Shown: piece after piece, positions 1-64,000 of the stretch
Numbering within the stretch: position 1 is the stretch's first letter
Layout of the letters: every line of letters starts with the position of its first letter
Origin: Azospirillum thermophilum
GTDB taxonomy: Bacteria > Pseudomonadota > Alphaproteobacteria > Azospirillales > Azospirillaceae
Assembly (NCBI RefSeq): GCF_003130795.1
Contig: NZ_CP029353.1
Span: forward strand, 2,247,501 to 2,311,500
Direction: 5' to 3'
Length of the DNA stretch: 64,000 nt
Notes under the pieces: model-generated
What the model was told of the DNA's origin: nothing
Seen by the model: the letters and a program-made list of their open reading frames with translations, nothing else
Databases searched by the model: none
Made by a program: the position numbers and the translations under genes

Positions 1-258
1 GCCGAACAGGGCTACCCGGCGCAGATGGCGTCGCTGCGCGGCATCGGGGCGCCGAAGGGCCTGCCGCCGGACATCCGGGCGAAGCTGGTGGAGGCGATCC
101 TGGCCGCCGCCAAGGATCCGGAGTTCATCGCCAAGGCGGAGGCCAAGGAGACCTTCCAGCCCCTGCGCGTGCTGAACACCGAGCAGTTCGCCGCGGAGCT
201 GAAGCAGATCGACGCCGACATGCGCAAGCTGTGGGCGGAGTCGCCCTGGCTGAAGTGA
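1..258 (+). CDS. TctC/Bug-family solute-binding protein, C-terminal fragment
   Basis: The reading frame is open from the first base, so this is the last 85 residues of a longer protein cut by the window edge. It ends in the C-terminal lobe typical of periplasmic TctC (Bug) receptors, with RGIGAPKGLPPDIRAKL and a final SPWLK. It is closely paralogous to the complete receptor at 2276-3256, which shares RGIGAPKGLPPDIRAKL and KETFQPLR almost unchanged. Family role: binding a carboxylate in the periplasm for a TctAB permease. The ligand cannot be read from sequence. Confidence 0.88.
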   Translation, partial: AEQGYPAQMASLRGIGAPKGLPPDIRAKLVEAILAAAKDPEFIAKAEAKETFQPLRVLNTEQFAAELKQIDADMRKLWAESPWLK

Positions 259-423
259 CGCGCGCTTCGGCCGCGTCATGAGACCTGCCGCCGGCCCAGC
301 CGGCGGCATCTTTCCGGTTCCCCGTTTCCGAGGCGCTCGCCAAGCCGCGCAACCTCTCCGGTTTCCGCTTCGATGCCACACCCGGCGGCCGTCGGTCGCC
401 CAACGGCAGATGCAGGTGCTCCT

Positions 424-2121
424 ATGACTCTCCTCAATCACTTCCACATCCCCACCAAGATGGGGATCCCGGCGGCCACGGCGATCATCGGGATGCTGGT
501 GATCGCCATCCTCGGCTGGTCCGCCATCGGCGAGCAGTCCCGTCTGCTGGACACGCTGTTCAACCGGTCCTTCACGCGGGAAGCGGAGGTGCAGGCCCTG
601 ACGGACACCCTGACGGTGGCCCATGCGGGAATGTACCGGACGGTGATCCTGAGCAACGCCAACGCCTCCCCCAAGGCGGTCGAGGACGAGTCGAAGACCC
701 TCACCTCCTTTCTGGCCAAGCTGAAGACCCAGGCCGACACGCTGAAGCAGTCCACCTCGGAGACCGACGAGGAGCGCAAGTTCCTGGAGCGGTTCGGCTC
801 CGACACCGGCACCTATCTCGCCAAGGTCAACAGCTTCATGGACCTGCTGAAGATGGGGGTCGATCCGCTCGACTTCCTGCAGGAGGTCCAGGCCGCCTAC
901 ACCCGGCTGCACGCCACCAGCCGCGAATACCTCGCCTATCAGCGCGGCCGATCCAACGACGCCTACAACCTGGTCAACGAATCGGTGGACAAGCTGACCC
1001 AGGCCTTCGCCATCGTGGCGGCGGCGGCCCTGGTCGTCACAATCGGCGTCGCCCTGTTCATCGGCATGAACATCGCCCGCCCGATCGTCCGGCTGACCGG
1101 GATGATGGAGGCCCTCGCGAAGGGCAACCTGGCGGTCGATATCCCGGGGGCCGACCGCGGCGACGAGATCGGCCAGATGGCCCGCACCGTCCAGGTCTTC
1201 AAGGAGAACGCGGTGCGCGTCCAGGAGCTGTCGCGCGAGCAGGAGATGCTGCGCGAACGCAACGAGCAGGAACGCCGCGCTGCCATGAACTCGCTGGCCG
1301 CCGACCTCGAAGCGTCGGTCAAGGCGATGATGGGCGAGGTGGTCCGCTCCGCCACCTCGATGCGCAACGAGGCCAACTCCATGGCCGAGAATGCCCGCCA
1401 GACCAGCCACCACAGCGACAGCGTCGCCCATTCGGTGCAGGAGGCGACGAGCGAGGTGGAGAGCGTCGCGGCGGGGGCCGAGCAGCTCCGCGCCTCGATC
1501 GACGAGATCACCCGCTCCATCACCCAGTCGGCGCAGCTCGCGCGCGGCGCGGTGGAGGAGGCCGGGCGCACCGACTCCATCGTCCAGGGCCTGAGCGAGG
1601 CCAGCCGCAAGATCGAGGAGGTCGTCGGGCTGATCCAGTCGATCGCCGGCCAGACCAACCTGCTGGCGCTGAACGCGACGATCGAGGCGGCCCGCGCCGG
1701 CGAGGCCGGAAAGGGCTTCGCCGTGGTGGCGCAGGAGGTGAAGAGCCTCGCCAACCAGACCGCCAAGGCCACCGAGGAGATCGGGGCGGAGATCGCGGCG
1801 GTGCAGGGGGCCACCCATGCGGCGGTCGCGGCGATCCGCGCCATCGTCGGCACCATCCGTCAGGTGGACGAGTCGCTGGGCACCGTCGCCGCCGCGGTGG
1901 AGGAACAGGACGCCGCCACCCGCGACATCTCCAAGCGGTCGCAGCGCGCCGCCTCCGACACCATGGCGGTCATGCAGGAGATGCGGCTGGTCCAGCAGGC
2001 GGCCGAAACCACCGGCCATTCCGCCGGCGCCGTCCAGACCACCACCGAGGAGCTGTCGCGCAGCTTCAACCGGCTGGACCAGGAGATCGAGGCCTTCATC
2101 GGCCGCATCACCGCGGCCTGA
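424..2121 (+). CDS. Methyl-accepting chemotaxis protein
   Basis: A transmembrane chemoreceptor of 565 aa. TM1 lies near residues 15-35, followed by a periplasmic four-helix-like sensor of about 160 residues, TM2 near 197-217, a HAMP domain starting at [11 protein letters not shown], and a cytoplasmic MCP signalling hairpin. The hairpin tip [20 protein letters not shown] (about residues 409-428) is the CheA/CheW contact region. There is no C-terminal CheR-binding pentapeptide. An ATG at 373 would add 17 residues without membrane character; 424 is preferred because an AGGTG sits just upstream. The gene lies between two TctC-type receptor genes, so the ligand may be a carboxylate, perhaps through a binding protein (inference). 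Confidence 0.95.
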
Positions 2122-2218
2122 GGACGCGGCCGGAGCGGCCCGCAGCCGGGGCCGGGGCCGGTGGTCGAGAAACGGCGATCGAGAAATGGCGGTCGAGAGA
2201 CGATAAACGGGAGAAAGA

Positions 2219-2250
2219 GAAACCCCCGCCTCCGAAGAGGCGGGGGTTTC
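2219..2250. terminator. Bidirectional hairpin terminator
   Basis: A perfect 14-bp stem (2219-2232 with 2237-2250) closes a CGAA tetraloop. It lies between the convergent ends of the chemoreceptor gene and tctC. The outer pairs are A/T-rich (GAAA...TTTC), so it can serve both strands. Confidence 0.85.
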
Positions 2251-2275
2251 CTGTTTCGGCGCTGCCGGCCGCCCG

Positions 2276-3256
2276 TCACTTCAGCCAGGGATTCTCGCGC
2301 CACAGGGCACGGAACGCGACGTCGAGCTGCTTCAGCTCCGCCGCGAAGGGCTCGGGGGCGACGATGCGCAGAGGCTGGAAGGTCTCCTTGGCCTTGGTCT
2401 GGAACTCCGGATCCTCGGCGGCCCTGGTGATGGCTTCGATCAGCTTGGCGCGGATGTCCGGCGGCAGCCCCTTCGGCGCGCCGATGCCGCGCATCGAGAC
2501 CATGGTGATGTCGTAGCCCTGCTCCTTGAAGGTCGGGAGGTCCGGCGCCATCGCCCAGCGCTCCTTGCTCATCACGCCGAGGATGCGGACGGCATCGCCC
2601 GCCGAGCGGCCGCGCAGCCCCTCGCCCAGATTCTGGCCGCAGACCTGCGTGTGGCGGCCGAGCATCGACCGGTAGTTCTCGGCGCTGCCGGGAAAGGGGA
2701 TGTGGGTGAAGCGGACCTCGGCCTGCCGCTGCAGCAGGAGCATCGCCAGATGGTCGTCGGAGCCCACGCCGGTGCTGCCCACCGTGACGGTGTTCGGGTT
2801 GGCCTTCGCCTGCTTGACGAGGTCCTCCAGCGTCTTGAAGGGGCTGTCGGCATGGACGGTCATGATGCCGGGATCGTCGATGACGTTGACCAGCGGATCG
2901 ATCCGGTCGATGTTGAAGCGGGCCTGCCGCTCGATCGGGATCGTGATGACGTTCGGCGTGTTGATGAAGCCGATCGTGTAGCCGTCGGGCGGTGCGTCCG
3001 CGATGGCGGCGAAGCCGATCTCGCCCCCCGCGCCGGCCCGGTTCATCACCACGATGCGGGCGCCGCCGCCGAGATACTTCTCGATGAAGGGCGCCAGCAT
3101 GCGCGCCGTCACGTCGGTCGAGCCGCCGGCGCCATAGGCGACGATCATCGTGATGGGCTTTTCCGGATAGGCTGCCGTCGCAGCCGGGGCCATGGACAGC
3201 AGGCCGGTCATGACAAGTGCGCCCGTCAGGGCGCGGCTGAGGTGTCGTGCGATCAT
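2276..3256 (-). CDS. Tripartite tricarboxylate transporter substrate-binding protein (TctC/Bug)
   Basis: A complete 326-aa periplasmic receptor. Residues 1-28 form a Sec signal peptide with hydrophobic core ALVMTGLLSMAPAA and a likely AXA cleavage near ATAA. The mature part begins YPEKPITMIVAYGAGGSTD, the canonical start of TctC/Bug proteins, whose first loop contacts the carboxylate. It is divergent from tctB and tctA, which encode the matching membrane parts, so the three probably form one transporter. Ligand unknown; citrate and other di- or tricarboxylates are typical for the family. It is a paralogue of the fragment at the left edge. Confidence 0.93.
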   Translation of the reverse strand: MIARHLSRALTGALVMTGLLSMAPAATAAYPEKPITMIVAYGAGGSTDVTARMLAPFIEKYLGGGARIVVMNRAGAGGEIGFAAIADAPPDGYTIGFINTPNVITIPIERQARFNIDRIDPLVNVIDDPGIMTVHADSPFKTLEDLVKQAKANPNTVTVGSTGVGSDDHLAMLLLQRQAEVRFTHIPFPGSAENYRSMLGRHTQVCGQNLGEGLRGRSAGDAVRILGVMSKERWAMAPDLPTFKEQGYDITMVSMRGIGAPKGLPPDIRAKLIEAITRAAEDPEFQTKAKETFQPLRIVAPEPFAAELKQLDVAFRALWRENPWLK

Positions 3257-3481
3257 GATCCTGTCCGCTCGCTCTGCGTTGCGGCCTTGACGGCCATTTT
3301 AGGAAAAACTGAACAAAACCCTGGGAGAAATACAGTTCGCAGTCCATCCCGTCTGTCGCCGCTCCGCCATCCTACAGCGATTCCGACACCAGAAGGAGCG
3401 GACAGAGGTGACCCAATCATGATTCGGCAAGGAAATCCATAACCAGCATCTCCCAAAGAGAGTGGGATGCGCTTATTACAC

Positions 3482-3510
3482 TCGACATGGGGACCGCGGG
3501 AACGGATAAT
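3482..3510 (+). promoter_or_regulatory. Predicted sigma-70 promoter of tctBA
   Basis: TCGACA (3482-3487) and GATAAT (3505-3510) are separated by exactly 17 bp; each differs from consensus at one position. Transcription would start near 3517, giving a leader of about 120 nt before tctB. The rest of the 384-bp divergent region (3257-3640) showed no ORF or strong hairpin. A TTGACG near 3287 has no matching -10. Confidence 0.55.
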
Positions 3511-3640
3511 ACAACCGCTAGCCTATCCTGATATGCATACGCACGGTCCGTATTCAGGGACATCCGGCCCTGCCCGCGGGCGTGCGATGCCGTCCGCGAC
3601 GGCTTGACCGGATCAACTTCATGATCGTCCCAGACCTGCC

Positions 3641-4108
3641 ATGACACATATCACCCGATCGCCGCCTGTGCGCGTGCGGTCGCCGCGGGAGCTTGCCGCG
3701 GCCTTTCTCATCAGTGCCATCGCGCTTGCCGGGCTGTGGATCGGCCGGGATTGGGAAACGGGAACGCTGGCCATGGTGCAGGCCGGCTTCTTTCCCCGCC
3801 TGATCTGCGTCCTGCTGCTCGCCACCGGGCTGGCGACGCTGGCCGGGGCGCTCGCCGCCACCGACGGGACCGGATCGGGCTGGGCGTGGCGGCCGGTCGC
3901 CGCGATCACCGCATCGGTGCTCAGCTTCGCCGCCCTGCTCGACCGGATCGGGCTGGTGCTGGCGATCCTCGCCCTGATCGTCATCGGCGGGCTGGCGGGC
4001 CGGCCGCTGCGCCCGGTTCCGCTGGCCATGCTGTGGGCCGTCCTTGCCACGAGCTGCGTGGCGCTCTTTTCCTGGGGGCTCGGCCTGCCGCTGCCGATCT
4101 GGCCATGA
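3641..4108 (+). CDS. tctB: Tripartite tricarboxylate transporter, small subunit TctB
   Basis: A 155-aa membrane protein with four predicted helices (about residues 17-35, 45-68, 82-104 and 121-147), the size and topology of TctB, the small permease subunit of TTT transporters. Its TGA overlaps the ATG of the next gene as ATGA, implying translational coupling to tctA. Sequence conservation in TctB is low, so the assignment rests on topology, length and position between tctC and tctA. Confidence 0.88.
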   Translation: MTHITRSPPVRVRSPRELAAAFLISAIALAGLWIGRDWETGTLAMVQAGFFPRLICVLLLATGLATLAGALAATDGTGSGWAWRPVAAITASVLSFAALLDRIGLVLAILALIVIGGLAGRPLRPVPLAMLWAVLATSCVALFSWGLGLPLPIWP

Positions 4109-5607
4109 CCGACATCTTCGCGAACCTGCTGCACGGGCTGGCGGTCGCCGCCCTGCCCGCCAACCTGTTCTATTGCTTCGCCGGCGCCCTGATCGGCACG
4201 CTGATCGGCGTGCTCCCGGGAATCGGGCCGGTGGCGACGGTGGCGCTCCTGCTGCCGATCACCTTCTACCTGCCGCCGGTCGGCGCGCTGATCATGCTGG
4301 CCGGCATCTTCTACGGCGCCCAGTATGGCGGCTCGACCACCGCCATCCTGGTGAAGCTGCCGGGCGAATCCTCCTCGGTCATGACCTGCCTCGACGGGCA
4401 TGCCATGGCGCGCGAGGGGCGCGGCGGCGTGGCGCTTGCCGTGGCGGCGCTCTCCTCGCTGTTCGCCGGCGTCGTGACGATCCTGGTGATCGCGGTCGCC
4501 GGCCCGCCGCTGGCCGGGATGGCGCTCGCCTTCGGGCCGGCGGAGTATGTGGCGCTGATGGTGCTGGGGCTGATCGGGGCGGTCACCCTGGCCCATGGCT
4601 CGGTGGTCAAGGCGGTGGCGATGATCCTGGTCGGGCTTCTGCTGTCGATGGTCGGCACCGACGTCAGCTCCGGCCAGATGCGCTTCACCTTCGGCATTCC
4701 GCAGCTCTATGACGGGCTGGATTTCGTGCCGCTGGCGATGGGCCTGTTCGGCCTCGCCGAGATCGTCCTCAACCTGGAGGAGACGGAGGGCAAGGGCATC
4801 GCCCCGGCCCCCATCCACCGGTTGTGGCCCAGCCTGCAGGATTTCCGCGAGGCGTGGCCGGCCGCCGTGCGCGGCACCGGGCTGGGCGCCCTGCTCGGCA
4901 TCCTGCCGGGCGGCGGCGCCACGCTCAGCGCCTTCGCCGCCTATGCCCTGGAAAAGCGCGTGGCGCGCGATCCCGGCCGCTTCGGCCGCGGCGCCATCCA
5001 GGGCGTGGCCGGGCCGGAGGCGGCGAACAATGCCGGCGCCCAGGCCAGCTTCATCCCCATGCTCAGCCTCGGCATCCCGTCCAACGCGGTGATGGCGCTG
5101 ATGATCGGGGCGATGATGATCCATGGCATCACCCCCGGCCCGCAGATCATGACCAAGCAGCCGGACCTGTTCTGGGGCATGATCGCCAGCATGCTCGTCG
5201 GGAACGTGATGCTGGTGGTGCTGAACCTGCCGCTGATCGGGCTGTGGGTGCGGCTGCTGCGGGTGCCCTACGTCTATCTCTTCCCGGCGATCCTCGTCTT
5301 CTGCTGCATCGGCACCTACAGCCTGAAGAACGAGGTGTTCGACGTGGTGACGATGGCCGTCTTCGGCGTCTTCGGCTACCTGCTGCGCAAGCTGGAGTTC
5401 GAGCCGGCGCCGCTCCTGCTCGGCTTCGTGCTCGGCCCCCTGCTGGAGGAGAATCTGGGCCGCGCCCTGCTGCTCTCGCAGGGCGACCTGACGGTGTTCG
5501 CCACCCGGCCGATCAGCGCCGGCCTGCTGGCCGTCGCCGCGGTGCTGCTGGTGCTCGTCCTGATCCCGTCGGTGCGCCGCACGCGCGAGGTCGCCTTCAG
5601 GGAGTAG
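4105..5607 (+). CDS. tctA: Tripartite tricarboxylate transporter, large permease subunit TctA
   Basis: A 500-aa polytopic membrane protein with about a dozen helices. Conserved TctA signatures are present: GVLPGIGPVATVALLLP near residue 38, YGAQYGGSTTAILVKLPGES near 75-94, GILPGGGATLSAF, and AGAQASFIPMLSLGIPSNAV in the second half. The ATG at 4105 is fixed by the 4-bp overlap with tctB. It should carry the substrate using an ion gradient, together with TctB and a TctC receptor. The next gene begins 189 bp downstream and may or may not be co-transcribed. Confidence 0.95.
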   Translation: MTDIFANLLHGLAVAALPANLFYCFAGALIGTLIGVLPGIGPVATVALLLPITFYLPPVGALIMLAGIFYGAQYGGSTTAILVKLPGESSSVMTCLDGHAMAREGRGGVALAVAALSSLFAGVVTILVIAVAGPPLAGMALAFGPAEYVALMVLGLIGAVTLAHGSVVKAVAMILVGLLLSMVGTDVSSGQMRFTFGIPQLYDGLDFVPLAMGLFGLAEIVLNLEETEGKGIAPAPIHRLWPSLQDFREAWPAAVRGTGLGALLGILPGGGATLSAFAAYALEKRVARDPGRFGRGAIQGVAGPEAANNAGAQASFIPMLSLGIPSNAVMALMIGAMMIHGITPGPQIMTKQPDLFWGMIASMLVGNVMLVVLNLPLIGLWVRLLRVPYVYLFPAILVFCCIGTYSLKNEVFDVVTMAVFGVFGYLLRKLEFEPAPLLLGFVLGPLLEENLGRALLLSQGDLTVFATRPISAGLLAVAAVLLVLVLIPSVRRTREVAFRE

Positions 5608-5796
5608 CCGGCAAGGGGTCTCCCTGTCGGGACCGGCCCGGACAGGGACGCTCCGCCATTGGCGTCACACGCCATTCCGTGTATCACTGTCACAAAACAT
5701 CAACCGGCGGGAGTCTCTCCCGCCGACCCCGCACGCGGCCGGACGGCTCTCCCGTTCCTGGTCGCGTCGGCGTGCGCAGCGAAGGCCCCAGACGCC

Positions 5797-6464
5797 ATGA
5801 CCGTGAACCGCGACTTTCCCCGTCCCGACGCCGCCCTGCTGGAGGCCTACCGCGGCCAGGCCGCCGCCACCCTGCATGAGGCGATGGGCAAGCGCGGCGC
5901 CATGTCCTTCCCGATCAAGCCGCTCTATGCCGGCATGACGGTCTGCGGGCCGGCGCTGACCGTCCGCTGCGCGCCGGGCGACAACCTGATGGTCCATGCC
6001 GCCATGGCGATCTGCCGGCCGGGCGACGTTCTGGTGGTGGATTTCCACGGCAACACCGAGGCCGGCCCCTGGGGCGACGTGCTGACCGCCGCCGCGCTCG
6101 GCCGCGGGCTCGCCGGGCTGGTGATCGACGGCTGTGTGCGCGATGCGGCGCAGATCCGCAGGATGGGCTTCCCGGTCTTCGCCCGCGGCACCAACATGAA
6201 GGGCACCACCAAGACGATCCCGACCCCGACCTCGCCACCCCCGTGGTCTGCGGCTCGGTGCTGGTCAATCCCGGCGACATCGTGGTGGGCGACGACGACG
6301 GCGTCGTGGTCGTCCCGCTGGCCGAGGCGGCCGCCGTGCTGGAGAAGGCGCGCGACCGCGACCGGATGGAGGACGAGATGGTCGCCCGCATCCGCGACGG
6401 CGCCACGACCGTCGAGGTGCTGGACCTCGCGAAGTACCTGAAGGCGGGCGGGATCGAGCTTTAG
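5797..6464 (+). CDS. RraA/HMG-aldolase-like family protein, frameshifted
   Basis: Residues from MTVNRDFPRP onward match the RraA-like (demethylmenaquinone methyltransferase-like) fold, which includes 4-hydroxy-4-methyl-2-oxoglutarate/4-carboxy-4-hydroxy-2-oxoadipate aldolases. Visible motifs are GPWGDVLTAAA, GLVIDGCVRDAAQIRR (family metal/substrate loop) and FARGTNMKGTTK. After about 6220 the frame must change to continue into PVVCGSVLVNPGDIVVGDDD and the C-terminus at 6464. One missing G near 6222 would restore a single 222-residue protein. A pyruvate-forming aldolase would suit a carboxylate-uptake neighbourhood, but an RraA-type regulator cannot be excluded. It is a sequencing error or a recent pseudogene. 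Confidence 0.8.
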
Positions 6465-6493
6465 CCCCCGCCCCCCGGTCTCACCTCATCGTC

Positions 6494-8156
6494 TCACATC
6501 ATCTCGGCCCGGCGGCCGAACAGGGCGCGCAGCTTGCGCCCGATCAGGCCGCCCAGCATGCCGGGGCCGCCGTTGCCGGGCTTGGGGAACCAGCCGGGAT
6601 CCTCGGCCTGGAAGCGGCGCACCACCTCGACGAAGGCCTCGACCACCACCGGGTCGAAATCCTTGCCGGCCCGGCCGGTGACCCAGGAGATGGCCTGCTC
6701 GACGCTCCAGGCGTCGCGGTACTGGCGGGGGGTGATCAGCGCGTCGAACACGTCGGCCACCGCCATGATGCGGGCACCGATCGGGATGGCGTCGCCGCGC
6801 AGCCCCTCCAGATAGCCCGAGCCGTCATAGCGCTCGTGGTGGTAGCGCGCGATCTCCGCCGCGATGGACAGCAGCGACCGGCCGCGCAGCGGCACCGCCG
6901 CCTCCGCCAGGATGCGGTGGCCGATCTCGGTGTGGCGCTGGATCATCTGCATGTCGTTGGAGGCCAGCTCGCCCGGCACCCCCAGCGTCTCGTCCGACAC
7001 GCTCAGCATGCCGACGTCGTGCAGCAGGCTGGCCAGCCCGACCTTCTCCACATAATCCCCGTCCAGCTCGTCGGAGAAGCGGCCGCGGCGCAGCAGCTCG
7101 CGCGCGATCTCCCCCACCAGCCTCTCGATGCGGTGCAGGTGGCCGGCCGCGGCATTGTCCTTGTATTCGGCGAGCGAGGCCATGGCGAGCACCGTCGCCT
7201 TCTGCGAGGTGTTCAGCTCCTCGATCAGCAGGGCGTTCTCGAAGGCGATGGAGCATTTGTTGCGGAACAGCTCCAGAAGCTGCCATTCGCGCGCCGTGCC
7301 GTCGTTGCGCCCCTCGACGTAGATCATGCCGGTGATGCCGCCGTTGGCCCGCAGGCGGAGCGCGCAGTAGTCCGGCTCGACGATCGTCTCGCTGCTCGGC
7401 GACAACCGCTCCATCGCCGCCTCGACCCGCGGCTCGCCGAGTTCCGAGACCTCGACGTCCTTCCATCGCGCGAAGCGGCCGGTGGAGGCGCGCACGCGGA
7501 ACTTGCGGTCGCGCGGCAGCGTGTCGCCCTGGATGCACAGCAGCGCATGGTGGCCGATGCCGAGCAGCCCGACGACGCGCGGCAGGATGTTGGGAACAGC
7601 ACGTCGGGGGTGCGCATCTCCAGCAGGCCGGTGGTCGCCACCAGCATCCTGGCCAGCCCCTTGCGCCCGGCCGCCAGCGCCTGCTGGCTGGCGAAGGCGC
7701 GCAGATGCCCGATCACCGCGGTGCGCAGCGTGCGCGGGGTCAGCGCGTCCTTGGTGCGATAGTCGCTGGCCTCGTGCTCCTCCACCGCCGCCTGCTCCGG
7801 CACCAGGTCGGGGCGGCCGGTGCAGACGATGATGACGGTGCGCTGGTTGCCCAGCTCGCTGCGGATGTGGCGGACCAACCCCAGCCCGGCCCCCTCGTCC
7901 TCCAGCGCCAGCTCCAGCAGCAGGATGGCGGTGTCGGGGTTCTGGTACAGCAGCTCGCGCGCCTCGGCGGCGGAGGCCGCGGCAAGGAAGGACAGCCCGG
8001 CGCCGTCCAGGCTGTAACCGTCCAGCGCCTCGCGCGCCATCGCCAGCAGGGCGGGGTCCGGATCGACGACCAGGATCTTCAGGGGGGCTTGCCGGGCGGA
8101 GTCGCGGCGGGCTGGTTCGGGCTGGCCCCATCGGGCCGGGCATCATGTGAGGACAT
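6494..8156 (-). CDS. Response regulator with receiver, DUF3369 and HD-GYP domains, two frameshifts
   Basis: The receiver segment (LKILVVDPDPALLAMAREA) lies at about 8080-7690, then a DUF3369-like middle region (NILPRVVGLLGIGHHALLC), then an HD-GYP domain with LLHDVGMLSVSDETL and YHHERYDGSGYLEGLRGD. HD-GYP domains usually hydrolyse cyclic-di-GMP; the HD and HHE..DGSGY residues are present. No single frame covers the gene. ATG at 8156 reads a plausible N-terminus (MSSHDARPDG) up to a six-C run (8082-8087). One extra C there and one in the run at 7592-7594 give a continuous protein of about 554 aa. The predicted promoter at 8198-8226 supports this start. Confidence 0.85.
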
Positions 8157-8197
8157 GCGGATCCCAGTGGTTGCGCGTGGCCGTCGCGCCACGGCAG

Positions 8198-8226
8198 AAA
8201 ATACTCCCGTATTGTCGGTCATTCAA
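8198..8226 (-). promoter_or_regulatory. Predicted sigma-70 promoter of the HD-GYP gene
   Basis: On the minus strand TTGAAT (8226-8221) and TATTTT (8203-8198) are spaced by 17 bp. The start point would fall about 35 nt before the ATG at 8156. It lies in the 259-bp region shared with divergent gdhB; no convincing gdhB promoter was found there. Confidence 0.5.
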
Positions 8227-8415
8227 CTTTTATGCATTTGCGTGATCGTCGCACCGTCCGCCGCGCACCCGCCATGGCCCGGAATACCGGTTTCTTTGGG
8301 GTTGCGGCCGGATCGCCGGCGCCGGGCCGGTTGCCGTCCGGTCCGGATCGACTACCCTTAGCTTGACCGGCCGCCCAAGGCCGGCACCAGGACCGACAGG
8401 GGAAGGAAGCGGGCG

Positions 8416-11400
8416 ATGGCTCTGCGGGCGGAACAGCTCAAGGACGAACTCACCGAGGACATCGTGCGGCAGGTGCGCGACCGGCTGGACCGCGCCCGGG
8501 CCCGGACGGCGGAGCGCTTCGTGCGGCAGTTCTACGCCAACGTCCCGCCGGACGACATCCTGCAGGCCTCCTCGGAACAGCTCTACGGGGCGGCGCTTGC
8601 CATGTGGCAGTGGGGCCAGCAGCGCCAGCCGGGCAAGGCGCGCGTGCGCGTCTACAATCCCCGGATGGAGGAGCATGGCTGGCAGTCGAACCGGACGGTG
8701 GTGGAGATCGTCAACGACGACATGCCCTTCCTGGTCGATTCCGTGACGGCGGAGCTGAACCGCCGCGGCCTGACCGTCCATCTGGTGATCCATCCCGTCG
8801 TCCGCGTCGCCCGCGATGCCGCCGGGCAGCTCACCGCGCTGGCCGACCCTGCCCTGCCCGACGCCTCGCGGCCGGACGCCGCCGATCCCGGCGCCCCGAT
8901 CCCGGTGCCCCCGATCCCGGCGCCCCCGATCCCGGCGAAGGAGGGACGGCCCGCGAATCCTTCATGCATGTCGAGGTCGGCACCGTCAGCGGGGCGGAGG
9001 TGCTGGCCGGCATCCGCGACGGGCTGGAGCGCGTGCTGGCCGACGTGCGCGCCGCCGTGCAGGACTGGCCGGCGATGCGCGACCGCGTGCGCGCCGCCAT
9101 GGAGGAGGAGGAGGCCGCCGGCCGCTCCCTTCCCGCCGACGAGGTGCAGGAGGCCGAGGAGTTCCTGCGCTGGATCGACGACGACCACTTCACCTATCTG
9201 GGATACCGCGAGTACCGCTTCACCGAGACCGGCCGCGGCGAACTGGCGCTGGCCCTGGTGGAGGGCAGCGGCCTCGGCATCCTGCGCGACGACACGGTGA
9301 CCGTCTTCGACGGCCTGCGCAACTTCGCCGCCCTGCCGCCCGACGTGCGCGAGTTCCTGCGCACCCCGCGCGTCGTCATGGTGTCCAAGGGCAACCGCGA
9401 CTCGCCGGTCCACCGCGCGGTGACGCTGGACGTCATCCTGATCAAGCGCTTCGACGCCGATGGCCGGATCGTCGGCGAACGGCTGCTGACCGGCCTGTTC
9501 ACCTCCGGCGCCTACAACCGCAGTCCGCGCAAGATCCCGTTCCTGCGCCGCAAGGTGGCAGCGGTGATGGAACGCGCCGGCTTCGACCCGCAGGGGCACG
9601 ACGGCAAGGCGCTGCTCAACATCCTGGAGACCTATCCGCGCGACGAGCTGTTCCAGGTCGGCGCCGACGAGCTGTTCGACAGTGCGCTCGGCATCCTGCA
9701 CCTGCAGGAACGCCAGCGCCTCGCCCTGTTCGTCCGGCGCGACCCGTTCGAACGCTTCGTCTCCTGCCTGATCTACGTCCCGCGCGACCGGTACGAGACC
9801 AACCTGCGCCGCCGCCTGCAGGCCCTTCTGGAGGCGGCCTACAACGGCACCTGCACCTCCTATTTCACCCAGCTCTCGGACAGCACGCTGGCGCGTCTGC
9901 ACGTGATCATCCGGACCGAGCCGGGGCATGTGCCGGCGGTCGACGTGGCGGAGCTGGAGGCGCGGCTGGTCCAGGCGGCGCGCGGCTGGGGCGACCGCCT
10001 CAAGGACGCGCTGATCGAGGCGCACGGCGAGGAGACCGGCGCCGCCCTGCTGCGCCGCTACGCCGACGCCTTCCCGGTCGGCTACCGCGACGCCTTCACC
10101 GCCGAGACCGCGCTGCACGACATCGACCGCATCGAGCAGACGTTGGCCTCCCGCCGCCTCGCCATCGCGCTCTTCCGCCCGCTCGAGGCCGAGCCCGACG
10201 AGCTGCACGTCAAGATCTACCACCCCGGTCGCCCGGTGCCGCTCTCCGACGTGCTGCCCATGCTCGAGCACATGGACCTCAAGATCGTCACCGAGCAGCC
10301 CTACGAGGTCACCCCCGCCGGGGCCGCCGACGGCGTCTGGATCCACGACTTCACCGCCCGCACCCAGAGCGGCGCCCCGGTCGGCGCGGCCGGGACCAGC
10401 GACGCCCCCGCCGCCCCCGCCGACGCCGCCGTCGACCCGGCGCGTATCAAGCAGACCTTCCAGGAGGCCTTCGCCGCGGTGTGGGACGGCCGCATGGAGG
10501 ATGACGGCTTCAACCGCCTGATCCTGCGCGCCGGCCTCGACGCCCGCGCCGTCACCGTGCTGCGCGCCTACGCCAAGTACCTGCGCCAGGCCCGCTTCGC
10601 CTACGCCCAGGACACCGTCGAGGCCACCCTGGCCGCCCATCCCCGCACCACCCGCCTCATCGTCCGCCTCTTCCACGCCCGCTTCGCGCCAAACAGGGGG
10701 GATGTGGCCGGCGAGGATGTGGCCGGCGGGGACGAGGCGGCGCTGCTCGCCGCCATCGACGCGGCGCTGGACGCGGTGGGCAACCTCGACGAGGACCGCA
10801 TCCTGCGGCGCTTCGTCAACCTGGTGCGCGCCACCCTGCGCACCAACGCCTTCCAGCGCGGCCCCGACGGCCAGCCCAAGCCCTACCTCTCGCTCAAGCT
10901 CGACAGCCGCGCGGTGGAGGAGCTGCCGCTGCCGCGCCCCTGGGTCGAGGTCTTCGTCTACAGCCCGCGCATGGAGGGCGTGCATCTGCGCGGCGGCAGG
11001 GTGGCGCGCGGCGGCATCCGCTGGTCCGACCGCCGCGAGGACTTCCGCACCGAGATCCTCGGGCTGATGAAGGCCCAGATGGTCAAGAACACCGTCATCG
11101 TCCCGGTCGGCTCCAAGGGCGGCTTCGTCGTCAAGCGCCCGCCGCCCGCGGCGGCCGGCCGCGAGGCGCAGCTCGCCGAGGGCATCGAGTGCTACAAGAC
11201 GCTGATGCGCGGCCTGCTCGACCTCACCGACACGCTCGACGCCGAGGGGCGCGTGCTGCCGCCGCCCGACCTGGTGCGCCACGACGGCGACGACCCCTAT
11301 CTGGTGGTGGCGGCCGACAAGGGCACCGCGACCTTCTCCGACATCGCCAACGCCGTCTCGCTCGACTACGGCTTCTGGCTCGGCGACGCCTTCGCGTCGG

Positions 11401-13394
11401 GCGGCTCGGCCGGCTACGACCACAAGAGGATGGGCATCACCGCCCGCGGCGCCTGGGAGAGCGTGAAGCGCCACTTCCGCGAACTCGGCACCGACATCCA
11501 GACCACCGGCTTCACCGTGGTCGGCGTCGGCGACATGTCGGGCGACGTCTTCGGCAACGGCATGCTGCTGTCGCGCCACATCCGCCTGCTCGCCGCCTTC
11601 GACCACCGCCACATCTTCCTCGACCCCGATCCCGACCCGGCGGCGAGCTGGGCCGAGCGCAAGCGGCTGTTCGACCTGCCGCGCTCCTCCTGGGCCGACT
11701 ACGACCGGGCGCTGCTGTCCAGGGGCGGCATGATCGTCGAGCGCACGGCCAAGACGGTGGAGCTGACGGCGGAGGTGCGCGCCCGCTTCGCCATCGAGGC
11801 GACCAGCATCGCGCCGGCCGAGCTGATGCGCCGGCTGCTCGCCGCCCCGGTCGACCTGCTGTGGTTCGGCGGCATCGGCACCTACGTCAAGGCGAGCGGC
11901 GAGAGCCAGGCGGAGGCGGGCGACAAGGCCAACGACGCGCTGCGCATCGACGGGCGCGACATCCGCGCCCGGGTGGTCGGCGAGGGCGCCAACCTCGGCG
12001 TCACCCAGCGCGGCCGCATCGAGGCGGCGCTGGCCGGGGTGCGGCTGAACACCGACGCCATCGACAACTCGGCCGGCGTCGACACCTCCGACCACGAGGT
12101 GAACATCAAGATCCTGCTGGGCGACGTGGTCGGGCGCGGCGACATGACGACCAAGCAGCGCGACCGGCTGCTGGCCGGGATGACCGACGAGGTGGCCGGT
12201 CTGGTGCTGGCCGACAACTACCGCCAGACCCAGGCGATCAGCGTGGCGCAGGCGCAGGGGGCCGACCTGCTGGAGGCGCAGGCGCGCTTCATCCGTTCGC
12301 TGGAGAAGGCGGGGCGGCTCAACCGGGCCATCGAGTATCTGCCGGACGAGGAGGAGCTGGCGGCGCGCATGGCCGACCGCCGCGGCCTGACGCGGCCGGA
12401 GCTGGCGGTGCTGCTGGCCTATGCCAAGATCACGCTGTACGACGAGCTGCTGGCCTCGGACCTGCCGGACGATCCCTTCATGGCGGAGGACCTGCTGCGC
12501 TACTTCCCGCAGCCGCTGCAGCAGCGCCATGGCGAGGCGATCGCGCGGCACCGGCTGCGGCGGGAGATCGTGGCGAGCTCGGTGACCAACAGCCTGGTCA
12601 ACCGGCTGGGGCCGACCTTCGTGAAGGAGACGGTGGAGAAGACGGGCATGGGTCCGGCGGACGTGGCGCGGGCCTACACCATCGTGCGCGACGTCTACGG
12701 TCTGCGGGCGCTGTGGGCGGGGATCGACGCGCTGGACACGCTGGTCCCGGCGGCGCTGCAGACGGGGCTGGTCCTGGAGACGGTGCATCTGATGGAGCGG
12801 GCGGTGAACTGGTTCCTGGCGCATGCCGGGCACCCGCTGGACATCGCGGCGGAGACGGCGGCCTACCGTCCGGGGGTGGAGGCCCTGCTGGCGGGTCTCG
12901 ACGGCTTCCTCGACGCCGAGGAGGCGGGGCGTCTGGCGGCGCGGGTGGCGTCCTCGACCGGGCAGGGGGTGCCGGAGGATCTGGCGCGGCGTCTGGCGGC
13001 GCTTCCGGTTCTGGCGGCGGCGCCGGACCTGGTGCGGATCGCCGGGCGGACGGGCCGGGCGGTCGAGGCGGTGGGGTCGGTCTATTACGGCCTGGGCCGG
13101 CGCTTCGGCCTGGAGTGGCTGCGCGACCGGGCGGCGAGCGCCAAGGTGGACAACCACTGGCAGAAGCAGGCGGTGGGGGCGATCATCGACGACCTGTTCG
13201 CGCACCAGACGGCCCTGACGGTGCGGGTGCTGGAGGCGGGGGGCGAGGACCCGGTGGAGGGCTGGATCGCCCAGCGCCGCCCGGTGGTCGAGCGGGTGGA
13301 GCAGCTCCTGTCGGAGCTGCGCACCCAGCCGGCCGTCGACCTCGCCATGCTCGCCGTCGCCAACCGCCAGCTCCGCGGCCTCACCGCAGGGTGA
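8416..13394 (+). CDS. gdhB: NAD-dependent glutamate dehydrogenase, large (GDH-180) type, one frameshift
   Basis: An enzyme of about 1659 aa that oxidises L-glutamate to 2-oxoglutarate and ammonia with NAD. It starts at 8416 behind a strong AGGGGAAGGAAG. The N-terminal regulatory half contains NDDMPFLVDSVTAELNRRGL; the catalytic core holds GGIRWSDRREDFRTEILGLM and PVGSKGGFVVKRPP; then GIGTYVKASGES and EGANLGVTQRGRIE follow. The frame changes inside a short tandem repeat at 8884-8937: the first repeat unit has four C (8894-8897) where the others have five. Adding one C gives a continuous protein with a DPGAP-repeat linker. Family length and domain order are normal. Confidence 0.95.
8884..8937 (+). 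repeat. 15-bp tandem repeat encoding a DPGAP linker in gdhB
   Basis: Nearly four copies of a unit reading GATCCCGGCGCCCCC, one with a C-to-T change. The first copy is 14 bp, one C short, which is exactly where the gdhB frame breaks. With 15-bp units the array encodes repeated Asp-Pro-Gly-Ala-Pro. Confidence 0.85.
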
Positions 13395-13556
13395 GCAGCA
13401 TCGGCACCTGGGGGAAAGCGGGGGAACGCCGTAACGTTCTTGTTTCGTTTGCGGCTTTCCGCTACCCTGCGGCCATCATCCGCACCGCCATGCCCATCCC
13501 CCCGCGCCGCGGTCCCGCCTGCGCCGCCGGTTCGCCGCGGCCGTTGGGCGCCGGCC

Positions 13557-13632
13557 GCACAATGGAGGCATGCGAACGGACCTGCCAACTCCTTGACCTT
13601 GCACCGAAAGGTCCGCCTGCACCCCATTGTGC
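13557..13632. repeat. Nested inverted repeat in the gdhB-heparinase gap
   Basis: Outer arms GCACAATGG (13557-13565) and CCATTGTGC (13624-13632) enclose inner arms CGGACCT (13577-13583) and AGGTCCG (13609-13615). Together they could fold into one 76-nt structured stem. No T-tract follows, so it does not look like an intrinsic terminator. It may be an operator, a structured RNA or a REP-like element. The remaining 493-bp gap (13395-13887) shows no coding potential that I trust. Confidence 0.5.
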
Positions 13633-13887
13633 ACGGGAAGAACGCTGCACAACGTGCTGAACGGCGCCCGGTCCCTCTCCGCCGCTCCCCACCCGTCATC
13701 CCCTGCCCGCCGGAAACCGGAGGCGATTGCGGCGGGCCGAGCGAAGCGGTTGCTTGCGGCGGTCGCAGCGAATTGATACCACACGAGTCATGTCCCTGAC
13801 CGTCCAGCCGCAGGCCGCCGGACATCCGGCAGTCCACCCCACGCGTGTCGAAGCGTCGGCCGTTCCCTCCCTTCCCGTCGGGCGGGG

Positions 13888-15558
13888 GTGAGCGGGATGT
13901 CGGGCGTGCGCGGCACCTTCGGACGGATCAAGGACGGCGTGACGCAGATCGCCTACGGCAATCCGCTCTATGCGCTGATGCTGGGCGGACGGGCGCCGAC
14001 GACGCTGGCCGTGGTTCCTCCCGATCCCTGGCCGGGCGACGCGACCGACGGATCCGCCCTGCTGGCCGGCGTCCTGCGATTCGCCGGCCAGACCATCGCC
14101 ATCGACCCGACCGCGGAGCCGCGCTGGCGCCCCCAGGGGGCGACCCGCCGCTGGATCGACGATTTCCACCGCTTCGACTGGATGCGCGACCTGCGGGCGG
14201 TCGGCGGCGACATGGCGCGGCGGCGGGCCCGCGTGCTGGTGTGGTCCTGGCTCGACCACAACGGAGGCTGGAACGCGCAGAGCTGGGCGCCGCCGGTGCT
14301 GGGGGCGCGCATCGCCAACTGGATCGGGCTTCACGACTTCTACTGCGCCTCGGCGGACGACGATTTCCGGGCGCGGGTCTTCGACAGCCTCGCCCGGCAG
14401 GTCCGCCACCTCGCCCGCGTCGCCCCCGGACCGCTCGACGGGGAGGAGCTGATCGCCGCGCTGAAGGGGCTGATCTATGGCGGCTTCTGCCTGCCCGACC
14501 ACGAGAAGGCCGGCTACGAGGCGCTGAAGCTGCTGGAGCGCGAGCTGCCGCGGCAGATCCTGCCGGACGGCGGCCATGTCGAGCGCAACCCCTCCATCCA
14601 GCTCCGCGTGCTGCGCGACCTGATCGACATCCGCGCCGTGCTGCGGGTCGCCAAGGTCGAGGTGCCGGAGTCGCTGCAGCACGCCATCGACCGGATGACG
14701 CCGGCGCTGCGCTTCTTCCGCCACGGCGACGGCGGGCTCGCCCTGTTCAACGGCGGGCGGGAGGAGGAGACGGCGCTGGTCGACACGGTGCTGGCCCAGG
14801 CCGACGCCCGCGGCCGGCCGCTGAAGAGCGCGCCGCACACCGGGTTCGAGCGGCTGATCGCCGGCCGCACGCTGGTCCTGCTCGACACCGGGGCGCCGCC
14901 GCCGGCCGGCCTCGACGAGCTGGCCCATGCCGGCACCCTGTCGATGGAGGTCTCGGTCGGCAAGGAGCGGCTGATCGTCAATTGCGGCAGCCATCCCTCG
15001 CGCACCGGCCCCTGGCGGCGGGCGCTGGCCGGCACCGCCGCCCACTCCACCGTGGTGATCGCCGACACCAACTCCGCCGAGGTGCTGGAGGAGGGCGGGC
15101 TCGGCCGCCGCCCCTCGCATGTGAGCTGCGAGCGGCAGGAGGCGGACGGCGCCATGCTGGTGGTCGCCACCCACAACGGCTACAGCCGCGGCTTCGGCTT
15201 CATCCACCGGCGGCGCGTCTACCTCGCCGACAACGGCGAGGACCTGCGCGGCGAGGACATGCTGGAGCCGGTGATCGGCGCCAGCCCGACCGGCCAGCCC
15301 TTCGCCATCCGCTTCCACCTGCATCCCGGCGTCCAGGCCTCGCTGATCCAGGGCGGGGCACAGGTCCTGCTGCGGACGGCGGGCGGCGCCGGCTGGCGCA
15401 TGCGGGCGACCGGCGCCCTGCTGGAGCTGGAGGAGAGCATCTACATGGGCAGCGGCGACGAGCCGCGCCGCAGCACGCAGATCGTGATGAACGGGCATAC
15501 CGGACCCGAGGGGCTGACGGTCAAATGGGCCTTGCGCCGGGAGCGGAAGGCGGCGTAG
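13888..15558 (+). CDS. Heparinase II/III family protein
   Basis: A 556-aa protein. The N-terminal two-thirds matches the alpha/alpha-toroid N-terminal region (RWIDDFHRFDWMRDLRA; ARIANWIGLHDFYCAS; GGHVERNPSIQLRVLRDLID). The C-terminal third is the heparinase II/III beta-sandwich (NCGSHPSRTGPWRRALAGTA followed by AHSTVVI). The family contains polysaccharide lyases; here the substrate is unknown and no signal peptide is evident. The start is GTG at 13888 after GGCGGGG, or ATG at 13897. In alphaproteobacteria such a gene commonly sits just before purH, as here. Possible roles include turnover of an acidic exopolysaccharide (inference). Confidence 0.87.
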   Translation: MSGMSGVRGTFGRIKDGVTQIAYGNPLYALMLGGRAPTTLAVVPPDPWPGDATDGSALLAGVLRFAGQTIAIDPTAEPRWRPQGATRRWIDDFHRFDWMRDLRAVGGDMARRRARVLVWSWLDHNGGWNAQSWAPPVLGARIANWIGLHDFYCASADDDFRARVFDSLARQVRHLARVAPGPLDGEELIAALKGLIYGGFCLPDHEKAGYEALKLLERELPRQILPDGGHVERNPSIQLRVLRDLIDIRAVLRVAKVEVPESLQHAIDRMTPALRFFRHGDGGLALFNGGREEETALVDTVLAQADARGRPLKSAPHTGFERLIAGRTLVLLDTGAPPPAGLDELAHAGTLSMEVSVGKERLIVNCGSHPSRTGPWRRALAGTAAHSTVVIADTNSAEVLEEGGLGRRPSHVSCERQEADGAMLVVATHNGYSRGFGFIHRRRVYLADNGEDLRGEDMLEPVIGASPTGQPFAIRFHLHPGVQASLIQGGAQVLLRTAGGAGWRMRATGALLELEESIYMGSGDEPRRSTQIVMNGHTGPEGLTVKWALRRERKAA

Positions 15559-15761
15559 ATCCCGCGCATCCGCGGTGGCCGGCCCCGTTCGTGCGCAGAC
15601 GCCCGTTCGAATGCGGATGAAGGGGGCGGAGACCAGGGTTCAGGCCAGGAATGCGCACGGATGGAGAGCCGGCTTCGTCCGTGCTTTTCTTATTCCGCGG
15701 TCCGTCCTCGTCTTCGTCGCGCTCTCGCGGTCCTAGCAACTGCAGCGATCAGGATCACGCC

Positions 15762-17366
15762 ATGAGCCCGCCCAAAGCCAACCACGGTCCCGCCCCCGAC
15801 AAGGTCCGCATCACCCGCGCCCTGATCTCCGTCTCCGACAAGGCGGGGCTGGTCGAGCTCGGCAAGGCGCTCGCGGCCCGCGGCGTCGAGATCCTCTCCA
15901 CCGGCGGCTCCGCCCAGCGGCTGGCCGAGGCCGGCGTGCCGGTCAAGGAGGTCTCCGACCACACCGGCTTTCCGGAGATCATGGACGGCCGCGTCAAGAC
16001 GCTGCACCCGCGGGTCCATGGCGGCATCCTCGCCCGCCGCGACATCCATGCCGCCGCGATGGCCGAGCACGACATCCCGCCGATCGACCTGGTGGTGGTG
16101 AACCTCTACCCGTTCGAAGCGACGGTCGCCAAGGGCGCCTCCTACGACGACTGCGTGGAGAACATCGACATCGGCGGGCCGGCGATGATCCGCGCCGCCG
16201 CCAAGAACCACGACTTCGTCACCATCGTCACCGAGCCGTCCGACTACGAGGCGGTGATGGACGAGCTGGCGACCAACGACGGCTGCACCACGCTGGCGCT
16301 GCGCCGCCGGCTGGCCCAGCGCGCCTATGCCCGCACCGCCGCCTATGACGCCGCCATCTCCACCTGGCTGGCCGGCCGGCTCGGCGAGACCTTCCCGCCG
16401 CGCGTCACCCTGTCGGGCAGCCTGGCGCAGACCCTGCGCTACGGCGAGAATCCGCACCAGCAGGCCGCCTTCTACGTGACCGGCGAGGCGCGGCCGGGCG
16501 TCGCCACCGCGGTCCAGCTCCAGGGCAAGGAGCTGTCCTACAACAACCTGAACGACACCGACGCCGCCTTCGAGCTGGTCGCCGAGTTCGAGCAGCCGGC
16601 CGTCGCCATCATCAAGCACGCCAACCCCTGCGGCGTCGCCCAGGGCTCCTCGATCCTCGAGGCCTACAAGGCGGCGCTGCTCTGCGATCCGGTCAGCGCC
16701 TTCGGCGGCATCATCGCCGTCAACCGGACGCTGGACGCCGAGACCGCCGAGGAGATCTCCAAGCTCTTCGCCGAGGTGGTGATCGCGCCGGAGGCCGACG
16801 AGGCCGCCCGCGCCGTGCTCGCCACCAAGAAGAACCTGCGCGTCCTGCTGACCCGCGACCTGCCGGACCCGGCGGCGCCCGGCATGATGATCAAGCACCT
16901 GTCCGGCGGCTTCCTGCTGCAGAACCGCGACAGCGGCCGCGTCGACCCGGCCGGGCTGAAGGTGGTGACCAAGCGCGCCCCGACCGCGCAGGAGCTGGCC
17001 GACCTGCTGTTCGCCTTCCGCGTGGCGAAGCACGTCAAGTCGAACGCCATCGTCTATGCCAGGAACGGCGCCACGGTCGGCGTCGGCGCCGGCCAGATGA
17101 GCCGCGTCGACTCGGCCCGCATCGCCGCCATCAAGTCGGGCGAGGCCGCCAAGGCCGCCGGCCTGCCGGAGCCGCTGACCAAGGGCTCGGTCGTCGCGTC
17201 GGACGCCTTCTTCCCGTTCGCCGACGGCCTGCTGGCCGCGGCCGAGGCCGGCGTCACGGCGGTGATCCAGCCGGGCGGCTCGATCCGCGACAACGAGGTC
17301 ATCGCCGCCGCCGACGAGAAGGGTCTGGCGATGGTCCTCACCGGCATGCGCCACTTCCGGCACTGA
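15762..17366 (+). CDS. purH: Bifunctional AICAR transformylase/IMP cyclohydrolase
   Basis: It catalyses the last two steps of IMP synthesis: formyl transfer from 10-formyl-THF to AICAR, then ring closure. The protein is 534 aa, close to the usual 520-530. The N-terminal MGS-like cyclohydrolase domain (residues 15-160) shows [29 protein letters not shown] and [14 protein letters not shown]. The transformylase domain shows [28 protein letters not shown] and KHANPCGVA, ending [15 protein letters not shown] and [14 protein letters not shown] at 15762 with an upstream AGGA is chosen because it begins at the conserved domain; the frame is open further upstream. Confidence 0.97.
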
Positions 17367-17396
17367 GCCGGTTCAGGGCGCACGGACCGTGCGGAG

Positions 17397-17428
17397 GCCC
17401 CTTCCCTCACCCGGGAAGGGGCTTCTGC
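17397..17428. terminator. Hairpin terminator after purH
   Basis: A 10-bp stem GCCCCTTCCC (17397-17406) with GGGAAGGGGC (17413-17422), followed by TTCTGCTT. It lies between convergent purH and the small gene at 17461-17691. Confidence 0.7.
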
Positions 17429-17460
17429 TTGCCGGCGTGTGGATCGGGAAGGCCGCCGCG

Positions 17461-17691
17461 TCAGCCGCGCGGCCGGAACATTCCGCCCCACAGCGCGCCC
17501 GGCAGCTCCGCGCCGAGAGCCGAGGCGGGCAGCCGGCCCGTGGCGACCAGCGCCATCATCAAGGCGGGATGGGCGGCCGGGCGGTGGGCGCCCTCGGGCG
17601 TCTTGCCCTGGGCGTCATCCGTCTCCGGGTCGTTGGCGGCGAGCGCCTCGTTGATATGGGCGAAGGCCTCGATATCCTTGATGTGCAGCAT
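17461..17691 (-). CDS. Hypothetical small protein, 76 aa
   Basis: I do not recognise this protein. It begins [19 protein letters not shown], is acidic in its first half and Ala/Pro/Gly-rich in the second, and has no membrane segment or signal peptide. It is predicted as a gene because it fills the space between the purH terminator and the MFS gene and has a plausible start. The palindromic motif at 17731-17748 lies about 40-55 bp upstream and could be its operator. Confidence 0.5.
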
Positions 17692-17730
17692 GGTGCGTGT
17701 GTCCCCTCTGCTCGACGGTCCTGTCGGGCC

Positions 17731-17748
17731 ATTGTGCGTCGCAGCAAA
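17731..17748. promoter_or_regulatory. Palindromic TGCGTCGCA motif upstream of two minus-strand genes
   Basis: ATTGTGCGTCGCAGCAAA contains the symmetric core TGC-GTC-GCA. The same pattern (TTGTGCGACGCAG) occurs at 32622-32634 upstream of acs. The form TGC-N3-GCA resembles CTGC-N3-GCAG sites reported for PhaR-type regulators of carbon storage; that link is only an inference. Confidence 0.35.
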
Positions 17749-17778
17749 ACCAGGGTAACAGTCGCGGGCCGGAAAATC

Positions 17779-19089
17779 TCAGGTGCTGGCGGCATGCCGC
17801 CCATGCGCCGGCTCGCGCACGGTCAGCATAAGCCCAAACCCGACGACAAAGAAAGCCACGACCGACGCCATGCCCGCACGCTGGCTCCCGAAGGCGGCGG
17901 TGGCGAGCGAGAAGGCCAGCGGCCCGAAGAAGCCGACGAAGCGGCCGGTCAGGCTGTAGAGCCCGAACATCTCCCCCGTCATGCCGGGCGGGGAGAGGCG
18001 GGCCATCAGCGACCGCCCCGCCGCCTGCGCCGGCCCGAAGAAGACGCCGAGGCCGAGCGCCAGCACCCAGAACCACGCCTTGTCGGTCGCCAGCAGGAGC
18101 GGGACGCCGAAGGCGGTCATCGCGGCAAGGCTGAGCAGGATCACCGGCTTGGCACCGGCCCGGTCGTCCATCCAGGCGAAGCCGATGGCCCCGGCGCCGG
18201 CCACCACGTTCAGCGCGATGGCGAACAGCACGATCTCCTCGAAGCTCATGCCGAAGGCCCCGGCGGCGAACAGCCCGCCGAACAGCGTGATGGTGTTGAT
18301 GCCGTCGCGGTAGAAGGCGCTGGCGATCAGGTAGCGCAGGATCTCGCCGTAGGAGCGCGCCTCGGCCAGCGTGCGGCGAAGGGTCGCGAGGCCCTCCCGC
18401 ACCGCCTGCCCCAGCGGCCGGCCGCTCGCCGGCTCGTCCGGCACCCAGAGGAAGAACGGCAGGGCGAACAGCCCGTACCACAGGGCTGCCAGCAGGGCGG
18501 TGGCGCGGATGTTCGCCTGCTCGCCCCAGTCGGCCCAGGCGAGCCCGAGCAGCCCGAACAGCGGCGCCTCGGCCTTCACGAAGCCGAACAGCGCGATGAC
18601 GAGACAGGCCAGCCCGCCGAGATAGCCGACGCCCCAGCCCCAGCCGGAGATGCGGCCCAGCATGGCCGGCGGTGCCAGCCCCGGCAGGCTGGCGTTGTAG
18701 AAGACGTTGCCGAGTTCGAAGGCCACGGTCGCGACCACCACGCAGACCAGGGCGAAGCCGGCGAAGGCCGGGTCGGGCCTGACCCACCACAGGGCGGCGG
18801 TGAAGAGGACCGTGACGCCGGTGAACAGGGCGAGCCAGGGCTTGCGCCGGCCGCTGCGGTCGGCGATGGCGCCGAGCACCGGGCTCAGCACCGCGATGGC
18901 GACGCCCGCCACCGTCATGGCCGCACTCCAGCGCGCCGGCCCCTCGACCGGGTCGCCGACCACGCCGCGGGCGAAATAGACCGCGAAGACGAAGGTGGTG
19001 ATGATGGTGTTGTAGGCGGAGTTGGCCCAGTCGTAGAGGCACCAGGAGAGAACCGCGCGGCGGTCGGGGGCGGCCGGCCTCCCGCTCAT
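17779..19089 (-). CDS. MFS transporter, UMF1 (Atg22-like) family
   Basis: A 436-aa membrane protein with about 12 helices. The N-terminus carries SWCLYDWANSAYNTIITTF, the hallmark of the UMF1 branch of the major facilitator superfamily related to the yeast vacuolar amino-acid exporter Atg22. A second motif, SPVLGAIADRSGRRKPWLAL, is the MFS loop 2-3 signature. The substrate is unknown. Its ATG at 19089 overlaps the stop of the upstream TPR-methyltransferase gene by 4 bp, so the two are translationally coupled. The far C-terminus (HGRHAAST) is cytoplasmic. Confidence 0.9.
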   Translation of the reverse strand: MSGRPAAPDRRAVLSWCLYDWANSAYNTIITTFVFAVYFARGVVGDPVEGPARWSAAMTVAGVAIAVLSPVLGAIADRSGRRKPWLALFTGVTVLFTAALWWVRPDPAFAGFALVCVVVATVAFELGNVFYNASLPGLAPPAMLGRISGWGWGVGYLGGLACLVIALFGFVKAEAPLFGLLGLAWADWGEQANIRATALLAALWYGLFALPFFLWVPDEPASGRPLGQAVREGLATLRRTLAEARSYGEILRYLIASAFYRDGINTITLFGGLFAAGAFGMSFEEIVLFAIALNVVAGAGAIGFAWMDDRAGAKPVILLSLAAMTAFGVPLLLATDKAWFWVLALGLGVFFGPAQAAGRSLMARLSPPGMTGEMFGLYSLTGRFVGFFGPLAFSLATAAFGSQRAGMASVVAFFVVGFGLMLTVREPAHGRHAAST

Positions 19090-20756
19090 CCCACCGACCC
19101 GCCGATGATCCCGTCGCCGCTGCCGCCGGTGACCCCGAAGGAGATCTGGTTGTTGTCGTAGCGGGCGACGATGCGCAGCCGGTCGCCCGGCAGCACCTTG
19201 ATCGGCGCGTCGAGGAAGGTCATCGCCTGCTTCCAGTGGTTGGTCCGCGACCGGCTGCCGGAGTGATAGACGACCTCGTCGTCCATGAAGAGGTCGAACC
19301 AGAAGGCGATGCCGTGGCAGGTGCCGGCGGCGGTGACCGTCACCTCGATCTCGCGCTCGCCGGTCTCCGGCATGTTGCGCGTGAAGTCGAAGTCGAGCGC
19401 CGCGAAGCTCTGCGACAGCGGGACATGGGCGTCGGCGGCGAGGTCGATCTGCTGATAGCCGGGGGAGCGGAAGACGTCGAAGGTCGACATGTCGAAGCCG
19501 GCGACCTGCCCGACCGGGTTGATGCGCGCCAGCTCCGGCGTCTCCACCAGCATGGCGTGGACGGTGGAGGCGCGCGGGATGATGGCGCCGTCGGGCTTCA
19601 CCAGATGGGTGCGGGCATGCTGCAGGACCGAGAGCATGCGGGGGGCGAGCATGCCGATGTTGATCAGCTCGGACACGAAGACGTCGGCCTTCTCCGGCAG
19701 GTCGCCGCCCTCGCCGACGCCGAGCTGGGTCGACAGCTTCGGCACCACCGAGATGCGGTCGCCGTAGCCGTTGTTGGCCACCGTCTCCCTGGCGACGCGG
19801 GCGAGGATGGGGTTCACCTCGCAGGTCACCACCTGCTTCGCCCCGGCGCGGGCGGCCATCATGGCGACGATGCCGGAGCCGGTGCCGATCTCCAGCACCA
19901 GCGAGTCGGGCTTCACCGCGCGCTTCAGCGCCGCCTCGTAGGCGTCGTTGCGCTCGAAGTCGTTGATCATCGGCAGGTGCCAGCCGGGCACGGCGTTGGA
20001 GTAGATCAGCCGGCGGGTGAACTGGACCAGCGGATGGTCGGGGGCGATGGCCCGCGCCTCCTCGATGGCGTCGATCGCCTCGTTGGCGCGGTCGAGGCTC
20101 TGCAGCACGTGCGCCAGCCCGACGCGGGCCGGGATGAAGCGGGGAGCCGCCTCCAGCACGATGCGGAAGGCCTCCTCCGCCTCGGCCAGCAGGCCGCGGG
20201 TGGAGAGCAGCTCCGCCAGGTTGTAGCGGGCGTCGAGATAGTCGGGCGCCAGCTCCAGGGCCCGGGCGAGATGGCCCTGCGCCTCCTCCAGCCGGCCGAG
20301 GTCGCGCAGGGTGGCGGCGAGGAAGTTGTGCATCTCCGGCGCCTCGGCCTTGAGGGCCAGGGCGGCGCGGAACGCCTCCTCCGCCTCCTCCAGCCGGGCG
20401 AGCGCCTTCAGCGCGTTGCCGAGGTTGCCGTGCAGCTCCGGCAGCCGGTCGTTGACGGCGAGGGCGGCGCGGAACGCCTCCTCCGCCTCGCCGGCCCGGC
20501 CGAGCTGGAAGAGCAGGCTGCCGCGGCTGTTGTGGAAGGAGGGGTCGGAGCCGTCCTCGGCGATCGCCTGGGCGAACAGGTCGAGCGCCGCATCGGCGTG
20601 GCCGGTGTGGGCGGCGACGAGGCCCAGCAGGTGGAGCGCCCCCGCGTTGTCCGGGTCGGCCGCCAGCAGCGCCCGGCAGGCCGCCTCCGCCCCCGGCAGG
20701 TCGTTGGCCCGGAACAGGCGGATGGCGTCGGACAGGCTGGGCTGGGTATCGGACAT
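19086..20756 (-). CDS. TPR protein with PRMT-like methyltransferase domain
   Basis: A 556-aa protein. Residues 5-245 form about seven tetratricopeptide repeats (for example AEEAFRAALAVNDRLPELHG). Residues 260-390 form a SAM-dependent methyltransferase fold like protein arginine methyltransferases: motif I LVLEIGTGSGIVAMMAARAG, acidic post-I TCEVNPI, and the double-E-like FVSELINIG. The C-terminal beta barrel is also PRMT-like. The start is ATG at 20756 (MSDTQPSLSD) behind GGAG; an upstream ATG at 20813 would add an Arg-rich extension. It is coupled to the UMF1 transporter. The target could be a protein or a secondary metabolite; not determinable here. Confidence 0.88.
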   Translation of the reverse strand: MSDTQPSLSDAIRLFRANDLPGAEAACRALLAADPDNAGALHLLGLVAAHTGHADAALDLFAQAIAEDGSDPSFHNSRGSLLFQLGRAGEAEEAFRAALAVNDRLPELHGNLGNALKALARLEEAEEAFRAALALKAEAPEMHNFLAATLRDLGRLEEAQGHLARALELAPDYLDARYNLAELLSTRGLLAEAEEAFRIVLEAAPRFIPARVGLAHVLQSLDRANEAIDAIEEARAIAPDHPLVQFTRRLIYSNAVPGWHLPMINDFERNDAYEAALKRAVKPDSLVLEIGTGSGIVAMMAARAGAKQVVTCEVNPILARVARETVANNGYGDRISVVPKLSTQLGVGEGGDLPEKADVFVSELINIGMLAPRMLSVLQHARTHLVKPDGAIIPRASTVHAMLVETPELARINPVGQVAGFDMSTFDVFRSPGYQQIDLAADAHVPLSQSFAALDFDFTRNMPETGEREIEVTVTAAGTCHGIAFWFDLFMDDEVVYHSGSRSRTNHWKQAMTFLDAPIKVLPGDRLRIVARYDNNQISFGVTGGSGDGIIGGSVG

Positions 20757-20944
20757 CGCTTCGGCTCCGGAGCGTCGGGAACGGTCTCTATCGCAGACTC
20801 TTCGTCGCACCATTGCGGGAATTGCGCAACCTTTCCAGGGGCCTCCGGGCGGTTTCGGGCCGGGCGGGCGATCTGCGCCATTGCACCGGGGAGATTATGC
20901 CGCCATGGTTTCCCGTAAAGGCTGTATCCGGGGGATGATGGACC

Positions 20945-22528
20945 ATGACGATTCGCGGCATGACGATTCGCGGCCGCAAGGGGCGCGGCCGGGCGGAACG
21001 GGGGCTGCGCGGCTCCGTGCTGGCGCTTCTCCTGCTGGGTGGCTGCGCCACCGCCGGCGGCGGCGCGGCGGTGGACGACACGGCCTCGGCCGGCGGGGCC
21101 GCGGCGCGGCGGCTGGAGGCGGTGCGCCACAGCCCGCCGGAGCTGCGCGCCTTCCTCGCCCGCATGCCCAAGGGGGCCGACCTGCACAGCCACCTGACCG
21201 GCGCCGTCTATGCCGAGACCTATGTCGCGGTCGCGGCGGCGAACAAGCTCTGCTTCTCCCGGACGACCCAGTCGCTGACCCCGCCGCCCTGCAGGACCGC
21301 CGACAAGGAGGTGTCGCTGGAGGGGGTGGAGACCAACCCGACGCTCTACGCCCAGGTGGTCAACGCCCTGTCCACCCGCAACGCGCTGCCGGTGTCGGGC
21401 TTCAGCCTACATGACCAGTTCTTCGTCACCTTCGGCCGCTTCCGCGCCGCCAACGACGACGTCGGGCTGCTGCTGGCCGAGGTGGTGGACCGCGCCGGGC
21501 GCCAGGGCGTCCAGCATGTCGAGCTGATGGTGTCCTTCGGCACCGGCGACGCCGGCAAGGTCGGCACCGCCACCCCCTGGACCGGCGACCTGCCGGCCAC
21601 CGCCGACGCGCTGACGCCGAAGCTCGCCGCCCTGGTCCCCACGGCCCGCGCCGGCATCGACTCGGCGGAGGCCCGCATGCGCGCCCTGCTCGGCTGCGGC
21701 ACCCCGGCGGCGAAGCCGGGCTGCGGCGTCTCCGTCCGTTACCTGCAGCAGGTGACGCGCACCATGCCGCCGGGGCCGGTCTTCGCCCAGACCCTGTTCA
21801 ACGCGCTGCTCGCCCAGGCCGATCCGCGGGTGGTCGGGCTGAACTTCGTGGCGCCGGAGGATTATCCGGTGGCGCTCGCCGACTATGACCTGCACATGCG
21901 GATGATCGCAGAGGTCCGCCGCCGCCTGCCGCAGACCAACGTGGCGCTGCATGCCGGCGAACTCACCCTCGGTCTCGTCCCGCCGGAGGAGCTGCGCAGC
22001 CACATCCGCAAGGCGGTGGAGGTCGCCGGCGCCAGGCGCATCGGCCACGGCGTCGACGTGATGTACGAGGACGACCCCCAATCGCTGCTGCGCACCATGG
22101 CCGAGCGCAAGGTGGCGGTGGAGATCAACCTGACCAGCAACGACGTCATCCTCGGCGTCGCCGGCAAGGCGCACCCCTTCCCGGTCTACCGCGCCGCCGG
22201 CGTCCCCACCGTCATCTCGACCGACGACGAGGGCGTCAGCCGCATCGACCTGACCCACGAGCTGGGCCGGGCGGTGACCGAGTTCGGCCTGACCTACGCC
22301 GACCTCGTCGCGCTGGCCCGCAACAGCCTGGAGTACAGCTTCCTGCCCGGCGCCAGCCTGTGGCGCGACGGCGGACGCCCGGTCGAAGCCTGCGCCGTCC
22401 CGCCCGCCGCCCAGGTTCCGCCGGCCTGCCGGACCTTCCTCGACGGCAGCGAGAAGGCCCGCGTGCAGTGGCGCCTGGAGCAGGCGCTGGCCGCCTTCGA
22501 CCGTGAGGTCGCAACCCAGGATCCGTGA
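20945..22528 (+). CDS. Lipoprotein adenosine deaminase-family protein
   Basis: A 527-aa metal-dependent purine deaminase of the ADGF/adenosine deaminase superfamily. The N-terminus is Arg-rich followed by LRGSVLALLLLGGC, a lipobox with Cys near residue 35, so the enzyme should be membrane-anchored and periplasmic. Zinc and catalytic motifs are present: KGADLHSHLTGAVYAETY (HxH), NVALHAGELTLG (HAGE), ARRIGHGVDV and VISTDDEGVSR. Expected reaction: adenosine or a related nucleoside to inosine plus ammonia outside the cytoplasm, for purine or nitrogen scavenging (inference). The start may be 20945 or the second ATG at 20960. Confidence 0.9.
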   Translation: MTIRGMTIRGRKGRGRAERGLRGSVLALLLLGGCATAGGGAAVDDTASAGGAAARRLEAVRHSPPELRAFLARMPKGADLHSHLTGAVYAETYVAVAAANKLCFSRTTQSLTPPPCRTADKEVSLEGVETNPTLYAQVVNALSTRNALPVSGFSLHDQFFVTFGRFRAANDDVGLLLAEVVDRAGRQGVQHVELMVSFGTGDAGKVGTATPWTGDLPATADALTPKLAALVPTARAGIDSAEARMRALLGCGTPAAKPGCGVSVRYLQQVTRTMPPGPVFAQTLFNALLAQADPRVVGLNFVAPEDYPVALADYDLHMRMIAEVRRRLPQTNVALHAGELTLGLVPPEELRSHIRKAVEVAGARRIGHGVDVMYEDDPQSLLRTMAERKVAVEINLTSNDVILGVAGKAHPFPVYRAAGVPTVISTDDEGVSRIDLTHELGRAVTEFGLTYADLVALARNSLEYSFLPGASLWRDGGRPVEACAVPPAAQVPPACRTFLDGSEKARVQWRLEQALAAFDREVATQDP

Positions 22529-22577
22529 GGTCGCGGCGGGCCGGCCGCAGGACCGCCCCGGGCATGGCACCGCCTTG

Positions 22578-22613
22578 GGCAATTGTGCGGCCGGTTTCCG
22601 CCGCACAATTGCC
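22578..22613. repeat. Perfect 14-bp inverted repeat between add-like gene and rsmB
   Basis: GGCAATTGTGCGGC (22578-22591) and GCCGCACAATTGCC (22600-22613) flank an 8-nt loop. The genes on both sides converge here. No T-tract follows on either strand, so termination by this hairpin alone is doubtful. A looser pair, CAATGG...CCATTG with TGTGCA...TGCACA, follows at about 22638-22690. These share the ATTGTGC/GCACAAT core with the element at 13557-13632. Confidence 0.6.
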
Positions 22614-22814
22614 GCGACGGCCGATCCTCGATGCGGAACAATGGGTTGAGCCGATGCGCCCAGGACCATTGGTGTGCAAATGATGCACAATCCGGGCACG
22701 CTTCGGCCGGGCACACTCCGGCGGTCGACGGAATGAGTTTAGGCGCACCCGCCGGTGGCCGCAACGATCGCCGGAAACGGACCCGGCCCCGGCACCGCCC
22801 CGTGTGCGGGCGCC

Positions 22815-24110
22815 CTACTCCGCCTTCCGGCGCAGGCGGGCGACGAAGAAGCCGTCGACGCCGCCGAGGTCGGCGAGCATGCCGGGCAGCGAGCGGACCT
22901 CGCCGCGGTCGTTGACGATCTCCGTCAGGCCGCCCAGTTCGTCGGGCGTGACGGGGTGACGCTCGACGCGCTCGTCCCTGGACAGCAGGCGGTCGATCTG
23001 CGCCTCGCCCTCCTCCGGCTGGATGGAGCAGGTGCAATAGACCAGCGTGCCGCCGGGCTTCACCAGATCCACCGCATGGGCGAGCAGCCGGCTCTGGGCA
23101 CGGGCGAGCTTGGCGATGTCGTCGGGGGTCTTGAGGCGCAGGATGTCGGGATGGCGGCGGATCGCGCCGGTCGCCGAGCAGGGCGCGTCGAGCAGCACGG
23201 CGTCGGCCGGCTCCTCCGCCGTCCAGGTCGCGGCGTCGGCGGCCAGCACCTCCGCCTCCAGATGCAGGCGGGACAGGTTCTCCGCCACCCGCTCCAGCCG
23301 CCGGGCGGACCGGTCGAGCGCCACCACCCGCGCGCCCTGGGCGGCGAGCTGCGCGGTCTTGCCGCCGGGCGCGGCACAGAGGTCGAAGACGCGCCTGCCC
23401 CGCAGGTCGCCGAACAGCTTGGCGGGCAGCGACGCGGCCAGATCCTGCACCCACCACACCCCTTCGGCGAAGCCCGGCAGCTCGGTGATCGACCCGCCGG
23501 AGGGACGGCGCAGCGTGCCGGTGGGCAGCAGCCGGGCCTGCAGCCGCTCCGCCCACAGCTCCGGATCGGCCTTGACGGTGAGGTCCAGCGGCGCCTCGTG
23601 CAGGTGGGCCTCGACGATGCCGCGGGTGCGGCCGGTGCCGTAGGCGGTGCGCCAGGACAGCCACAGCCAGTCCGGCGTGTTCAGCCGCCCGGCGTCCTGC
23701 TGGTCGGCCATCGCCTTGCCCTCGCGCCCGATCCGGCGCAGCACGGCGTTGATCAGCCCCTTGTAGGGCGCCGCGCCGCGCGCCTCCGCCAGCTCCACCG
23801 CCGTGTCGACCGCGGCATGGGCGGGCGTGCCGAGGAAGACGAGCTGCGCCGTGCCGAGCCGCAGGATGTCGTGCACCGTCGCCTTGGGCAGCCCGGGCTT
23901 GGTCAGGCAGGCCAGGACCAGCGCATCGATCTGGCCCAGCCGCCGCAGCACGGTCGCGACGAGCAGGCGGGCGAAGCTGCGGTCGCGCGGATCGAGCCCC
24001 GACAGCTCCGGATGCGCATCGAAGGCGTCATCGAAGGGGACGGACTTGCGCAGCACGTCGCGCAGCAGGTCGAGCGCGACGCCGCGGGCGGCGATGGTCG
24101 TTTCGGTCAT
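22815..24110 (-). CDS. rsmB: 16S rRNA cytosine-967 C5-methyltransferase (RsmB/Fmu)
   Basis: A 431-aa enzyme that methylates C967 of 16S rRNA. The N-terminal NusB-like RNA-binding domain (residues 1-140) includes DPRDRSFARLLVATVLRRLG. The SAM domain has FDLCAAPGGKTAQLAA, the catalytic DAPCSATGAIRRHPD and the second cysteine motif VYCTCSIQPEEGE. The start is placed at ATG 24110 (MTETTIAARG), where family similarity begins; the longer frame to 24212 adds an unconvincing Arg/Trp-rich extension. It lies 70 bp downstream of the hypothetical gene at 24181-24876, in the same direction. Confidence 0.95.
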   Translation of the reverse strand: MTETTIAARGVALDLLRDVLRKSVPFDDAFDAHPELSGLDPRDRSFARLLVATVLRRLGQIDALVLACLTKPGLPKATVHDILRLGTAQLVFLGTPAHAAVDTAVELAEARGAAPYKGLINAVLRRIGREGKAMADQQDAGRLNTPDWLWLSWRTAYGTGRTRGIVEAHLHEAPLDLTVKADPELWAERLQARLLPTGTLRRPSGGSITELPGFAEGVWWVQDLAASLPAKLFGDLRGRRVFDLCAAPGGKTAQLAAQGARVVALDRSARRLERVAENLSRLHLEAEVLAADAATWTAEEPADAVLLDAPCSATGAIRRHPDILRLKTPDDIAKLARAQSRLLAHAVDLVKPGGTLVYCTCSIQPEEGEAQIDRLLSRDERVERHPVTPDELGGLTEIVNDRGEVRSLPGMLADLGGVDGFFVARLRRKAE

Positions 24111-24180
24111 GATGGGGATGTAGCGCGCCTGACGCCGGGTGTCGATGGGGCGTGTGCGCACGGCAGGGCACGACGGAGCG

Positions 24181-24876
24181 TCATGCCGCCAGCGCGACGT
24201 CCTCCACCACATAGACCGGCCCCCTGCGGTCGCGGTCCAGGCGCAGGATGAAGCGGTTGCGGCCGCCGGCCTTCATGGTCCACAGCCTGCCCTCGTAGCC
24301 CGGCAGCGAGCGGAGGTCGAGTTCGGGCGGGACCGGGTTTCCGCCCAGCCGCTTCAGCGTGCGGTCGGCGCGCACCCGCTCGTCGGGCGGCAGGGCGGCC
24401 AGAGCGCGGGCGTCGTAGCGGTCGCTCTTCACATAGCGGGTGCCGTGGCCCTGGATCGGGCTGGACGGGCCGCCGGGATCGGCGAGCGCGCGCGCCGCCA
24501 GCAGCGACCAGCGCGCCTCGCCGCACAGCGCGGAGGCCTCCTCGTGCACCGCCTCCACCCGGTCGAGCAGGCCGGGGAAATGCGGCATCAGCTCCCGCCG
24601 CTTGAAGGCGATGGCGCGCATCGTGTGCTCCACCGCCGCCCAGGCGGCCTTGCCGGCCTGCGGGAACTCCTCCGTCTCCGCCCGCAGCAACGGGCCGATC
24701 CAGCGCGCCTCGCCGCCGGCGGCCAGGACGGCCAGCTCGGCACGCAGCCCGGCCAGCGCCCGGTCCAGCCCCAGCTCCGCCGCCGCGATGGCGGCCTCCG
24801 CCGCCGCGGCCGTGACATCGGGGGTGAAGGGGGCCAGCCAGCCCTCGTCGAAGAGGCTGCGGGTCGCGAAGGTCAT
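24181..24876 (-). CDS. Conserved-looking hypothetical protein, 231 aa
   Basis: I do not recognise the whole protein. The N-terminal 150 residues are Ala/Leu-rich and helical, with no membrane segment. The last 80 residues read like a small alpha/beta unit: RVRADRTLKRLGG, then LPGYEGRLWTMKAGGRNRF, ILRLDRDRRGPVYVVEDV. That order of basic helix and Arg-rich strands recalls RelE/ParE folds, but no antitoxin gene is adjacent and the match is by eye only. It sits 34 bp after the DHH phosphoesterase gene and 70 bp before rsmB, probably in one operon. Confidence 0.7.
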   Translation of the reverse strand: MTFATRSLFDEGWLAPFTPDVTAAAAEAAIAAAELGLDRALAGLRAELAVLAAGGEARWIGPLLRAETEEFPQAGKAAWAAVEHTMRAIAFKRRELMPHFPGLLDRVEAVHEEASALCGEARWSLLAARALADPGGPSSPIQGHGTRYVKSDRYDARALAALPPDERVRADRTLKRLGGNPVPPELDLRSLPGYEGRLWTMKAGGRNRFILRLDRDRRGPVYVVEDVALAA

Positions 24877-24910
24877 CGGGAGCCTGCCGGGGACGCTGTA
24901 AAGGAAACGG

Positions 24911-25843
24911 TCAGCCGTCCGTTTGCATACGGGCGACGATCGCCTCCAGTACCGCGTCGGCCTTGTCGTTGTCCACCTGGCAGGTGCCGGCCGCCTCGTG
25001 CCCGCCGCCGCCCTGTTCCAGCATCAGCAGGCCGATGTTGGTGCGGGAGCTGCGGTTCAGGATGGACTTGCCGCAGGCGAGCACGGTGTTCTGCTGCTTC
25101 AGCCCCCACATCACGTGGATCGACACGTTGGCCTGGGGGAACAGCGCATAGATCATGAAGCGGTTGCCGGCATAGATCGTCTCCTCCCGCCGCAGGTCGA
25201 GGACGACGACGTTGCCCCGCTGGGTGGCGCAGCGGTCGATCTGGTCGAGGAAGTAGCCGGTGTGCTGCTGGTAGAGCTCCACCCGCTCCTTCACGTCGGG
25301 CAGGTCCAGGATCTGCTCGATGGTATGGTTCCGGCAGTAGTCGATCAGATCCATCATGAGCTGGTAGTTCGACACCCGGAAGTCGCGGAAGCGGCCGAGC
25401 CCGGTGCGCGCGTCCATGATGAAGTTCAGCAGGGTCCAGCCTTGCGGGGCCAGGATGTCCTCGCGGCTGTAGCGGGCGGAGTCGGCCTGGTCGACCGCCG
25501 CCATCATCTCGTCGGAGATGGTGGGGAAGCGCTGCTTGCCGCCGTAGTAATTGTAGACGACGCGGGCGGCGGAAGGGGCGGCGGGGTCGATGACGTGGTT
25601 GTCGCGCCGGCCGACCCGCACCGTCTCCGACAGGTGGTGGTCGAAGACGAGGTGGGCGCCCTCGACATAGGGCAGGTTGGTGGTGATGTCGCGGCCGGTG
25701 ATCTCGATCTTGCCGTCCTGCATGTCCTTGGGATGCACGAACTTGATCTCGTCGAGGATGCCCAGCTCCTTCAGGAGCACGGCGCACACCAGCCCGTCGA
25801 AGTCGGAGCGAGTGACGAGACGGTACTTCTCGTGGTCGGACAT
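24911..25843 (-). CDS. DHH-family phosphoesterase, exopolyphosphatase-like
   Basis: A 310-aa protein. Residues 8-20 hold TRSDFDGLVCAVLL (DHH motif I), near residue 67 lies VFDHHLSETV (DHH motif III), and the C-terminal DHHA1 nucleic-acid-binding part has LEQGGGGHEAAGTCQV. DHH proteins are Mn-dependent phosphodiesterases or pyrophosphatases acting on nano-RNA, cyclic dinucleotides or polyphosphate; which one applies here is unclear. The start is ATG at 25843, preceded by GGGAAGG. It probably leads an operon with the 231-aa hypothetical and rsmB; htpX lies 105 bp upstream on the same strand. Confidence 0.88.
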   Translation of the reverse strand: MSDHEKYRLVTRSDFDGLVCAVLLKELGILDEIKFVHPKDMQDGKIEITGRDITTNLPYVEGAHLVFDHHLSETVRVGRRDNHVIDPAAPSAARVVYNYYGGKQRFPTISDEMMAAVDQADSARYSREDILAPQGWTLLNFIMDARTGLGRFRDFRVSNYQLMMDLIDYCRNHTIEQILDLPDVKERVELYQQHTGYFLDQIDRCATQRGNVVVLDLRREETIYAGNRFMIYALFPQANVSIHVMWGLKQQNTVLACGKSILNRSSRTNIGLLMLEQGGGGHEAAGTCQVDNDKADAVLEAIVARMQTDG

Positions 25844-25947
25844 GGAACCTTCCCTGCCATCCGTTCGGGTTGCGCTGTGCCGGAGGATGGACGACCGATC
25901 CCCCGGCACGCAACCCCTATCGAACGGAACCCGTCGGGCGGGAAGGC

Positions 25948-26934
25948 TCAGCCCCAGGGGCCGCGGGGGCGCTGCGGCGGAACGTCGCCGGGCCGGGTCC
26001 AGCCGCCGCTGCTGCGGCTGCCGCCGCCATTCCAGCCACCACCACCCCGGCCGCCGCCCCAACCGCCGCCAAAGCCGCCGCCGGAGCCGGCCATCACCTG
26101 CAGGCGGTGGACCCGCTCCTCCATCGACGGGTGGGTGGAGAACAGGTCGGCGAAGCTGCGGCCATGCAACGGGTTGGCGATGAACAGGTGCGCGGTCGCC
26201 GGATGCACCTCGGCCTGCGGGTTGGGGATCTGGTTGGCGTAGCCGTGGATGCTGGCCAGCGCGTCGGCCAGCCAGAGCGGACGGCCGCAGATCTCGGCAC
26301 CGATGCGGTCGGCCTCGAACTCGCGGGTGCGGCTGATCGCCATCTGGACGACCATCGCGGCGATCGGCGCGAGGATCGCCACCAGGATGCCGCCGACGAC
26401 GCCGAGCGGGCTGCCGCCGCGTTCGTCGTTGCTGCCGCCGCCGAAGAACAGGCCGAAGTTGGTGAGCATGGAGATGGCGCCGGCGATGGTCGCCGTCACC
26501 GTCATGATCAGGGTGTCGCGGTTCTTCACATGCGCCAGCTCGTGCGCCATGACGCCGGCGATCTGCTCGGGCGTCAGCATGCGCAGCAGGCCGGTGGTCG
26601 CGGCGACCGCGGCGTGCTCCGGGTCGCGGCCGGTGGCGAAGGCGTTGGGCTGGTCGGTCTCGATGATGTAGACGCGCGGCATGGGCAGGCCGGCGCGCTC
26701 GGCGAGCTGGGCCACGATCGCGTGGAATTCGGGGGCCGTGTAGCCGTCGACCTCCCGCGCCCCGTACATGGACAGCACCATGTCGCCGGAGTTCCAGTAG
26801 GAGAACAGGTTCATCGCCATCGCCACCAGGAAGGCGACGATCAGCCCGCCCTTCCCGCCCAGCAGATAGCCGACCCCCATGAAGAGGGCGGTCAGGCCGG
26901 CGAGGAGGACTGCGGTCTTGAAATAGCTGGTCAT
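25948..26934 (-). CDS. htpX: Membrane zinc metalloprotease HtpX
   Basis: A 328-aa inner-membrane protease of family M48 involved in membrane-protein quality control. Two N-terminal helices lie at residues 5-24 and 28-48; the catalytic site is [15 protein letters not shown] with a downstream EFEADRIGA glutamate ligand; a second helical pair follows the active site. The C-terminal 45 residues are an unusual low-complexity Gly/Trp/Arg tail ([17 protein letters not shown]), often seen in alphaproteobacterial HtpX. ATG at 26934 ([10 protein letters not shown]) is chosen at the family N-terminus. Confidence 0.95.
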
Positions 26935-27074
26935 GGTCCGTCTTGCGTCGTCGTCACGCCCGCGGCGCGGGTCTTCCCGCCGGGCGTTACCGATGATATG
27001 GGCTTGCCGGGAGACCCCGTTCAAGGCGGCGATCCGCCGCTGCAATCCCCCGCCCGCCGTCCCATATGATTGCC

Positions 27075-27284
27075 ATGACCGACAAGACCCCCACCCCCGC
27101 CACCACTCCGCCCGCCGATCCGCAGGCGGATCCGAACCCTGCGGCCAAGGACGCCGCCGAAGCCGTGCCGGCCGGCACCCTGACGGGACCGGAGCAGAAG
27201 CCGGGCGAGATCGGCGGACCCAAGGGACCGGAACCGACCCGCTACGGCGACTGGGAGTTCAAGGGCCGCTGCTCCGACTTCTGA
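27075..27284 (+). CDS. DUF1674 (SDHAF4-like) protein
   Basis: A 69-aa protein whose C-terminus, [20 protein letters not shown] followed by SDF, is the diagnostic DUF1674 motif of succinate dehydrogenase assembly factor 4. In eukaryotes SDHAF4 binds flavinylated SdhA and protects it before complex assembly; a bacterial homologue is expected to do the same. The N-terminal half is Pro/Ala-rich and probably disordered. The start is ATG 27075, or ATG 27066 three codons earlier; neither has a strong ribosome site. Its last 26 bp overlap the convergent MBL gene. Confidence 0.87.
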
Positions 27285-28128
27285 GATCCGGCCCCTCGGC
27301 CGGGCGCCGGGCGAAGCGGGCGAGATCCTGCGGATCGTGGGAGCAGAACAGCCGGACCTCGCCGCCATGGTCGCGGACGAGGCCGCGCAGCCTGTCCTGG
27401 TTGGCGAGACGGGCGGCCCGGTCGCTGTCCATCATCCGCTGATAGGCCCGTGCTCCCGGCGGGCACCAGGGGCGGTCGGGATCGACCTCGCGATGGAAGA
27501 AATAGGCGTCGCCGGCGTGGAGCAGCCAGCCCCCGCCGTCGCGCACCGCGACGCCGCAATGGCCCCAGGTATGGCCGACCAGCGGCACCAGCAGGATGTC
27601 CGGCGGCAGCCCCTTGAGGTCGCGCACCGCGTCGAAGCCGAACCAGGGCTCGCCGCCGGCCTCGTAGGCCTGCCAGTTCACCCCCTCGTCCCACTGGAGC
27701 GGGCGGTAGCGCCGCGACCCGGTAAAGCCCTGCCGCCGGGTCCGCGCCGCCTCCAGCTCGCGGCCGAAGACGTGGACGGTGGCGTTGGGGAAATCTTCGA
27801 TCCCGCCGGCATGGTCGAAGTCCAGATGGGTCACCACGATGTGCCGCACGTCGGCGGCGTGGAATCCCAGCCGCTCCACCGCGCGCAGCGCCGTGTCCTC
27901 CTCGCGCAGGCGGATGCGGTCGAGCGCCAGGAAGAAGGCGCTGAGCCGCGGCAGCGGCCGGCGGACGTCGCCCAGCCCGAAGCCGGTGTCGACCAGCACC
28001 AGCCCCTGCGCCGTCTCGATCAGCAGGCAATGGCAGACGAGATGGGCCGACACTCCGCGGCTGGTGCCGTCCATCAGCCAGCCGCCGAACGGGCACATCG
28101 TCCCGCAGTTCAGATGATGGATGCGCAT
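27259..28128 (-). CDS. MBL-fold metallo-hydrolase
   Basis: A 289-aa cytosolic protein starting MRIHHLNCGTMCPFGG. The metallo-beta-lactamase fold is shown by the metal motif HLDFDHAGG (HxxxDH-type variant, residues near 107-115), LVGHTWGHCGVAVRDGGGWL (third His) and LHAGDAYFF. The layout resembles lactonase or glyoxalase-II-like hydrolases of the AttM/AiiB type, but the substrate is unknown. The start is ATG at 28128. A 29-aa ORF with a perfect ribosome site lies 185 bp upstream on the same strand and may act as its leader. Confidence 0.88.
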   Translation of the reverse strand: MRIHHLNCGTMCPFGGWLMDGTSRGVSAHLVCHCLLIETAQGLVLVDTGFGLGDVRRPLPRLSAFFLALDRIRLREEDTALRAVERLGFHAADVRHIVVTHLDFDHAGGIEDFPNATVHVFGRELEAARTRRQGFTGSRRYRPLQWDEGVNWQAYEAGGEPWFGFDAVRDLKGLPPDILLVPLVGHTWGHCGVAVRDGGGWLLHAGDAYFFHREVDPDRPWCPPGARAYQRMMDSDRAARLANQDRLRGLVRDHGGEVRLFCSHDPQDLARFARRPAEGPDLRSRSSGP

Positions 28129-28247
28129 GTCCACCCGCCCCGTTGTCCGCAGTCCAGACGAGAACAGCGGCCGGGGACGGCCATTCCCGGGGATGGCCGT
28201 TCCAGGTGGGCTTTGCCGTGGGCCATGGCCATGGTAAGGTCGCGGGC

Positions 28248-28418
28248 AAGGAGGTGACGCGCCGTCCGGGCTCCTGAGGTGGGGCCGGTTTCCCGACCCC
28301 ACCCTTGCGGTTCCTAGCTGTCCCCGGTCCTGTTGAAGCCGGCTTCGAACTCGATCTTCAACCGGAACCAGAAACGGCGGAACCACTTCAGGTAGCTTTT
28401 CAAGCGCGTCACCTCCTT
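28248..28418. repeat. 15-bp inverted repeat containing Shine-Dalgarno and anti-Shine-Dalgarno
   Basis: AAGGAGGTGACGCGC (28248-28262) is the exact reverse complement of GCGCGTCACCTCCTT (28404-28418). A further hairpin GGTGGGG...CCCCACC lies between them near 28278-28304. On a minus-strand transcript the right arm is the ribosome site of the 29-aa ORF and the left arm is its complement downstream. The rest of the 540-bp gap (28129-28668) contains no other credible gene. Confidence 0.75.
28314..28403 (-). CDS. Candidate 29-aa small protein, TTG start
   Basis: A short ORF behind an ideal ribosome site, AAAGGAGGTGA, eight bases before TTG at 28403. It encodes (M)[17 protein letters not shown], then a C-terminal part ending NRTGDS, and stops at TAG 28316-28314. 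The first half is basic and aromatic and could form a membrane-binding amphipathic helix. It lies upstream of the MBL hydrolase gene on the same strand, so it may be a leader peptide or an independent small protein. Translation is inferred from the exceptional ribosome site only; no homologue is recognised. Confidence 0.5.
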
Positions 28419-28668
28419 TCGCGTCGTCCGGGAACGGCCCGTCCGACCGGAGCAGGATATTGGGGCGGCCGGCCGCGGGCCAGCCGGAAAAGAGTACATC
28501 CGCGTGTCGACTCGCGCTTGTGGACGCGTGCCGGGCGGTGGAGTTCGCCCGGTTCTCCGCGCCCCCCCCGCAAGTGGTGGCGGACGCCCCTGGGGAGATT
28601 CGACGGACGGGCAGACCCGCGCGTCAAATCGATTCCGATTTCGCGCGATCCGCTCTAGGGTTGCCGGC

Positions 28669-29742
28669 ATGATCGTTCTTGGACTCGAAACGAGCTGCGA
28701 CGAGACGGCGGCCGCGGTGGTGACCGACGCGCGGGAGATCCGCGCCGACGTCGTGCTCTCCCAGCTCGACGACCACACCCCCTATGGCGGCGTGGTGCCG
28801 GAGATCGCGGCCCGCGCCCATCTGCAACATCTCGACGGGCTGATCCGCCGCGCCATGGCCGATGCCGGAATCGGCTTCGGCGACCTCGACGCGGTGGCGG
28901 CGACCGGCGGGCCGGGGCTGATCGGCGGCGTGATCGTCGGGGTGATGACCGCCAAGGCCATCGCCGCGGCGCGCGACCTGCCCTTCGTCGCGGTCAACCA
29001 TCTGGAAGGCCATGCGCTGACCGCCCGGCTGACCGACGACGTGCCCTTTCCCTACCTGCTGCTGCTGGTGTCGGGCGGCCATTGCCAGCTCCTGGTGGTG
29101 GAGGGGGTCGGGCAGTACCGGCGGCTCGGCACCACCATCGACGACGCGGTGGGCGAGGCGTTCGACAAGACCGCCAAGCTGCTCGGCCTCGGCTATCCCG
29201 GCGGGCCGCTGGTGGAGAAGGCGGCGGCCCGCGCCGCCAACCCCGGCCGGTTCGAGCTGCCGCGCCCGATGATCGGGCGGCCGGGCTGCGACTTCTCCTT
29301 CTCCGGCCTGAAGACGGCGGTGCGCCGCCATGTCGAGGAACTGGGCGGCCGGCTGACCGACGCCGACCGCGACGACCTCGCCGCCGCCTTCCAGGCGACG
29401 GTGGCGGAGGTGATGGCCGACCGCTGCGCCCGCGCCATGAGACTGTTCCGGCAGGCCCACCCGCAGGGCGGCGCGCTGGTGGTGGCCGGCGGGGTCGCCG
29501 CCAACAAGGCGCTGCGCGCCCGGCTCGCGTCGCTGGCGGAGCGGGAAGGGATGCCCTTCGTCGCGCCGCCGCTGCGGCTGTGCACCGACAACGCGGCGAT
29601 GATCGCCTGGGCGGGGATCGAGCGGCTGCGCCGCGGCGAGACCGACCCGCTGAGCTTCGCGCCGCGCCCGCGCTGGCCGCTCGACCCCTCCGCCGCGCCG
29701 GTGATCGGCCGGGCCGGGGTGGGGTCGGGCGTGAAGGCCTGA
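28669..29742 (+). CDS. tsaD: tRNA N6-adenosine threonylcarbamoyltransferase TsaD
   Basis: A 357-aa ASKHA-fold enzyme that transfers threonylcarbamoyl to A37 of ANN-decoding tRNAs (t6A). Motifs: [14 protein letters not shown] at the N-terminus, iron-site [11 protein letters not shown], the nucleotide loop [33 protein letters not shown] and [13 protein letters not shown]. The start is ATG at 28669; the frame is open further upstream but without family similarity. The C-terminal 20 residues extend past the E. coli length. It is followed 11 bp later by a GNAT gene, then gpsA. Confidence 0.97.
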
Positions 29743-29753
29743 CGGGGGCGGCG

Positions 29754-30233
29754 ATGACCGGGACCGGCGCCCTGCGATTCCGCGTGGCCGGGAAGGCCGA
29801 CCTGCCGGCGCTGGTGCGGCTGATCGCCGACGATGCCCTGGCCACCGGCGGCGACGTTTATGGTGAGCCGCTCGACCCCGCCTATGCCGAGGCCTTCGAC
29901 CGCATGGCAGCCCAGCCGGGCAACCGCTTCGTCCTGGCGGAGATCGCGGGCGAGGCGGTCGGCTGCTTCCAGGTCACCGTGACGCACGGGCTGTCGCGCC
30001 GTGGCGCCGCGCGGGCGACCATCGAGTCGGTGAAGGTGGCGAGCGGCCGGCGCGGCCAGGGCATCGGGGCGGCGATGATGCGCCATGCCATCGCGCTGGC
30101 CGAGGCGGAGGGCTGCGCCCTGGTGCAGCTGACCACCCAGACGGCACGCGCCGACGCCCACCGCTTCTACGAGAGGCTGGGTTTCCGCGCCACCCATCTG
30201 GGCATGAAGCTGGCACTGCCCGCGAAAGGCTGA
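29754..30233 (+). CDS. GNAT-family N-acetyltransferase
   Basis: A 159-aa acetyltransferase. The acetyl-CoA binding motif A is ESVKVASGRRGQGIGAAMM, and motif B is HRFYERLGFRATHLGMKL. The substrate is unknown. ATG at 29754 follows the tsaD stop by 11 bp with GGGGGCGG as ribosome site, so co-transcription with tsaD is likely. Some GNATs near tsaD act on ribosomal proteins, but this one lacks clear RimI features, so the role is open. Confidence 0.92.
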   Translation: MTGTGALRFRVAGKADLPALVRLIADDALATGGDVYGEPLDPAYAEAFDRMAAQPGNRFVLAEIAGEAVGCFQVTVTHGLSRRGAARATIESVKVASGRRGQGIGAAMMRHAIALAEAEGCALVQLTTQTARADAHRFYERLGFRATHLGMKLALPAKG

Positions 30234-30309
30234 GCCGCGCGCTTGCAGTCGACATATCGCTTTGCCTAAACAGGGCCGGCTTATCCGGATCGGCAGCAAG
30301 GGCATTCCC

Positions 30310-31335
30310 ATGACTGAGTCCCAGCGGGCGGCATTCCAGTTCCGGCGCATCGGCGTCATCGGTGGCGGGGCCTGGGGCACCGCGCTGGCCCTGGCGGCCC
30401 TGCGCGCCGGCCGCGAGACCCTGCTGTGGGCCCGCGAGCCGGCGGTGGTCGAGGCCATCCGCGCCACGCGGGAGAATCGCGACTATCTGCCCGGCGTGCC
30501 GCTGCCCGAGGCGCTGGAGGTCACCGACGATCTTGCCGGCATCGGCGCCTGCGACGCCGTGCTGCTGGTCAGCCCGGCGCAGCACGCCCGCGCCGTGTCG
30601 GCCCGGCTCGCCCCCCATCTGCGGCCCGGCGTCCCGGTGGTGATCTGCGCCAAGGGGATCGAGCTGGACAGCCACGCCCTGATGAGCGAGGCGGTGGGCG
30701 CCGCCCTGCCCGCCGGCCAGCCGGTCGCCGTGCTGTCCGGCCCGACCTTCGCGGCGGAGGTGGCGCGCGGCCTGCCCACCGCGGTGACGCTGGCCTGCGC
30801 CGACACGGCGCTGGGCACCGCGCTGGTCGAGGCGCTGGGCAGCCGGACCTTCCGCCCCTACCGGTCCGACGACGTGGTCGGCGCGCAGGTCGGCGGGGCG
30901 GTGAAGAACGTGCTGGCCATCGCCTGCGGCGTGGTGGAGGGGCGCCGGCTGGGCGACAACGCGCGGGCGGCGCTGATCACCCGCGGGCTGGCCGAGATCA
31001 CCCGGCTGGCGCTGGCGCTGGGCGGCCGGGCGGAGACGCTGATGGGGCTGTCGGGGCTGGGCGACCTCACCCTCACCTGCTCCAGCCTGCAGTCGCGCAA
31101 CATGTCGCTGGGGGCGGCGCTGGGCGAGGGCAGGACGCTGCAGGACATCCTGGCCGCCCGCCGCTCGGTGGCGGAGGGCGTCTACACCGCCGCCGCCGTG
31201 GTCGGGCTGGCGGCGAAGCGGGGGGTCGACATGCCGATCTGCCAGGCGGTCGACGCCACGCTGAACCACGGCGCCCGGCTGGAGGAGACGATCGACGGGC
31301 TGCTGTCCCGCCCCTTCCGCGGCGAATGGCACTGA
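30310..31335 (+). CDS. gpsA: NAD(P)-dependent glycerol-3-phosphate dehydrogenase
   Basis: A 341-aa enzyme reducing dihydroxyacetone phosphate to sn-glycerol-3-phosphate for phospholipid synthesis. The Rossmann start IGVIGGGAWGTALALAAL, the AKGIELDS loop, LSGPTFAAEVARGLPTAV, the catalytic-lysine region GAVKNVLAIACGVVEG and the GLSGLGDLTLTCSS signature are all present. ATG at 30310 is chosen over the upstream TTG at 30262, which lacks a ribosome site. It belongs to the tsaD-gpsA-YciI-EVE run conserved in alphaproteobacteria. Confidence 0.96.
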   Translation: MTESQRAAFQFRRIGVIGGGAWGTALALAALRAGRETLLWAREPAVVEAIRATRENRDYLPGVPLPEALEVTDDLAGIGACDAVLLVSPAQHARAVSARLAPHLRPGVPVVICAKGIELDSHALMSEAVGAALPAGQPVAVLSGPTFAAEVARGLPTAVTLACADTALGTALVEALGSRTFRPYRSDDVVGAQVGGAVKNVLAIACGVVEGRRLGDNARAALITRGLAEITRLALALGGRAETLMGLSGLGDLTLTCSSLQSRNMSLGAALGEGRTLQDILAARRSVAEGVYTAAAVVGLAAKRGVDMPICQAVDATLNHGARLEETIDGLLSRPFRGEWH

Positions 31336-31418
31336 CGGGCCGGGGGTGATCCGCGTGCTTCCGCCCCGGCCGCGGCTGCGCTAGGCTCCCCCTCCATCGA
31401 TCGGGGAGGAGACGTCCC

Positions 31419-31703
31419 ATGCTCTACATGTTCCATTGCACCGACAAGGCCGGCGCCGCCGAGATCCGGCAAACCAACCGCGCCGCCCATCTGGCCTATC
31501 TGGAGGCCAGCGCCGCCCGCATCTTCGCCGCCGGCCCGCTGCTGTCCGACGACGGCCAGGGCATGGTCGGCAGCCTGCTGGTCGTGGAGTGCGCCGACGC
31601 CGCCGAGGCGCAGCGCTTCGCCGACGAGGACCCCTATGCCAGGGCGGGCCTGTTCGAGAGCGTGGTGATCCGGCCCTGGCGCCGGGTCTACCCGAAGGGC
31701 TGA
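31419..31703 (+). CDS. YciI family protein
   Basis: A 94-aa YCII-related protein: MLYMFHCTDKAGAAEIRQ, then RAAHLAYLEASAARIFAAG with the conserved His, and EDPYARAGLFESVVIRPWR. YciI-fold proteins form dimers with a His-Asp active site; some are dehydrochlorinase-like but most have no known function. It follows GGGGAGGAGA and stands 83 bp after gpsA and 18 bp before the EVE gene. Confidence 0.92.
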   Translation: MLYMFHCTDKAGAAEIRQTNRAAHLAYLEASAARIFAAGPLLSDDGQGMVGSLLVVECADAAEAQRFADEDPYARAGLFESVVIRPWRRVYPKG

Positions 31704-31721
31704 GCGGGGAGCGGTCGCGCC

Positions 31722-32135
31722 ATGGCCCACTGGCTGGTCAAGTCGGAGCCCGTCAAGTACTCCTGGGACCGCATGGTCGCGGACGGCGTCACCCATTGGG
31801 ACGGCGTGCGCAATCACCAGGCCTCCAACAATCTGAAGGCGATGCAGGTCGGCGACCGCGCCTTCTTCTACCATTCGAACGAGGGGCTGGAGGTGGTCGG
31901 TGTCGTCGAGGTCGCCCGCACCTACTATCCGGACCCCAGCGACCCCGCCGGCCGGTTCGGCATGGTGGACATGCGGGCGGTGATGCCGGTGCAGACCCCG
32001 GTCACGCTGAAGCAGATGAAGGCCGACCCGCTGCTGCAGGGCATGGCGCTGGTGCGCCAGTCGCGCCTGTCGGTCTGCCCGGTGACGGACGAGGAGTGGG
32101 CCCGCGTCTGCGAGCTGGCGGGGATCGAAGCCTAG
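31722..32135 (+). CDS. EVE domain-containing protein
   Basis: A 137-aa single-domain protein with the EVE/PUA-like fold: MAHWLVKSEPVKYSWDRM, then WDGVRNHQASNNLKAMQVGD and FFYHSNEGLEVVGVVEVARTY. EVE domains bind modified bases in DNA or RNA through an aromatic cage and are related to YTH domains. The stand-alone form is common beside YciI and tsaD in Proteobacteria; its physiological ligand is unsettled. Confidence 0.94.
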   Translation: MAHWLVKSEPVKYSWDRMVADGVTHWDGVRNHQASNNLKAMQVGDRAFFYHSNEGLEVVGVVEVARTYYPDPSDPAGRFGMVDMRAVMPVQTPVTLKQMKADPLLQGMALVRQSRLSVCPVTDEEWARVCELAGIEA

Positions 32136-32187
32136 GACGGGAAGAGCGGCCGGGCCGCGGCGGCTTTGCCGGTCGCTCCGCGGCCGC

Positions 32188-32481
32188 TCACTCCACGGGT
32201 TGCGGGGCCGGCCGGGAGGCCGCCTGCGCGCCCGGCGCATCCTGCATGGCGGCGCGGAAGTCGCGCGTGGCCTGGAGCATGCGGCGCGCCATCGCCGCCA
32301 CCTGGGCGGCGCCATCGGCGTCGCCCGTGGGATGGGGGCGGTCGGCCTCGCCGCCGGGGACGGCGCGCAGAACCGTGTCGATCGCCATCAGGCAGCTTCG
32401 GTTGGCGATCAGGGCCATGCGGTCGCACGCCTCGCCGCCGAACCCGTCATCGACCCCATCGAGCGTATTATTTCCAGCCAT
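32188..32481 (-). CDS. Hypothetical protein, 97 aa
   Basis: Not recognised. It is soluble and mostly helical, with ACDRMALIANRSCLMAIDTV in the first half and MARRMLQATRDFRAAMQDA in the second, ending in a Pro/Ala tail. Two cysteines are spaced by 11 residues. The codon pattern agrees with neighbouring genes and no other frame is better here, which favours a real gene. It converges with the EVE gene and is divergent from acs. Confidence 0.5.
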   Translation of the reverse strand: MAGNNTLDGVDDGFGGEACDRMALIANRSCLMAIDTVLRAVPGGEADRPHPTGDADGAAQVAAMARRMLQATRDFRAAMQDAPGAQAASRPAPQPVE

Positions 32482-32621
32482 GCCGCCGACACCACCGCAA
32501 GGACGTCCCGCCCCTGCACGCTAGTACCGGTGCGTTAATGGCCGGTTAAGCTGGACAAGCAAAGCCTGGGCCGCGGCCAGTCATCGCGGCAAACCGTCGC
32601 ATCGCTGACGTCGCGGAAGGT

Positions 32622-32636
32622 TTGTGCGACGCAGAA
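32622..32636. promoter_or_regulatory. Palindromic TGCGACGCA motif upstream of acs
   Basis: TTGTGCGACGCAGAA holds the core TGC-GAC-GCA, matching the motif at 17731-17748 in 12 of 13 positions of TTGTGCGWCGCAG. It lies about 85 bp before the predicted acs -35, a position suited to a regulator. A TTGACA follows at 32637 but has no -10 partner. Confidence 0.35.
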
Positions 32637-32706
32637 TTGACACCTTGGCCCTTCAGAAGAGCGAACTCAACCCTACAATGGTCGGGGTGCTGGAGACCCG
32701 AATTGC

Positions 32707-32735
32707 TTGTGACCCCTCGTATATGTGTGGATAAT
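32707..32735 (+). promoter_or_regulatory. Predicted sigma-70 promoter of acs
   Basis: TTGTGA (32707-32712) and GATAAT (32730-32735) are separated by exactly 17 bp. The start would be near 32742, leaving a leader of about 70 nt. The ribosome site AGGGGGAT lies just before the ATG at 32813. Confidence 0.55.
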
Positions 32736-32812
32736 GCACGCCAATTCGGGCGGCGGCCCGCCGCCTTCAAACCTGCTGGAACCAGCAGAAACTCAGGGGG
32801 ATACGCGCAGCA

Positions 32813-34753
<1,941 letters not shown>

Positions 34754-34810
34754 TCGGGCCGGGACCGAAGCAACCGGGGCTGACCGCCCCCTTCATCGAC
34801 GACGCTGCGG

Positions 34811-34847
34811 CCGGGGGCCTTCCGCGAGGAGGGTCCCCGGTTTTCTT
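34811..34847 (+). terminator. Intrinsic terminator after acs
   Basis: CCGGGGGCC (34811-34819) pairs with GGTCCCCGG (34832-34840), with one G-T pair, and is followed by TTTTCTTT. Confidence 0.8.
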
Positions 34848-34960
34848 TCGCCCCCGCCGCGGTCGCACGGACGCGGGGTTGCGAGGCCCGCCGCCCTGCC
34901 CTGTCCGCCGGCCGGGCTTGACGGATACCATCCGACTTAACATTTCCGGGGCTAGCCGTT

Positions 34961-35680
34961 ATGCCTAGCGCCGCTTCCTCCCCAGTCAAGGGTCCTGCGA
35001 CCGTGGCCGTTCATACCCGCCCCCTCGTCATTGCCATCGATGGTCCCGCCGCGTCGGGCAAGGGCACGCTCGCCAAGCGCGTCGCCGCCGCCTATGGCTT
35101 CGCCCATCTCGACACCGGCTCGCTCTACCGCGCGGTCGGCGTCGCGGTCCTGCGGGCGGGCGGCGATCCGGCCGATCCCGCGGCGGCGGGCCGCGCCGCC
35201 CGCGACCTGCATCCGGAGGACGGCATCCTGGCCGACCCGGATCTGCGCACCGACGAGGCGGCGCAGGCCGCCAGCAAGGTGGCCGCGGTGCCGGAGGTGC
35301 GCGCCGCCCTGCTGGAGTTCCAGCGCCGCTTCGCCGAACAGCCGCCGGGCGGCGCCCCGGGGGCCGTGCTCGACGGGCGGGACATCGGGACCGTCGTCTG
35401 TCCCGGCGCCGACGCCAAGCTGTTCGTTACCGCTTCGGTAGAGGTGCGGGCCGACCGCCGACTCAAGGAGTTGCAGGGACGGGGGATTCCGGCTATACCG
35501 TCCGACGTCCTGGAGGACATGAAGGCTCGTGACGCGCGCGACAGCCAGAGAGCGGTAGCCCCGCTCCGTCCGGCTGCCGACGCTTTTGTGCTTGATACGT
35601 CCGCCCTCGACGCCGACCAGGCGTATGCAGCGGCGATCGCCCATATCGGTTCGAAGACCGGTCTCGGCCCAAAGGCCTGA
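34961..35680 (+). CDS. cmk: Cytidylate kinase
   Basis: A 239-aa enzyme phosphorylating CMP/dCMP with ATP. The P-loop is [20 protein letters not shown], followed by the CMP-binding [16 protein letters not shown] and [20 protein letters not shown], and [19 protein letters not shown] in the lid. The first 20 residues precede the family start; an alternative later start is possible. It lies 150 bp before rpsA, the usual order in many bacteria; the usual partner aroA is 18 kb away here. Confidence 0.96.
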
Positions 35681-35830
35681 GCGGCGCGTCCCGGGGCTTC
35701 CTGCTCTCCACGGAACCATTCAACCAAGTCGTCGGGCGTGGTGCCCGGCGCGGCGGTCCGTCGAGGTCCCCTCCGTTTTGCCGCGGGGGCGACCGGGATG
35801 GGCCGTTTCTGGCCAACCTTAGGAGTTTCA

Positions 35831-37537
35831 ATGGCACAAGCTATGGCCCGGACCGGCGAGAAGGAAAGCTTCGCGGCTCTGCTCGAGGAGTCGCTCGGTG
35901 CGGCTGAGTCCCTGGAAGGCACCGTCGTCAAGGGGCGTGTCGTCTCCGTCGACAACGACATGGTCACCATCGACGTCGGCCTGAAGTCCGAGGGCCGCGT
36001 CCCGCTGAAGGAATTCGCCGTCGCCGGCCAGCCGCCCGAACTGAAGGCGGGCGACACGGTCGAGGTGTACCTGGAGCGCATGGAGGACAAGAACGGCGAG
36101 GCGATGCTGAGCCGTGAGAAGGCCAAGCGCGAGGAAGCCTGGGCGCTGCTGGAGAAGTCCTTCCAGGACCAGACCCGCGTCACCGGCGTCATCTTCGGCC
36201 GCGTCAAGGGTGGTTTCACCGTCGACCTGTCGGGCGCCGTGGCGTTCCTGCCGGGTTCGCAGGTGGACATCCGTCCGGTCCGCGACATCTCCCCGCTGCT
36301 GGGCACCCCGCAGCCCTTCCAGATCCTGAAGATGGACCGCTCGCGCGGCAACATCGTGGTGTCCCGCCGCGCCGTGCTCGAGGAGAGCCGTGCGGAGGCC
36401 CGTTCGGAGCTGGTGGCCAACCTCAAGGAAGGCCAGGTCCTGCAAGGTGTGGTCAAGAACATCACCGACTACGGCGCGTTCGTGGATCTGGGTGGTGTCG
36501 ACGGCCTGCTGCACGTCACCGACATCGCGTGGCGCCGCATCAACCACCCGTCGGAGGCCCTGCAGATCGGCCAGACCGTCACGGTGCAGGTCATCCGCTT
36601 CAACCCGGAGACCCAGCGCATCAGCCTCGGCATGAAGCAGCTCGAGGCCGATCCGTGGGAGGGCGTGGAAGCCAAGTACCCGGTCGGCGCGAAGTTCAAG
36701 GGTCGCGTCACCAACATCACCGACTACGGCGCCTTCGTGGAGCTGGAGCCGGGCATCGAGGGTCTGGTCCACGTCTCCGAGATGTCCTGGACCAAGAAGA
36801 ACGTCCATCCGGGCAAGATCGTGTCGACTTCGCAGGAAGTCGAGGTCATGGTCCTGGACGTCGATCCGCAGAAGCGCCGCATCAGCCTGGGCCTCAAGCA
36901 GTGCCTGGACAACCCGTGGGAGACCTTCCTCGACAAGTTCGGCCCGGGCACGGAGCTGGAAGGCGAGGTCAAGAACATCACCGAGTTCGGTCTGTTCGTC
37001 GGTCTGCCGGGCGACATCGACGGCATGGTCCACATGTCCGACCTCGACTGGAACAAGTCGGGTGAGGAGGCCATCGCCGAGTACAAGAAGGGCGACCGCG
37101 TCAAGGTCAAGGTCCTGGACGTGGACGTCGAGAAGGAGCGCATCAGCCTCGGCATCAAGCAGCTCGCGAGCGATCCGTTCGAGACTGCCGCTGCCGGCCT
37201 GAAGAAGAACGACGTCGTCACCTGCACCGTGACCCAGGTCACGGACGGCGGTATCGAGGTCGCCGTCGGCGAGGGCTTCACCGGCTTCATCCGCAAGTCG
37301 GACCTGTCCCGCGACCGCTCGGAGCAGCGTCCGGACCGTTTCGCCGTCGGCGAGAAGGTCGACGCGAAGGTCACCCAGATCGACCGCGGCTCCCGCCGCA
37401 TCTCGCTGTCCATCAAGGCCCGCGAGATGGAGGAGGAGAAGCAGGCGATGGCCGAGTACGGCTCGTCCGACTCGGGCGCCTCGCTGGGCGACATCCTGGG
37501 CGCCGCTCTGAAGCGCAAGCAGCAGAACGACGAGTAA
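35831..37537 (+). CDS. rpsA: 30S ribosomal protein S1
   Basis: A 568-aa protein with six S1/OB repeats beginning near residues 30, 115, 200, 285, 372 and 460; repeats 3-6 show the typical VKNITDYGAFVDLGG, VTNITDYGAFVELEPG and VKNITEFGLFVGLPGD starts. It binds mRNA on the 30S subunit and helps melt structured leaders. The start is ATG at 35831 with TAGGAG six bases upstream. Codon use is strongly biased, as expected for a highly expressed gene. Confidence 0.98.
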   Translation: MAQAMARTGEKESFAALLEESLGAAESLEGTVVKGRVVSVDNDMVTIDVGLKSEGRVPLKEFAVAGQPPELKAGDTVEVYLERMEDKNGEAMLSREKAKREEAWALLEKSFQDQTRVTGVIFGRVKGGFTVDLSGAVAFLPGSQVDIRPVRDISPLLGTPQPFQILKMDRSRGNIVVSRRAVLEESRAEARSELVANLKEGQVLQGVVKNITDYGAFVDLGGVDGLLHVTDIAWRRINHPSEALQIGQTVTVQVIRFNPETQRISLGMKQLEADPWEGVEAKYPVGAKFKGRVTNITDYGAFVELEPGIEGLVHVSEMSWTKKNVHPGKIVSTSQEVEVMVLDVDPQKRRISLGLKQCLDNPWETFLDKFGPGTELEGEVKNITEFGLFVGLPGDIDGMVHMSDLDWNKSGEEAIAEYKKGDRVKVKVLDVDVEKERISLGIKQLASDPFETAAAGLKKNDVVTCTVTQVTDGGIEVAVGEGFTGFIRKSDLSRDRSEQRPDRFAVGEKVDAKVTQIDRGSRRISLSIKAREMEEEKQAMAEYGSSDSGASLGDILGAALKRKQQNDE

Positions 37538-37605
37538 TCCTTCGTCCCCTCCCCCGCCCTCCGGCCTGGCCGGCGGGCGGGACGGGCATGGACCTCAGGG
37601 TAAGG

Positions 37606-37641
37606 AAAAGGCCGCTTCCCATCGGGAGGCGGCCTTTTTCG
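37606..37641 (+). terminator. Intrinsic terminator after rpsA
   Basis: AAAGGCCGCTTCCC (37607-37620) pairs with GGGAGGCGGCCTTT (37624-37637), with one G-T pair and a 3-nt loop; the run of five T reaches 37639. Confidence 0.9.
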
Positions 37642-37722
37642 TCGGCGGGGCCTGACGTCTTCCGTCGCCTCCCCGGAGGCGTTCCCGGTGGCCTCCCCGG
37701 TAGCGTTCCCGGCTCCGCGGTA

Positions 37723-38097
37723 TCAGTCGGCGACCAGGGCGGCCAGCACTTCGGAGGCGAGCAGCGCCGGCTTGATCGGCTTGCTGATCACCCGGCGGAT
37801 GCCGAGCTTGGCGAAGGCGGCGGCGGTCAGGTGACTCGGCACGCGCTCGTCGATGGCCGACAGGACGATGATGCGGATGCCGGGACGCAGGTTGCGGGCG
37901 GCCTGCACCATCTCGAACCCGTCATGCTCGGGCATGATGATGTCGGTGACCAGCAGGTCGAACTCGACGAAGGACAGGGTTTCGATCGCCTGCAGCACGC
38001 CGGAGCAGGCGGTGACCTCATGCCCTTCCTTCTTCAGGATGGCCTCGACGAGGCCTCGCGACACCGGATCGTCGTCGACGACGAGTAGTTTTGCCAT
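37723..38097 (-). CDS. Single-domain response regulator (CheY-like)
   Basis: A 124-aa receiver with no output domain. The acidic pocket is LLVVDDDPVS, the phospho-aspartate is in LLVTDIIMPEHDGFEMV, the switch Ser is in IIVLSAIDE, and the lysine is in VISKPIKPALL. It may relay phosphate or act by protein contact. No kinase gene is directly adjacent in the same direction; the neighbouring PhoPQ-like pair has its own regulator. The start is ATG at 38097. Confidence 0.93.
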   Translation of the reverse strand: MAKLLVVDDDPVSRGLVEAILKKEGHEVTACSGVLQAIETLSFVEFDLLVTDIIMPEHDGFEMVQAARNLRPGIRIIVLSAIDERVPSHLTAAAFAKLGIRRVISKPIKPALLASEVLAALVAD

Positions 38098-38188
38098 GAC
38101 CGCACGCTCCGGCTGTTCAAGGTCGGGGCGATAGCACAGACCCCGGCCGGAATCCATTGGGGATGAGGGCCGATCCCGCGAAAAAGCC

Positions 38189-39580
38189 TCAATGGTCGAT
38201 CGCCGGCAGCTCCAGCACCGCCAGCAGCCCGCCGGACGGCGCCGGCTCCAGCCGCAGCGCCCCGCCATAGAGCGTGGCGAGGTCCTGGACGATGGCAAGG
38301 CCGAGGCCGCTGCCCGGAACGCTCTCGTCCAGCCGGACGCCGGGGGCCAGCACCTTGCGGCGCTGGTCGGCGGGCAGGCCGGGGCCGTCGTCCTCCACCC
38401 GCAGCTCCAGCCGCCCGGGAGCCTTGCGGCGCACCGTCACGCGCACGCCGCGCGCCGCCCATTTGCAGGCGTTGTCCAGCAGGTTGCCCAGCATCTCCTC
38501 GAAATCCTGGCGGTCGCCGCGGAAGACGGCATCCGGCGGCACCTCGGCCACGATGTCGAGCGCGCGGTGGTCGTAGAGCCGCTCCAGCGTGCGGACCAGC
38601 CGGGCGACCGCGTCGGGCAGCGGGGTCGCCACCCCCGGCACGCCCGACGAGGCGGCGGCACGGGCGCGGGCCATGTGGTGGTCGATGTGGCGGGTCATCA
38701 CCGCCACCTGCGCGGCGATGCGCGGGCCGATGGTGGCGGCCGTCCCCGGCGTCAGGCCGTCCGCCTCGTTGCCGAGCACCGCGAGGCTGGTCTTCAGCGC
38801 ATGGGCGAGGTTGCCGGCCTGGATGCGGGCGCGGGTCACCACCTCCTCGTTGTGGTCGAGCACGGCGTTCAGGTCGTCGACCAGCGGGCTGACCTCCGCC
38901 GGCATGCCGCCGGGCAGGCGCCGCGCCCGGCCGCGGCGGATTTCGGCGAGCTGGCGGCCCAGCCGGGCGAGCGGGCTGAGGCCGACCTGCACCTGCACCA
39001 GCGCCGCGCCGATCAGGGCCGCCGCCAGCACCAGCAGCGACAGGGCGAGCGTCCGGTTGAAGCTGGTCTCGGCGGCGGCCAGCTCCGCCTCGTCGCCCGC
39101 CACGGCCAGCCGCAGGGGGGCGCCGTCCGGCAGGACGACCGTGCGCTCGCGCACCGTCAGCCGCTGCCCCTCCGGCCCGGCCATGCGATGGGTGTGGATG
39201 ACGCCGTCGGCGAGCCGGTCGGGCGGCAGCGCCAGCGCCCGGTCCCACAGCGAGCGCGAGCGCACCGCCTCCCCCGCCGCCCCTTCCACCTGCCAGTAGA
39301 GGCCGGAGAGCGGGCGGCGGAAGCGCGGGTCGCTGAGCGGGGTGCGCACCAGCGGCGCGCCGTCCGGCCCGCGTTCCAGCGCGGCGGTGAGCTGGTCGAG
39401 ATGGGTGGTCAGCTCCGCCTCGAAGCGGGCGCGGACATGGGTGCGGAACAGGTCGGCCAGCAGCAGCCCGGCCAGGGCCAGCGCCAGCGTCACCCACACC
39501 GCCGCCCCGGCGAGCAGCCGGAAGCGCAGCGACCCGGCGAAGCGGCGGACGGCCGCGGGAAGGGCCGGACGCGGTCTCAC
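38189..39580 (-). CDS. PhoQ-like sensor histidine kinase
   Basis: A 463-aa membrane kinase: TM1 at about residues 20-42, a periplasmic sensor of about 120 residues, TM2 near 175-195, HAMP (GLSPLARLGRQLAEIRRG), H-box AGNLAHALKTSLAVLGNEAD of the PhoQ class (H-x-L-K-T), and an ATPase domain with ELRVEDDGPGLPADQRRK and SGLGLAIVQDLATLYGG. Its ATG overlaps the end of the regulator gene by 4 bp. The signal is unknown; PhoQ-type kinases sense divalent cations, acidity or cationic peptides. Confidence 0.93.
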   Translation of the reverse strand: MRPRPALPAAVRRFAGSLRFRLLAGAAVWVTLALALAGLLLADLFRTHVRARFEAELTTHLDQLTAALERGPDGAPLVRTPLSDPRFRRPLSGLYWQVEGAAGEAVRSRSLWDRALALPPDRLADGVIHTHRMAGPEGQRLTVRERTVVLPDGAPLRLAVAGDEAELAAAETSFNRTLALSLLVLAAALIGAALVQVQVGLSPLARLGRQLAEIRRGRARRLPGGMPAEVSPLVDDLNAVLDHNEEVVTRARIQAGNLAHALKTSLAVLGNEADGLTPGTAATIGPRIAAQVAVMTRHIDHHMARARAAASSGVPGVATPLPDAVARLVRTLERLYDHRALDIVAEVPPDAVFRGDRQDFEEMLGNLLDNACKWAARGVRVTVRRKAPGRLELRVEDDGPGLPADQRRKVLAPGVRLDESVPGSGLGLAIVQDLATLYGGALRLEPAPSGGLLAVLELPAIDH

Positions 39581-40236
39581 GGCTCGTCGATCCGGTAGCC
39601 GAGCCCGCGCACGGTGCGGATGGCCTCCACCCCCAGCTTGCGCCGCAGCCGGCCGACGAACACCTCGATCGTGTTGGAATCGCGGTCGAAGTCCTGGGCA
39701 TAGACATGCTCGGTCAGCTCGGTGCGCGACACCACCTGCCCCTTGCGGTGCATCAGGTAGGCGAGCACGCGGTATTCGAAGCTGGTCAGGTCGACCACCC
39801 GGCCGTCCACCGTCACCCGGCCGCTGCGGGTGTCGAGCAGGATGGGACCGCAGGCGATCTCCGCCGCCGCATGGCCCTTGGCCCGGCGGATCAGGGCGCG
39901 CAGCCGGGCCTGCAGCTCCTCCATGCGGAAGGGCTTGGCGAGATAGTCGTCGGCCCCGGCGTCGATGCCCTCCACCTTGTCGTGCCAGTGGTCGCGGGCG
40001 GTCAGGATCAGCACCGGCACCGCGATCCCCTGGCGCCGCCAGCTACGCAGCACGGTCAGCCCGTCGACCTTCGGCAGGCCGAGGTCGAGCACGACGGCGT
40101 CGTAGGGTTCCGTCTCGCCGAGGAAGCCGCCCTCCTCGCCGTCCGGCGCGGTGTCCACGGCGTAGCCCTCCGCGGTCAGCGTGTCGCGGAGCTGCCGGGA
40201 CAGGGTCGGATCGTCCTCCACCACCAGGATGCGCAT
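39577..40236 (-). CDS. OmpR-family response regulator (PhoP/QseB-like)
   Basis: A 219-aa regulator. The receiver has MRILVVEDDPTLSRQL, phospho-aspartate in VVLDLGLPKVDGL and lysine in YLAKPFRMEEL. The winged-helix domain has LTSFEYRVLAYLMHRKGQVV and SNTIEVFVGRLRRKLG. It is the partner of the kinase at 38189-39580 and follows the PepSY gene by 9 bp, so the order is PepSY-regulator-kinase in one operon. Confidence 0.95.
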   Translation of the reverse strand: MRILVVEDDPTLSRQLRDTLTAEGYAVDTAPDGEEGGFLGETEPYDAVVLDLGLPKVDGLTVLRSWRRQGIAVPVLILTARDHWHDKVEGIDAGADDYLAKPFRMEELQARLRALIRRAKGHAAAEIACGPILLDTRSGRVTVDGRVVDLTSFEYRVLAYLMHRKGQVVSRTELTEHVYAQDFDRDSNTIEVFVGRLRRKLGVEAIRTVRGLGYRIDEP

Positions 40237-40245
40237 GGCCCGGTC

Positions 40246-40647
40246 CTACTCCTTGCGGTCCTGTGGCCTGTCGGAGGGCGGCCGGCCGTGATGGCCGGAC
40301 CTGCGGCCACGGGCGGCCAGCAGTTCGCCGCTGGCGGCGTCGTAGACCAGCTTCATGATGCGGCCCCCCGGCGTCAGCAGCTTGATCTCGTAGACGAAGG
40401 GGGGCAGGTCGGGATCGTCGTCGTCGTCGTGGTCGTGCTCCTCGATCTCCACGTCGAGCACGGTGCCGCCGAACGTCGCCACCGCCTTGTCGACGATGCC
40501 CTCCAGCGGCAGGATCCGGCCGGCCCGCAGCGCCTCGCGCGCCCGGTCATGGTCCTCGCGGTCGGCCCGCGCCGCGCCGGGCAGGACCAGCAGCCCGGCG
40601 AGGATCAGGACGACAGACGGAACCAGGCGGAACGGCAGGCGGAGCAT
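40246..40647 (-). CDS. PepSY-domain exported protein
   Basis: A 133-aa protein with a signal peptide (LVPSVVLILAGLLVLPGAARA) and a PepSY-like fold: REALRAGRILPLEGIVDKA then FVYEIKLLTPGGRIMKLVYD and an ASGELL turn. A His/Asp cluster (EEHDHDDDDDPD) in the middle may bind metal. PepSY proteins beside PhoPQ-type systems are thought to modulate the kinase or respond to envelope stress. The start is ATG at 40647 behind GGAG-like sequence. Confidence 0.85.
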   Translation of the reverse strand: MLRLPFRLVPSVVLILAGLLVLPGAARADREDHDRAREALRAGRILPLEGIVDKAVATFGGTVLDVEIEEHDHDDDDDPDLPPFVYEIKLLTPGGRIMKLVYDAASGELLAARGRRSGHHGRPPSDRPQDRKE

Positions 40648-40735
40648 GGGCGGGCACCGTCTTGGGAAAGGGAGGAGGCCGCGGCGAACGATGGCCGCTG
40701 CCCCCTCCGGCGTCAATGCGCGTCGATGCGCGGGA

Positions 40736-41107
40736 TCAGCGCTGCTGGTGACGGGCGAGGACGGAGCCGTCCGCGCGGATGATCTGGCGGGCGTCGAACT
40801 CGTCGCCGTCATCGTCCATGTGGCCGATCACGGTGACGGTGTCGCCCGGCTTCAGCCCGGCGGCGTCCTTCGTCTTGTTGTCGATGTCGATCCGGCGCAC
40901 GCCGTCGCTCAGCACGAAGTCCTCCTCGTCCATCGACAGGATGGTGCCGACGATGGTGCCGGCCCCGGTCCGCGCGACCTCGTCGATGCTCATGGGGGCG
41001 GTGGCGACCTGCTGCCAGCCGCGGTGCCGTTCGCCGGCGAGTGCGGTTCCGGCCACGGTTCCGATCAGGACGACAAGGGCGGACGTGACGATGGTGGGAG
41101 TGCGCAT
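40736..41107 (-). CDS. Exported OB-fold stress protein (YgiW/YdeI-like)
   Basis: A 123-aa protein with a signal peptide (MRTPTIVTSALVVLIGTVAG, cleavage after ALA) and a small OB-fold: GTIVGTILSMDEEDFVLSDG, then GDTVTVIGHMDDDGDEFDAR. Similar proteins are induced by envelope, metal or peptide stress. It stands 88 bp upstream of the PepSY gene in the same direction and is probably the first gene of the PhoPQ-like operon. Start at ATG 41107. Confidence 0.75.
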   Translation of the reverse strand: MRTPTIVTSALVVLIGTVAGTALAGERHRGWQQVATAPMSIDEVARTGAGTIVGTILSMDEEDFVLSDGVRRIDIDNKTKDAAGLKPGDTVTVIGHMDDDGDEFDARQIIRADGSVLARHQQR

Positions 41108-41230
41108 GGAGTGGATTCCTTTGGCGAGAGGGAGATGGACGACAGCGCCGTCCGTCATGGGCGCCACTCTGCCCTCCCCTGCCTGAACCGGGCCTGAGCG
41201 GCGCGTTCAGATGCCGTTCAGCTTTGCGGA

Positions 41231-41264
41231 TTGATCCGGGCAGATTGATCCCGGCGGATTGATC
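41231..41264. promoter_or_regulatory. Three 14-bp-spaced TTGATC iterons
   Basis: TTGATC occurs at 41231, 41245 and 41259, within a repeated unit TTGATCCSGGCRGA. The spacing is 14 bp, not a whole number of helical turns per step. The array lies in the shared promoter region of the OB-fold gene (41107) and the Crp/Fnr gene (41341). TTGAT is a Crp/Fnr half-site, so autoregulation is possible; a direct-repeat operator for another factor is the alternative. Confidence 0.55.
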
Positions 41265-41340
41265 TGGCCCCTTGCCTCCGCCGGCCGCAGCCGCCAGGGT
41301 GGAACCGTTCCAACCCCGGGGGAATGAGGAGAAGAGCCGC

Positions 41341-42048
41341 GTGCGCCGGAGCCGCATCGACGCCGCCAGGCTGGGCACCGCCCAGTGCCGCAGTTGCGCC
41401 ATCCGCGACCTCGTCCTGTTCGGCGACCTGCAGGAGGGCGATTTCGACCTCATCCACCTGCCGATCGACGAGCTGCGGCTGGCGCCGGGGGCTGCGCTCT
41501 ACCATGCGGGCGAGGAGGGAAGCGCCCTCTTCACCATCCGCAGCGGCCTCGTCAAGCTGGTGCAGTTCCTGCCGGACGGCACGCAGCGGATCGTCCGGCT
41601 GCTGCGCCGCGGCGCCGTCGCCGGGCTGGAGGTGATGGTCGGCCGCCCCTACGAGCACACCGCCATCGCGCTGCAGGAGGTGGAGGCCTGCCGCCTGCCG
41701 CGCGAGGTGGTGGAGCGGCTGAGCCGCGAGACGCCGCGCCTGCACGGCCGGCTGATGGAGCGCTGGTACCAGTCGCTGCATCAGGCCGACGAATGGCTGA
41801 CCGAGCTGTCCACCGGCAGCGCGCGGCGCAGGCTCGCCCGGCTGTTCCTGAAGCTGGCGGCCGACGCGCCGGACGAACCGGTGCTGCTGTCCGGCCGCGA
41901 GGATCTCGGCGCCATGCTCGGCATCGGGATGGAGACGGCCAGCCGCACCGTCGCGGAGTTCAAGCGCTCCCGCCTCGTCCGCGAAACCGCGCCCAACGTC
42001 TTCCTCTGCGACCTGCCGGCCCTGGAGGCGGTGGCGACCGAGGGCTGA
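41341..42048 (+). CDS. Crp/Fnr-family transcriptional regulator
   Basis: A 235-aa regulator with a cyclic-nucleotide-fold effector domain (ALYHAGEEGSALFTIRSGLV) and an HTH domain (SGREDLGAMLGIGMETASRT). The recognition helix carries E..SR (ETASR), which in FNR-type proteins reads TTG half-sites. The N-terminus has only one cysteine pair (QCRSC), not the four ligands of a full FNR [4Fe-4S] site, so it may be a FixK-like or redox-variant protein. The start is GTG at 41341 after GAGGAGAAGAG. It is 155 bp before ccoG. Confidence 0.88.
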   Translation: MRRSRIDAARLGTAQCRSCAIRDLVLFGDLQEGDFDLIHLPIDELRLAPGAALYHAGEEGSALFTIRSGLVKLVQFLPDGTQRIVRLLRRGAVAGLEVMVGRPYEHTAIALQEVEACRLPREVVERLSRETPRLHGRLMERWYQSLHQADEWLTELSTGSARRRLARLFLKLAADAPDEPVLLSGREDLGAMLGIGMETASRTVAEFKRSRLVRETAPNVFLCDLPALEAVATEG

Positions 42049-42117
42049 AACGGCTTGCACCTCGCCTGCGACATAGCGGCGCTACGGCCGGTACCCGCCG
42101 CCCGGCGCCTGCAGGCT

Positions 42118-42131
42118 TTGCGGATTCGCAA
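42118..42131. promoter_or_regulatory. FixK/FNR-type box upstream of ccoG
   Basis: TTGCGGATTCGCAA is a perfect palindrome fitting the FixK2-type pattern TTG(A/C)-N6-(G/T)CAA. It lies 73 bp before the ccoG start, directly after the Crp/Fnr gene, a suitable place for an activator site. Confidence 0.6.
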
Positions 42132-42203
42132 GGCGAAGAACCGCGCCCGTCACTAGCGTGGCCCATCCCCGGCAGCGGGGTGGTGCACCATGGACGAGTG
42201 ACG

Positions 42204-43691
42204 ATGACCGTTTCCAGCCTCGCCGAAAAGACGGACCGGAACGGCGACGGGGCCCAGGCCGAGCCCCCGCGCCGCACCTCCTACTTTGCCGAACACCAGA
42301 AGATCCATCCCAAGTCGGTCCGCGGGACCTTCCGCCGGCTGAAATGGGCGGCGCTGATCCTTCTGCTGAGCCTCTATTACGTGACGCCCTGGATCCGCTG
42401 GGACCGCGGGCCGAACGCGCCGGACCAGGCGGTGCTGGTCGACATGCCGGGCCGCCGCCTCTACTTCTTCTTCGTCGAGCTGTGGCCGCAGCAGATCTAT
42501 TACCTGACCGGCGTGCTGATCCTGAGCGCCGTCGGCCTGTTCCTCGCCACCGCGCTGGCCGGCCGCATCTGGTGCGGCTACGCCTGCCCGCAGACGGTGT
42601 GGACCGACCTGTTCATGTGGGTCGAGCGGCTGGTGGAAGGCGACCGCAGCGAGCGCATCCGCCTCGACAAGGCCCCCTGGTCCTTCGGGAAGCTGCGCAA
42701 GCGCGCGACGAAGCACGCCGTCTGGCTGCTGATCTCGCTGGCGACCGGCGGCGCCTGGATCTTCTACTTCAACGACGCCCCGACGCTGGTCGGCGAGATG
42801 CTGCGCTTCGAGGCGTCCGGCAACGTGCTGTTCTTCATCGGGCTGTTCACCGCCACGACCTATCTTCTGGCCGGCATGGCCCGCGAGCAGGTCTGCATCT
42901 ACATGTGCCCCTGGCCGCGCTTCCAGTCGGCGATGATCGACGAGGAGAGCCTGGTCGTCACCTACGAGGCCTGGCGGGGCGAGGGGCGCGGACCGCTGCG
43001 CAAGTCCCAGTCGGCGGAGGAGCGCAAGGCGGCCGGCCTCGGCGACTGCATCGACTGCGGCGCCTGCGTCCATGTCTGCCCGACCGGCATCGACATCCGC
43101 AACGGGCCGCAGCTCGCCTGCATCGGCTGCGGGCTGTGCGTCGACGCCTGCAACGACGTGATGGCCCGCATCGGCCGCCCCGGCGACCTCGTCCGCTTCG
43201 ATACGCTGAACGCCCAGGTCGCACGCACCGCCGGGGAGTCGCCGAAGTTCAAGCTGATCCGCCCGCGCACCATCATCTATTCGCTGATCCTGCTGGTGGT
43301 CGGCGGGGCGATGGTCGCCGGGCTGGTCTTCAAGCCGGCGCTGGACGTCAACATCCTGCGCGACCGCGCCCCGCTGTTCGTGCAGCTTTCCAACGGCGAT
43401 CTCCAGAACGCCTACACCATCAAGATCCTGAACATGACCCGCGAGCCCCGCGACTACCGGCTGGAGTTCACGGGCCTGGCCGGCGCCAGCCTGTCGGTCG
43501 CCGGGGCGGAGGGCGCGGCCGGACAGACGGCGACCGTCCATGCCGATCCCGACAGCGTCGCCACCCACCGCATCCTCGTCCGCGTGCCGCGCGGCAACGT
43601 GACCCGGCCCTCCACCGACACCGAGTTCATCCTGACACCACTCGGCGGCGGGTCCCCGGTGCGCCACGGCACCGTCTTCCTCGGCCCCTGA
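42204..43691 (+). CDS. ccoG: Cytochrome c oxidase accessory protein CcoG (RdxA/FixG)
   Basis: A 495-aa membrane ferredoxin needed for assembly of cbb3 oxidase, where it is implicated in copper reduction. Five to six TM helices occur: first at about 47-64, then around YYLTGVLILSAVGLFLATAL. The motif GRIWCGYACPQTVWTDLFMW, the membrane pair CIYMCPWPRFQSAM, and two ferredoxin clusters CIDCGACVHVCPTGIDIR and CIGCGLCVDACNDVMARI are complete. The C-terminal periplasmic part is an Ig-like fold. No ccoNOQP or ccoHIS genes are in the window. Confidence 0.95.
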   Translation: MTVSSLAEKTDRNGDGAQAEPPRRTSYFAEHQKIHPKSVRGTFRRLKWAALILLLSLYYVTPWIRWDRGPNAPDQAVLVDMPGRRLYFFFVELWPQQIYYLTGVLILSAVGLFLATALAGRIWCGYACPQTVWTDLFMWVERLVEGDRSERIRLDKAPWSFGKLRKRATKHAVWLLISLATGGAWIFYFNDAPTLVGEMLRFEASGNVLFFIGLFTATTYLLAGMAREQVCIYMCPWPRFQSAMIDEESLVVTYEAWRGEGRGPLRKSQSAEERKAAGLGDCIDCGACVHVCPTGIDIRNGPQLACIGCGLCVDACNDVMARIGRPGDLVRFDTLNAQVARTAGESPKFKLIRPRTIIYSLILLVVGGAMVAGLVFKPALDVNILRDRAPLFVQLSNGDLQNAYTIKILNMTREPRDYRLEFTGLAGASLSVAGAEGAAGQTATVHADPDSVATHRILVRVPRGNVTRPSTDTEFILTPLGGGSPVRHGTVFLGP

Positions 43692-43719
43692 CGGGCCACC
43701 TCACCACGGGAGAGCAGCC

Positions 43720-43824
43720 ATGAACTTCGACACCACCACCTACATCGCGCTCGCCGGGGCCGTCAGCGTCTTCGCGGTCACCATCGGGGTGTTCGTCTTC
43801 CTGCTGACCCGCGGCGGCAAGTAA
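43720..43824 (+). CDS. Putative single-span membrane protein, 34 aa
   Basis: A short ORF 28 bp after ccoG, with CGGGAGAG ahead of the ATG. It encodes MNFDTTTYIALAGAVSVFAV followed by a second half ending LLTRGGK: one hydrophobic helix (about residues 8-29) with a basic end. Position and spacing suggest co-expression with ccoG, possibly an oxidase-assembly or CcoQ/CydX-like helper; not recognised by sequence. Confidence 0.55.
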   Translation: MNFDTTTYIALAGAVSVFAVTIGVFVFLLTRGGK

Positions 43825-43848
43825 GGCCCCGCCCGGCGCTGCGGGACC

Positions 43849-43908
43849 GCCGCATATACGCCTCCTATATGCGGCGACCGCCCCGGCCCCCATCGTTTTT
43901 ATATGCGG
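43849..43908. promoter_or_regulatory. Inverted repeat and third half-site upstream of kdp
   Basis: GCCGCATATA (43849-43858) pairs with TATATGCGGC (43866-43875) across a 7-nt loop, and TATATGCGG recurs at 43899-43907 after TTTTT. Three copies of one 9-bp half-site in 60 bp, just upstream of the kdp genes, suggest a binding array, most simply for KdpE (inference). Confidence 0.5.
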
Positions 43909-43991
43909 GCCGGGTGCACTCTTGATCCTGCCAGCCCCGCCGCCCCGGACGATCCTCCGGACGGCGGGGCGCCGGTTCAGGAGGAATGAAC

Positions 43992-44075
43992 ATGCTGGAC
44001 ATCATCGTGCTGGCGGTCGCCGGGGCCTTCTTCGGCCTCGCCGTCGCCTACGTCTACGCCTGCGACCGGCTATAG
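43992..44075 (+). CDS. Small kdp-associated membrane protein, 27 aa
   Basis: ATG at 43992 stands seven bases after a perfect AGGAGG. The product begins MLDIIVLAVAGAFFGLAV and ends in AYVYACDRL. It is one hydrophobic helix with a conserved-looking Cys-Asp-Arg-Leu end. I recall similar tiny ORFs ahead of kdpF in other Proteobacteria. It lies 13 bp before kdpF and probably belongs to the Kdp complex or its regulation. Confidence 0.65.
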   Translation: MLDIIVLAVAGAFFGLAVAYVYACDRL

Positions 44076-44088
44076 GGAGCGGGCGGCC

Positions 44089-44178
44089 ATGATGATCGAC
44101 CTTCTGCTGAGCGGCGCGGTCGCCGCCGGGCTGCTCGGCTATCTCGTCTACGCCCTGGTCCGGCCGGAACGGTTCTGA
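44089..44178 (+). CDS. kdpF: Potassium-transporting ATPase small subunit KdpF
   Basis: A 29-aa single-span peptide, beginning MMIDLLLSGAVAAGLLGYLV and ending in ALVRPERF; the final R-P-E-R/K-F is the KdpF signature. It stabilises the KdpABC complex in the membrane. ATG at 44089 or 44092. kdpA follows after 12 bp. Confidence 0.88.
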   Translation: MMIDLLLSGAVAAGLLGYLVYALVRPERF

Positions 44179-44190
44179 GGAGACATCCCC

Positions 44191-45899
44191 ATGACCGTGA
44201 ACGGCTGGATCCAGATCCTGCTTTTCGTCGCCCTGGTGGCCGCCCTGGCGCGGCCGCTCGGCGGCTACATGACACGCGTCTTCACAGGCGGGCGCACCCT
44301 CCTCTCCCCCGTCCTGCGCCCGGTCGAACGGGGCCTCTACCGCCTCGCCGGCGTCGAGGAGGCGGAGGAGCAGCACTGGACGACCTACGCCGTCGCCATG
44401 CTGCTGTTCAACCTCGCCGGCCTGCTGCTGCTCTATGCGCTGCTGCGGCTGCAGGCCGCGCTGCCGCTGAACCCGCGGGAGATGGCGGCGGTGCCGCCCG
44501 ACCTCGCCTTCAACACGGCGGTCAGCTTCGTCACCAACACCAACTGGCAGAACTACGGCGGCGAAACCACGCTCGGCCACCTCGTGCAGATGGCCGGGCT
44601 GACGGTGCAGAACTTCGTCTCCGCCGCCACCGGCATCGCGCTGGCCCTGGCGCTGGTGCGCGGCTTCGCGCGGGAGACGGCGCGGACCGTCGGCAATTTC
44701 TGGGTCGACCTGACCCGCGCCACCCTCTATGTGCTGCTGCCGCTCTCGCTCGTGCTGGCGCTGGCGCTGGTGTGGCAGGGCGTGCCGCAGACGCTGGCCG
44801 GTTCGGTCGAGGCGACCACGCTGGAAGGGGCGAGGCAGACCATCGCGCTCGGCCCCGTCGCCTCGCAGGAGGCGATCAAGATGCTGGGCACCAATGGCGG
44901 CGGCTTCTTCAACGTCAACTCCGCGCATCCCTTCGAGAACCCGACGGCGCTGACCAACCTGCTGGAGATGCTGGCGATCTTCGCCATCGGCGCCGGGCTG
45001 ACCAACCTGTTCGGCCGCATGGTCGGCGACGAGCGGCAGGGCTGGGCGATCCTCGCCGCCATGGGCGTGCTGTTCGTCGCCGGCGTCGGGGTCGCCTATT
45101 GGGCGGAGGCCCAGGGCAACCCGGCGCTGGCCGCCCTCGGCGTCGATCCGGCCGCCGGCAACCTGGAGGGCAAGGAGACCCGCTTCGGCGTGGCGCTGAG
45201 CGCCCTGTTCGCCACGGTGACCACCGCGGCCTCCTGCGGCGCGGTCAACGCCATGCACGACAGCTTCACGCCGCTCGGCGGCATGGTGCCGCTGGTCAAC
45301 ATGATGCTGGGCGAGATCATCGTCGGCGGCGTCGGGGCCGGGCTCTACGGCATGCTGCTGTTCGCCATCGTCGCCCTGTTCGTCGCCGGGCTGATGGTCG
45401 GCCGCACGCCGGAGTATCTCGGCAAGAAGCTGGAGGCGAAGGAGGTCAAGATGACCATGCTCGCCGTGCTCTGCCTGCCGCTGATGATGCTGGGCTGGAC
45501 CGCGCTCGCGGTGGCGACGCCCGCCGGCACCGCCGCGCTGGCCAATGCCGGCCCGCACGGCTTCACCGAGGCGCTCTACGCCTATGTCTCGGCCGCGGCC
45601 AACAACGGCAGCGCCTTCGCCGGGCTGGGCGGCAACACGCTCTGGTACAACCTGACGCTCGCCGTCGCCATGCTGGTCGGCCGCTTCTTCGTCATCGTGC
45701 CGATGATGGCGATCGCCGGATCGCTGGCGGGCAAGCGGCGCGCCCCGGCCTCGGCCGGCAGCTTCCCCACCCATGGCCCGCTGTTCGTCGGGCTGCTGGT
45801 CGCGTCATCCTGATCGTCGGCGGCCTCACCTTCTTCCCGGCCCTCGCCCTCGGCCCGCTGGCCGAGCATCTGGCGATGGCGGCCGGCACCCTCTATTGA
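44191..45899 (+). CDS. kdpA: Potassium-transporting ATPase channel subunit KdpA, one late frameshift
   Basis: A protein of about 570 aa with ten TM helices that forms the K+ pathway of the KdpFABC pump. Selectivity-filter loops are visible: [60 protein letters not shown] and [15 protein letters not shown]. The frame ends early at a TGA near 45811; one missing G near 45804 would restore [20 protein letters not shown] and the natural stop at 45899. The rest is intact. Confidence 0.92.
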
Positions 45900-45913
45900 T
45901 CGGGAGCTTTCCG

Positions 45914-48028
45914 ATGAAAGCCCACAAGACGCGCAAGGCCGCTTCCGGCCGGCGCCGCTCGGCCGCCACCCTGCTGGACCCGGCCATCCTGGGGCCGGCG
46001 GTCGGCCAGTCCTTCCGCAAGCTCGATCCGCGGATCATGATCCGCAACCCGGTGATGTTCTGCGTCGAGGTGGTGGCCGCCCTGACGACCCTGCTGTTCC
46101 TGCGCGACCTCGCCGCGGCTGTTCCTGCGCGACCTCGGCGGGCACGGCGCAGAACCCCGGCTTCGCCCTGCAGATCATCCTGTGGCTGTGGTTCACCCTG
46201 CTGTTCGCCAACTTCGCCGAGGCGGTGGCGGAGGGCCGCGGCAAGGCCCAGGCCGCCACGCTGCGCCGGACCAAGACCGAGACCAGCGCCCGGCTGCTGG
46301 CGGCGGACGGTTCGGTCGGCGTCGTCCCCGCCACCGCCCTCAAGCCCGGCGACGTCGTGCTGGTGGAGGCCGGCGACCTGATCCCGTCGGACGGCGAGGT
46401 GGTGGAGGGGGTGGCCTCCGTCAACGAAGCGGCCATCACCGGCGAGTCCGCCCCGGTCATCCGGGAATCGGGCGGCGACCGCTCGGCCGTCACCGGCGGC
46501 ACGCAGGTGATCTCCGACTGGATCAAGGTGCGGATCACCGCCGCCCCCGGCTCCACCTTCCTCGACCGCATGATCTCGCTGGTGGAGGGCGCGCAGCGCC
46601 AGAAGACGCCGAACGAGATCGCGCTGAACATCCTGCTGGCCGGCATGACGATCATCTTCGTCATCGCCGTGGCGACGGTGCCGAGCTTCGCCGCCTATGC
46701 CGGCGGATCGGTCGGCGTGCCGGTGCTGGTGGCGCTGTTCGTCACGCTGATCCCCACCACCATCGGCGCGCTGCTGTCGCCATCGGCATCGCCGGCATGG
46801 ACCGGCTGGTGCGCTTCAACGTGCTGGCCATGTCCGGCCGCGCGGTGGAGGCGGCCGGCGACGTCGACACGCTGCTGCTCGACAAGACCGGCACCATCAC
46901 GCTGGGCAACCGGCAGGCGGCGGAGTTCATCCCGCTGGCCGGCGTGACGGAACGCGACCTCGCCGACGCGGCGCAGCTCGCCTCGCTGGCCGACGAGACG
47001 CCGGAGGGTCGCTCCATCACCGTGCTCGCCAAGGAGAGATACGGCATCCGCGGGCGGGCTGGCGGAGCGCGGCGGAGCGGCACGCCACCTTCATCCCCTT
47101 CTCGGCCCAGACCCGCATCAGCGGGGTGGACTGCGACGGGATGGTGATCCGCAAGGGGGCGGTGGACGCCGTGCTGGCCCATGTCAGGGAGGCGGGCCGC
47201 CGCCCCGCCACGGCGGAGCGCGAGCTGCAGGCCGTCGCCGAGCGGGTCGCCAAGTCCGGCGGGACGCCGCTGCGGTGGCGAAGGACGGCCGGCTGCTCGG
47301 CGTCATCCACCTGAAGGACATCGTCAAGGGCGGCATCCGCGAGCGTTTCGCCGCACTGCGCCAGATGGGCATCCGCACGGTGATGATCACCGGCGACAAA
47401 CGCCATGACCGCCGCGGCCATCGCGGCGGAGGCCGGGGTGGACGACTTCCTCGCCCAGGCGACGCCGCGAGACCAAGCTGCAGCTCATCCGCGACGAGCA
47501 GGCGAAGGGCAAGCTGGTCGCCATGTGCGGCGACGGCACCAACGACGCCCCGGCGCTGGCCCAGGCCGACGTCGGACGTGGCGATGAACACCGGCACCAT
47601 GGCGGCGCGCGAGGCCGGCAACATGGTCGACCTCGACAGCGACCCGACCAAGCTGATCGAGATCGTGGAGATCGGCAAGCAGCTCTGATGACCCGCGGCG
47701 CCCTGACCACCTTCTCCATCGCAACGACGTGGCGAAGTACTTCGCCATCATCCCGCGATGTTCCTGGCGGTCTACCCGCAGCTCCAGTCGCTCAACGTCA
47801 TGGGGCTGAAGAGCCCGGAAAGCGCCATCCTGTCGGCGATTCATCTTCAACGCGCTGATCATCGTGGCGCTGATCCCGCTGGCGCTGAGGGGCGTGCGCT
47901 ACCGCCGCGTCGGCGCGGCCGCCCTGCTGCGCCGCAACCTGCTGGTCTACGGCCTCGGCGGGCTGCTGGTGCCCTTCCTCGGCATCAAGCTGATCGACCT
48001 GCTGATCACCGCCGCCGGCCTCGTGTGA
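45914..48028 (+). pseudogene. kdpB: Potassium-transporting ATPase ATP-binding subunit KdpB, many frameshifts
   Basis: All parts of a P-type ATPase are present but spread over three frames: N-terminus to LLFLRDL, then [16 protein letters not shown] (actuator), [19 protein letters not shown] (phosphorylation Asp), [35 protein letters not shown] (hinge), and the C-terminal helices ending at 48028. I count about twelve indels. Missing bases lie near 46779, 47272, 47687, 47722 and 47757; extra bases near 47399, 47468, 47574 and 47843; unresolved changes lie near 46138 and 47060. A 25-bp duplication sits at 46094. Coding motifs are otherwise unspoiled, so sequence error is at least as likely as true decay. 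Confidence 0.9.
46094..46137 (+). repeat. 25-bp tandem duplication in kdpB
   Basis: CTGTTCCTGCGCGACCTCG occurs at 46094 and again at 46119 (offset 25). KdpB should contain this LFLRDL segment once. The duplication is not a multiple of three and disrupts the frame. Confidence 0.85.
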
Positions 48029-48039
48029 GGAGCCCTTCC

Positions 48040-48615
48040 ATGCTGAAGCAACTGCGTCCCGCCCTGACCCTGATCGTCGCGATGACGGTGCTGACCGGCT
48101 GGCCTATCCGGCTGGCGGTCACCGGGCTCGCCCAGCTCGCCTTTCCGCGGCAGGCCAACGGCAGCCTGATCGAGCGCGGCGGCACGGTCGTCGGCTCCGC
48201 CCTCATCGGGCAGTCCTTCGCCGGCCCCGGCCGGTTCCACCCGCGCCCCTCCGCCACCGCCGGCCAGCCCTACGACGCGGCATCCTCCGGCGGCTCCAAC
48301 CTCGGCCCGACCTCCGCCGCCCTGGCGGAGCGGGTGCGCGGCGACGTCGCGGCGCTGCAGGCGGCCAATCCCGGCCGGCCGGTGCCGGCCAATCTCGTCA
48401 CCGCCTCGGGCAGCGGCCTCGACCCGCACATCACGCCGGCCGCCGCCGCGTATCAGGTCCCCCGCGTCTCGCGCGAGCGCGGCATCGCGGAGGCGGAGCT
48501 GCACGCCCTGGTCCGGGCGCACACCACCCCGCGGCTGCTCGGCGTGGTGGGCGAGCCGGTGGTCAATGTGCTGACGCTGAACCTTGCCCTGGACGAGGCC
48601 GCCGCCAGGCGGTAA
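48040..48615 (+). CDS. kdpC: Potassium-transporting ATPase subunit KdpC
   Basis: A 191-aa protein with one N-terminal TM helix ([20 protein letters not shown]) and a periplasmic domain with [30 protein letters not shown] and [20 protein letters not shown], all standard for KdpC. It acts as a catalytic chaperone between KdpA and KdpB. It is intact although its neighbours carry frameshifts. ATG at 48040, with TGAGGAG upstream. Confidence 0.95.
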
Positions 48616-48646
48616 CGAGCCGGAAGGATCCCGAAGGGAAGCGCCG

Positions 48647-51354
48647 ATGAAGTCCGACCGCCTCGACCGTCCCTCGCCGGAAGCCCTGCTGCGCCAGGCG
48701 GAGCGGAGGAGCGCGGGCGGCTGAAGATCTTCCTCGGCGCCGCCCCGGCGTCGGCAAGACCTACGCCATGCTGCAGGCGGCCCATGCCGGCTGGGCGAGG
48801 GCGCCGACCTCGTGGTCGGGGTGGTGGAGACCCATGGCCGGGAGGAGACCGGCCGGCTGCTCGCCGGGCTGGAGCAGGTGCCGCGGCGCCGGGTTCCCTA
48901 CCGCGGCCATCTGCTGGACGAGATGGACCTGGACGCCATCCTGGCCCGCCGGCCGAAGATCGCGCTGGTCGACGAGCTGGCCCACACCAACGCCCCCGGC
49001 AGCCGCCACGCCAAGCGCTACCTCGACGTCGAGGAACTGCTGGCGGCCGGCATCGACGTCTACACCACGCTGAACATCCAGCATCTGGAGAGCCTGAACG
49101 ACGTCGTCGCCAAGATCACCGGCGTCCGGGTGCGCGAAACGGTGCCCGACTCGCTGCTCGACCGCGCCGACGACATCGAGGTGATCGACCTCACGCCGGA
49201 GGACCTGATCCAGCGGCTGAAGGAGGGCAAGGTCTATGTCCCCCGCACGGCGGAGCGGGCGATCGTCCATTACTTCTCCCCCGGCAACCTGACGGCGCTG
49301 CGCGAGCTTGCGCTGCGCCGCACCGCCCAGCGGGTGGACGAGCAGTTGCTGACGCACATGCAGGCCAACGCCATCCGCGGCCCCTGGGCGGCGGGCGAGC
49401 GGCTGCTGGTCTGCGTCAACGAGCATCCCAACTGCGCCGCGGTGGTCCGCTACGCCCGCCGGCAGGCGGAGCGGCTGCGCGCCCCCTGGACCGCCATCCA
49501 TGTCGAGACCACCGCCACGCTGCGGCTGGGCGAGGTGGAGCGCGACCGCATCGCCGACGCCCTGCGGCTGGTGGAGCGGCTGGGCGGCGAGGCGGTGACC
49601 ATCCCCGGCCGCGACGTGGCGGACAGCGTCGTCGACTACGCCCAGGCCAACAACATCACCCACATCGTCATCGCCAAGTCCGGCCGGCCCCGCTGGTCGG
49701 AGATGCTGCACGGATCGGTCGCCCATACCCTGATCCGCCGCGCCGGCGACATCAGCGTCCATGTCATCGCCGCCGACTCCGGAGAGCCGATCCCGGCCAA
49801 GACCGTCCGCACCGCGCCGCCACGCCGCCACCGCATCGACGGCTGGCCCTTCCTCGCCGCCGCCGCCTATGTCGCGGTGGCGCTCGGCGCCGGGCTGCTG
49901 CTCGAGATGGTGCTGGAGGTCGGCAACATCGCGCTGGTCTTCCTGATGGCCGTGCTGGCGAGTGCGGTGACCGGCGGCCTCGCCGTGTCGCTGTTCGCCA
50001 GCCTCGCCAGCGTGCTGGCCTTCAACTTCTTCTTCCTGCCGCCGCTCCACACCTTCACCATCGCCGACCCGGAGAACATCGTCGCCCTGTTCTTCTTCGC
50101 GGTGGTGGCGGTGATCGCCAGCAACCTGACCGCCCGCATGCGCGCCCAGGCGCTGGCCGCCCGCCAGAGGGCGAAGACGACGGAGGACCTGTATCTATTC
50201 AGCCGCAAGCTGGCGGCCGTGGTCACGCTGGACGACCTGCTGTGGGCGACCGCCTACCACATCGCCGCCATGCTGACGGTGCGCGTGGTGCTTCTGCTGC
50301 CGGAGGGCGAGGGCATCGCGGTGCGCGCCGGCTATCCGCCGGAGGACATGCTGGAGGAGGCCGACCTCGCCGCCGCGAGATGGGCGTGGGACCACAACCA
50401 CCCGGCCGGCCGCGGCGCCGACACGCTGCCCGGCGCCAAGTGGCTGTTCCTGCCCATGCGCACCGGCCGCGGCGCGGTCGGGGTGGCGGGAATCGACGGC
50501 GGGCGGTCCGGCGCGCTGCTGACGCCGGACCAGCGGCGCCTGCTCGACGCGCTGCTCGACCAGGCCGCCTCGGCGATCGAGCGGATCAACCTCGCCGCCG
50601 ACCTCGACAGCGCCCGGCTGGCGGCGGAGACGGAGCGGCTGCGCTCGGCCCTGCTCACCTCCATCTCGCACGACCTGCGCACGCCGCTGGCCTCCATCCT
50701 GGGGTCGGCGACCAGCCTCAACAGCTACGGCCCGATGCTGGACGACGAGCAGCGCCGCGAGCTGACCACCACCATCCAGGAGGAGGCCGAGCGGCTGAAC
50801 CGCTTCATCGCCAACCTGCTGGACATGACGCGGCTGGAAGCCGGCGCCATCCGGCCGGACAGCGGCCCGGTCGACCTCGGCGAGATCGTCGGCAGCGCGC
50901 TGGAGCGCACCAGCCGCATCCTGGCCGGCCATCGGGTCGAGGTCGACCTCGCCCGCGACCTGCCGATGCTGAAGGTCGACTCGGTGCTGTTCGAGCAGGT
51001 GCTGTTCAACCTGCTGGACAATGCGGCGAAATACGCCCCGCCGGGCTCGCTGGTCGAGCTGCGGGCCTGGCGGGAGGGAGAGGGCGTGCGCATCGAGATC
51101 CGCGACGAGGGGGACGGCATTCCCCCCGCCGATGTGGACCGCATCTTCGACAAGTTCTACCGTGTGAACGCCCGGGACCGGCAGCGCGCCGGCACCGGGC
51201 TCGGCCTTGCCATCTGCCGCGGCTTCGTCGAGGCGATGGGCGGCACCATCACCGCCGGCAACCGCGGCGACCGCAGCGGCGCCGTCTTCACCGTGATCCT
51301 TCCGGCGGCACCCGACCCGCCGGAGATGGAGGAGGAGAAAGAGGGCCACCCGCG

Positions 51355-51358
<4 letters not shown>
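48647..51358 (+). CDS. kdpD: Sensor histidine kinase KdpD, three early frameshifts
   Basis: A kinase of about 904 aa controlling kdp expression. The N-terminal KdpD domain has the Walker-type GAAPGVGKTYAML (after repair) and LVDELAHTNAPGSRHAKRYL; a Usp-like domain follows (CVNEHPNCAAVVRYARRQAE); four TM helices lie near residues 400-490; then GAF, H-box LTSISHDLRTPLASILGSAT and ATPase motifs EIRDEGDGIPPADVDRIFDK and GTGLGLAICRGFVEAMGG. Single missing bases near 48705, 48744 and 48787 break the first 50 codons; from 48812 the frame is clean. Stop overlaps kdpE (ATGA). Confidence 0.92.
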
Positions 51359-52053
<695 letters not shown>

Positions 52054-52110
52054 GGGGGCGCTTCGCATGGCGAAGACCCTGCCCGCCTGCCGGCGGCGGA
52101 CCGGAACGCA

Positions 52111-52144
52111 GCAAGGGCCCGGCGATCGCTCGCCGAGCCCTTGC
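52111..52144. terminator. Bidirectional hairpin between kdpE and tRNA-Ala
   Basis: GCAAGGGCCCGGCGA (52111-52125) pairs with TCGCCGAGCCCTTGC (52130-52144) apart from one C/A mismatch, with a TCGC loop. It can end both the kdpE transcript and the opposing tRNA transcript. Confidence 0.75.
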
Positions 52145-52150
52145 TTGATT

Positions 52151-52226
<76 letters not shown>

Positions 52227-52272
52227 GAAACCCTGGGATGCTGGCCGTTTCGGCCGGCGTCGGTGGAGCGGG

Positions 52273-52300
52273 ATATTAGCCAGGAGAGGAGGCGATGCAA
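52273..52300 (-). promoter_or_regulatory. Predicted promoter of tRNA-Ala
   Basis: Minus-strand TTGCAT (52300-52295), a 16-bp spacer and TAATAT (52278-52273) lie about 45 bp upstream of the tRNA 5' end. Confidence 0.55.
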
Positions 52301-52353
52301 GAGAAAAATTCAGCCCCTCTCCACTTTTTTCCCGGACCGCCGGAGAGGGCGCC

Positions 52354-52746
52354 TCAGCGCTCCTCCTCGTCCTCGCCCTCGACGTCGACGACCTCGTCCA
52401 TGTCGTCCTCGCCCAGCTCCGAGGTGTCCTCGATCAGGACGTCGTCCTCGTCCTCGGCCGTCTCGTCCGCGTCGTCGATGTCCTCCACCGCGACCTCGTC
52501 CTCGACATCCTCCAGCTCGGCAGCCTCCTCGTCCTCGGCGCCGGTCTCCGCCTCCTCGTCATCGACCAGCGGAGCCTTCTTCACGTCGTCGACCGGCACC
52601 GGGCGGGCCTTGCGCGACTTCAGCAGCGCCTCGGGGTCGAACTGCGCGCCGCAGCTCGGGCACACAGGCGGGTCCTTGCGCATGTCGTAGTAGCGGGCGC
52701 CGCAGCTCGGGCAGATGCGCTTGACGCCCCATTCGGGTTTGGCCAC
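52354..52746 (-). CDS. TIGR02300 (FYDLN acid) family protein
   Basis: A 130-aa protein. The N-terminus VAKPEWGVKRICPSCGARYY with a second DPPVCPSCGAQFDP is a CxxC...CxxC zinc ribbon with the family's Y-Y-D-M (usual FYDLN) segment; the rest is a long Asp/Glu-rich tail. The family is restricted mainly to alphaproteobacteria and has no firm function. GTG at 52746 is chosen because GGAGG stands seven bases upstream and homology begins there; no upstream ATG gives a better start. Confidence 0.9.
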   Translation of the reverse strand: MAKPEWGVKRICPSCGARYYDMRKDPPVCPSCGAQFDPEALLKSRKARPVPVDDVKKAPLVDDEEAETGAEDEEAAELEDVEDEVAVEDIDDADETAEDEDDVLIEDTSELGEDDMDEVVDVEGEDEEER

Positions 52747-52987
52747 GACACGTCCTCCGTCAGAATCCTTGGAATTCAAGAGGCGCCCTTTGCCATGGCG
52801 GCGGGCGCTTGTCAAAAAAAAGATGTGATCCGGCTACAGCCGTGCCCTTACGACGCACGCCGCCATCGGCCGGGCGAAGGCTTATGCCATCGGGGCAGGA
52901 GTTTCTTCACCTGCTATTAACCATAATTGGTTGATGATGCTCCTGCACATCGTGCAACTCCTCCATTTGGTTTCCTCCCTCGACCTC

Positions 52988-53014
52988 AAGGCCGCGTCCC
53001 GCGCGGCCTTTTTT
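52988..53014 (+). terminator. Strong intrinsic terminator upstream of aroA
   Basis: AAGGCCGCG (52988-52996) pairs with CGCGGCCTT (53002-53010), followed by six T (53009-53014). No recognised plus-strand gene precedes it in the 440-bp gap 52747-53186, so it must end a short RNA or an aroA leader transcript. A short ORF from 52931 (MMMLLHIVQLLHL...) runs through it. Elsewhere the gap holds the TIGR02300 upstream region. Confidence 0.85.
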
Positions 53015-53186
53015 GTGCGCCCCGTCTCCGCGCTCCCCGTTTCCATGACCCCGGCCGCGCATCCCGTCCCGTGGCGAAACGGTGCATCGGCGGGGCGGGA
53101 ACGGTTCGATGCAGTGGGCAAGAACGGGTCGGCTGTGCTAGGTAAACCGGCCATATTCTTTCGCTGACCATCAAGGACCTTTCCCC

Positions 53187-54527
53187 ATGTCGCAGGCGAA
53201 GCCGCTGCGCTCTTCCTCCACCGGCGCGCTCACGGGCACCTTGCGGGTGCCGGGCGACAAGTCGATCTCGCACCGCTCCCTGATGTTCGGCGCCATCGCG
53301 GTCGGCGAGACCGTGATCCATGGCCTGCTGGAGGGCGAGGACGTCCTTCACACCGCGGCGGCCATGCGGCTGCTGGGAGCCACGGCCGAGCGCGACGCGG
53401 CCGGCGTGTGGCGCGTGCGCGGCGTCGGGCTCGGCGGGCTGGCGGAGCCGGCGCAGGTGCTCGACATGGGCAACAGCGGCACGGCGGCGCGGCTGCTGAT
53501 CGGTCTGGTCGCCTCCCATCCCATCACCTGCGTGTTCACCGGCGACGCGTCGCTGAACAAGCGGCCGATGGCGCGCGTCACCACGCCGCTGGAGCAGATG
53601 GGCGCCCGCTTCGTCTCCCGCTCCGGCGGGCGGCTGCCGCTGACCGTGATCGGCAGCGACCGCACCGTGCCGGTCACCTACCGGCTGCCGGTCGCCTCGG
53701 CCCAGGTGAAGTCGGCGATCCTGCTCTGCGGCCTCAACACCGCCGGCACCACCACGGTGATCGAGGCGGAGCCGACCCGCGACCACACCGAGCTGATGCT
53801 GCGCCATTTCGGCGCCACCGTGACGACCGAGCGGCTGGAGGACGGGGCGCTCGCCGTGTCCGTCACCGGCCAGCCGGAACTGACCGGGCGGACCATCCAG
53901 GTGCCGGCCGACCCCAGCTCCGCCGCCTTCCCGGCGGTCGCCGCCCTGCTGCGGCCGGGGTCGGAACTCGTGCTGCTGGAGGTCGGGATGAACCCGCGCC
54001 GCACCGGCCTCTACGACACGCTGGTGGAGATGGGGGCCGACATCGCCTTCGAGAACCGCCGCGATCTGGCCGGCGAGCCGGTGGCCGACCTGCGGGTGAA
54101 GCACGGGCCGCTGAAGGGCGTCGTGGTCCCGGCCGACCGCGCCCCCAGCATGATCGACGAGTATCCCATCCTCGCCGCCGCCGCCGCCTGTGCCGAGGGC
54201 ACCACCGTGATGCTGGGCCTCAAGGAGCTGCGGGTGAAGGAGAGCGACCGCCTCGCCATGGTGGCCGAGGGCCTGACCCGCTGCGGCGTCCGGGTCGAGG
54301 TGGGGGCCGACGACAGCCTGACCGTCCACGGCACCGGCCGGCCGCCGCAGGGCGGGGCGACGGTCGCCACCGCCATGGATCACCGCATCGCCATGAGCTT
54401 CCTGGTGCTTGGCATGGCTTCGGCCGAGCCGGTCCAGGTGGACGACGGCGCCTTCATCGACACCAGCTTCCCCGGCTTCGTGTCGCTGATGAACGGGCTG
54501 GGCGCCAAGATCGCCGACGCGGCCTGA
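53187..54527 (+). CDS. aroA: 5-enolpyruvylshikimate-3-phosphate synthase, class II type
   Basis: A 446-aa shikimate-pathway enzyme. Signatures: [89 protein letters not shown] and [16 protein letters not shown]. The order and residues resemble the CP4 (class II) group: GDKS, SAQVK and RDHTE match, but the fourth motif reads NPRR rather than N-x-T-R. The CP4 alanine in GNAATG is Gly here (GNSGTA). Start at ATG 53187. Confidence 0.97.
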
Positions 54528-54537
54528 GGCGGAGCGC

Positions 54538-55401
54538 GTGAACCCCGGCACGCCGGCCGGCGACGGCAGCATCCTCTACTACGACGCCGATTACCCCTCG
54601 CTGGAGCTGGGGCCGGCGCGGGCGGAGGATGTGGCGGCGCTGGCGCGCGTCGGGATGCTGGGCGACGTCGCCTTCTACCTGGAGGCGGCGGCCGGCCTGG
54701 ACAGGGTGCTGGAGGTCGGCTGCGGCACCGGCCGGCTGGCCATCCCGCTGGCCCGCCAGGGGGCGGAGCTGCTGGGGGTCGACGTGTCGGGCCCCATGCT
54801 GGACCGGCTGCGCGCCCGGCTGGCGGCCGAGCCGCCGGAGGTCGTGCGGCGGGTGCGGCTGATCGAGGGCGATGCCGCCGACCTCGACCTGTCCGCCCCG
54901 GATCCGGCGTATCCGGACCTTGCCGGCTGGCGCGCCGACCTCGTCCTGCTGCCCTTCAACCTGCTGATGCTGGCGCCCGATGCCGGCCATCAGCGGCGGG
55001 TTCTCGCGGCGGCGGCACGCCATCTGCGGCCGGGCGGCCGGCTGGTGCTGGACGTGATGAACCCGCTCGCCCTGCCGCTGGAGGCCGAGCGGCGCCCATC
55101 CCCCTCGCAGCCGCGCGTGAACCCCGAGACCGGCAACCGCTATGTCCGCCATGCCCAGGCCGCCGCGATGGACGAGACGCAGGTGCAGCGGCTGAGCGGC
55201 TGGTACGACGAGCTGCTGCCCGACGGCGGCATCCGCAGCACCTCCTTCGCCTTCGCCTGGCGGATGGTCTACCGGGAGGAGCTGGAGCGGATGCTGGCCG
55301 AGACCGGCTTCGCGGTCGAGGCGGTGTCCGGCGGCTTCGACGGCACCCCATGGACGGAGCGGAGCAGCCGGATCATCGTCCGGGCCAATACAATCGTCTG
55401 A
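54538..55401 (+). CDS. Class I SAM-dependent methyltransferase
   Basis: A 287-aa protein of unknown target. Motif I is RVLEVGCGTGRLAIPLARQG, followed by LLGVDVSGPMLDRLRARLA, DLVLLPFNLLMLAPD and LRPGGRLVLDVMNPLAL. The start is GTG at 54538 with GAGGCGGAG upstream, 10 bp after aroA, so it is likely co-transcribed. hemC begins 63 bp after its stop. Small-molecule or lipid methylation is possible; nothing more specific is visible. Confidence 0.85.
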   Translation: MNPGTPAGDGSILYYDADYPSLELGPARAEDVAALARVGMLGDVAFYLEAAAGLDRVLEVGCGTGRLAIPLARQGAELLGVDVSGPMLDRLRARLAAEPPEVVRRVRLIEGDAADLDLSAPDPAYPDLAGWRADLVLLPFNLLMLAPDAGHQRRVLAAAARHLRPGGRLVLDVMNPLALPLEAERRPSPSQPRVNPETGNRYVRHAQAAAMDETQVQRLSGWYDELLPDGGIRSTSFAFAWRMVYREELERMLAETGFAVEAVSGGFDGTPWTERSSRIIVRANTIV

Positions 55402-55464
55402 ATTCCCGGCCGGAGGGCGGGCCGAGGCTTGCAAACCGCGCGGGATCCCCTAGAACACGGAACC

Positions 55465-56391
55465 ATGACCCATCCGCTCCGCATCGGCACCCGCGGCAGT
55501 CCCCTCGCGCTGGCGCAGGCCCACGAAACCCGCGACCGGCTCATCGCCGCCCACCCGCATCTGGCTGCTCCCGGCGCCATCGAGATCGTCGTCTTCAAGA
55601 CGACGGGCGACCGCATCCTGGACCGCACCCTGGCGGAGGCCGGCGGCAAGGGCCTCTTCACCAAGGAGCTGGAGGAGGCGCTGTACGACGGCCGCGCCGA
55701 CCTCGCCGTCCACTCGATGAAGGACGTGCCGACCGTCCTGCCGCCGGGGCTGGAGATCGCCGCCCTGCTGCCGCGCGAGGACGTGCGCGACGCGCTGTTC
55801 ACCCGCGGCGGCCATGGCCTGGACGACCTGCCGGCCGGGTCGCTGGTCGGCACCGCCGGGCTGCGCCGCCAGGCCCAGATCCTGGAGCGGCGGCCCGACC
55901 TGCGGGTGGTGCCGCTGCGCGGCAACGTCCAGACGCGGCTGTCCAAGCTCGACGCCGGGGAGGTGGACGCGACCCTGCTGGCGCTGGCCGGCCTGCGCCG
56001 GCTCGGCCTGACCGAGCGGATCACCGCGGTGCTGGAGCCGGAGGTCATGCTGCCGGCGGTGGCGCAGGGCGCCATCGGGATCGAGATCCGCAGCGACGAC
56101 GCCACCACCCGCGCCCTGCTGGCGCCGCTGCACTGCGCCGGCACGGCCAGCCGCGTGATCGCGGAGCGTGCCTTCCTCGGCGCGCTGGACGGTTCCTGCC
56201 GGACGCCGATCGCCGCCATGGCGGTGCTGGACGGCGGCCGGCTGCACATGCGCGGCAAGGTGCTGTCGACGGACGGACGGCAGGTCTTCCGCATCGAGCG
56301 CAGCGGTCCCGCCGCCGACGGGCCGGCGATGGGCGCCGATGCCGGGGCGGAGATCAAGGCGGCGCTTCCGCCCGACTTCTTCCTGCCGTAA
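55465..56391 (+). CDS. hemC: Porphobilinogen deaminase (hydroxymethylbilane synthase)
   Basis: A 308-aa enzyme joining four porphobilinogens. RIGTRGSPLALAQAHETRDR, FTKELEEALYDGRADLAVHS, RRDAL-like LLPREDVRDALFTRGG and LRRQAQILERRPDLRVVPLR are conserved; the dipyrromethane cofactor cysteine lies in LGALDGSCRTPIAAMAV. ATG at 55465 is used; an upstream in-frame ATG at 55429 adds 12 unlikely residues. The next step, hemD, should follow but is degraded here. Confidence 0.97.
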   Translation: MTHPLRIGTRGSPLALAQAHETRDRLIAAHPHLAAPGAIEIVVFKTTGDRILDRTLAEAGGKGLFTKELEEALYDGRADLAVHSMKDVPTVLPPGLEIAALLPREDVRDALFTRGGHGLDDLPAGSLVGTAGLRRQAQILERRPDLRVVPLRGNVQTRLSKLDAGEVDATLLALAGLRRLGLTERITAVLEPEVMLPAVAQGAIGIEIRSDDATTRALLAPLHCAGTASRVIAERAFLGALDGSCRTPIAAMAVLDGGRLHMRGKVLSTDGRQVFRIERSGPAADGPAMGADAGAEIKAALPPDFFLP

Positions 56392-57057
56392 CAGACCCGT
56401 ACCGCCGGCCGGCCGCACCCCTGGCGTACAGGAGGTACGCCGGACGTACAGGCGCCGCCTCCCCTTCCGGCGTAGCCCATCGGCGGCCCGCATCCGGAGT
56501 CGCGGCGCCGGCCGCGCCCCGTACAGGCCCGTACGTCCTTCCAGGCGCCGGTACGCCGCCCCACCCCCGTCGCACAGGCGGGGTGCTTCGCCATGTCGCA
56601 GGGGAGTGGAGAGCTGCCGGCGCGGCGATCGTTCCGGGTCCGGCAGTCCGGACGAACCCGCAGCGGGGCTGCCGTACGACTCGCCCGGGGCAGGCCCGTG
56701 CCCCTCCGGTTCTCCGACGGGACGGGCGCCGCGATCCGTACGCATGACCTCCACGGGGTGCTGTTTTTCTCTCCCCGGACACCCCCCGGCTTTGTTAGGT
56801 TGGTGGCCCAGGCGGGGCCGGTCGATCCGTGCCGTACGATCGATGCGCTCTGCCTCAGCCCCGCGGTTGCGGATGCTGCCCGCACGTACGGCGCCCCGGG
56901 AGGCACGCCGCAACGGAACGTACGGGCCGCCGCCCGACCGGCGCAGGAGGCTCCGACCGCCCCGCTGCCGGACGACGTGCCGGCGATCGGCGCGGCCCGG
57001 GGGAGCCGCCGGGGCTGCGGCGTCAGACGAACAACAGCGACCAAGAAGGCACCCCCG
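56392..57057 (+). pseudogene. hemD: Degenerate uroporphyrinogen-III synthase (hemD) remnant
   Basis: The 666-bp gap between hemC and mic60 has the size of hemD. In the frame of mic60, residues encoded by 56746-56965 match the C-terminal half of HemD: HGVLFFSPRTPPGFVRLVAQ, RTIDALCLSPAVADAA and NVRAAARPAQEA. Upstream, another frame shows GGVLRHVAGEWRAAG, similar to the HemD mid-region, while the first 150 bp resemble nothing. No single frame spans the gene and no start codon is obvious. The C-terminal frame runs without a stop into mic60. The block also contains 12 GTAC tetranucleotides. Either a heavily mis-sequenced hemD or a real remnant, in which case hemD must lie elsewhere. Confidence 0.5.
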
Positions 57058-58764
57058 ATGACCTCTCGTTCAGGCTCCGACCGACCGACACCAGACCAGG
57101 AGAGCGAGCCGGGCGGCTCCGCCCAGGGTGGGGGTGCCGTTGACCGCATCGTCGAGCGTTTCGGCGGCATCCGGCCGATGGCCCACAAGCTCGACATTCC
57201 GGTGACGACGGTGCAGGGCTGGAAGAAGCGCGGCGCCATTCCGCTGGCGCGCCATGCCGACCTGCGCGCCGCCGCCGCCAGGCACAAGATCACGCTGGAC
57301 GAGGCCGATCTCGAGGCCGCGACCCCGAGCGAGGACAAGCCCGCCGCCGACACCACCCCGGCCGGCGTCACGGTGGTGGACGCCCCGGTGGTCGAGTCGA
57401 TCGATCCGGTGACCTCCGCCCCCGTCCCCGCCGACCCGGCTGCGGGCGAGCCCGTGGCGGCCGCCCCGGCGGAACCGCCGGCCGCCGAGGCCAAGCCGGA
57501 AGACGCAAAGCCGGAAGACGCAAAGCCGGACGCCGGGAAACCGGCGGAGACGGTCGAGACCACCGCCGGACCCGAGCCCTATGCCGCCGCCACCGCGGCG
57601 CCGGAGCCGGCCGAGCCGCGGCGCGCCGAGACCATCCGCGACGTGCCGCCGCCCTATGTCGACGAGCCGCGCTCCGGCAGCGGCTTCGCCACCGCCCTGT
57701 CGCTGGTCGCCCTGCTGGTCGGCGCCGCGGCGCTGTCCGAGCCCTGGTGGGGCCCGAAGGTTCCCGGCTGGCCGGGCCGCGACGCGGCGGTCTCCGTCCC
57801 CGCGGCGGCTCCTGCCGCCGACCCGGCCCTGCGCAGCCAGCTCCAGCAGCTCGCCGACCGCGTCGGCAAGCTGGAGCAGCGGCCCGCCGCCAATGGCGCG
57901 GCCGGCGGCGCGGCCGGCGGCGCGGCCCCGGTGGACACGGCGGCCATCGACGGCGCCCTGCGCCAGCTCGCCGGCCGGATCGACGCGCTGGAGAAGCGCC
58001 CGGCCCCCGCGGCGGCGGGCAATGCCACGGCCGCGGCGCAGCCCGACCCGCGCGTGGACGAGCTGAACACCCGCCTCGCCGGGCTGGAGCAGCGGCTGGG
58101 CGCCGTCGCCAGCACCAGCCAGGCCGCGCAGGATCTGCGCAAGGACCTGGACGCGGTGCGCCAGCAGCTCACCGGCGTGTCGAGCGCCGTCGAATCGCAG
58201 CGCAACGCCGCCACCTCGGCCCAGGCGCTGGTGCTCGCGGCCGGCCAGCTCCGCTCGGCGCTGGCCGCCGGCCAGCCCTTCCAGCAGGAGCTGCAGGCGG
58301 TGCGCGGTCTCGGCGTCGCCGACCCGTCCATCACGCAGCCGCTCGACGCGCTGGCTCCCTACGCCGCCAAGGGCGTGCCGACCCAGCCGCAGCTCACGGA
58401 CCGCTTCAAGCCGCTGGCCTCCGAGATCGTGCGCGCCGCCAACCGCGGCGAGGGCAACGACTGGGTGGAGCAGGTGACCGGCAAGCTGGCGACGCTGATC
58501 ACCGTCCGCCGCCAGGGCGGCGGCGTGGTCGGCAACGGGCCCGAGGCCATCGTGGCGCGGGCCGAGGCCGCGGTGGACGAGAACAACCTGCCCCGCGCGG
58601 TGGAGGAACTGTCGGCCCTGCAGGGTCCGGCCGCCGAGACCGCCGCCCCGTGGGTCGCCGACGCCAAGGCGCGGCTGGCCGCCAACCAGGCCGGGCAGCA
58701 GTTGACCACCAAGGCCATCGCGCTGCTGTCCGCCGCCTCGGGCGCGAAGGGAGCCGGCCAATGA
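57058..58764 (+). CDS. Mic60/mitofilin-like (COG4223) membrane protein with N-terminal HTH
   Basis: A 568-aa protein. Residues 31-66 look like a small helix-turn-helix (IVERFGGIRPMAHKLDIPVT, then TVQGWKKRGAIP). Residues 90-205 are a Pro/Ala/Glu linker with EDAKP repeats. One TM helix lies at 209-227. Residues 250-400 are coiled coil in the periplasm, ending in a mitofilin-like C-terminal helical domain (QAVRGLGVADPSI; GNDWVEQVTGKLATLITVRR). Alpha-Mic60 shapes membrane invaginations and typically sits between hemD and hemY, as here. ATG at 57058 is chosen because the HTH follows directly. Stop overlaps hemY (ATGA). Confidence 0.85.
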   Translation: MTSRSGSDRPTPDQESEPGGSAQGGGAVDRIVERFGGIRPMAHKLDIPVTTVQGWKKRGAIPLARHADLRAAAARHKITLDEADLEAATPSEDKPAADTTPAGVTVVDAPVVESIDPVTSAPVPADPAAGEPVAAAPAEPPAAEAKPEDAKPEDAKPDAGKPAETVETTAGPEPYAAATAAPEPAEPRRAETIRDVPPPYVDEPRSGSGFATALSLVALLVGAAALSEPWWGPKVPGWPGRDAAVSVPAAAPAADPALRSQLQQLADRVGKLEQRPAANGAAGGAAGGAAPVDTAAIDGALRQLAGRIDALEKRPAPAAAGNATAAAQPDPRVDELNTRLAGLEQRLGAVASTSQAAQDLRKDLDAVRQQLTGVSSAVESQRNAATSAQALVLAAGQLRSALAAGQPFQQELQAVRGLGVADPSITQPLDALAPYAAKGVPTQPQLTDRFKPLASEIVRAANRGEGNDWVEQVTGKLATLITVRRQGGGVVGNGPEAIVARAEAAVDENNLPRAVEELSALQGPAAETAAPWVADAKARLAANQAGQQLTTKAIALLSAASGAKGAGQ

Positions 58765-60110
58765 TCCGCGCGATCTGGTTCCTCATCAAGGTCGCGGTCG
58801 TCATCGCGATCGCGGTCTGGCTGGCCGACCGGCCGGGCACGGTGACCGTCACCTGGCTCGGCTACGTCATCGAGATGTCCTTCGCGGTGGCGGTGCTGAT
58901 CGGTCTGGCCGCCCTGGCGCTGGCGGCGCTCGGCTACCGCTTCGTCCGCGGGCTGCTGCGCTCGCCGGGCAAGCTGCGGCGCTACGGCCGCTCGCGCCGG
59001 CGGGAGCGCGGCTACCGCGCCCTGACCCAGGGGCTGGTGGCCGTCGCCGCGGGCGATGCCCACACCGCCCGCAAGATGGCGCGCAAGGCCGACGGGCTGC
59101 TGAACGAGCCGCCGCTGACCATGCTGCTGTCGGCCCAGGCGGCCCAGCTCCAGGGCGACGACCGCGCCGCCCGGGAGTATTTCACCGCCATGCTCGACCG
59201 GCCGGAGACGGCCTTCCTCGGGCTGCGCGGCCTGCTGACCCAGTCGCTGAAGGCCGGCGACCGGGTGGAGGCCCTGCAGCTCGCCCGCCGCGCGCGGTCG
59301 CTGCAGCCGAACACGCCCTGGCTGCTCGGCACGCTCTACGACCTGGAGGCGCGGGCCGGCGACTGGGCGTCCGCCGAGGGCACCCTGCAGCAGGCCATCC
59401 AGGCCGGCGCCATCCCGGCCGAGGACGGGCGCCGGCACCGCACCGTCCTGCTGCTGGAGCGCAGCTTCGAGGCGGAGCGGCGCGGACGCGGCGACGCCGC
59501 CCTGTCGCATGCCCAGCAGGCGCACGACCTGATGCCGGGCTTCGTGCCCGCCGCGGTCCGGCTCGCCCGGCTGCAGCTCGCCGCCGGCCGCCACAAGCAG
59601 GCCTCCAAGGTGATCGAGCGGGCCTGGCGCCAGGGGCCGCATCCGGAGCTGGCCGACGTCTACCGCGAGGTGACCGACGGCTATGACCCGGTGGCGCGGG
59701 TGAAGCTGTTCGAGAAGCTGCTGACCCAGGCGCCGAACAGCGTCGAGTCGCAGATCGCCGTCGCCCGCGTGGCGATGGAGGCCAAGCTGTGGGGCGAGGC
59801 GCGCAACCGCCTGACCCGCGCGCTGGAGATCGAGCCGTCGCGCCGCCTCTACCGCCTGCTGGCCGAGCTGGAGCGCAACGAGCGCCAGGACGAGGAGGCC
59901 GCCCGCGGCTGGCTCGCCAAGGCCGCCGCCGCCCCGGCCGATCCCGCCTGGACCTGCACCGAGTGCAGCGCCGTCAGCCATGCCTGGGGCGGCCTGTGCG
60001 GCCATTGCGGCGCCTTCGACAGCCTGCAGTGGAAGGCCCCGACCCTCGCCGTGTCGCTGATGGAGCCGACCGAGGCCGCGCCGGCGCTGGCCAAGCCGTC
60101 GGCGGCGTAA
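58761..60110 (+). CDS. HemY-like (COG3898) TPR membrane protein
   Basis: A 449-aa protein with two N-terminal TM helices (about 5-22 and 39-61), a basic cytoplasmic loop (RSPGKLRRYGRSRRRERGYR) and about seven TPR-like repeats. The C-terminus carries a CxxC...CxxC knuckle (TCTECSAVSHAWGGLCGHCG) resembling a rubredoxin/zinc ribbon. HemY-type proteins are encoded with heme genes but have no proven enzymatic step; a scaffold role is usual. Coupled to mic60 by a 4-bp overlap. Confidence 0.9.
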   Translation: MIRAIWFLIKVAVVIAIAVWLADRPGTVTVTWLGYVIEMSFAVAVLIGLAALALAALGYRFVRGLLRSPGKLRRYGRSRRRERGYRALTQGLVAVAAGDAHTARKMARKADGLLNEPPLTMLLSAQAAQLQGDDRAAREYFTAMLDRPETAFLGLRGLLTQSLKAGDRVEALQLARRARSLQPNTPWLLGTLYDLEARAGDWASAEGTLQQAIQAGAIPAEDGRRHRTVLLLERSFEAERRGRGDAALSHAQQAHDLMPGFVPAAVRLARLQLAAGRHKQASKVIERAWRQGPHPELADVYREVTDGYDPVARVKLFEKLLTQAPNSVESQIAVARVAMEAKLWGEARNRLTRALEIEPSRRLYRLLAELERNERQDEEAARGWLAKAAAAPADPAWTCTECSAVSHAWGGLCGHCGAFDSLQWKAPTLAVSLMEPTEAAPALAKPSAA

Positions 60111-60136
60111 CGGACCGCTTCCGGTTTCCCCGCAAG

Positions 60137-60172
60137 CCCCCTTCCCGGCCGCCGGGAAGGGGGTTTTTCTTT
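60137..60172 (+). terminator. Intrinsic terminator after hemY
   Basis: CCCCCTTCCCGG (60137-60148) pairs perfectly with CCGGGAAGGGGG (60152-60163), followed by TTTTTCTTT. Confidence 0.92.
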
Positions 60173-60183
60173 GTCCCGGGCCA

Positions 60184-60230
60184 TTCGGAAATCCGAACGG
60201 TGCTGCGGCCACTCCATCCGGAAATCCGGA
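60184..60230 (+). promoter_or_regulatory. Paired upstream activator sites for DctD
   Basis: Two 14-bp palindromes, TTCGGAAATCCGAA (60184-60197) and TCCGGAAATCCGGA (60217-60230), share the core CGGAAATCCG and have centres exactly 33 bp apart (three helical turns). They lie about 85-125 bp upstream of the -12 element, the usual arrangement for an enhancer-binding protein such as DctD. Confidence 0.75.
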
Positions 60231-60302
60231 CGGAACCGTTGGGTCATAGAACAGGTCCTATCCGAATCAAAGGGTTATACCCCCTCGATCCCCGTCGCGA
60301 TC

Positions 60303-60318
60303 TGGCATGGCGGTTGCT
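60303..60318 (+). promoter_or_regulatory. Sigma-54 promoter of dctA
   Basis: TGGCATGGCGGTTGCT fits the -24/-12 consensus TGGCAC-N5-TTGCW with one change. The GG and GC doublets have the required spacing. The start would be near 60330, leaving a leader of about 85 nt before dctA. Confidence 0.85.
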
Positions 60319-60415
60319 GGTCTTCGGGATCGGCCGGTGACGGCCACGGCATTCCGACCCGACCTGCCGTGGACGCCCCGGCCGGCCGTGTCCGCCCTGG
60401 GGAGGAAATCCTTCT

Positions 60416-61720
60416 ATGAAAATGAACAAGCAGACGACCCTGATCGTCATCGCCATGATGCTGGGCATCCTGGTCGGCTATGCCTGCAACAGCCTGAGCG
60501 AAAGCCCGGCGGCGGCGAAGGAGATCGCCAGCTATTTCGCGATGGTCACGGACATCTTCCTGCGCCTGATCAAGATGATCATCGCGCCCCTGATCTTCTC
60601 GACCCTGGTGGCCGGCATGGCCGGCATGGGCGACGCCGGCACGGTCGGCCGCATCGGCGGCAAGGCGGTGGGCTGGTTCCTCATGGCCTCGCTCGGCTCG
60701 CTGTCCATCGGCCTGGTCTTCGCCAACCTCCTGCAGCCCGGCGCGCATCTGAACGTGCCGCTGCCCGATGCCGCCGCCTCGGCGGGGCTGAAGACCAGCG
60801 CGCTGAACCTGAAGGACTTCCTGACCCACGTCTTCCCGCGCAACTTCTTCGAGGCGATGGCGAACAACGAGATCCTCCAGATCCTGGTGTTCTCGGTGTT
60901 CTTCGGCCTCGCGCTGGGCAGCCTGCGCGACACCAAGGCCCGCTCGCTGGCCCACTCCATCGAGGAAGTGGTTCCGGTGATGCTGAAGGTCACCGACTAT
61001 GTCATGCGCTTCGCCCCGATCGGCGTCTTCGCCGCCGTCGCCAACGTGATCACCACCCAGGGCCTGGGCGTGCTGGTGGTCTACGGCAAGTTCATGGGCA
61101 GCTTCTACATCACGCTGGCGGTGCTGTGGGCGGCGCTGATCGGCGCCGGCTTCCTGGTGCTGAAGAAGGACGTCTTCCGCTTGGTCAAGACCGTCCGCGA
61201 CCCGATGCTGCTCGGCTTCTCCACCGCCTCGAGCGAGTCGGCCTATCCGCGGGTGATGGAGCAGCTCGAGAAGTTCGGCGTCAAGGACCGGGTCATCGGC
61301 TTCGTCCTGCCGCTCGGCTATTCCTTCAACCTCGACGGCTCGATGATCTACACGACCTTCGCGTCGCTGTTCATCGCCCAGGCCTACAATGTGCCGCTGA
61401 GCATCGAGCAGCAGATCATCATGCTGCTGGTTCTGATGGTCTCCAGCAAGGGCATCGCCGGCGTGCCGCGCTCCTCGCTGGTGGTGGTCGCCGCCGTGCT
61501 GCCGATGTTCAACCTGCCCGAGGCCGGCGTCCTGCTGATCATGGGCATCGACCACTTCCTCGACATGGGCCGCACCGCCACCAACGTGCTGGGCAACGCC
61601 ATCGCCACCGCCGTGGTCGCCAAGTCGGAAGGCGCCATCGGTCCGGCCACCGAGGAGGAGGAGGAGGAGGACGCCCTGCCGGAGGGCGCCGTCGCCGTCT
61701 CCCCCGTCTCCGCCGAATAG
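60416..61720 (+). CDS. dctA: C4-dicarboxylate/cation symporter DctA
   Basis: A 434-aa DAACS-family (SDF) transporter with eight TM helices and two re-entrant loops. The signature SSxSAYPR-like loop is STASSESAYPRVMEQLEKFG, the NMDG-type motif is LGYSFNLDGSMIYTTFASLF, and GIAGVPRSSLVVVAAVL and DHFLDMGRTATNVLGNAIAT form the ion/substrate site. The C-terminus has an acidic tail with seven Glu. Presence of dctB and dctD immediately downstream and of the sigma-54 promoter supports dicarboxylate rather than glutamate uptake. Confidence 0.93.
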   Translation: MKMNKQTTLIVIAMMLGILVGYACNSLSESPAAAKEIASYFAMVTDIFLRLIKMIIAPLIFSTLVAGMAGMGDAGTVGRIGGKAVGWFLMASLGSLSIGLVFANLLQPGAHLNVPLPDAAASAGLKTSALNLKDFLTHVFPRNFFEAMANNEILQILVFSVFFGLALGSLRDTKARSLAHSIEEVVPVMLKVTDYVMRFAPIGVFAAVANVITTQGLGVLVVYGKFMGSFYITLAVLWAALIGAGFLVLKKDVFRLVKTVRDPMLLGFSTASSESAYPRVMEQLEKFGVKDRVIGFVLPLGYSFNLDGSMIYTTFASLFIAQAYNVPLSIEQQIIMLLVLMVSSKGIAGVPRSSLVVVAAVLPMFNLPEAGVLLIMGIDHFLDMGRTATNVLGNAIATAVVAKSEGAIGPATEEEEEEDALPEGAVAVSPVSAE

Positions 61721-61737
61721 CGTCCGCCTCCCCGCAA

Positions 61738-61777
61738 GGCCCCGCCCGCCGCAAGCCGGCAGGCGGGGCTTTTTTTG
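61738..61777 (+). terminator. Intrinsic terminator after dctA
   Basis: GCCCCGCC (61739-61746) pairs with GGCGGGGC (61762-61769), with an inner GCCG/CGGC stem, followed by seven T. Confidence 0.9.
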
Positions 61778-61862
61778 CGCCTGGGCATTCGCATCCGGGC
61801 CTTTGCATGCGGGGCCGCCGTCTCTGTTATGATGGCGTCGCGATGTTCCGGCCGCCCCGACG

Positions 61863-63814
61863 ATGCCAGCCCCGACCACCCCGATCCTCCGCTTCATCCG
61901 CCGCTACGGGCTGCTCCTGCCGGGAGTGGCCGTGCTGGCCCTGCTGGCGGGCACCGCCGGCTTCCGCATCAGCGAGGCGATGGGGCTGACCGAGCTGCGG
62001 CAGACCGGCCACCACCGGCTCGACCTCTATGCCGCCAGCCTGGAACGCCAGATCGACAAGTACGCCTATTTCCCGGCGACGCTGGCGCTGGAGCGCGACG
62101 TGCTCGATCTGGTGACGCGCGGGCTGCCGCCGGCCCCGGCGGTCAACCGCTATCTGGAGCAGCTCAACGAGCGGGCGGGCACGCTGTCCATCTATGTGCT
62201 CGACCGGCGGGGACGGGTGGTCGCCACCAGCAACTGGAACCGGCCGGACAGCTTCCTCGGCGAGGATCTGTCCTACCGCCCCTACTTCATCGAGGCGGCG
62301 GCCGGCCGGCCCGGCCGCTTCTTCGGCGTCGGCACGACGCGGGGCGAGCCCGGCTACTACCTCTCCTCGCCGCTGACGGTGGAGGGGCAGCTCGCCGGCG
62401 TCGCCGTCGTCAAGGTCAGCCTGGAGCAGCTCGAGCTGTCCTGGTCGACGGTGGAGGTGCCGGCGCTGGTGAGCGACGAGAACGGGGTGGTCATCCTCGC
62501 CTCCGTCCCGTCCTGGAAATTCACCACCGTCCGCCCGCTCGACGCGGCGGCCCAGGAACGCTTCGACCGCAGCCTGCAATACAACGCCCGGCCGCTGCCG
62601 CCGCTCGGCCTCACGCCGCTGCGCGCGCTGGGCGGCCGGGCGGAGCTGGTGCGGCTGGCCCGGCCGAAGGACGAGGCGGCCCCCGTCTTCCCCGTCTCCG
62701 GCCGCTTCCTGGCGCAGTCGGCGCCGCTGGCCGGCACGCCCTGGCGGCTGACCGTGCTGTCGCCGGTCGAGCAGGTGACCAGCATGGCCTGGACGCGGGC
62801 GGCGCTGGCCGCGATCGGCAGCGCCTTCCTCTGCATCCTGCTGGTGATGTGGAACCAGCGCCGGCTGCATCTGCGCGACCGGCTGCGCGCCCGCGAGGCG
62901 CTGCAGCGCGCCCATGACGAGCTGGAACGCAAGGTGGAGGACCGCACCCGCACGCTGCGCGAGGCGCAGGAGGAGCTGGTGCAGGCCGGCAAGCTGGCAG
63001 TCATCGGCCAGCTCTCCGCCGGCCTCGCCCACGAGCTGAACCAGCCGCTCGCCGCCCTGCGCACCCTGTCCGGCAACGCGGTGAAGTTCATGCAGCGCGG
63101 CGACCTGGAGGCGGCCCAGGGCAACCTGGAGCGCATCGCCCGGCTGGTGGACGGCATGGGCACGCTGACCAGCCAGCTCAAGTCCTTCGCCGCAAATCCT
63201 CCGGCGATCCGCAGCCGGTCGGGGTGCGGCGGGTGATCGACAACGCGCTGTTCCTGCTCGACCCGCGGCTGCGCCGGGCCGGCGTGAGGGTCGAGCTGGA
63301 GCTGCCGCCCGACGGGACGCCCGGGGAACCGGTGGCGCTGTGCGATGCCAACCGGCTGGAGCAGGTGCTGGTCAACCTGCTGGCCAACGGACTCGATTCC
63401 GTGGAGGGGCGGGCGGAGCCCCGGCTGCGCGTCGCCGCCCGCCGGACCGGCGGCGGAAACGGCGGCGGCGCCGGGGGAGAGCGGGTGGTCGTCAGCGTCG
63501 CCGACAGCGGGCCGGGCCTGCCCGCCGACGTGCTGCCCCGGCTGTTCGAGCCCTTCTTCACCACCAAGGCGGCGGGCGGCGGGCTCGGCTTGGGGCTTGC
63601 CATTTCCGCGGGGATCGTGCGTGACTTCGGCGGGACGCTGACCGGAAGCAACGGGCCCGACGGCGGGGCCGTCTTCACGGTCGAGCTGCCTGCGGCCCCA
63701 CCCCCGCCGTCATCCCCGCTTCCGCCCCCACCTTCGGCCCACCCCACGACCGCCGCCCTCGCCGATGCCGCGGCCGGAGACACCCAATGCCCGACACCGG
63801 GTCCGCAGTCCTGA
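61863..63814 (+). CDS. dctB: C4-dicarboxylate sensor histidine kinase DctB, one frameshift
   Basis: A kinase of about 650 aa. TM1 at residues 17-35; a double-PDC periplasmic sensor containing LGEDLSYRPYFIEAAAG, FFGVGTTRGEPGYYLSSPL and GRFLAQSAPLAGTPWRL; TM2 near 308-328; a coiled-coil linker; H-box SAGLAHELNQPLAALRTLSG; N-box NRLEQVLVNLLANGLDSV; G-boxes VADSGPGLPADVLPRLFEPF and GGLGLGLAISAGI. The frame breaks near 63190; one missing C there would restore the natural FARKSSGDPQPVG junction. It phosphorylates DctD when dicarboxylates are present. Its Pro-rich C-terminus overlaps dctD by 28 bp. Confidence 0.92.
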
Positions 63815-64000
63815 AGGTCCTGATCGTCGAGGATGACGAGGATGTCGCGCTGGGCTGCCGGCAGGCCCTGCAGCTCGAAGGCATCGCGGCCGAGACGGTC
63901 GGCACGGCGGAGAAGGCCCGCCGGCTGGTCGGCGCCGGCTTCCCCGGCATCGTGGTGACCGACATCCGGCTGCCCGGCATGGACGGCATGGAGCTGCTGC
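63787..64000 (+). CDS. dctD: C4-dicarboxylate response regulator DctD, N-terminal part
   Basis: The first 71 residues of a response regulator cut by the window end. The receiver has LKVLIVEDDEDVALGCRQAL and phospho-Asp in IVVTDIRLPGMDGMELL. In DctD an AAA+ sigma-54 activation domain and Fis-type HTH would follow outside the window. The upstream palindromes at 60184-60230 are its expected binding sites. Confidence 0.88.
   Translation, partial: MPDTGSAVLKVLIVEDDEDVALGCRQALQLEGIAAETVGTAEKARRLVGAGFPGIVVTDIRLPGMDGMELL

Follow-up and report, generated by a model that had tools for sequence, protein, structure and literature searches.

The question raised by this locus is whether a very short reading frame, whose ribosome site has its exact complement further down the same strand, serves the neighbouring hydrolase gene or forms a unit of its own. 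The locus lies in a window of 64,000 nt (the whole stretch of DNA that was analysed) of Azospirillum thermophilum (GCF_003130795.1, NZ_CP029353.1, positions 2,247,501-2,311,500 of the forward strand). On the minus strand, the Shine-Dalgarno (SD) sequence AAAGGAGGTGA is located at 28419-28409 and is followed by a TTG codon at 28403-28401, which stands 8 bases past GGAGG and 5 past the whole motif; the open reading frame (ORF) extends over 28403-28314 and consists of 29 codons and TAG. The SD arm AAGGAGGTGACGCGC (28418-28404) has an exact 15-nt complement at 28262-28248 on the same strand. The ribosome site, the ORF and the exact complement were described in the original prediction, and all three were confirmed. 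Apart from the two arms, the 64-kb window has no exact 15-nt inverted pair whose members lie 60-200 nt apart; such pairs numbered 0.08 on average in 50 Markov-simulated windows, 3 of which had any. The elements of the locus are as follows.

28454-28482, minus strand: candidate sense promoter, weak (TGGCCC-17-TATCCT; score 6.4, shuffle p ~0.09)
28420-28449, minus strand: 5' hairpin just ahead of the SD, from the fold of the window RNA
28404-28419, minus strand: 5' arm, the SD arm AAAGGAGGTGACGCGC, whose pairing with the 3' arm is kept in 40 of 40 copies
28314-28403, minus strand: 29-aa ORF with TTG start, found in 31 of the 45 genomes of the genus
28278-28303, minus strand: hairpin of 11 bp with a GNRA loop (GAAA), between the stop codon and the 3' arm
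28248-28262, minus strand: 3' arm, the anti-SD GCGCGTCACCTCCTT, identified by its complementarity to the SD arm and by covariation
28213-28240, plus strand: candidate antisense sigma70-like promoter TTGCCG-16-TAAGGT, pointing into the unit, with an expected start at ~28246-28248
27262-28128, minus strand: MBL-fold hydrolase gene (fold name as in the original prediction), a neighbour outside the unit

The GAAA-loop hairpin at 28303-28278 is a third element, which was absent from the original prediction. A second inverted repeat, GGCCATCCCCGGGAATGGCC, is located at 28198-28179 on the minus strand, between the 3' arm and the start of the hydrolase gene.

The unit, about 300 nt long, occurs in 40 copies in 31 of the 45 genomes of the genus Azospirillum according to a peptide profile search, including a second copy in the genome of the window. 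The copies were gathered by peptide similarity and not by pairing, and the register of the arms in each was the best-matching one downstream. The named records with copies cover 21 loci, 19 of them in Azospirillum and two on contigs of a single strain that bears the label Roseomonas genomospecies 6. Two copies are present in 9 of the 31 genomes, and in 2 they stand in tandem, about 350 nt apart (L011/L037 in G020 and L025/L036 in G009). The ORF is intact in 35 of the 40 copies; the other 5 carry a GTA start, a GCG start (twice), one stop and one frameshift. The search of relatives for conservation of the ORF and of both arms, which had been suggested as a check, thus gave a positive result, with the pairing kept in every copy.

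When flanks of about 1.4 kb were compared, the 40 copies were found in at least 11 unrelated genomic contexts, with large groups sharing a position, and the neighbours in seven loci inspected by eye look like ordinary cellular genes. The flanks of the window copy match those of none of the other copies. The second copy in this genome has one mismatch in its SD arm, and, since the promoters in the window are also weak, the copies of this genome may be declining. At the level of the class, the peptide search gave a match in G360 (E 6e-4). G028 and G075, one of them from another genus, also matched (E 0.06 and 0.07), but within frames of more than 1100 aa, and these two were discarded. Plasmid and phage records queried with one Azospirillum peptide gave no match, and the peptide profile search of viral contigs returned 13 stretches, 0 of which were confirmed.

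In all 40 copies, 14-16 positions of the SD arm are paired with the 3' arm when G.U is allowed, with no internal mismatch in 36 copies and one in 4 copies; the first outer pair of the arms is formed in only 20 of the 40. Over 27 pairs in the 40 copies, 97.3% of the cells are paired, compared with 38-49% in slid registers. The arms show compensatory changes of the types C-G/U-A and C-G/A-U/U-G. At the start codon, the first base varies as U.G, G-C and U-A, which indicates that it changes jointly with the 3' arm. The covariation score reaches 0.232, compared with 0.145 for shuffled alignments, and none of 500 shuffles scored as high. Two weaker measures count against it: two-sided pair changes number 7 compared with 4.9 after shuffling (17 of 500 as high), and further pair types are not above the shuffles (315 of 500 as high). 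RNAalifold applied to the alignment returned the same long stem unprompted.

The hairpin loop is a GNRA loop in 39 of the 40 copies. Among the 440 cells of the hairpin there are 65 G.U mismatches and 2 A.C mismatches on the sense strand, which indicates selection on the structure of the sense RNA. The RNA of 28455-28247 has a predicted folding energy of −127.4 kcal/mol, compared with −85.7 ± 4.7 for shuffles (z = −8.9). In 7 of 7 folded copies, with an assumed start, the predicted openness of the SD is 0.10-0.74 when the 3' arm is left out and 0.00 when it is included. The 5' hairpin is also present in single-sequence folds of other copies, at −7.9 to −24.1 kcal/mol, and is weak in some. The conserved SD/anti-SD structure is therefore very well supported, and SD sequestration in the primary transcript is predicted on the basis of covariation and folding. 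The proposal that long-range pairing within the transcript could mask its ribosome site is consistent with the conserved pairing, the covariation and the model folds alike.

The consensus of the copies is a peptide of 29 aa that is basic, aromatic and strongly amphipathic, and its 29 codons, conserved among the copies, fall within the size range of type I toxin ORFs (<60 codons). The earlier description of a basic, aromatic peptide like no described family agrees with these results: the peptide is conserved, and searches of Pfam, NCBIfam and PHROGs with three Azospirillum peptides were negative. Three peptides likewise had no match in PADLOC, and among the other payload peptides described below, 5 searched against NCBIfam and 2 against PHROGs had none. 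For the ORF, dN/dS amounts to about 0.52-0.54, compared with 0.58 and 0.59 in two other frames; this is not distinctive and is a point against the explanation favoured below. As dN/dS alone is too weak, a substitution-matrix test was added for 36 distinct sequences, leaving out three copies with an indel or stop. The sense frame was the most conservative of the six, at 1.23 BLOSUM units above expectation with the next best at 0.67, values given here as a ranking only. An ORF on the antisense strand was also considered and rejected: no ATG, GTG or TTG lies 4-12 nt past GGAGG in the 39 of 39 copies having GGAGG (L034 is without it), 13 copies have an ATG merely 2 nt past it, and the antisense frames score lower.

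For the promoters, approximate sigma70 matrices were used, both for the 40 copies and for the XRE genes described below. The best sense site ends 34-40 nt ahead of the SD arm in 35 of the 40 copies, mostly with better hexamers than in the window. The antisense sigma70-like promoter scores at least 8 in 38 of the 40 copies, mostly with a spacer of 16; that of the window, at 8.2, is the weakest of the 38. The antisense promoter ends at a distance of 5-6 nt from the 3' arm, which would put the start of an antisense RNA at this arm. In 17 representatives, the antisense motif is conserved at TTG, TGn, TA and the last T, and the hexamers hold 1.23 bits per position compared with 0.71 in the spacer (including TGn), where the register was set as one of three offsets per copy by best hexamer fit, a choice that favours the hexamers. 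A strict consensus scan of both strands of 28000-28700 gave no sigma70 promoter and no intrinsic terminator, which makes the promoter case weaker at the copy of the window itself. The accessible part of an RNA-seq study of A. brasilense Sp245 (PMC7685610) yielded no placement for the unit.

A covariance model of the unit detected further units that lack the Azospirillum peptide. Three of these, together with a degraded one, lie in Azospirillum genomes; two of the three adjoin terminase genes, and one is on a plasmid of Azospirillum sp. TSH58. A genome of another genus of the same family (G071) has a unit with the peptide LKKFLGWLRHLRIGFELRLTIQFDPTDEG, and the survey of 385 genomes of the class gave one unit in another family (G215, E 2e-9). 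The match L128 (E 2e-4 with the RNA model) was read as a degraded copy, and the weak matches L129-L136, which look like terminator hairpins or coding sequence, were dropped. The same layout was found in at least 7 viral contigs among at least 120 stretches matching a generic pattern, the best of which by helix length were inspected, and in the phage genome ctOK67 (MW202613.1), with peptides such as LKIRLTLTIRFRSWRITLTIS. In ctOK67, the unit strand is without an annotated peptide or XRE gene at this locus (L274), and hypothetical CDSs are annotated there on the opposite strand. The payloads of the phage-type units are other short peptides, mostly basic; among 17 peptides computed, only that of L284, MKLLKLATLVVLIFLAGTQTAN, resembles a plain hydrophobic membrane peptide.

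In the 18 phage, prophage and other-genus members, which were selected for pairing, 11 of 11 core columns pair, and all four Watson-Crick types occur at one column. The SD core changes from A-U to G-C (GGAGG to GGGGG) together with its partner in 4 of the 18. The divergent neighbours of eight phage loci were compared with family libraries, and six of them (L281, L289, L292, L294, L297 and L299) are a terminase subunit or an HNH endonuclease; those of L284 and L296 gave no match (L296 in Pfam only). An A+T-rich version of the layout stands in the viral contig L288 upstream of position 1500, with the peptide VKKPRKIRVKVKFFGCTLKITIKL, shorter bulged arms and then an XRE gene.

An XRE-type HTH gene begins 16-20 nt past the anti-SD core in most of these relatives, the exceptions being G071 and the viral contig L167. 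One linked XRE gene matched HTH_3 in Pfam (PF01381, 30.9 bits, cut-off 23), and its NCBIfam matches to the MqsA-antitoxin and RstR models were both below the cut-off. Conversely, paired arms were found in 16 of 94 upstream regions of XRE genes (64 viral and 30 genome loci, with two contigs in both sets), which correspond to 14 different units and in which the XRE ATG follows the end of the 3' arm by 16-19 nt; in a stricter test the counts were 16 of 94 compared with 4 of 1880 shuffled regions. After removal of 11 seeds and known loci, 5 of 83 remained with paired arms. XRE genes of two Devosia plasmids, one Pectobacterium and one A. oryzae plasmid had no SD-type paired arms. Among eight inspected upstream regions of XRE genes without paired arms, four (the viral L301, L307, L316 and L326) have a GGCGGGGGAAAGGATCAGCAAACCCCCGCC-like hairpin with AAAGGA in the loop, about 20-25 nt ahead of the XRE gene.

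The antisense promoter of the Azospirillum copies sits where the XRE gene of the phage form starts (ATTACCATG-N12-TTCAAG), and for this reason the stand-alone Azospirillum copies look, at the level of sequence, like units that lost the XRE gene. The positions kept after such a loss are promoter-type and not start-codon-type. The antisense-promoter score averages 8.45 in XRE genes with a unit and 4.2 in those without (n = 16 and 52, p = 1.4e-4), duplicates and loci without an ATG at the match start having been left out. High scores also occur in a number of viral XRE genes without a unit; this, and the origin of the antisense motif from the start of the XRE gene, count against the explanation favoured below.

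The association with a downstream gene exists for the XRE gene in phage-type units, and it fails for the MBL hydrolase, for which the original prediction had regarded the segment as a possible leader or switch. The hydrolase gene begins 120 nt past the 3' arm on the same strand, which would suit such a role. However, at E ≤ 1e-20 the gene is present in 5 of the 45 genus genomes, and the 560 nt upstream of it in the other four hold the end of an acs-like gene (by eye) and no unit; the flanks of the window copy are unlike those of any other copy, and the phage form usually has an XRE gene next instead. A function as a hydrolase leader is therefore extremely improbable. The XRE linkage leads to another reading, in which the unit is a phage regulatory switch without a toxin. 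The peptide would serve the adjacent XRE repressor as its leader peptide or antirepressor, and a 3' arm released from the peptide SD could pair with the SD of the XRE gene. The excess of paired arms upstream of XRE genes (16 of 94) argues for it, as do palindromes seen by eye at the sense promoter in several loci. This second pairing proves little, because any SD can pair with an anti-SD. The Azospirillum copies retain the peptide and the RNA without an XRE gene, and in L284 the payload is quite different although the XRE gene stays alike. We consider a switch of this kind unlikely, if still worth serious attention.

Two further readings take the arms as the primary feature. The long inverted repeats about 140 nt apart, in at least 11 contexts and up to 2 copies per genome, would suit a miniature mobile element in which the arms are terminal inverted repeats of the DNA and the ORF is incidental. 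Against this stand the strand-specific mismatch bias of the hairpin (65 G.U and 2 A.C) and its GNRA loops, by which the strand symmetry fails, the promoter-like sequence conserved at fixed spacing outside the arms, the conservation of the ORF in frame, and the large copy groups that share a position, so that a mobile element is very improbable. In most copies the 3' arm reads TCACCTCC followed by T, which we take to resemble the end of the 16S rRNA. The unit could then be a regulatory RNA, with a copy of the 16S rRNA tail as a 3' arm that captures other ribosome sites and with the peptide as a secondary feature. However, the arm departs from the 16S sequence together with its partner (CGCAACACCCCC in ctOK67 and GCGTCACCCCC in L257), and the peptide frame is conserved; a regulatory RNA of this type seems improbable.

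The explanation that we favour, with somewhat better than even confidence, is a self-silencing mRNA for a small cationic amphipathic peptide, similar to those type I toxin mRNAs in which the 5' and 3' regions interact over a long distance. It builds on features established by sequence comparison, namely the conserved pairing, the sense-strand structure, the ORF, the antisense promoter motif and the XRE linkage. Two findings count against a toxin mRNA: 14 of the 45 genus genomes are without the peptide, and the Azospirillum peptide, being basic and amphipathic, is unlike a plain hydrophobic membrane helix. According to this explanation, the transcript would begin at the 5' hairpin and carry the perfect SD, and the finished 3' arm would zip onto the SD as far as the start codon, which would turn translation off. 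Translation would be possible only from the nascent RNA, or following trimming of the 3' end or unfolding. A putative antisense RNA starting from the 3' arm would pair with the mRNA as a second layer of control, and the peptide, once made, would most likely act on the membrane, presumably as a toxin. In phages, an XRE repressor at the promoter would probably add a third layer, and the Azospirillum copies would be stand-alone descendants without the XRE gene. Palindromes such as GGCGAAATGATTTCGCC and CATACTCAGTATG, seen by eye at or near the sense promoter in L125, L127, L206, L151 and L236, are perhaps XRE operators. Other palindromes were seen by eye near the sense promoter of Azospirillum copies.

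To a broader reading, which has to be taken as a whole, we give roughly even credence. In it, the units would be peptide modules of a hitherto undescribed class that came from phages and was domesticated in Azospirillum, with exchangeable payloads on a fixed RNA chassis and with control by XRE at the level of transcription and by self-sequestration at that of translation. The chassis would consist of the SD arm, the tetraloop hairpin, the anti-SD arm and the antisense promoter; the payloads would mostly be basic peptides of 20-35 aa with a beta-type amphipathic pattern, one being plainly hydrophobic. The units would often stand beside phage packaging genes, and the start of the lost XRE gene would survive as the antisense promoter.

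Among known systems, hok/Sok encodes Hok, a membrane protein of larger size whose gene is overlapped by the mok frame; no overlapping mok-type frame was noted in the unit. The likeness to hok/Sok lies in the inert mRNA fold and the sequestration of the SD by a downstream anti-SD, as described in PMC6733600. The same paper counts a non-translatable primary transcript among the major hallmarks of type I TA loci and describes for aapA/IsoA of Helicobacter pylori a 5'-3' interaction combined with a cis-antisense RNA (PMC6733600). Like the unit, aapA/IsoA encodes a small peptide, masks the SD of the full-length mRNA by a downstream anti-SD and has several chromosomal copies, while its cis-antisense RNA has only a putative counterpart in the unit (PMC6733600). 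Unlike aapA/IsoA, the unit has an arm of 14-16 paired positions that reaches the start codon, a GNRA hairpin beside the 3' arm, and phage relatives with an XRE gene; its peptide is another one and a putative toxin, the likeness being one of architecture. The linked gene, by its match to HTH_3, resembles XRE phage repressors and the HTH antitoxins of type II systems. In contrast to type II systems, the partner of the XRE gene is a peptide of 20-35 aa on a self-pairing RNA and not an enzyme-type toxin.

A self-sequestering small-peptide mRNA with a putative antisense RNA is therefore a kind that is already known. The peptide family, the XRE-bearing phage form and the payload exchange were not found in the family libraries and literature searched. 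In Rfam, at the gathering score, the window gave no match except a tRNA, and no description of the peptide or the RNA was found in literature from which subscription papers and preprints were largely absent.

Peptides of such length are usually missing from genome annotation, so that loci of this kind are easily missed. With this unit, an architecture of type I-like form is seen in a genus of Alphaproteobacteria that lives with plants. It comes in 40 natural variants with clear covariation and has a phage form with a repressor gene, so that compensating changes in the arms would be a direct test of the long-distance-interaction model. It is also a case in which the payload peptide appears to be swapped while the RNA control frame stays. 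A paired SD and anti-SD around a hairpin could serve as a search key for further hidden peptide genes. In the 385 class genomes, the generic pattern matched in 12, with none unit-like among the matches listed. In the viral contigs L189 and L239, repeated short ORFs, VKSVFHKISVACELLKFAEIF and VKGVFHKFSVACKRLEFCKKFLKVA, are accompanied by inverted repeats of the SD/anti-SD type at a distance of about 96 nt, and their peptides are unrelated.
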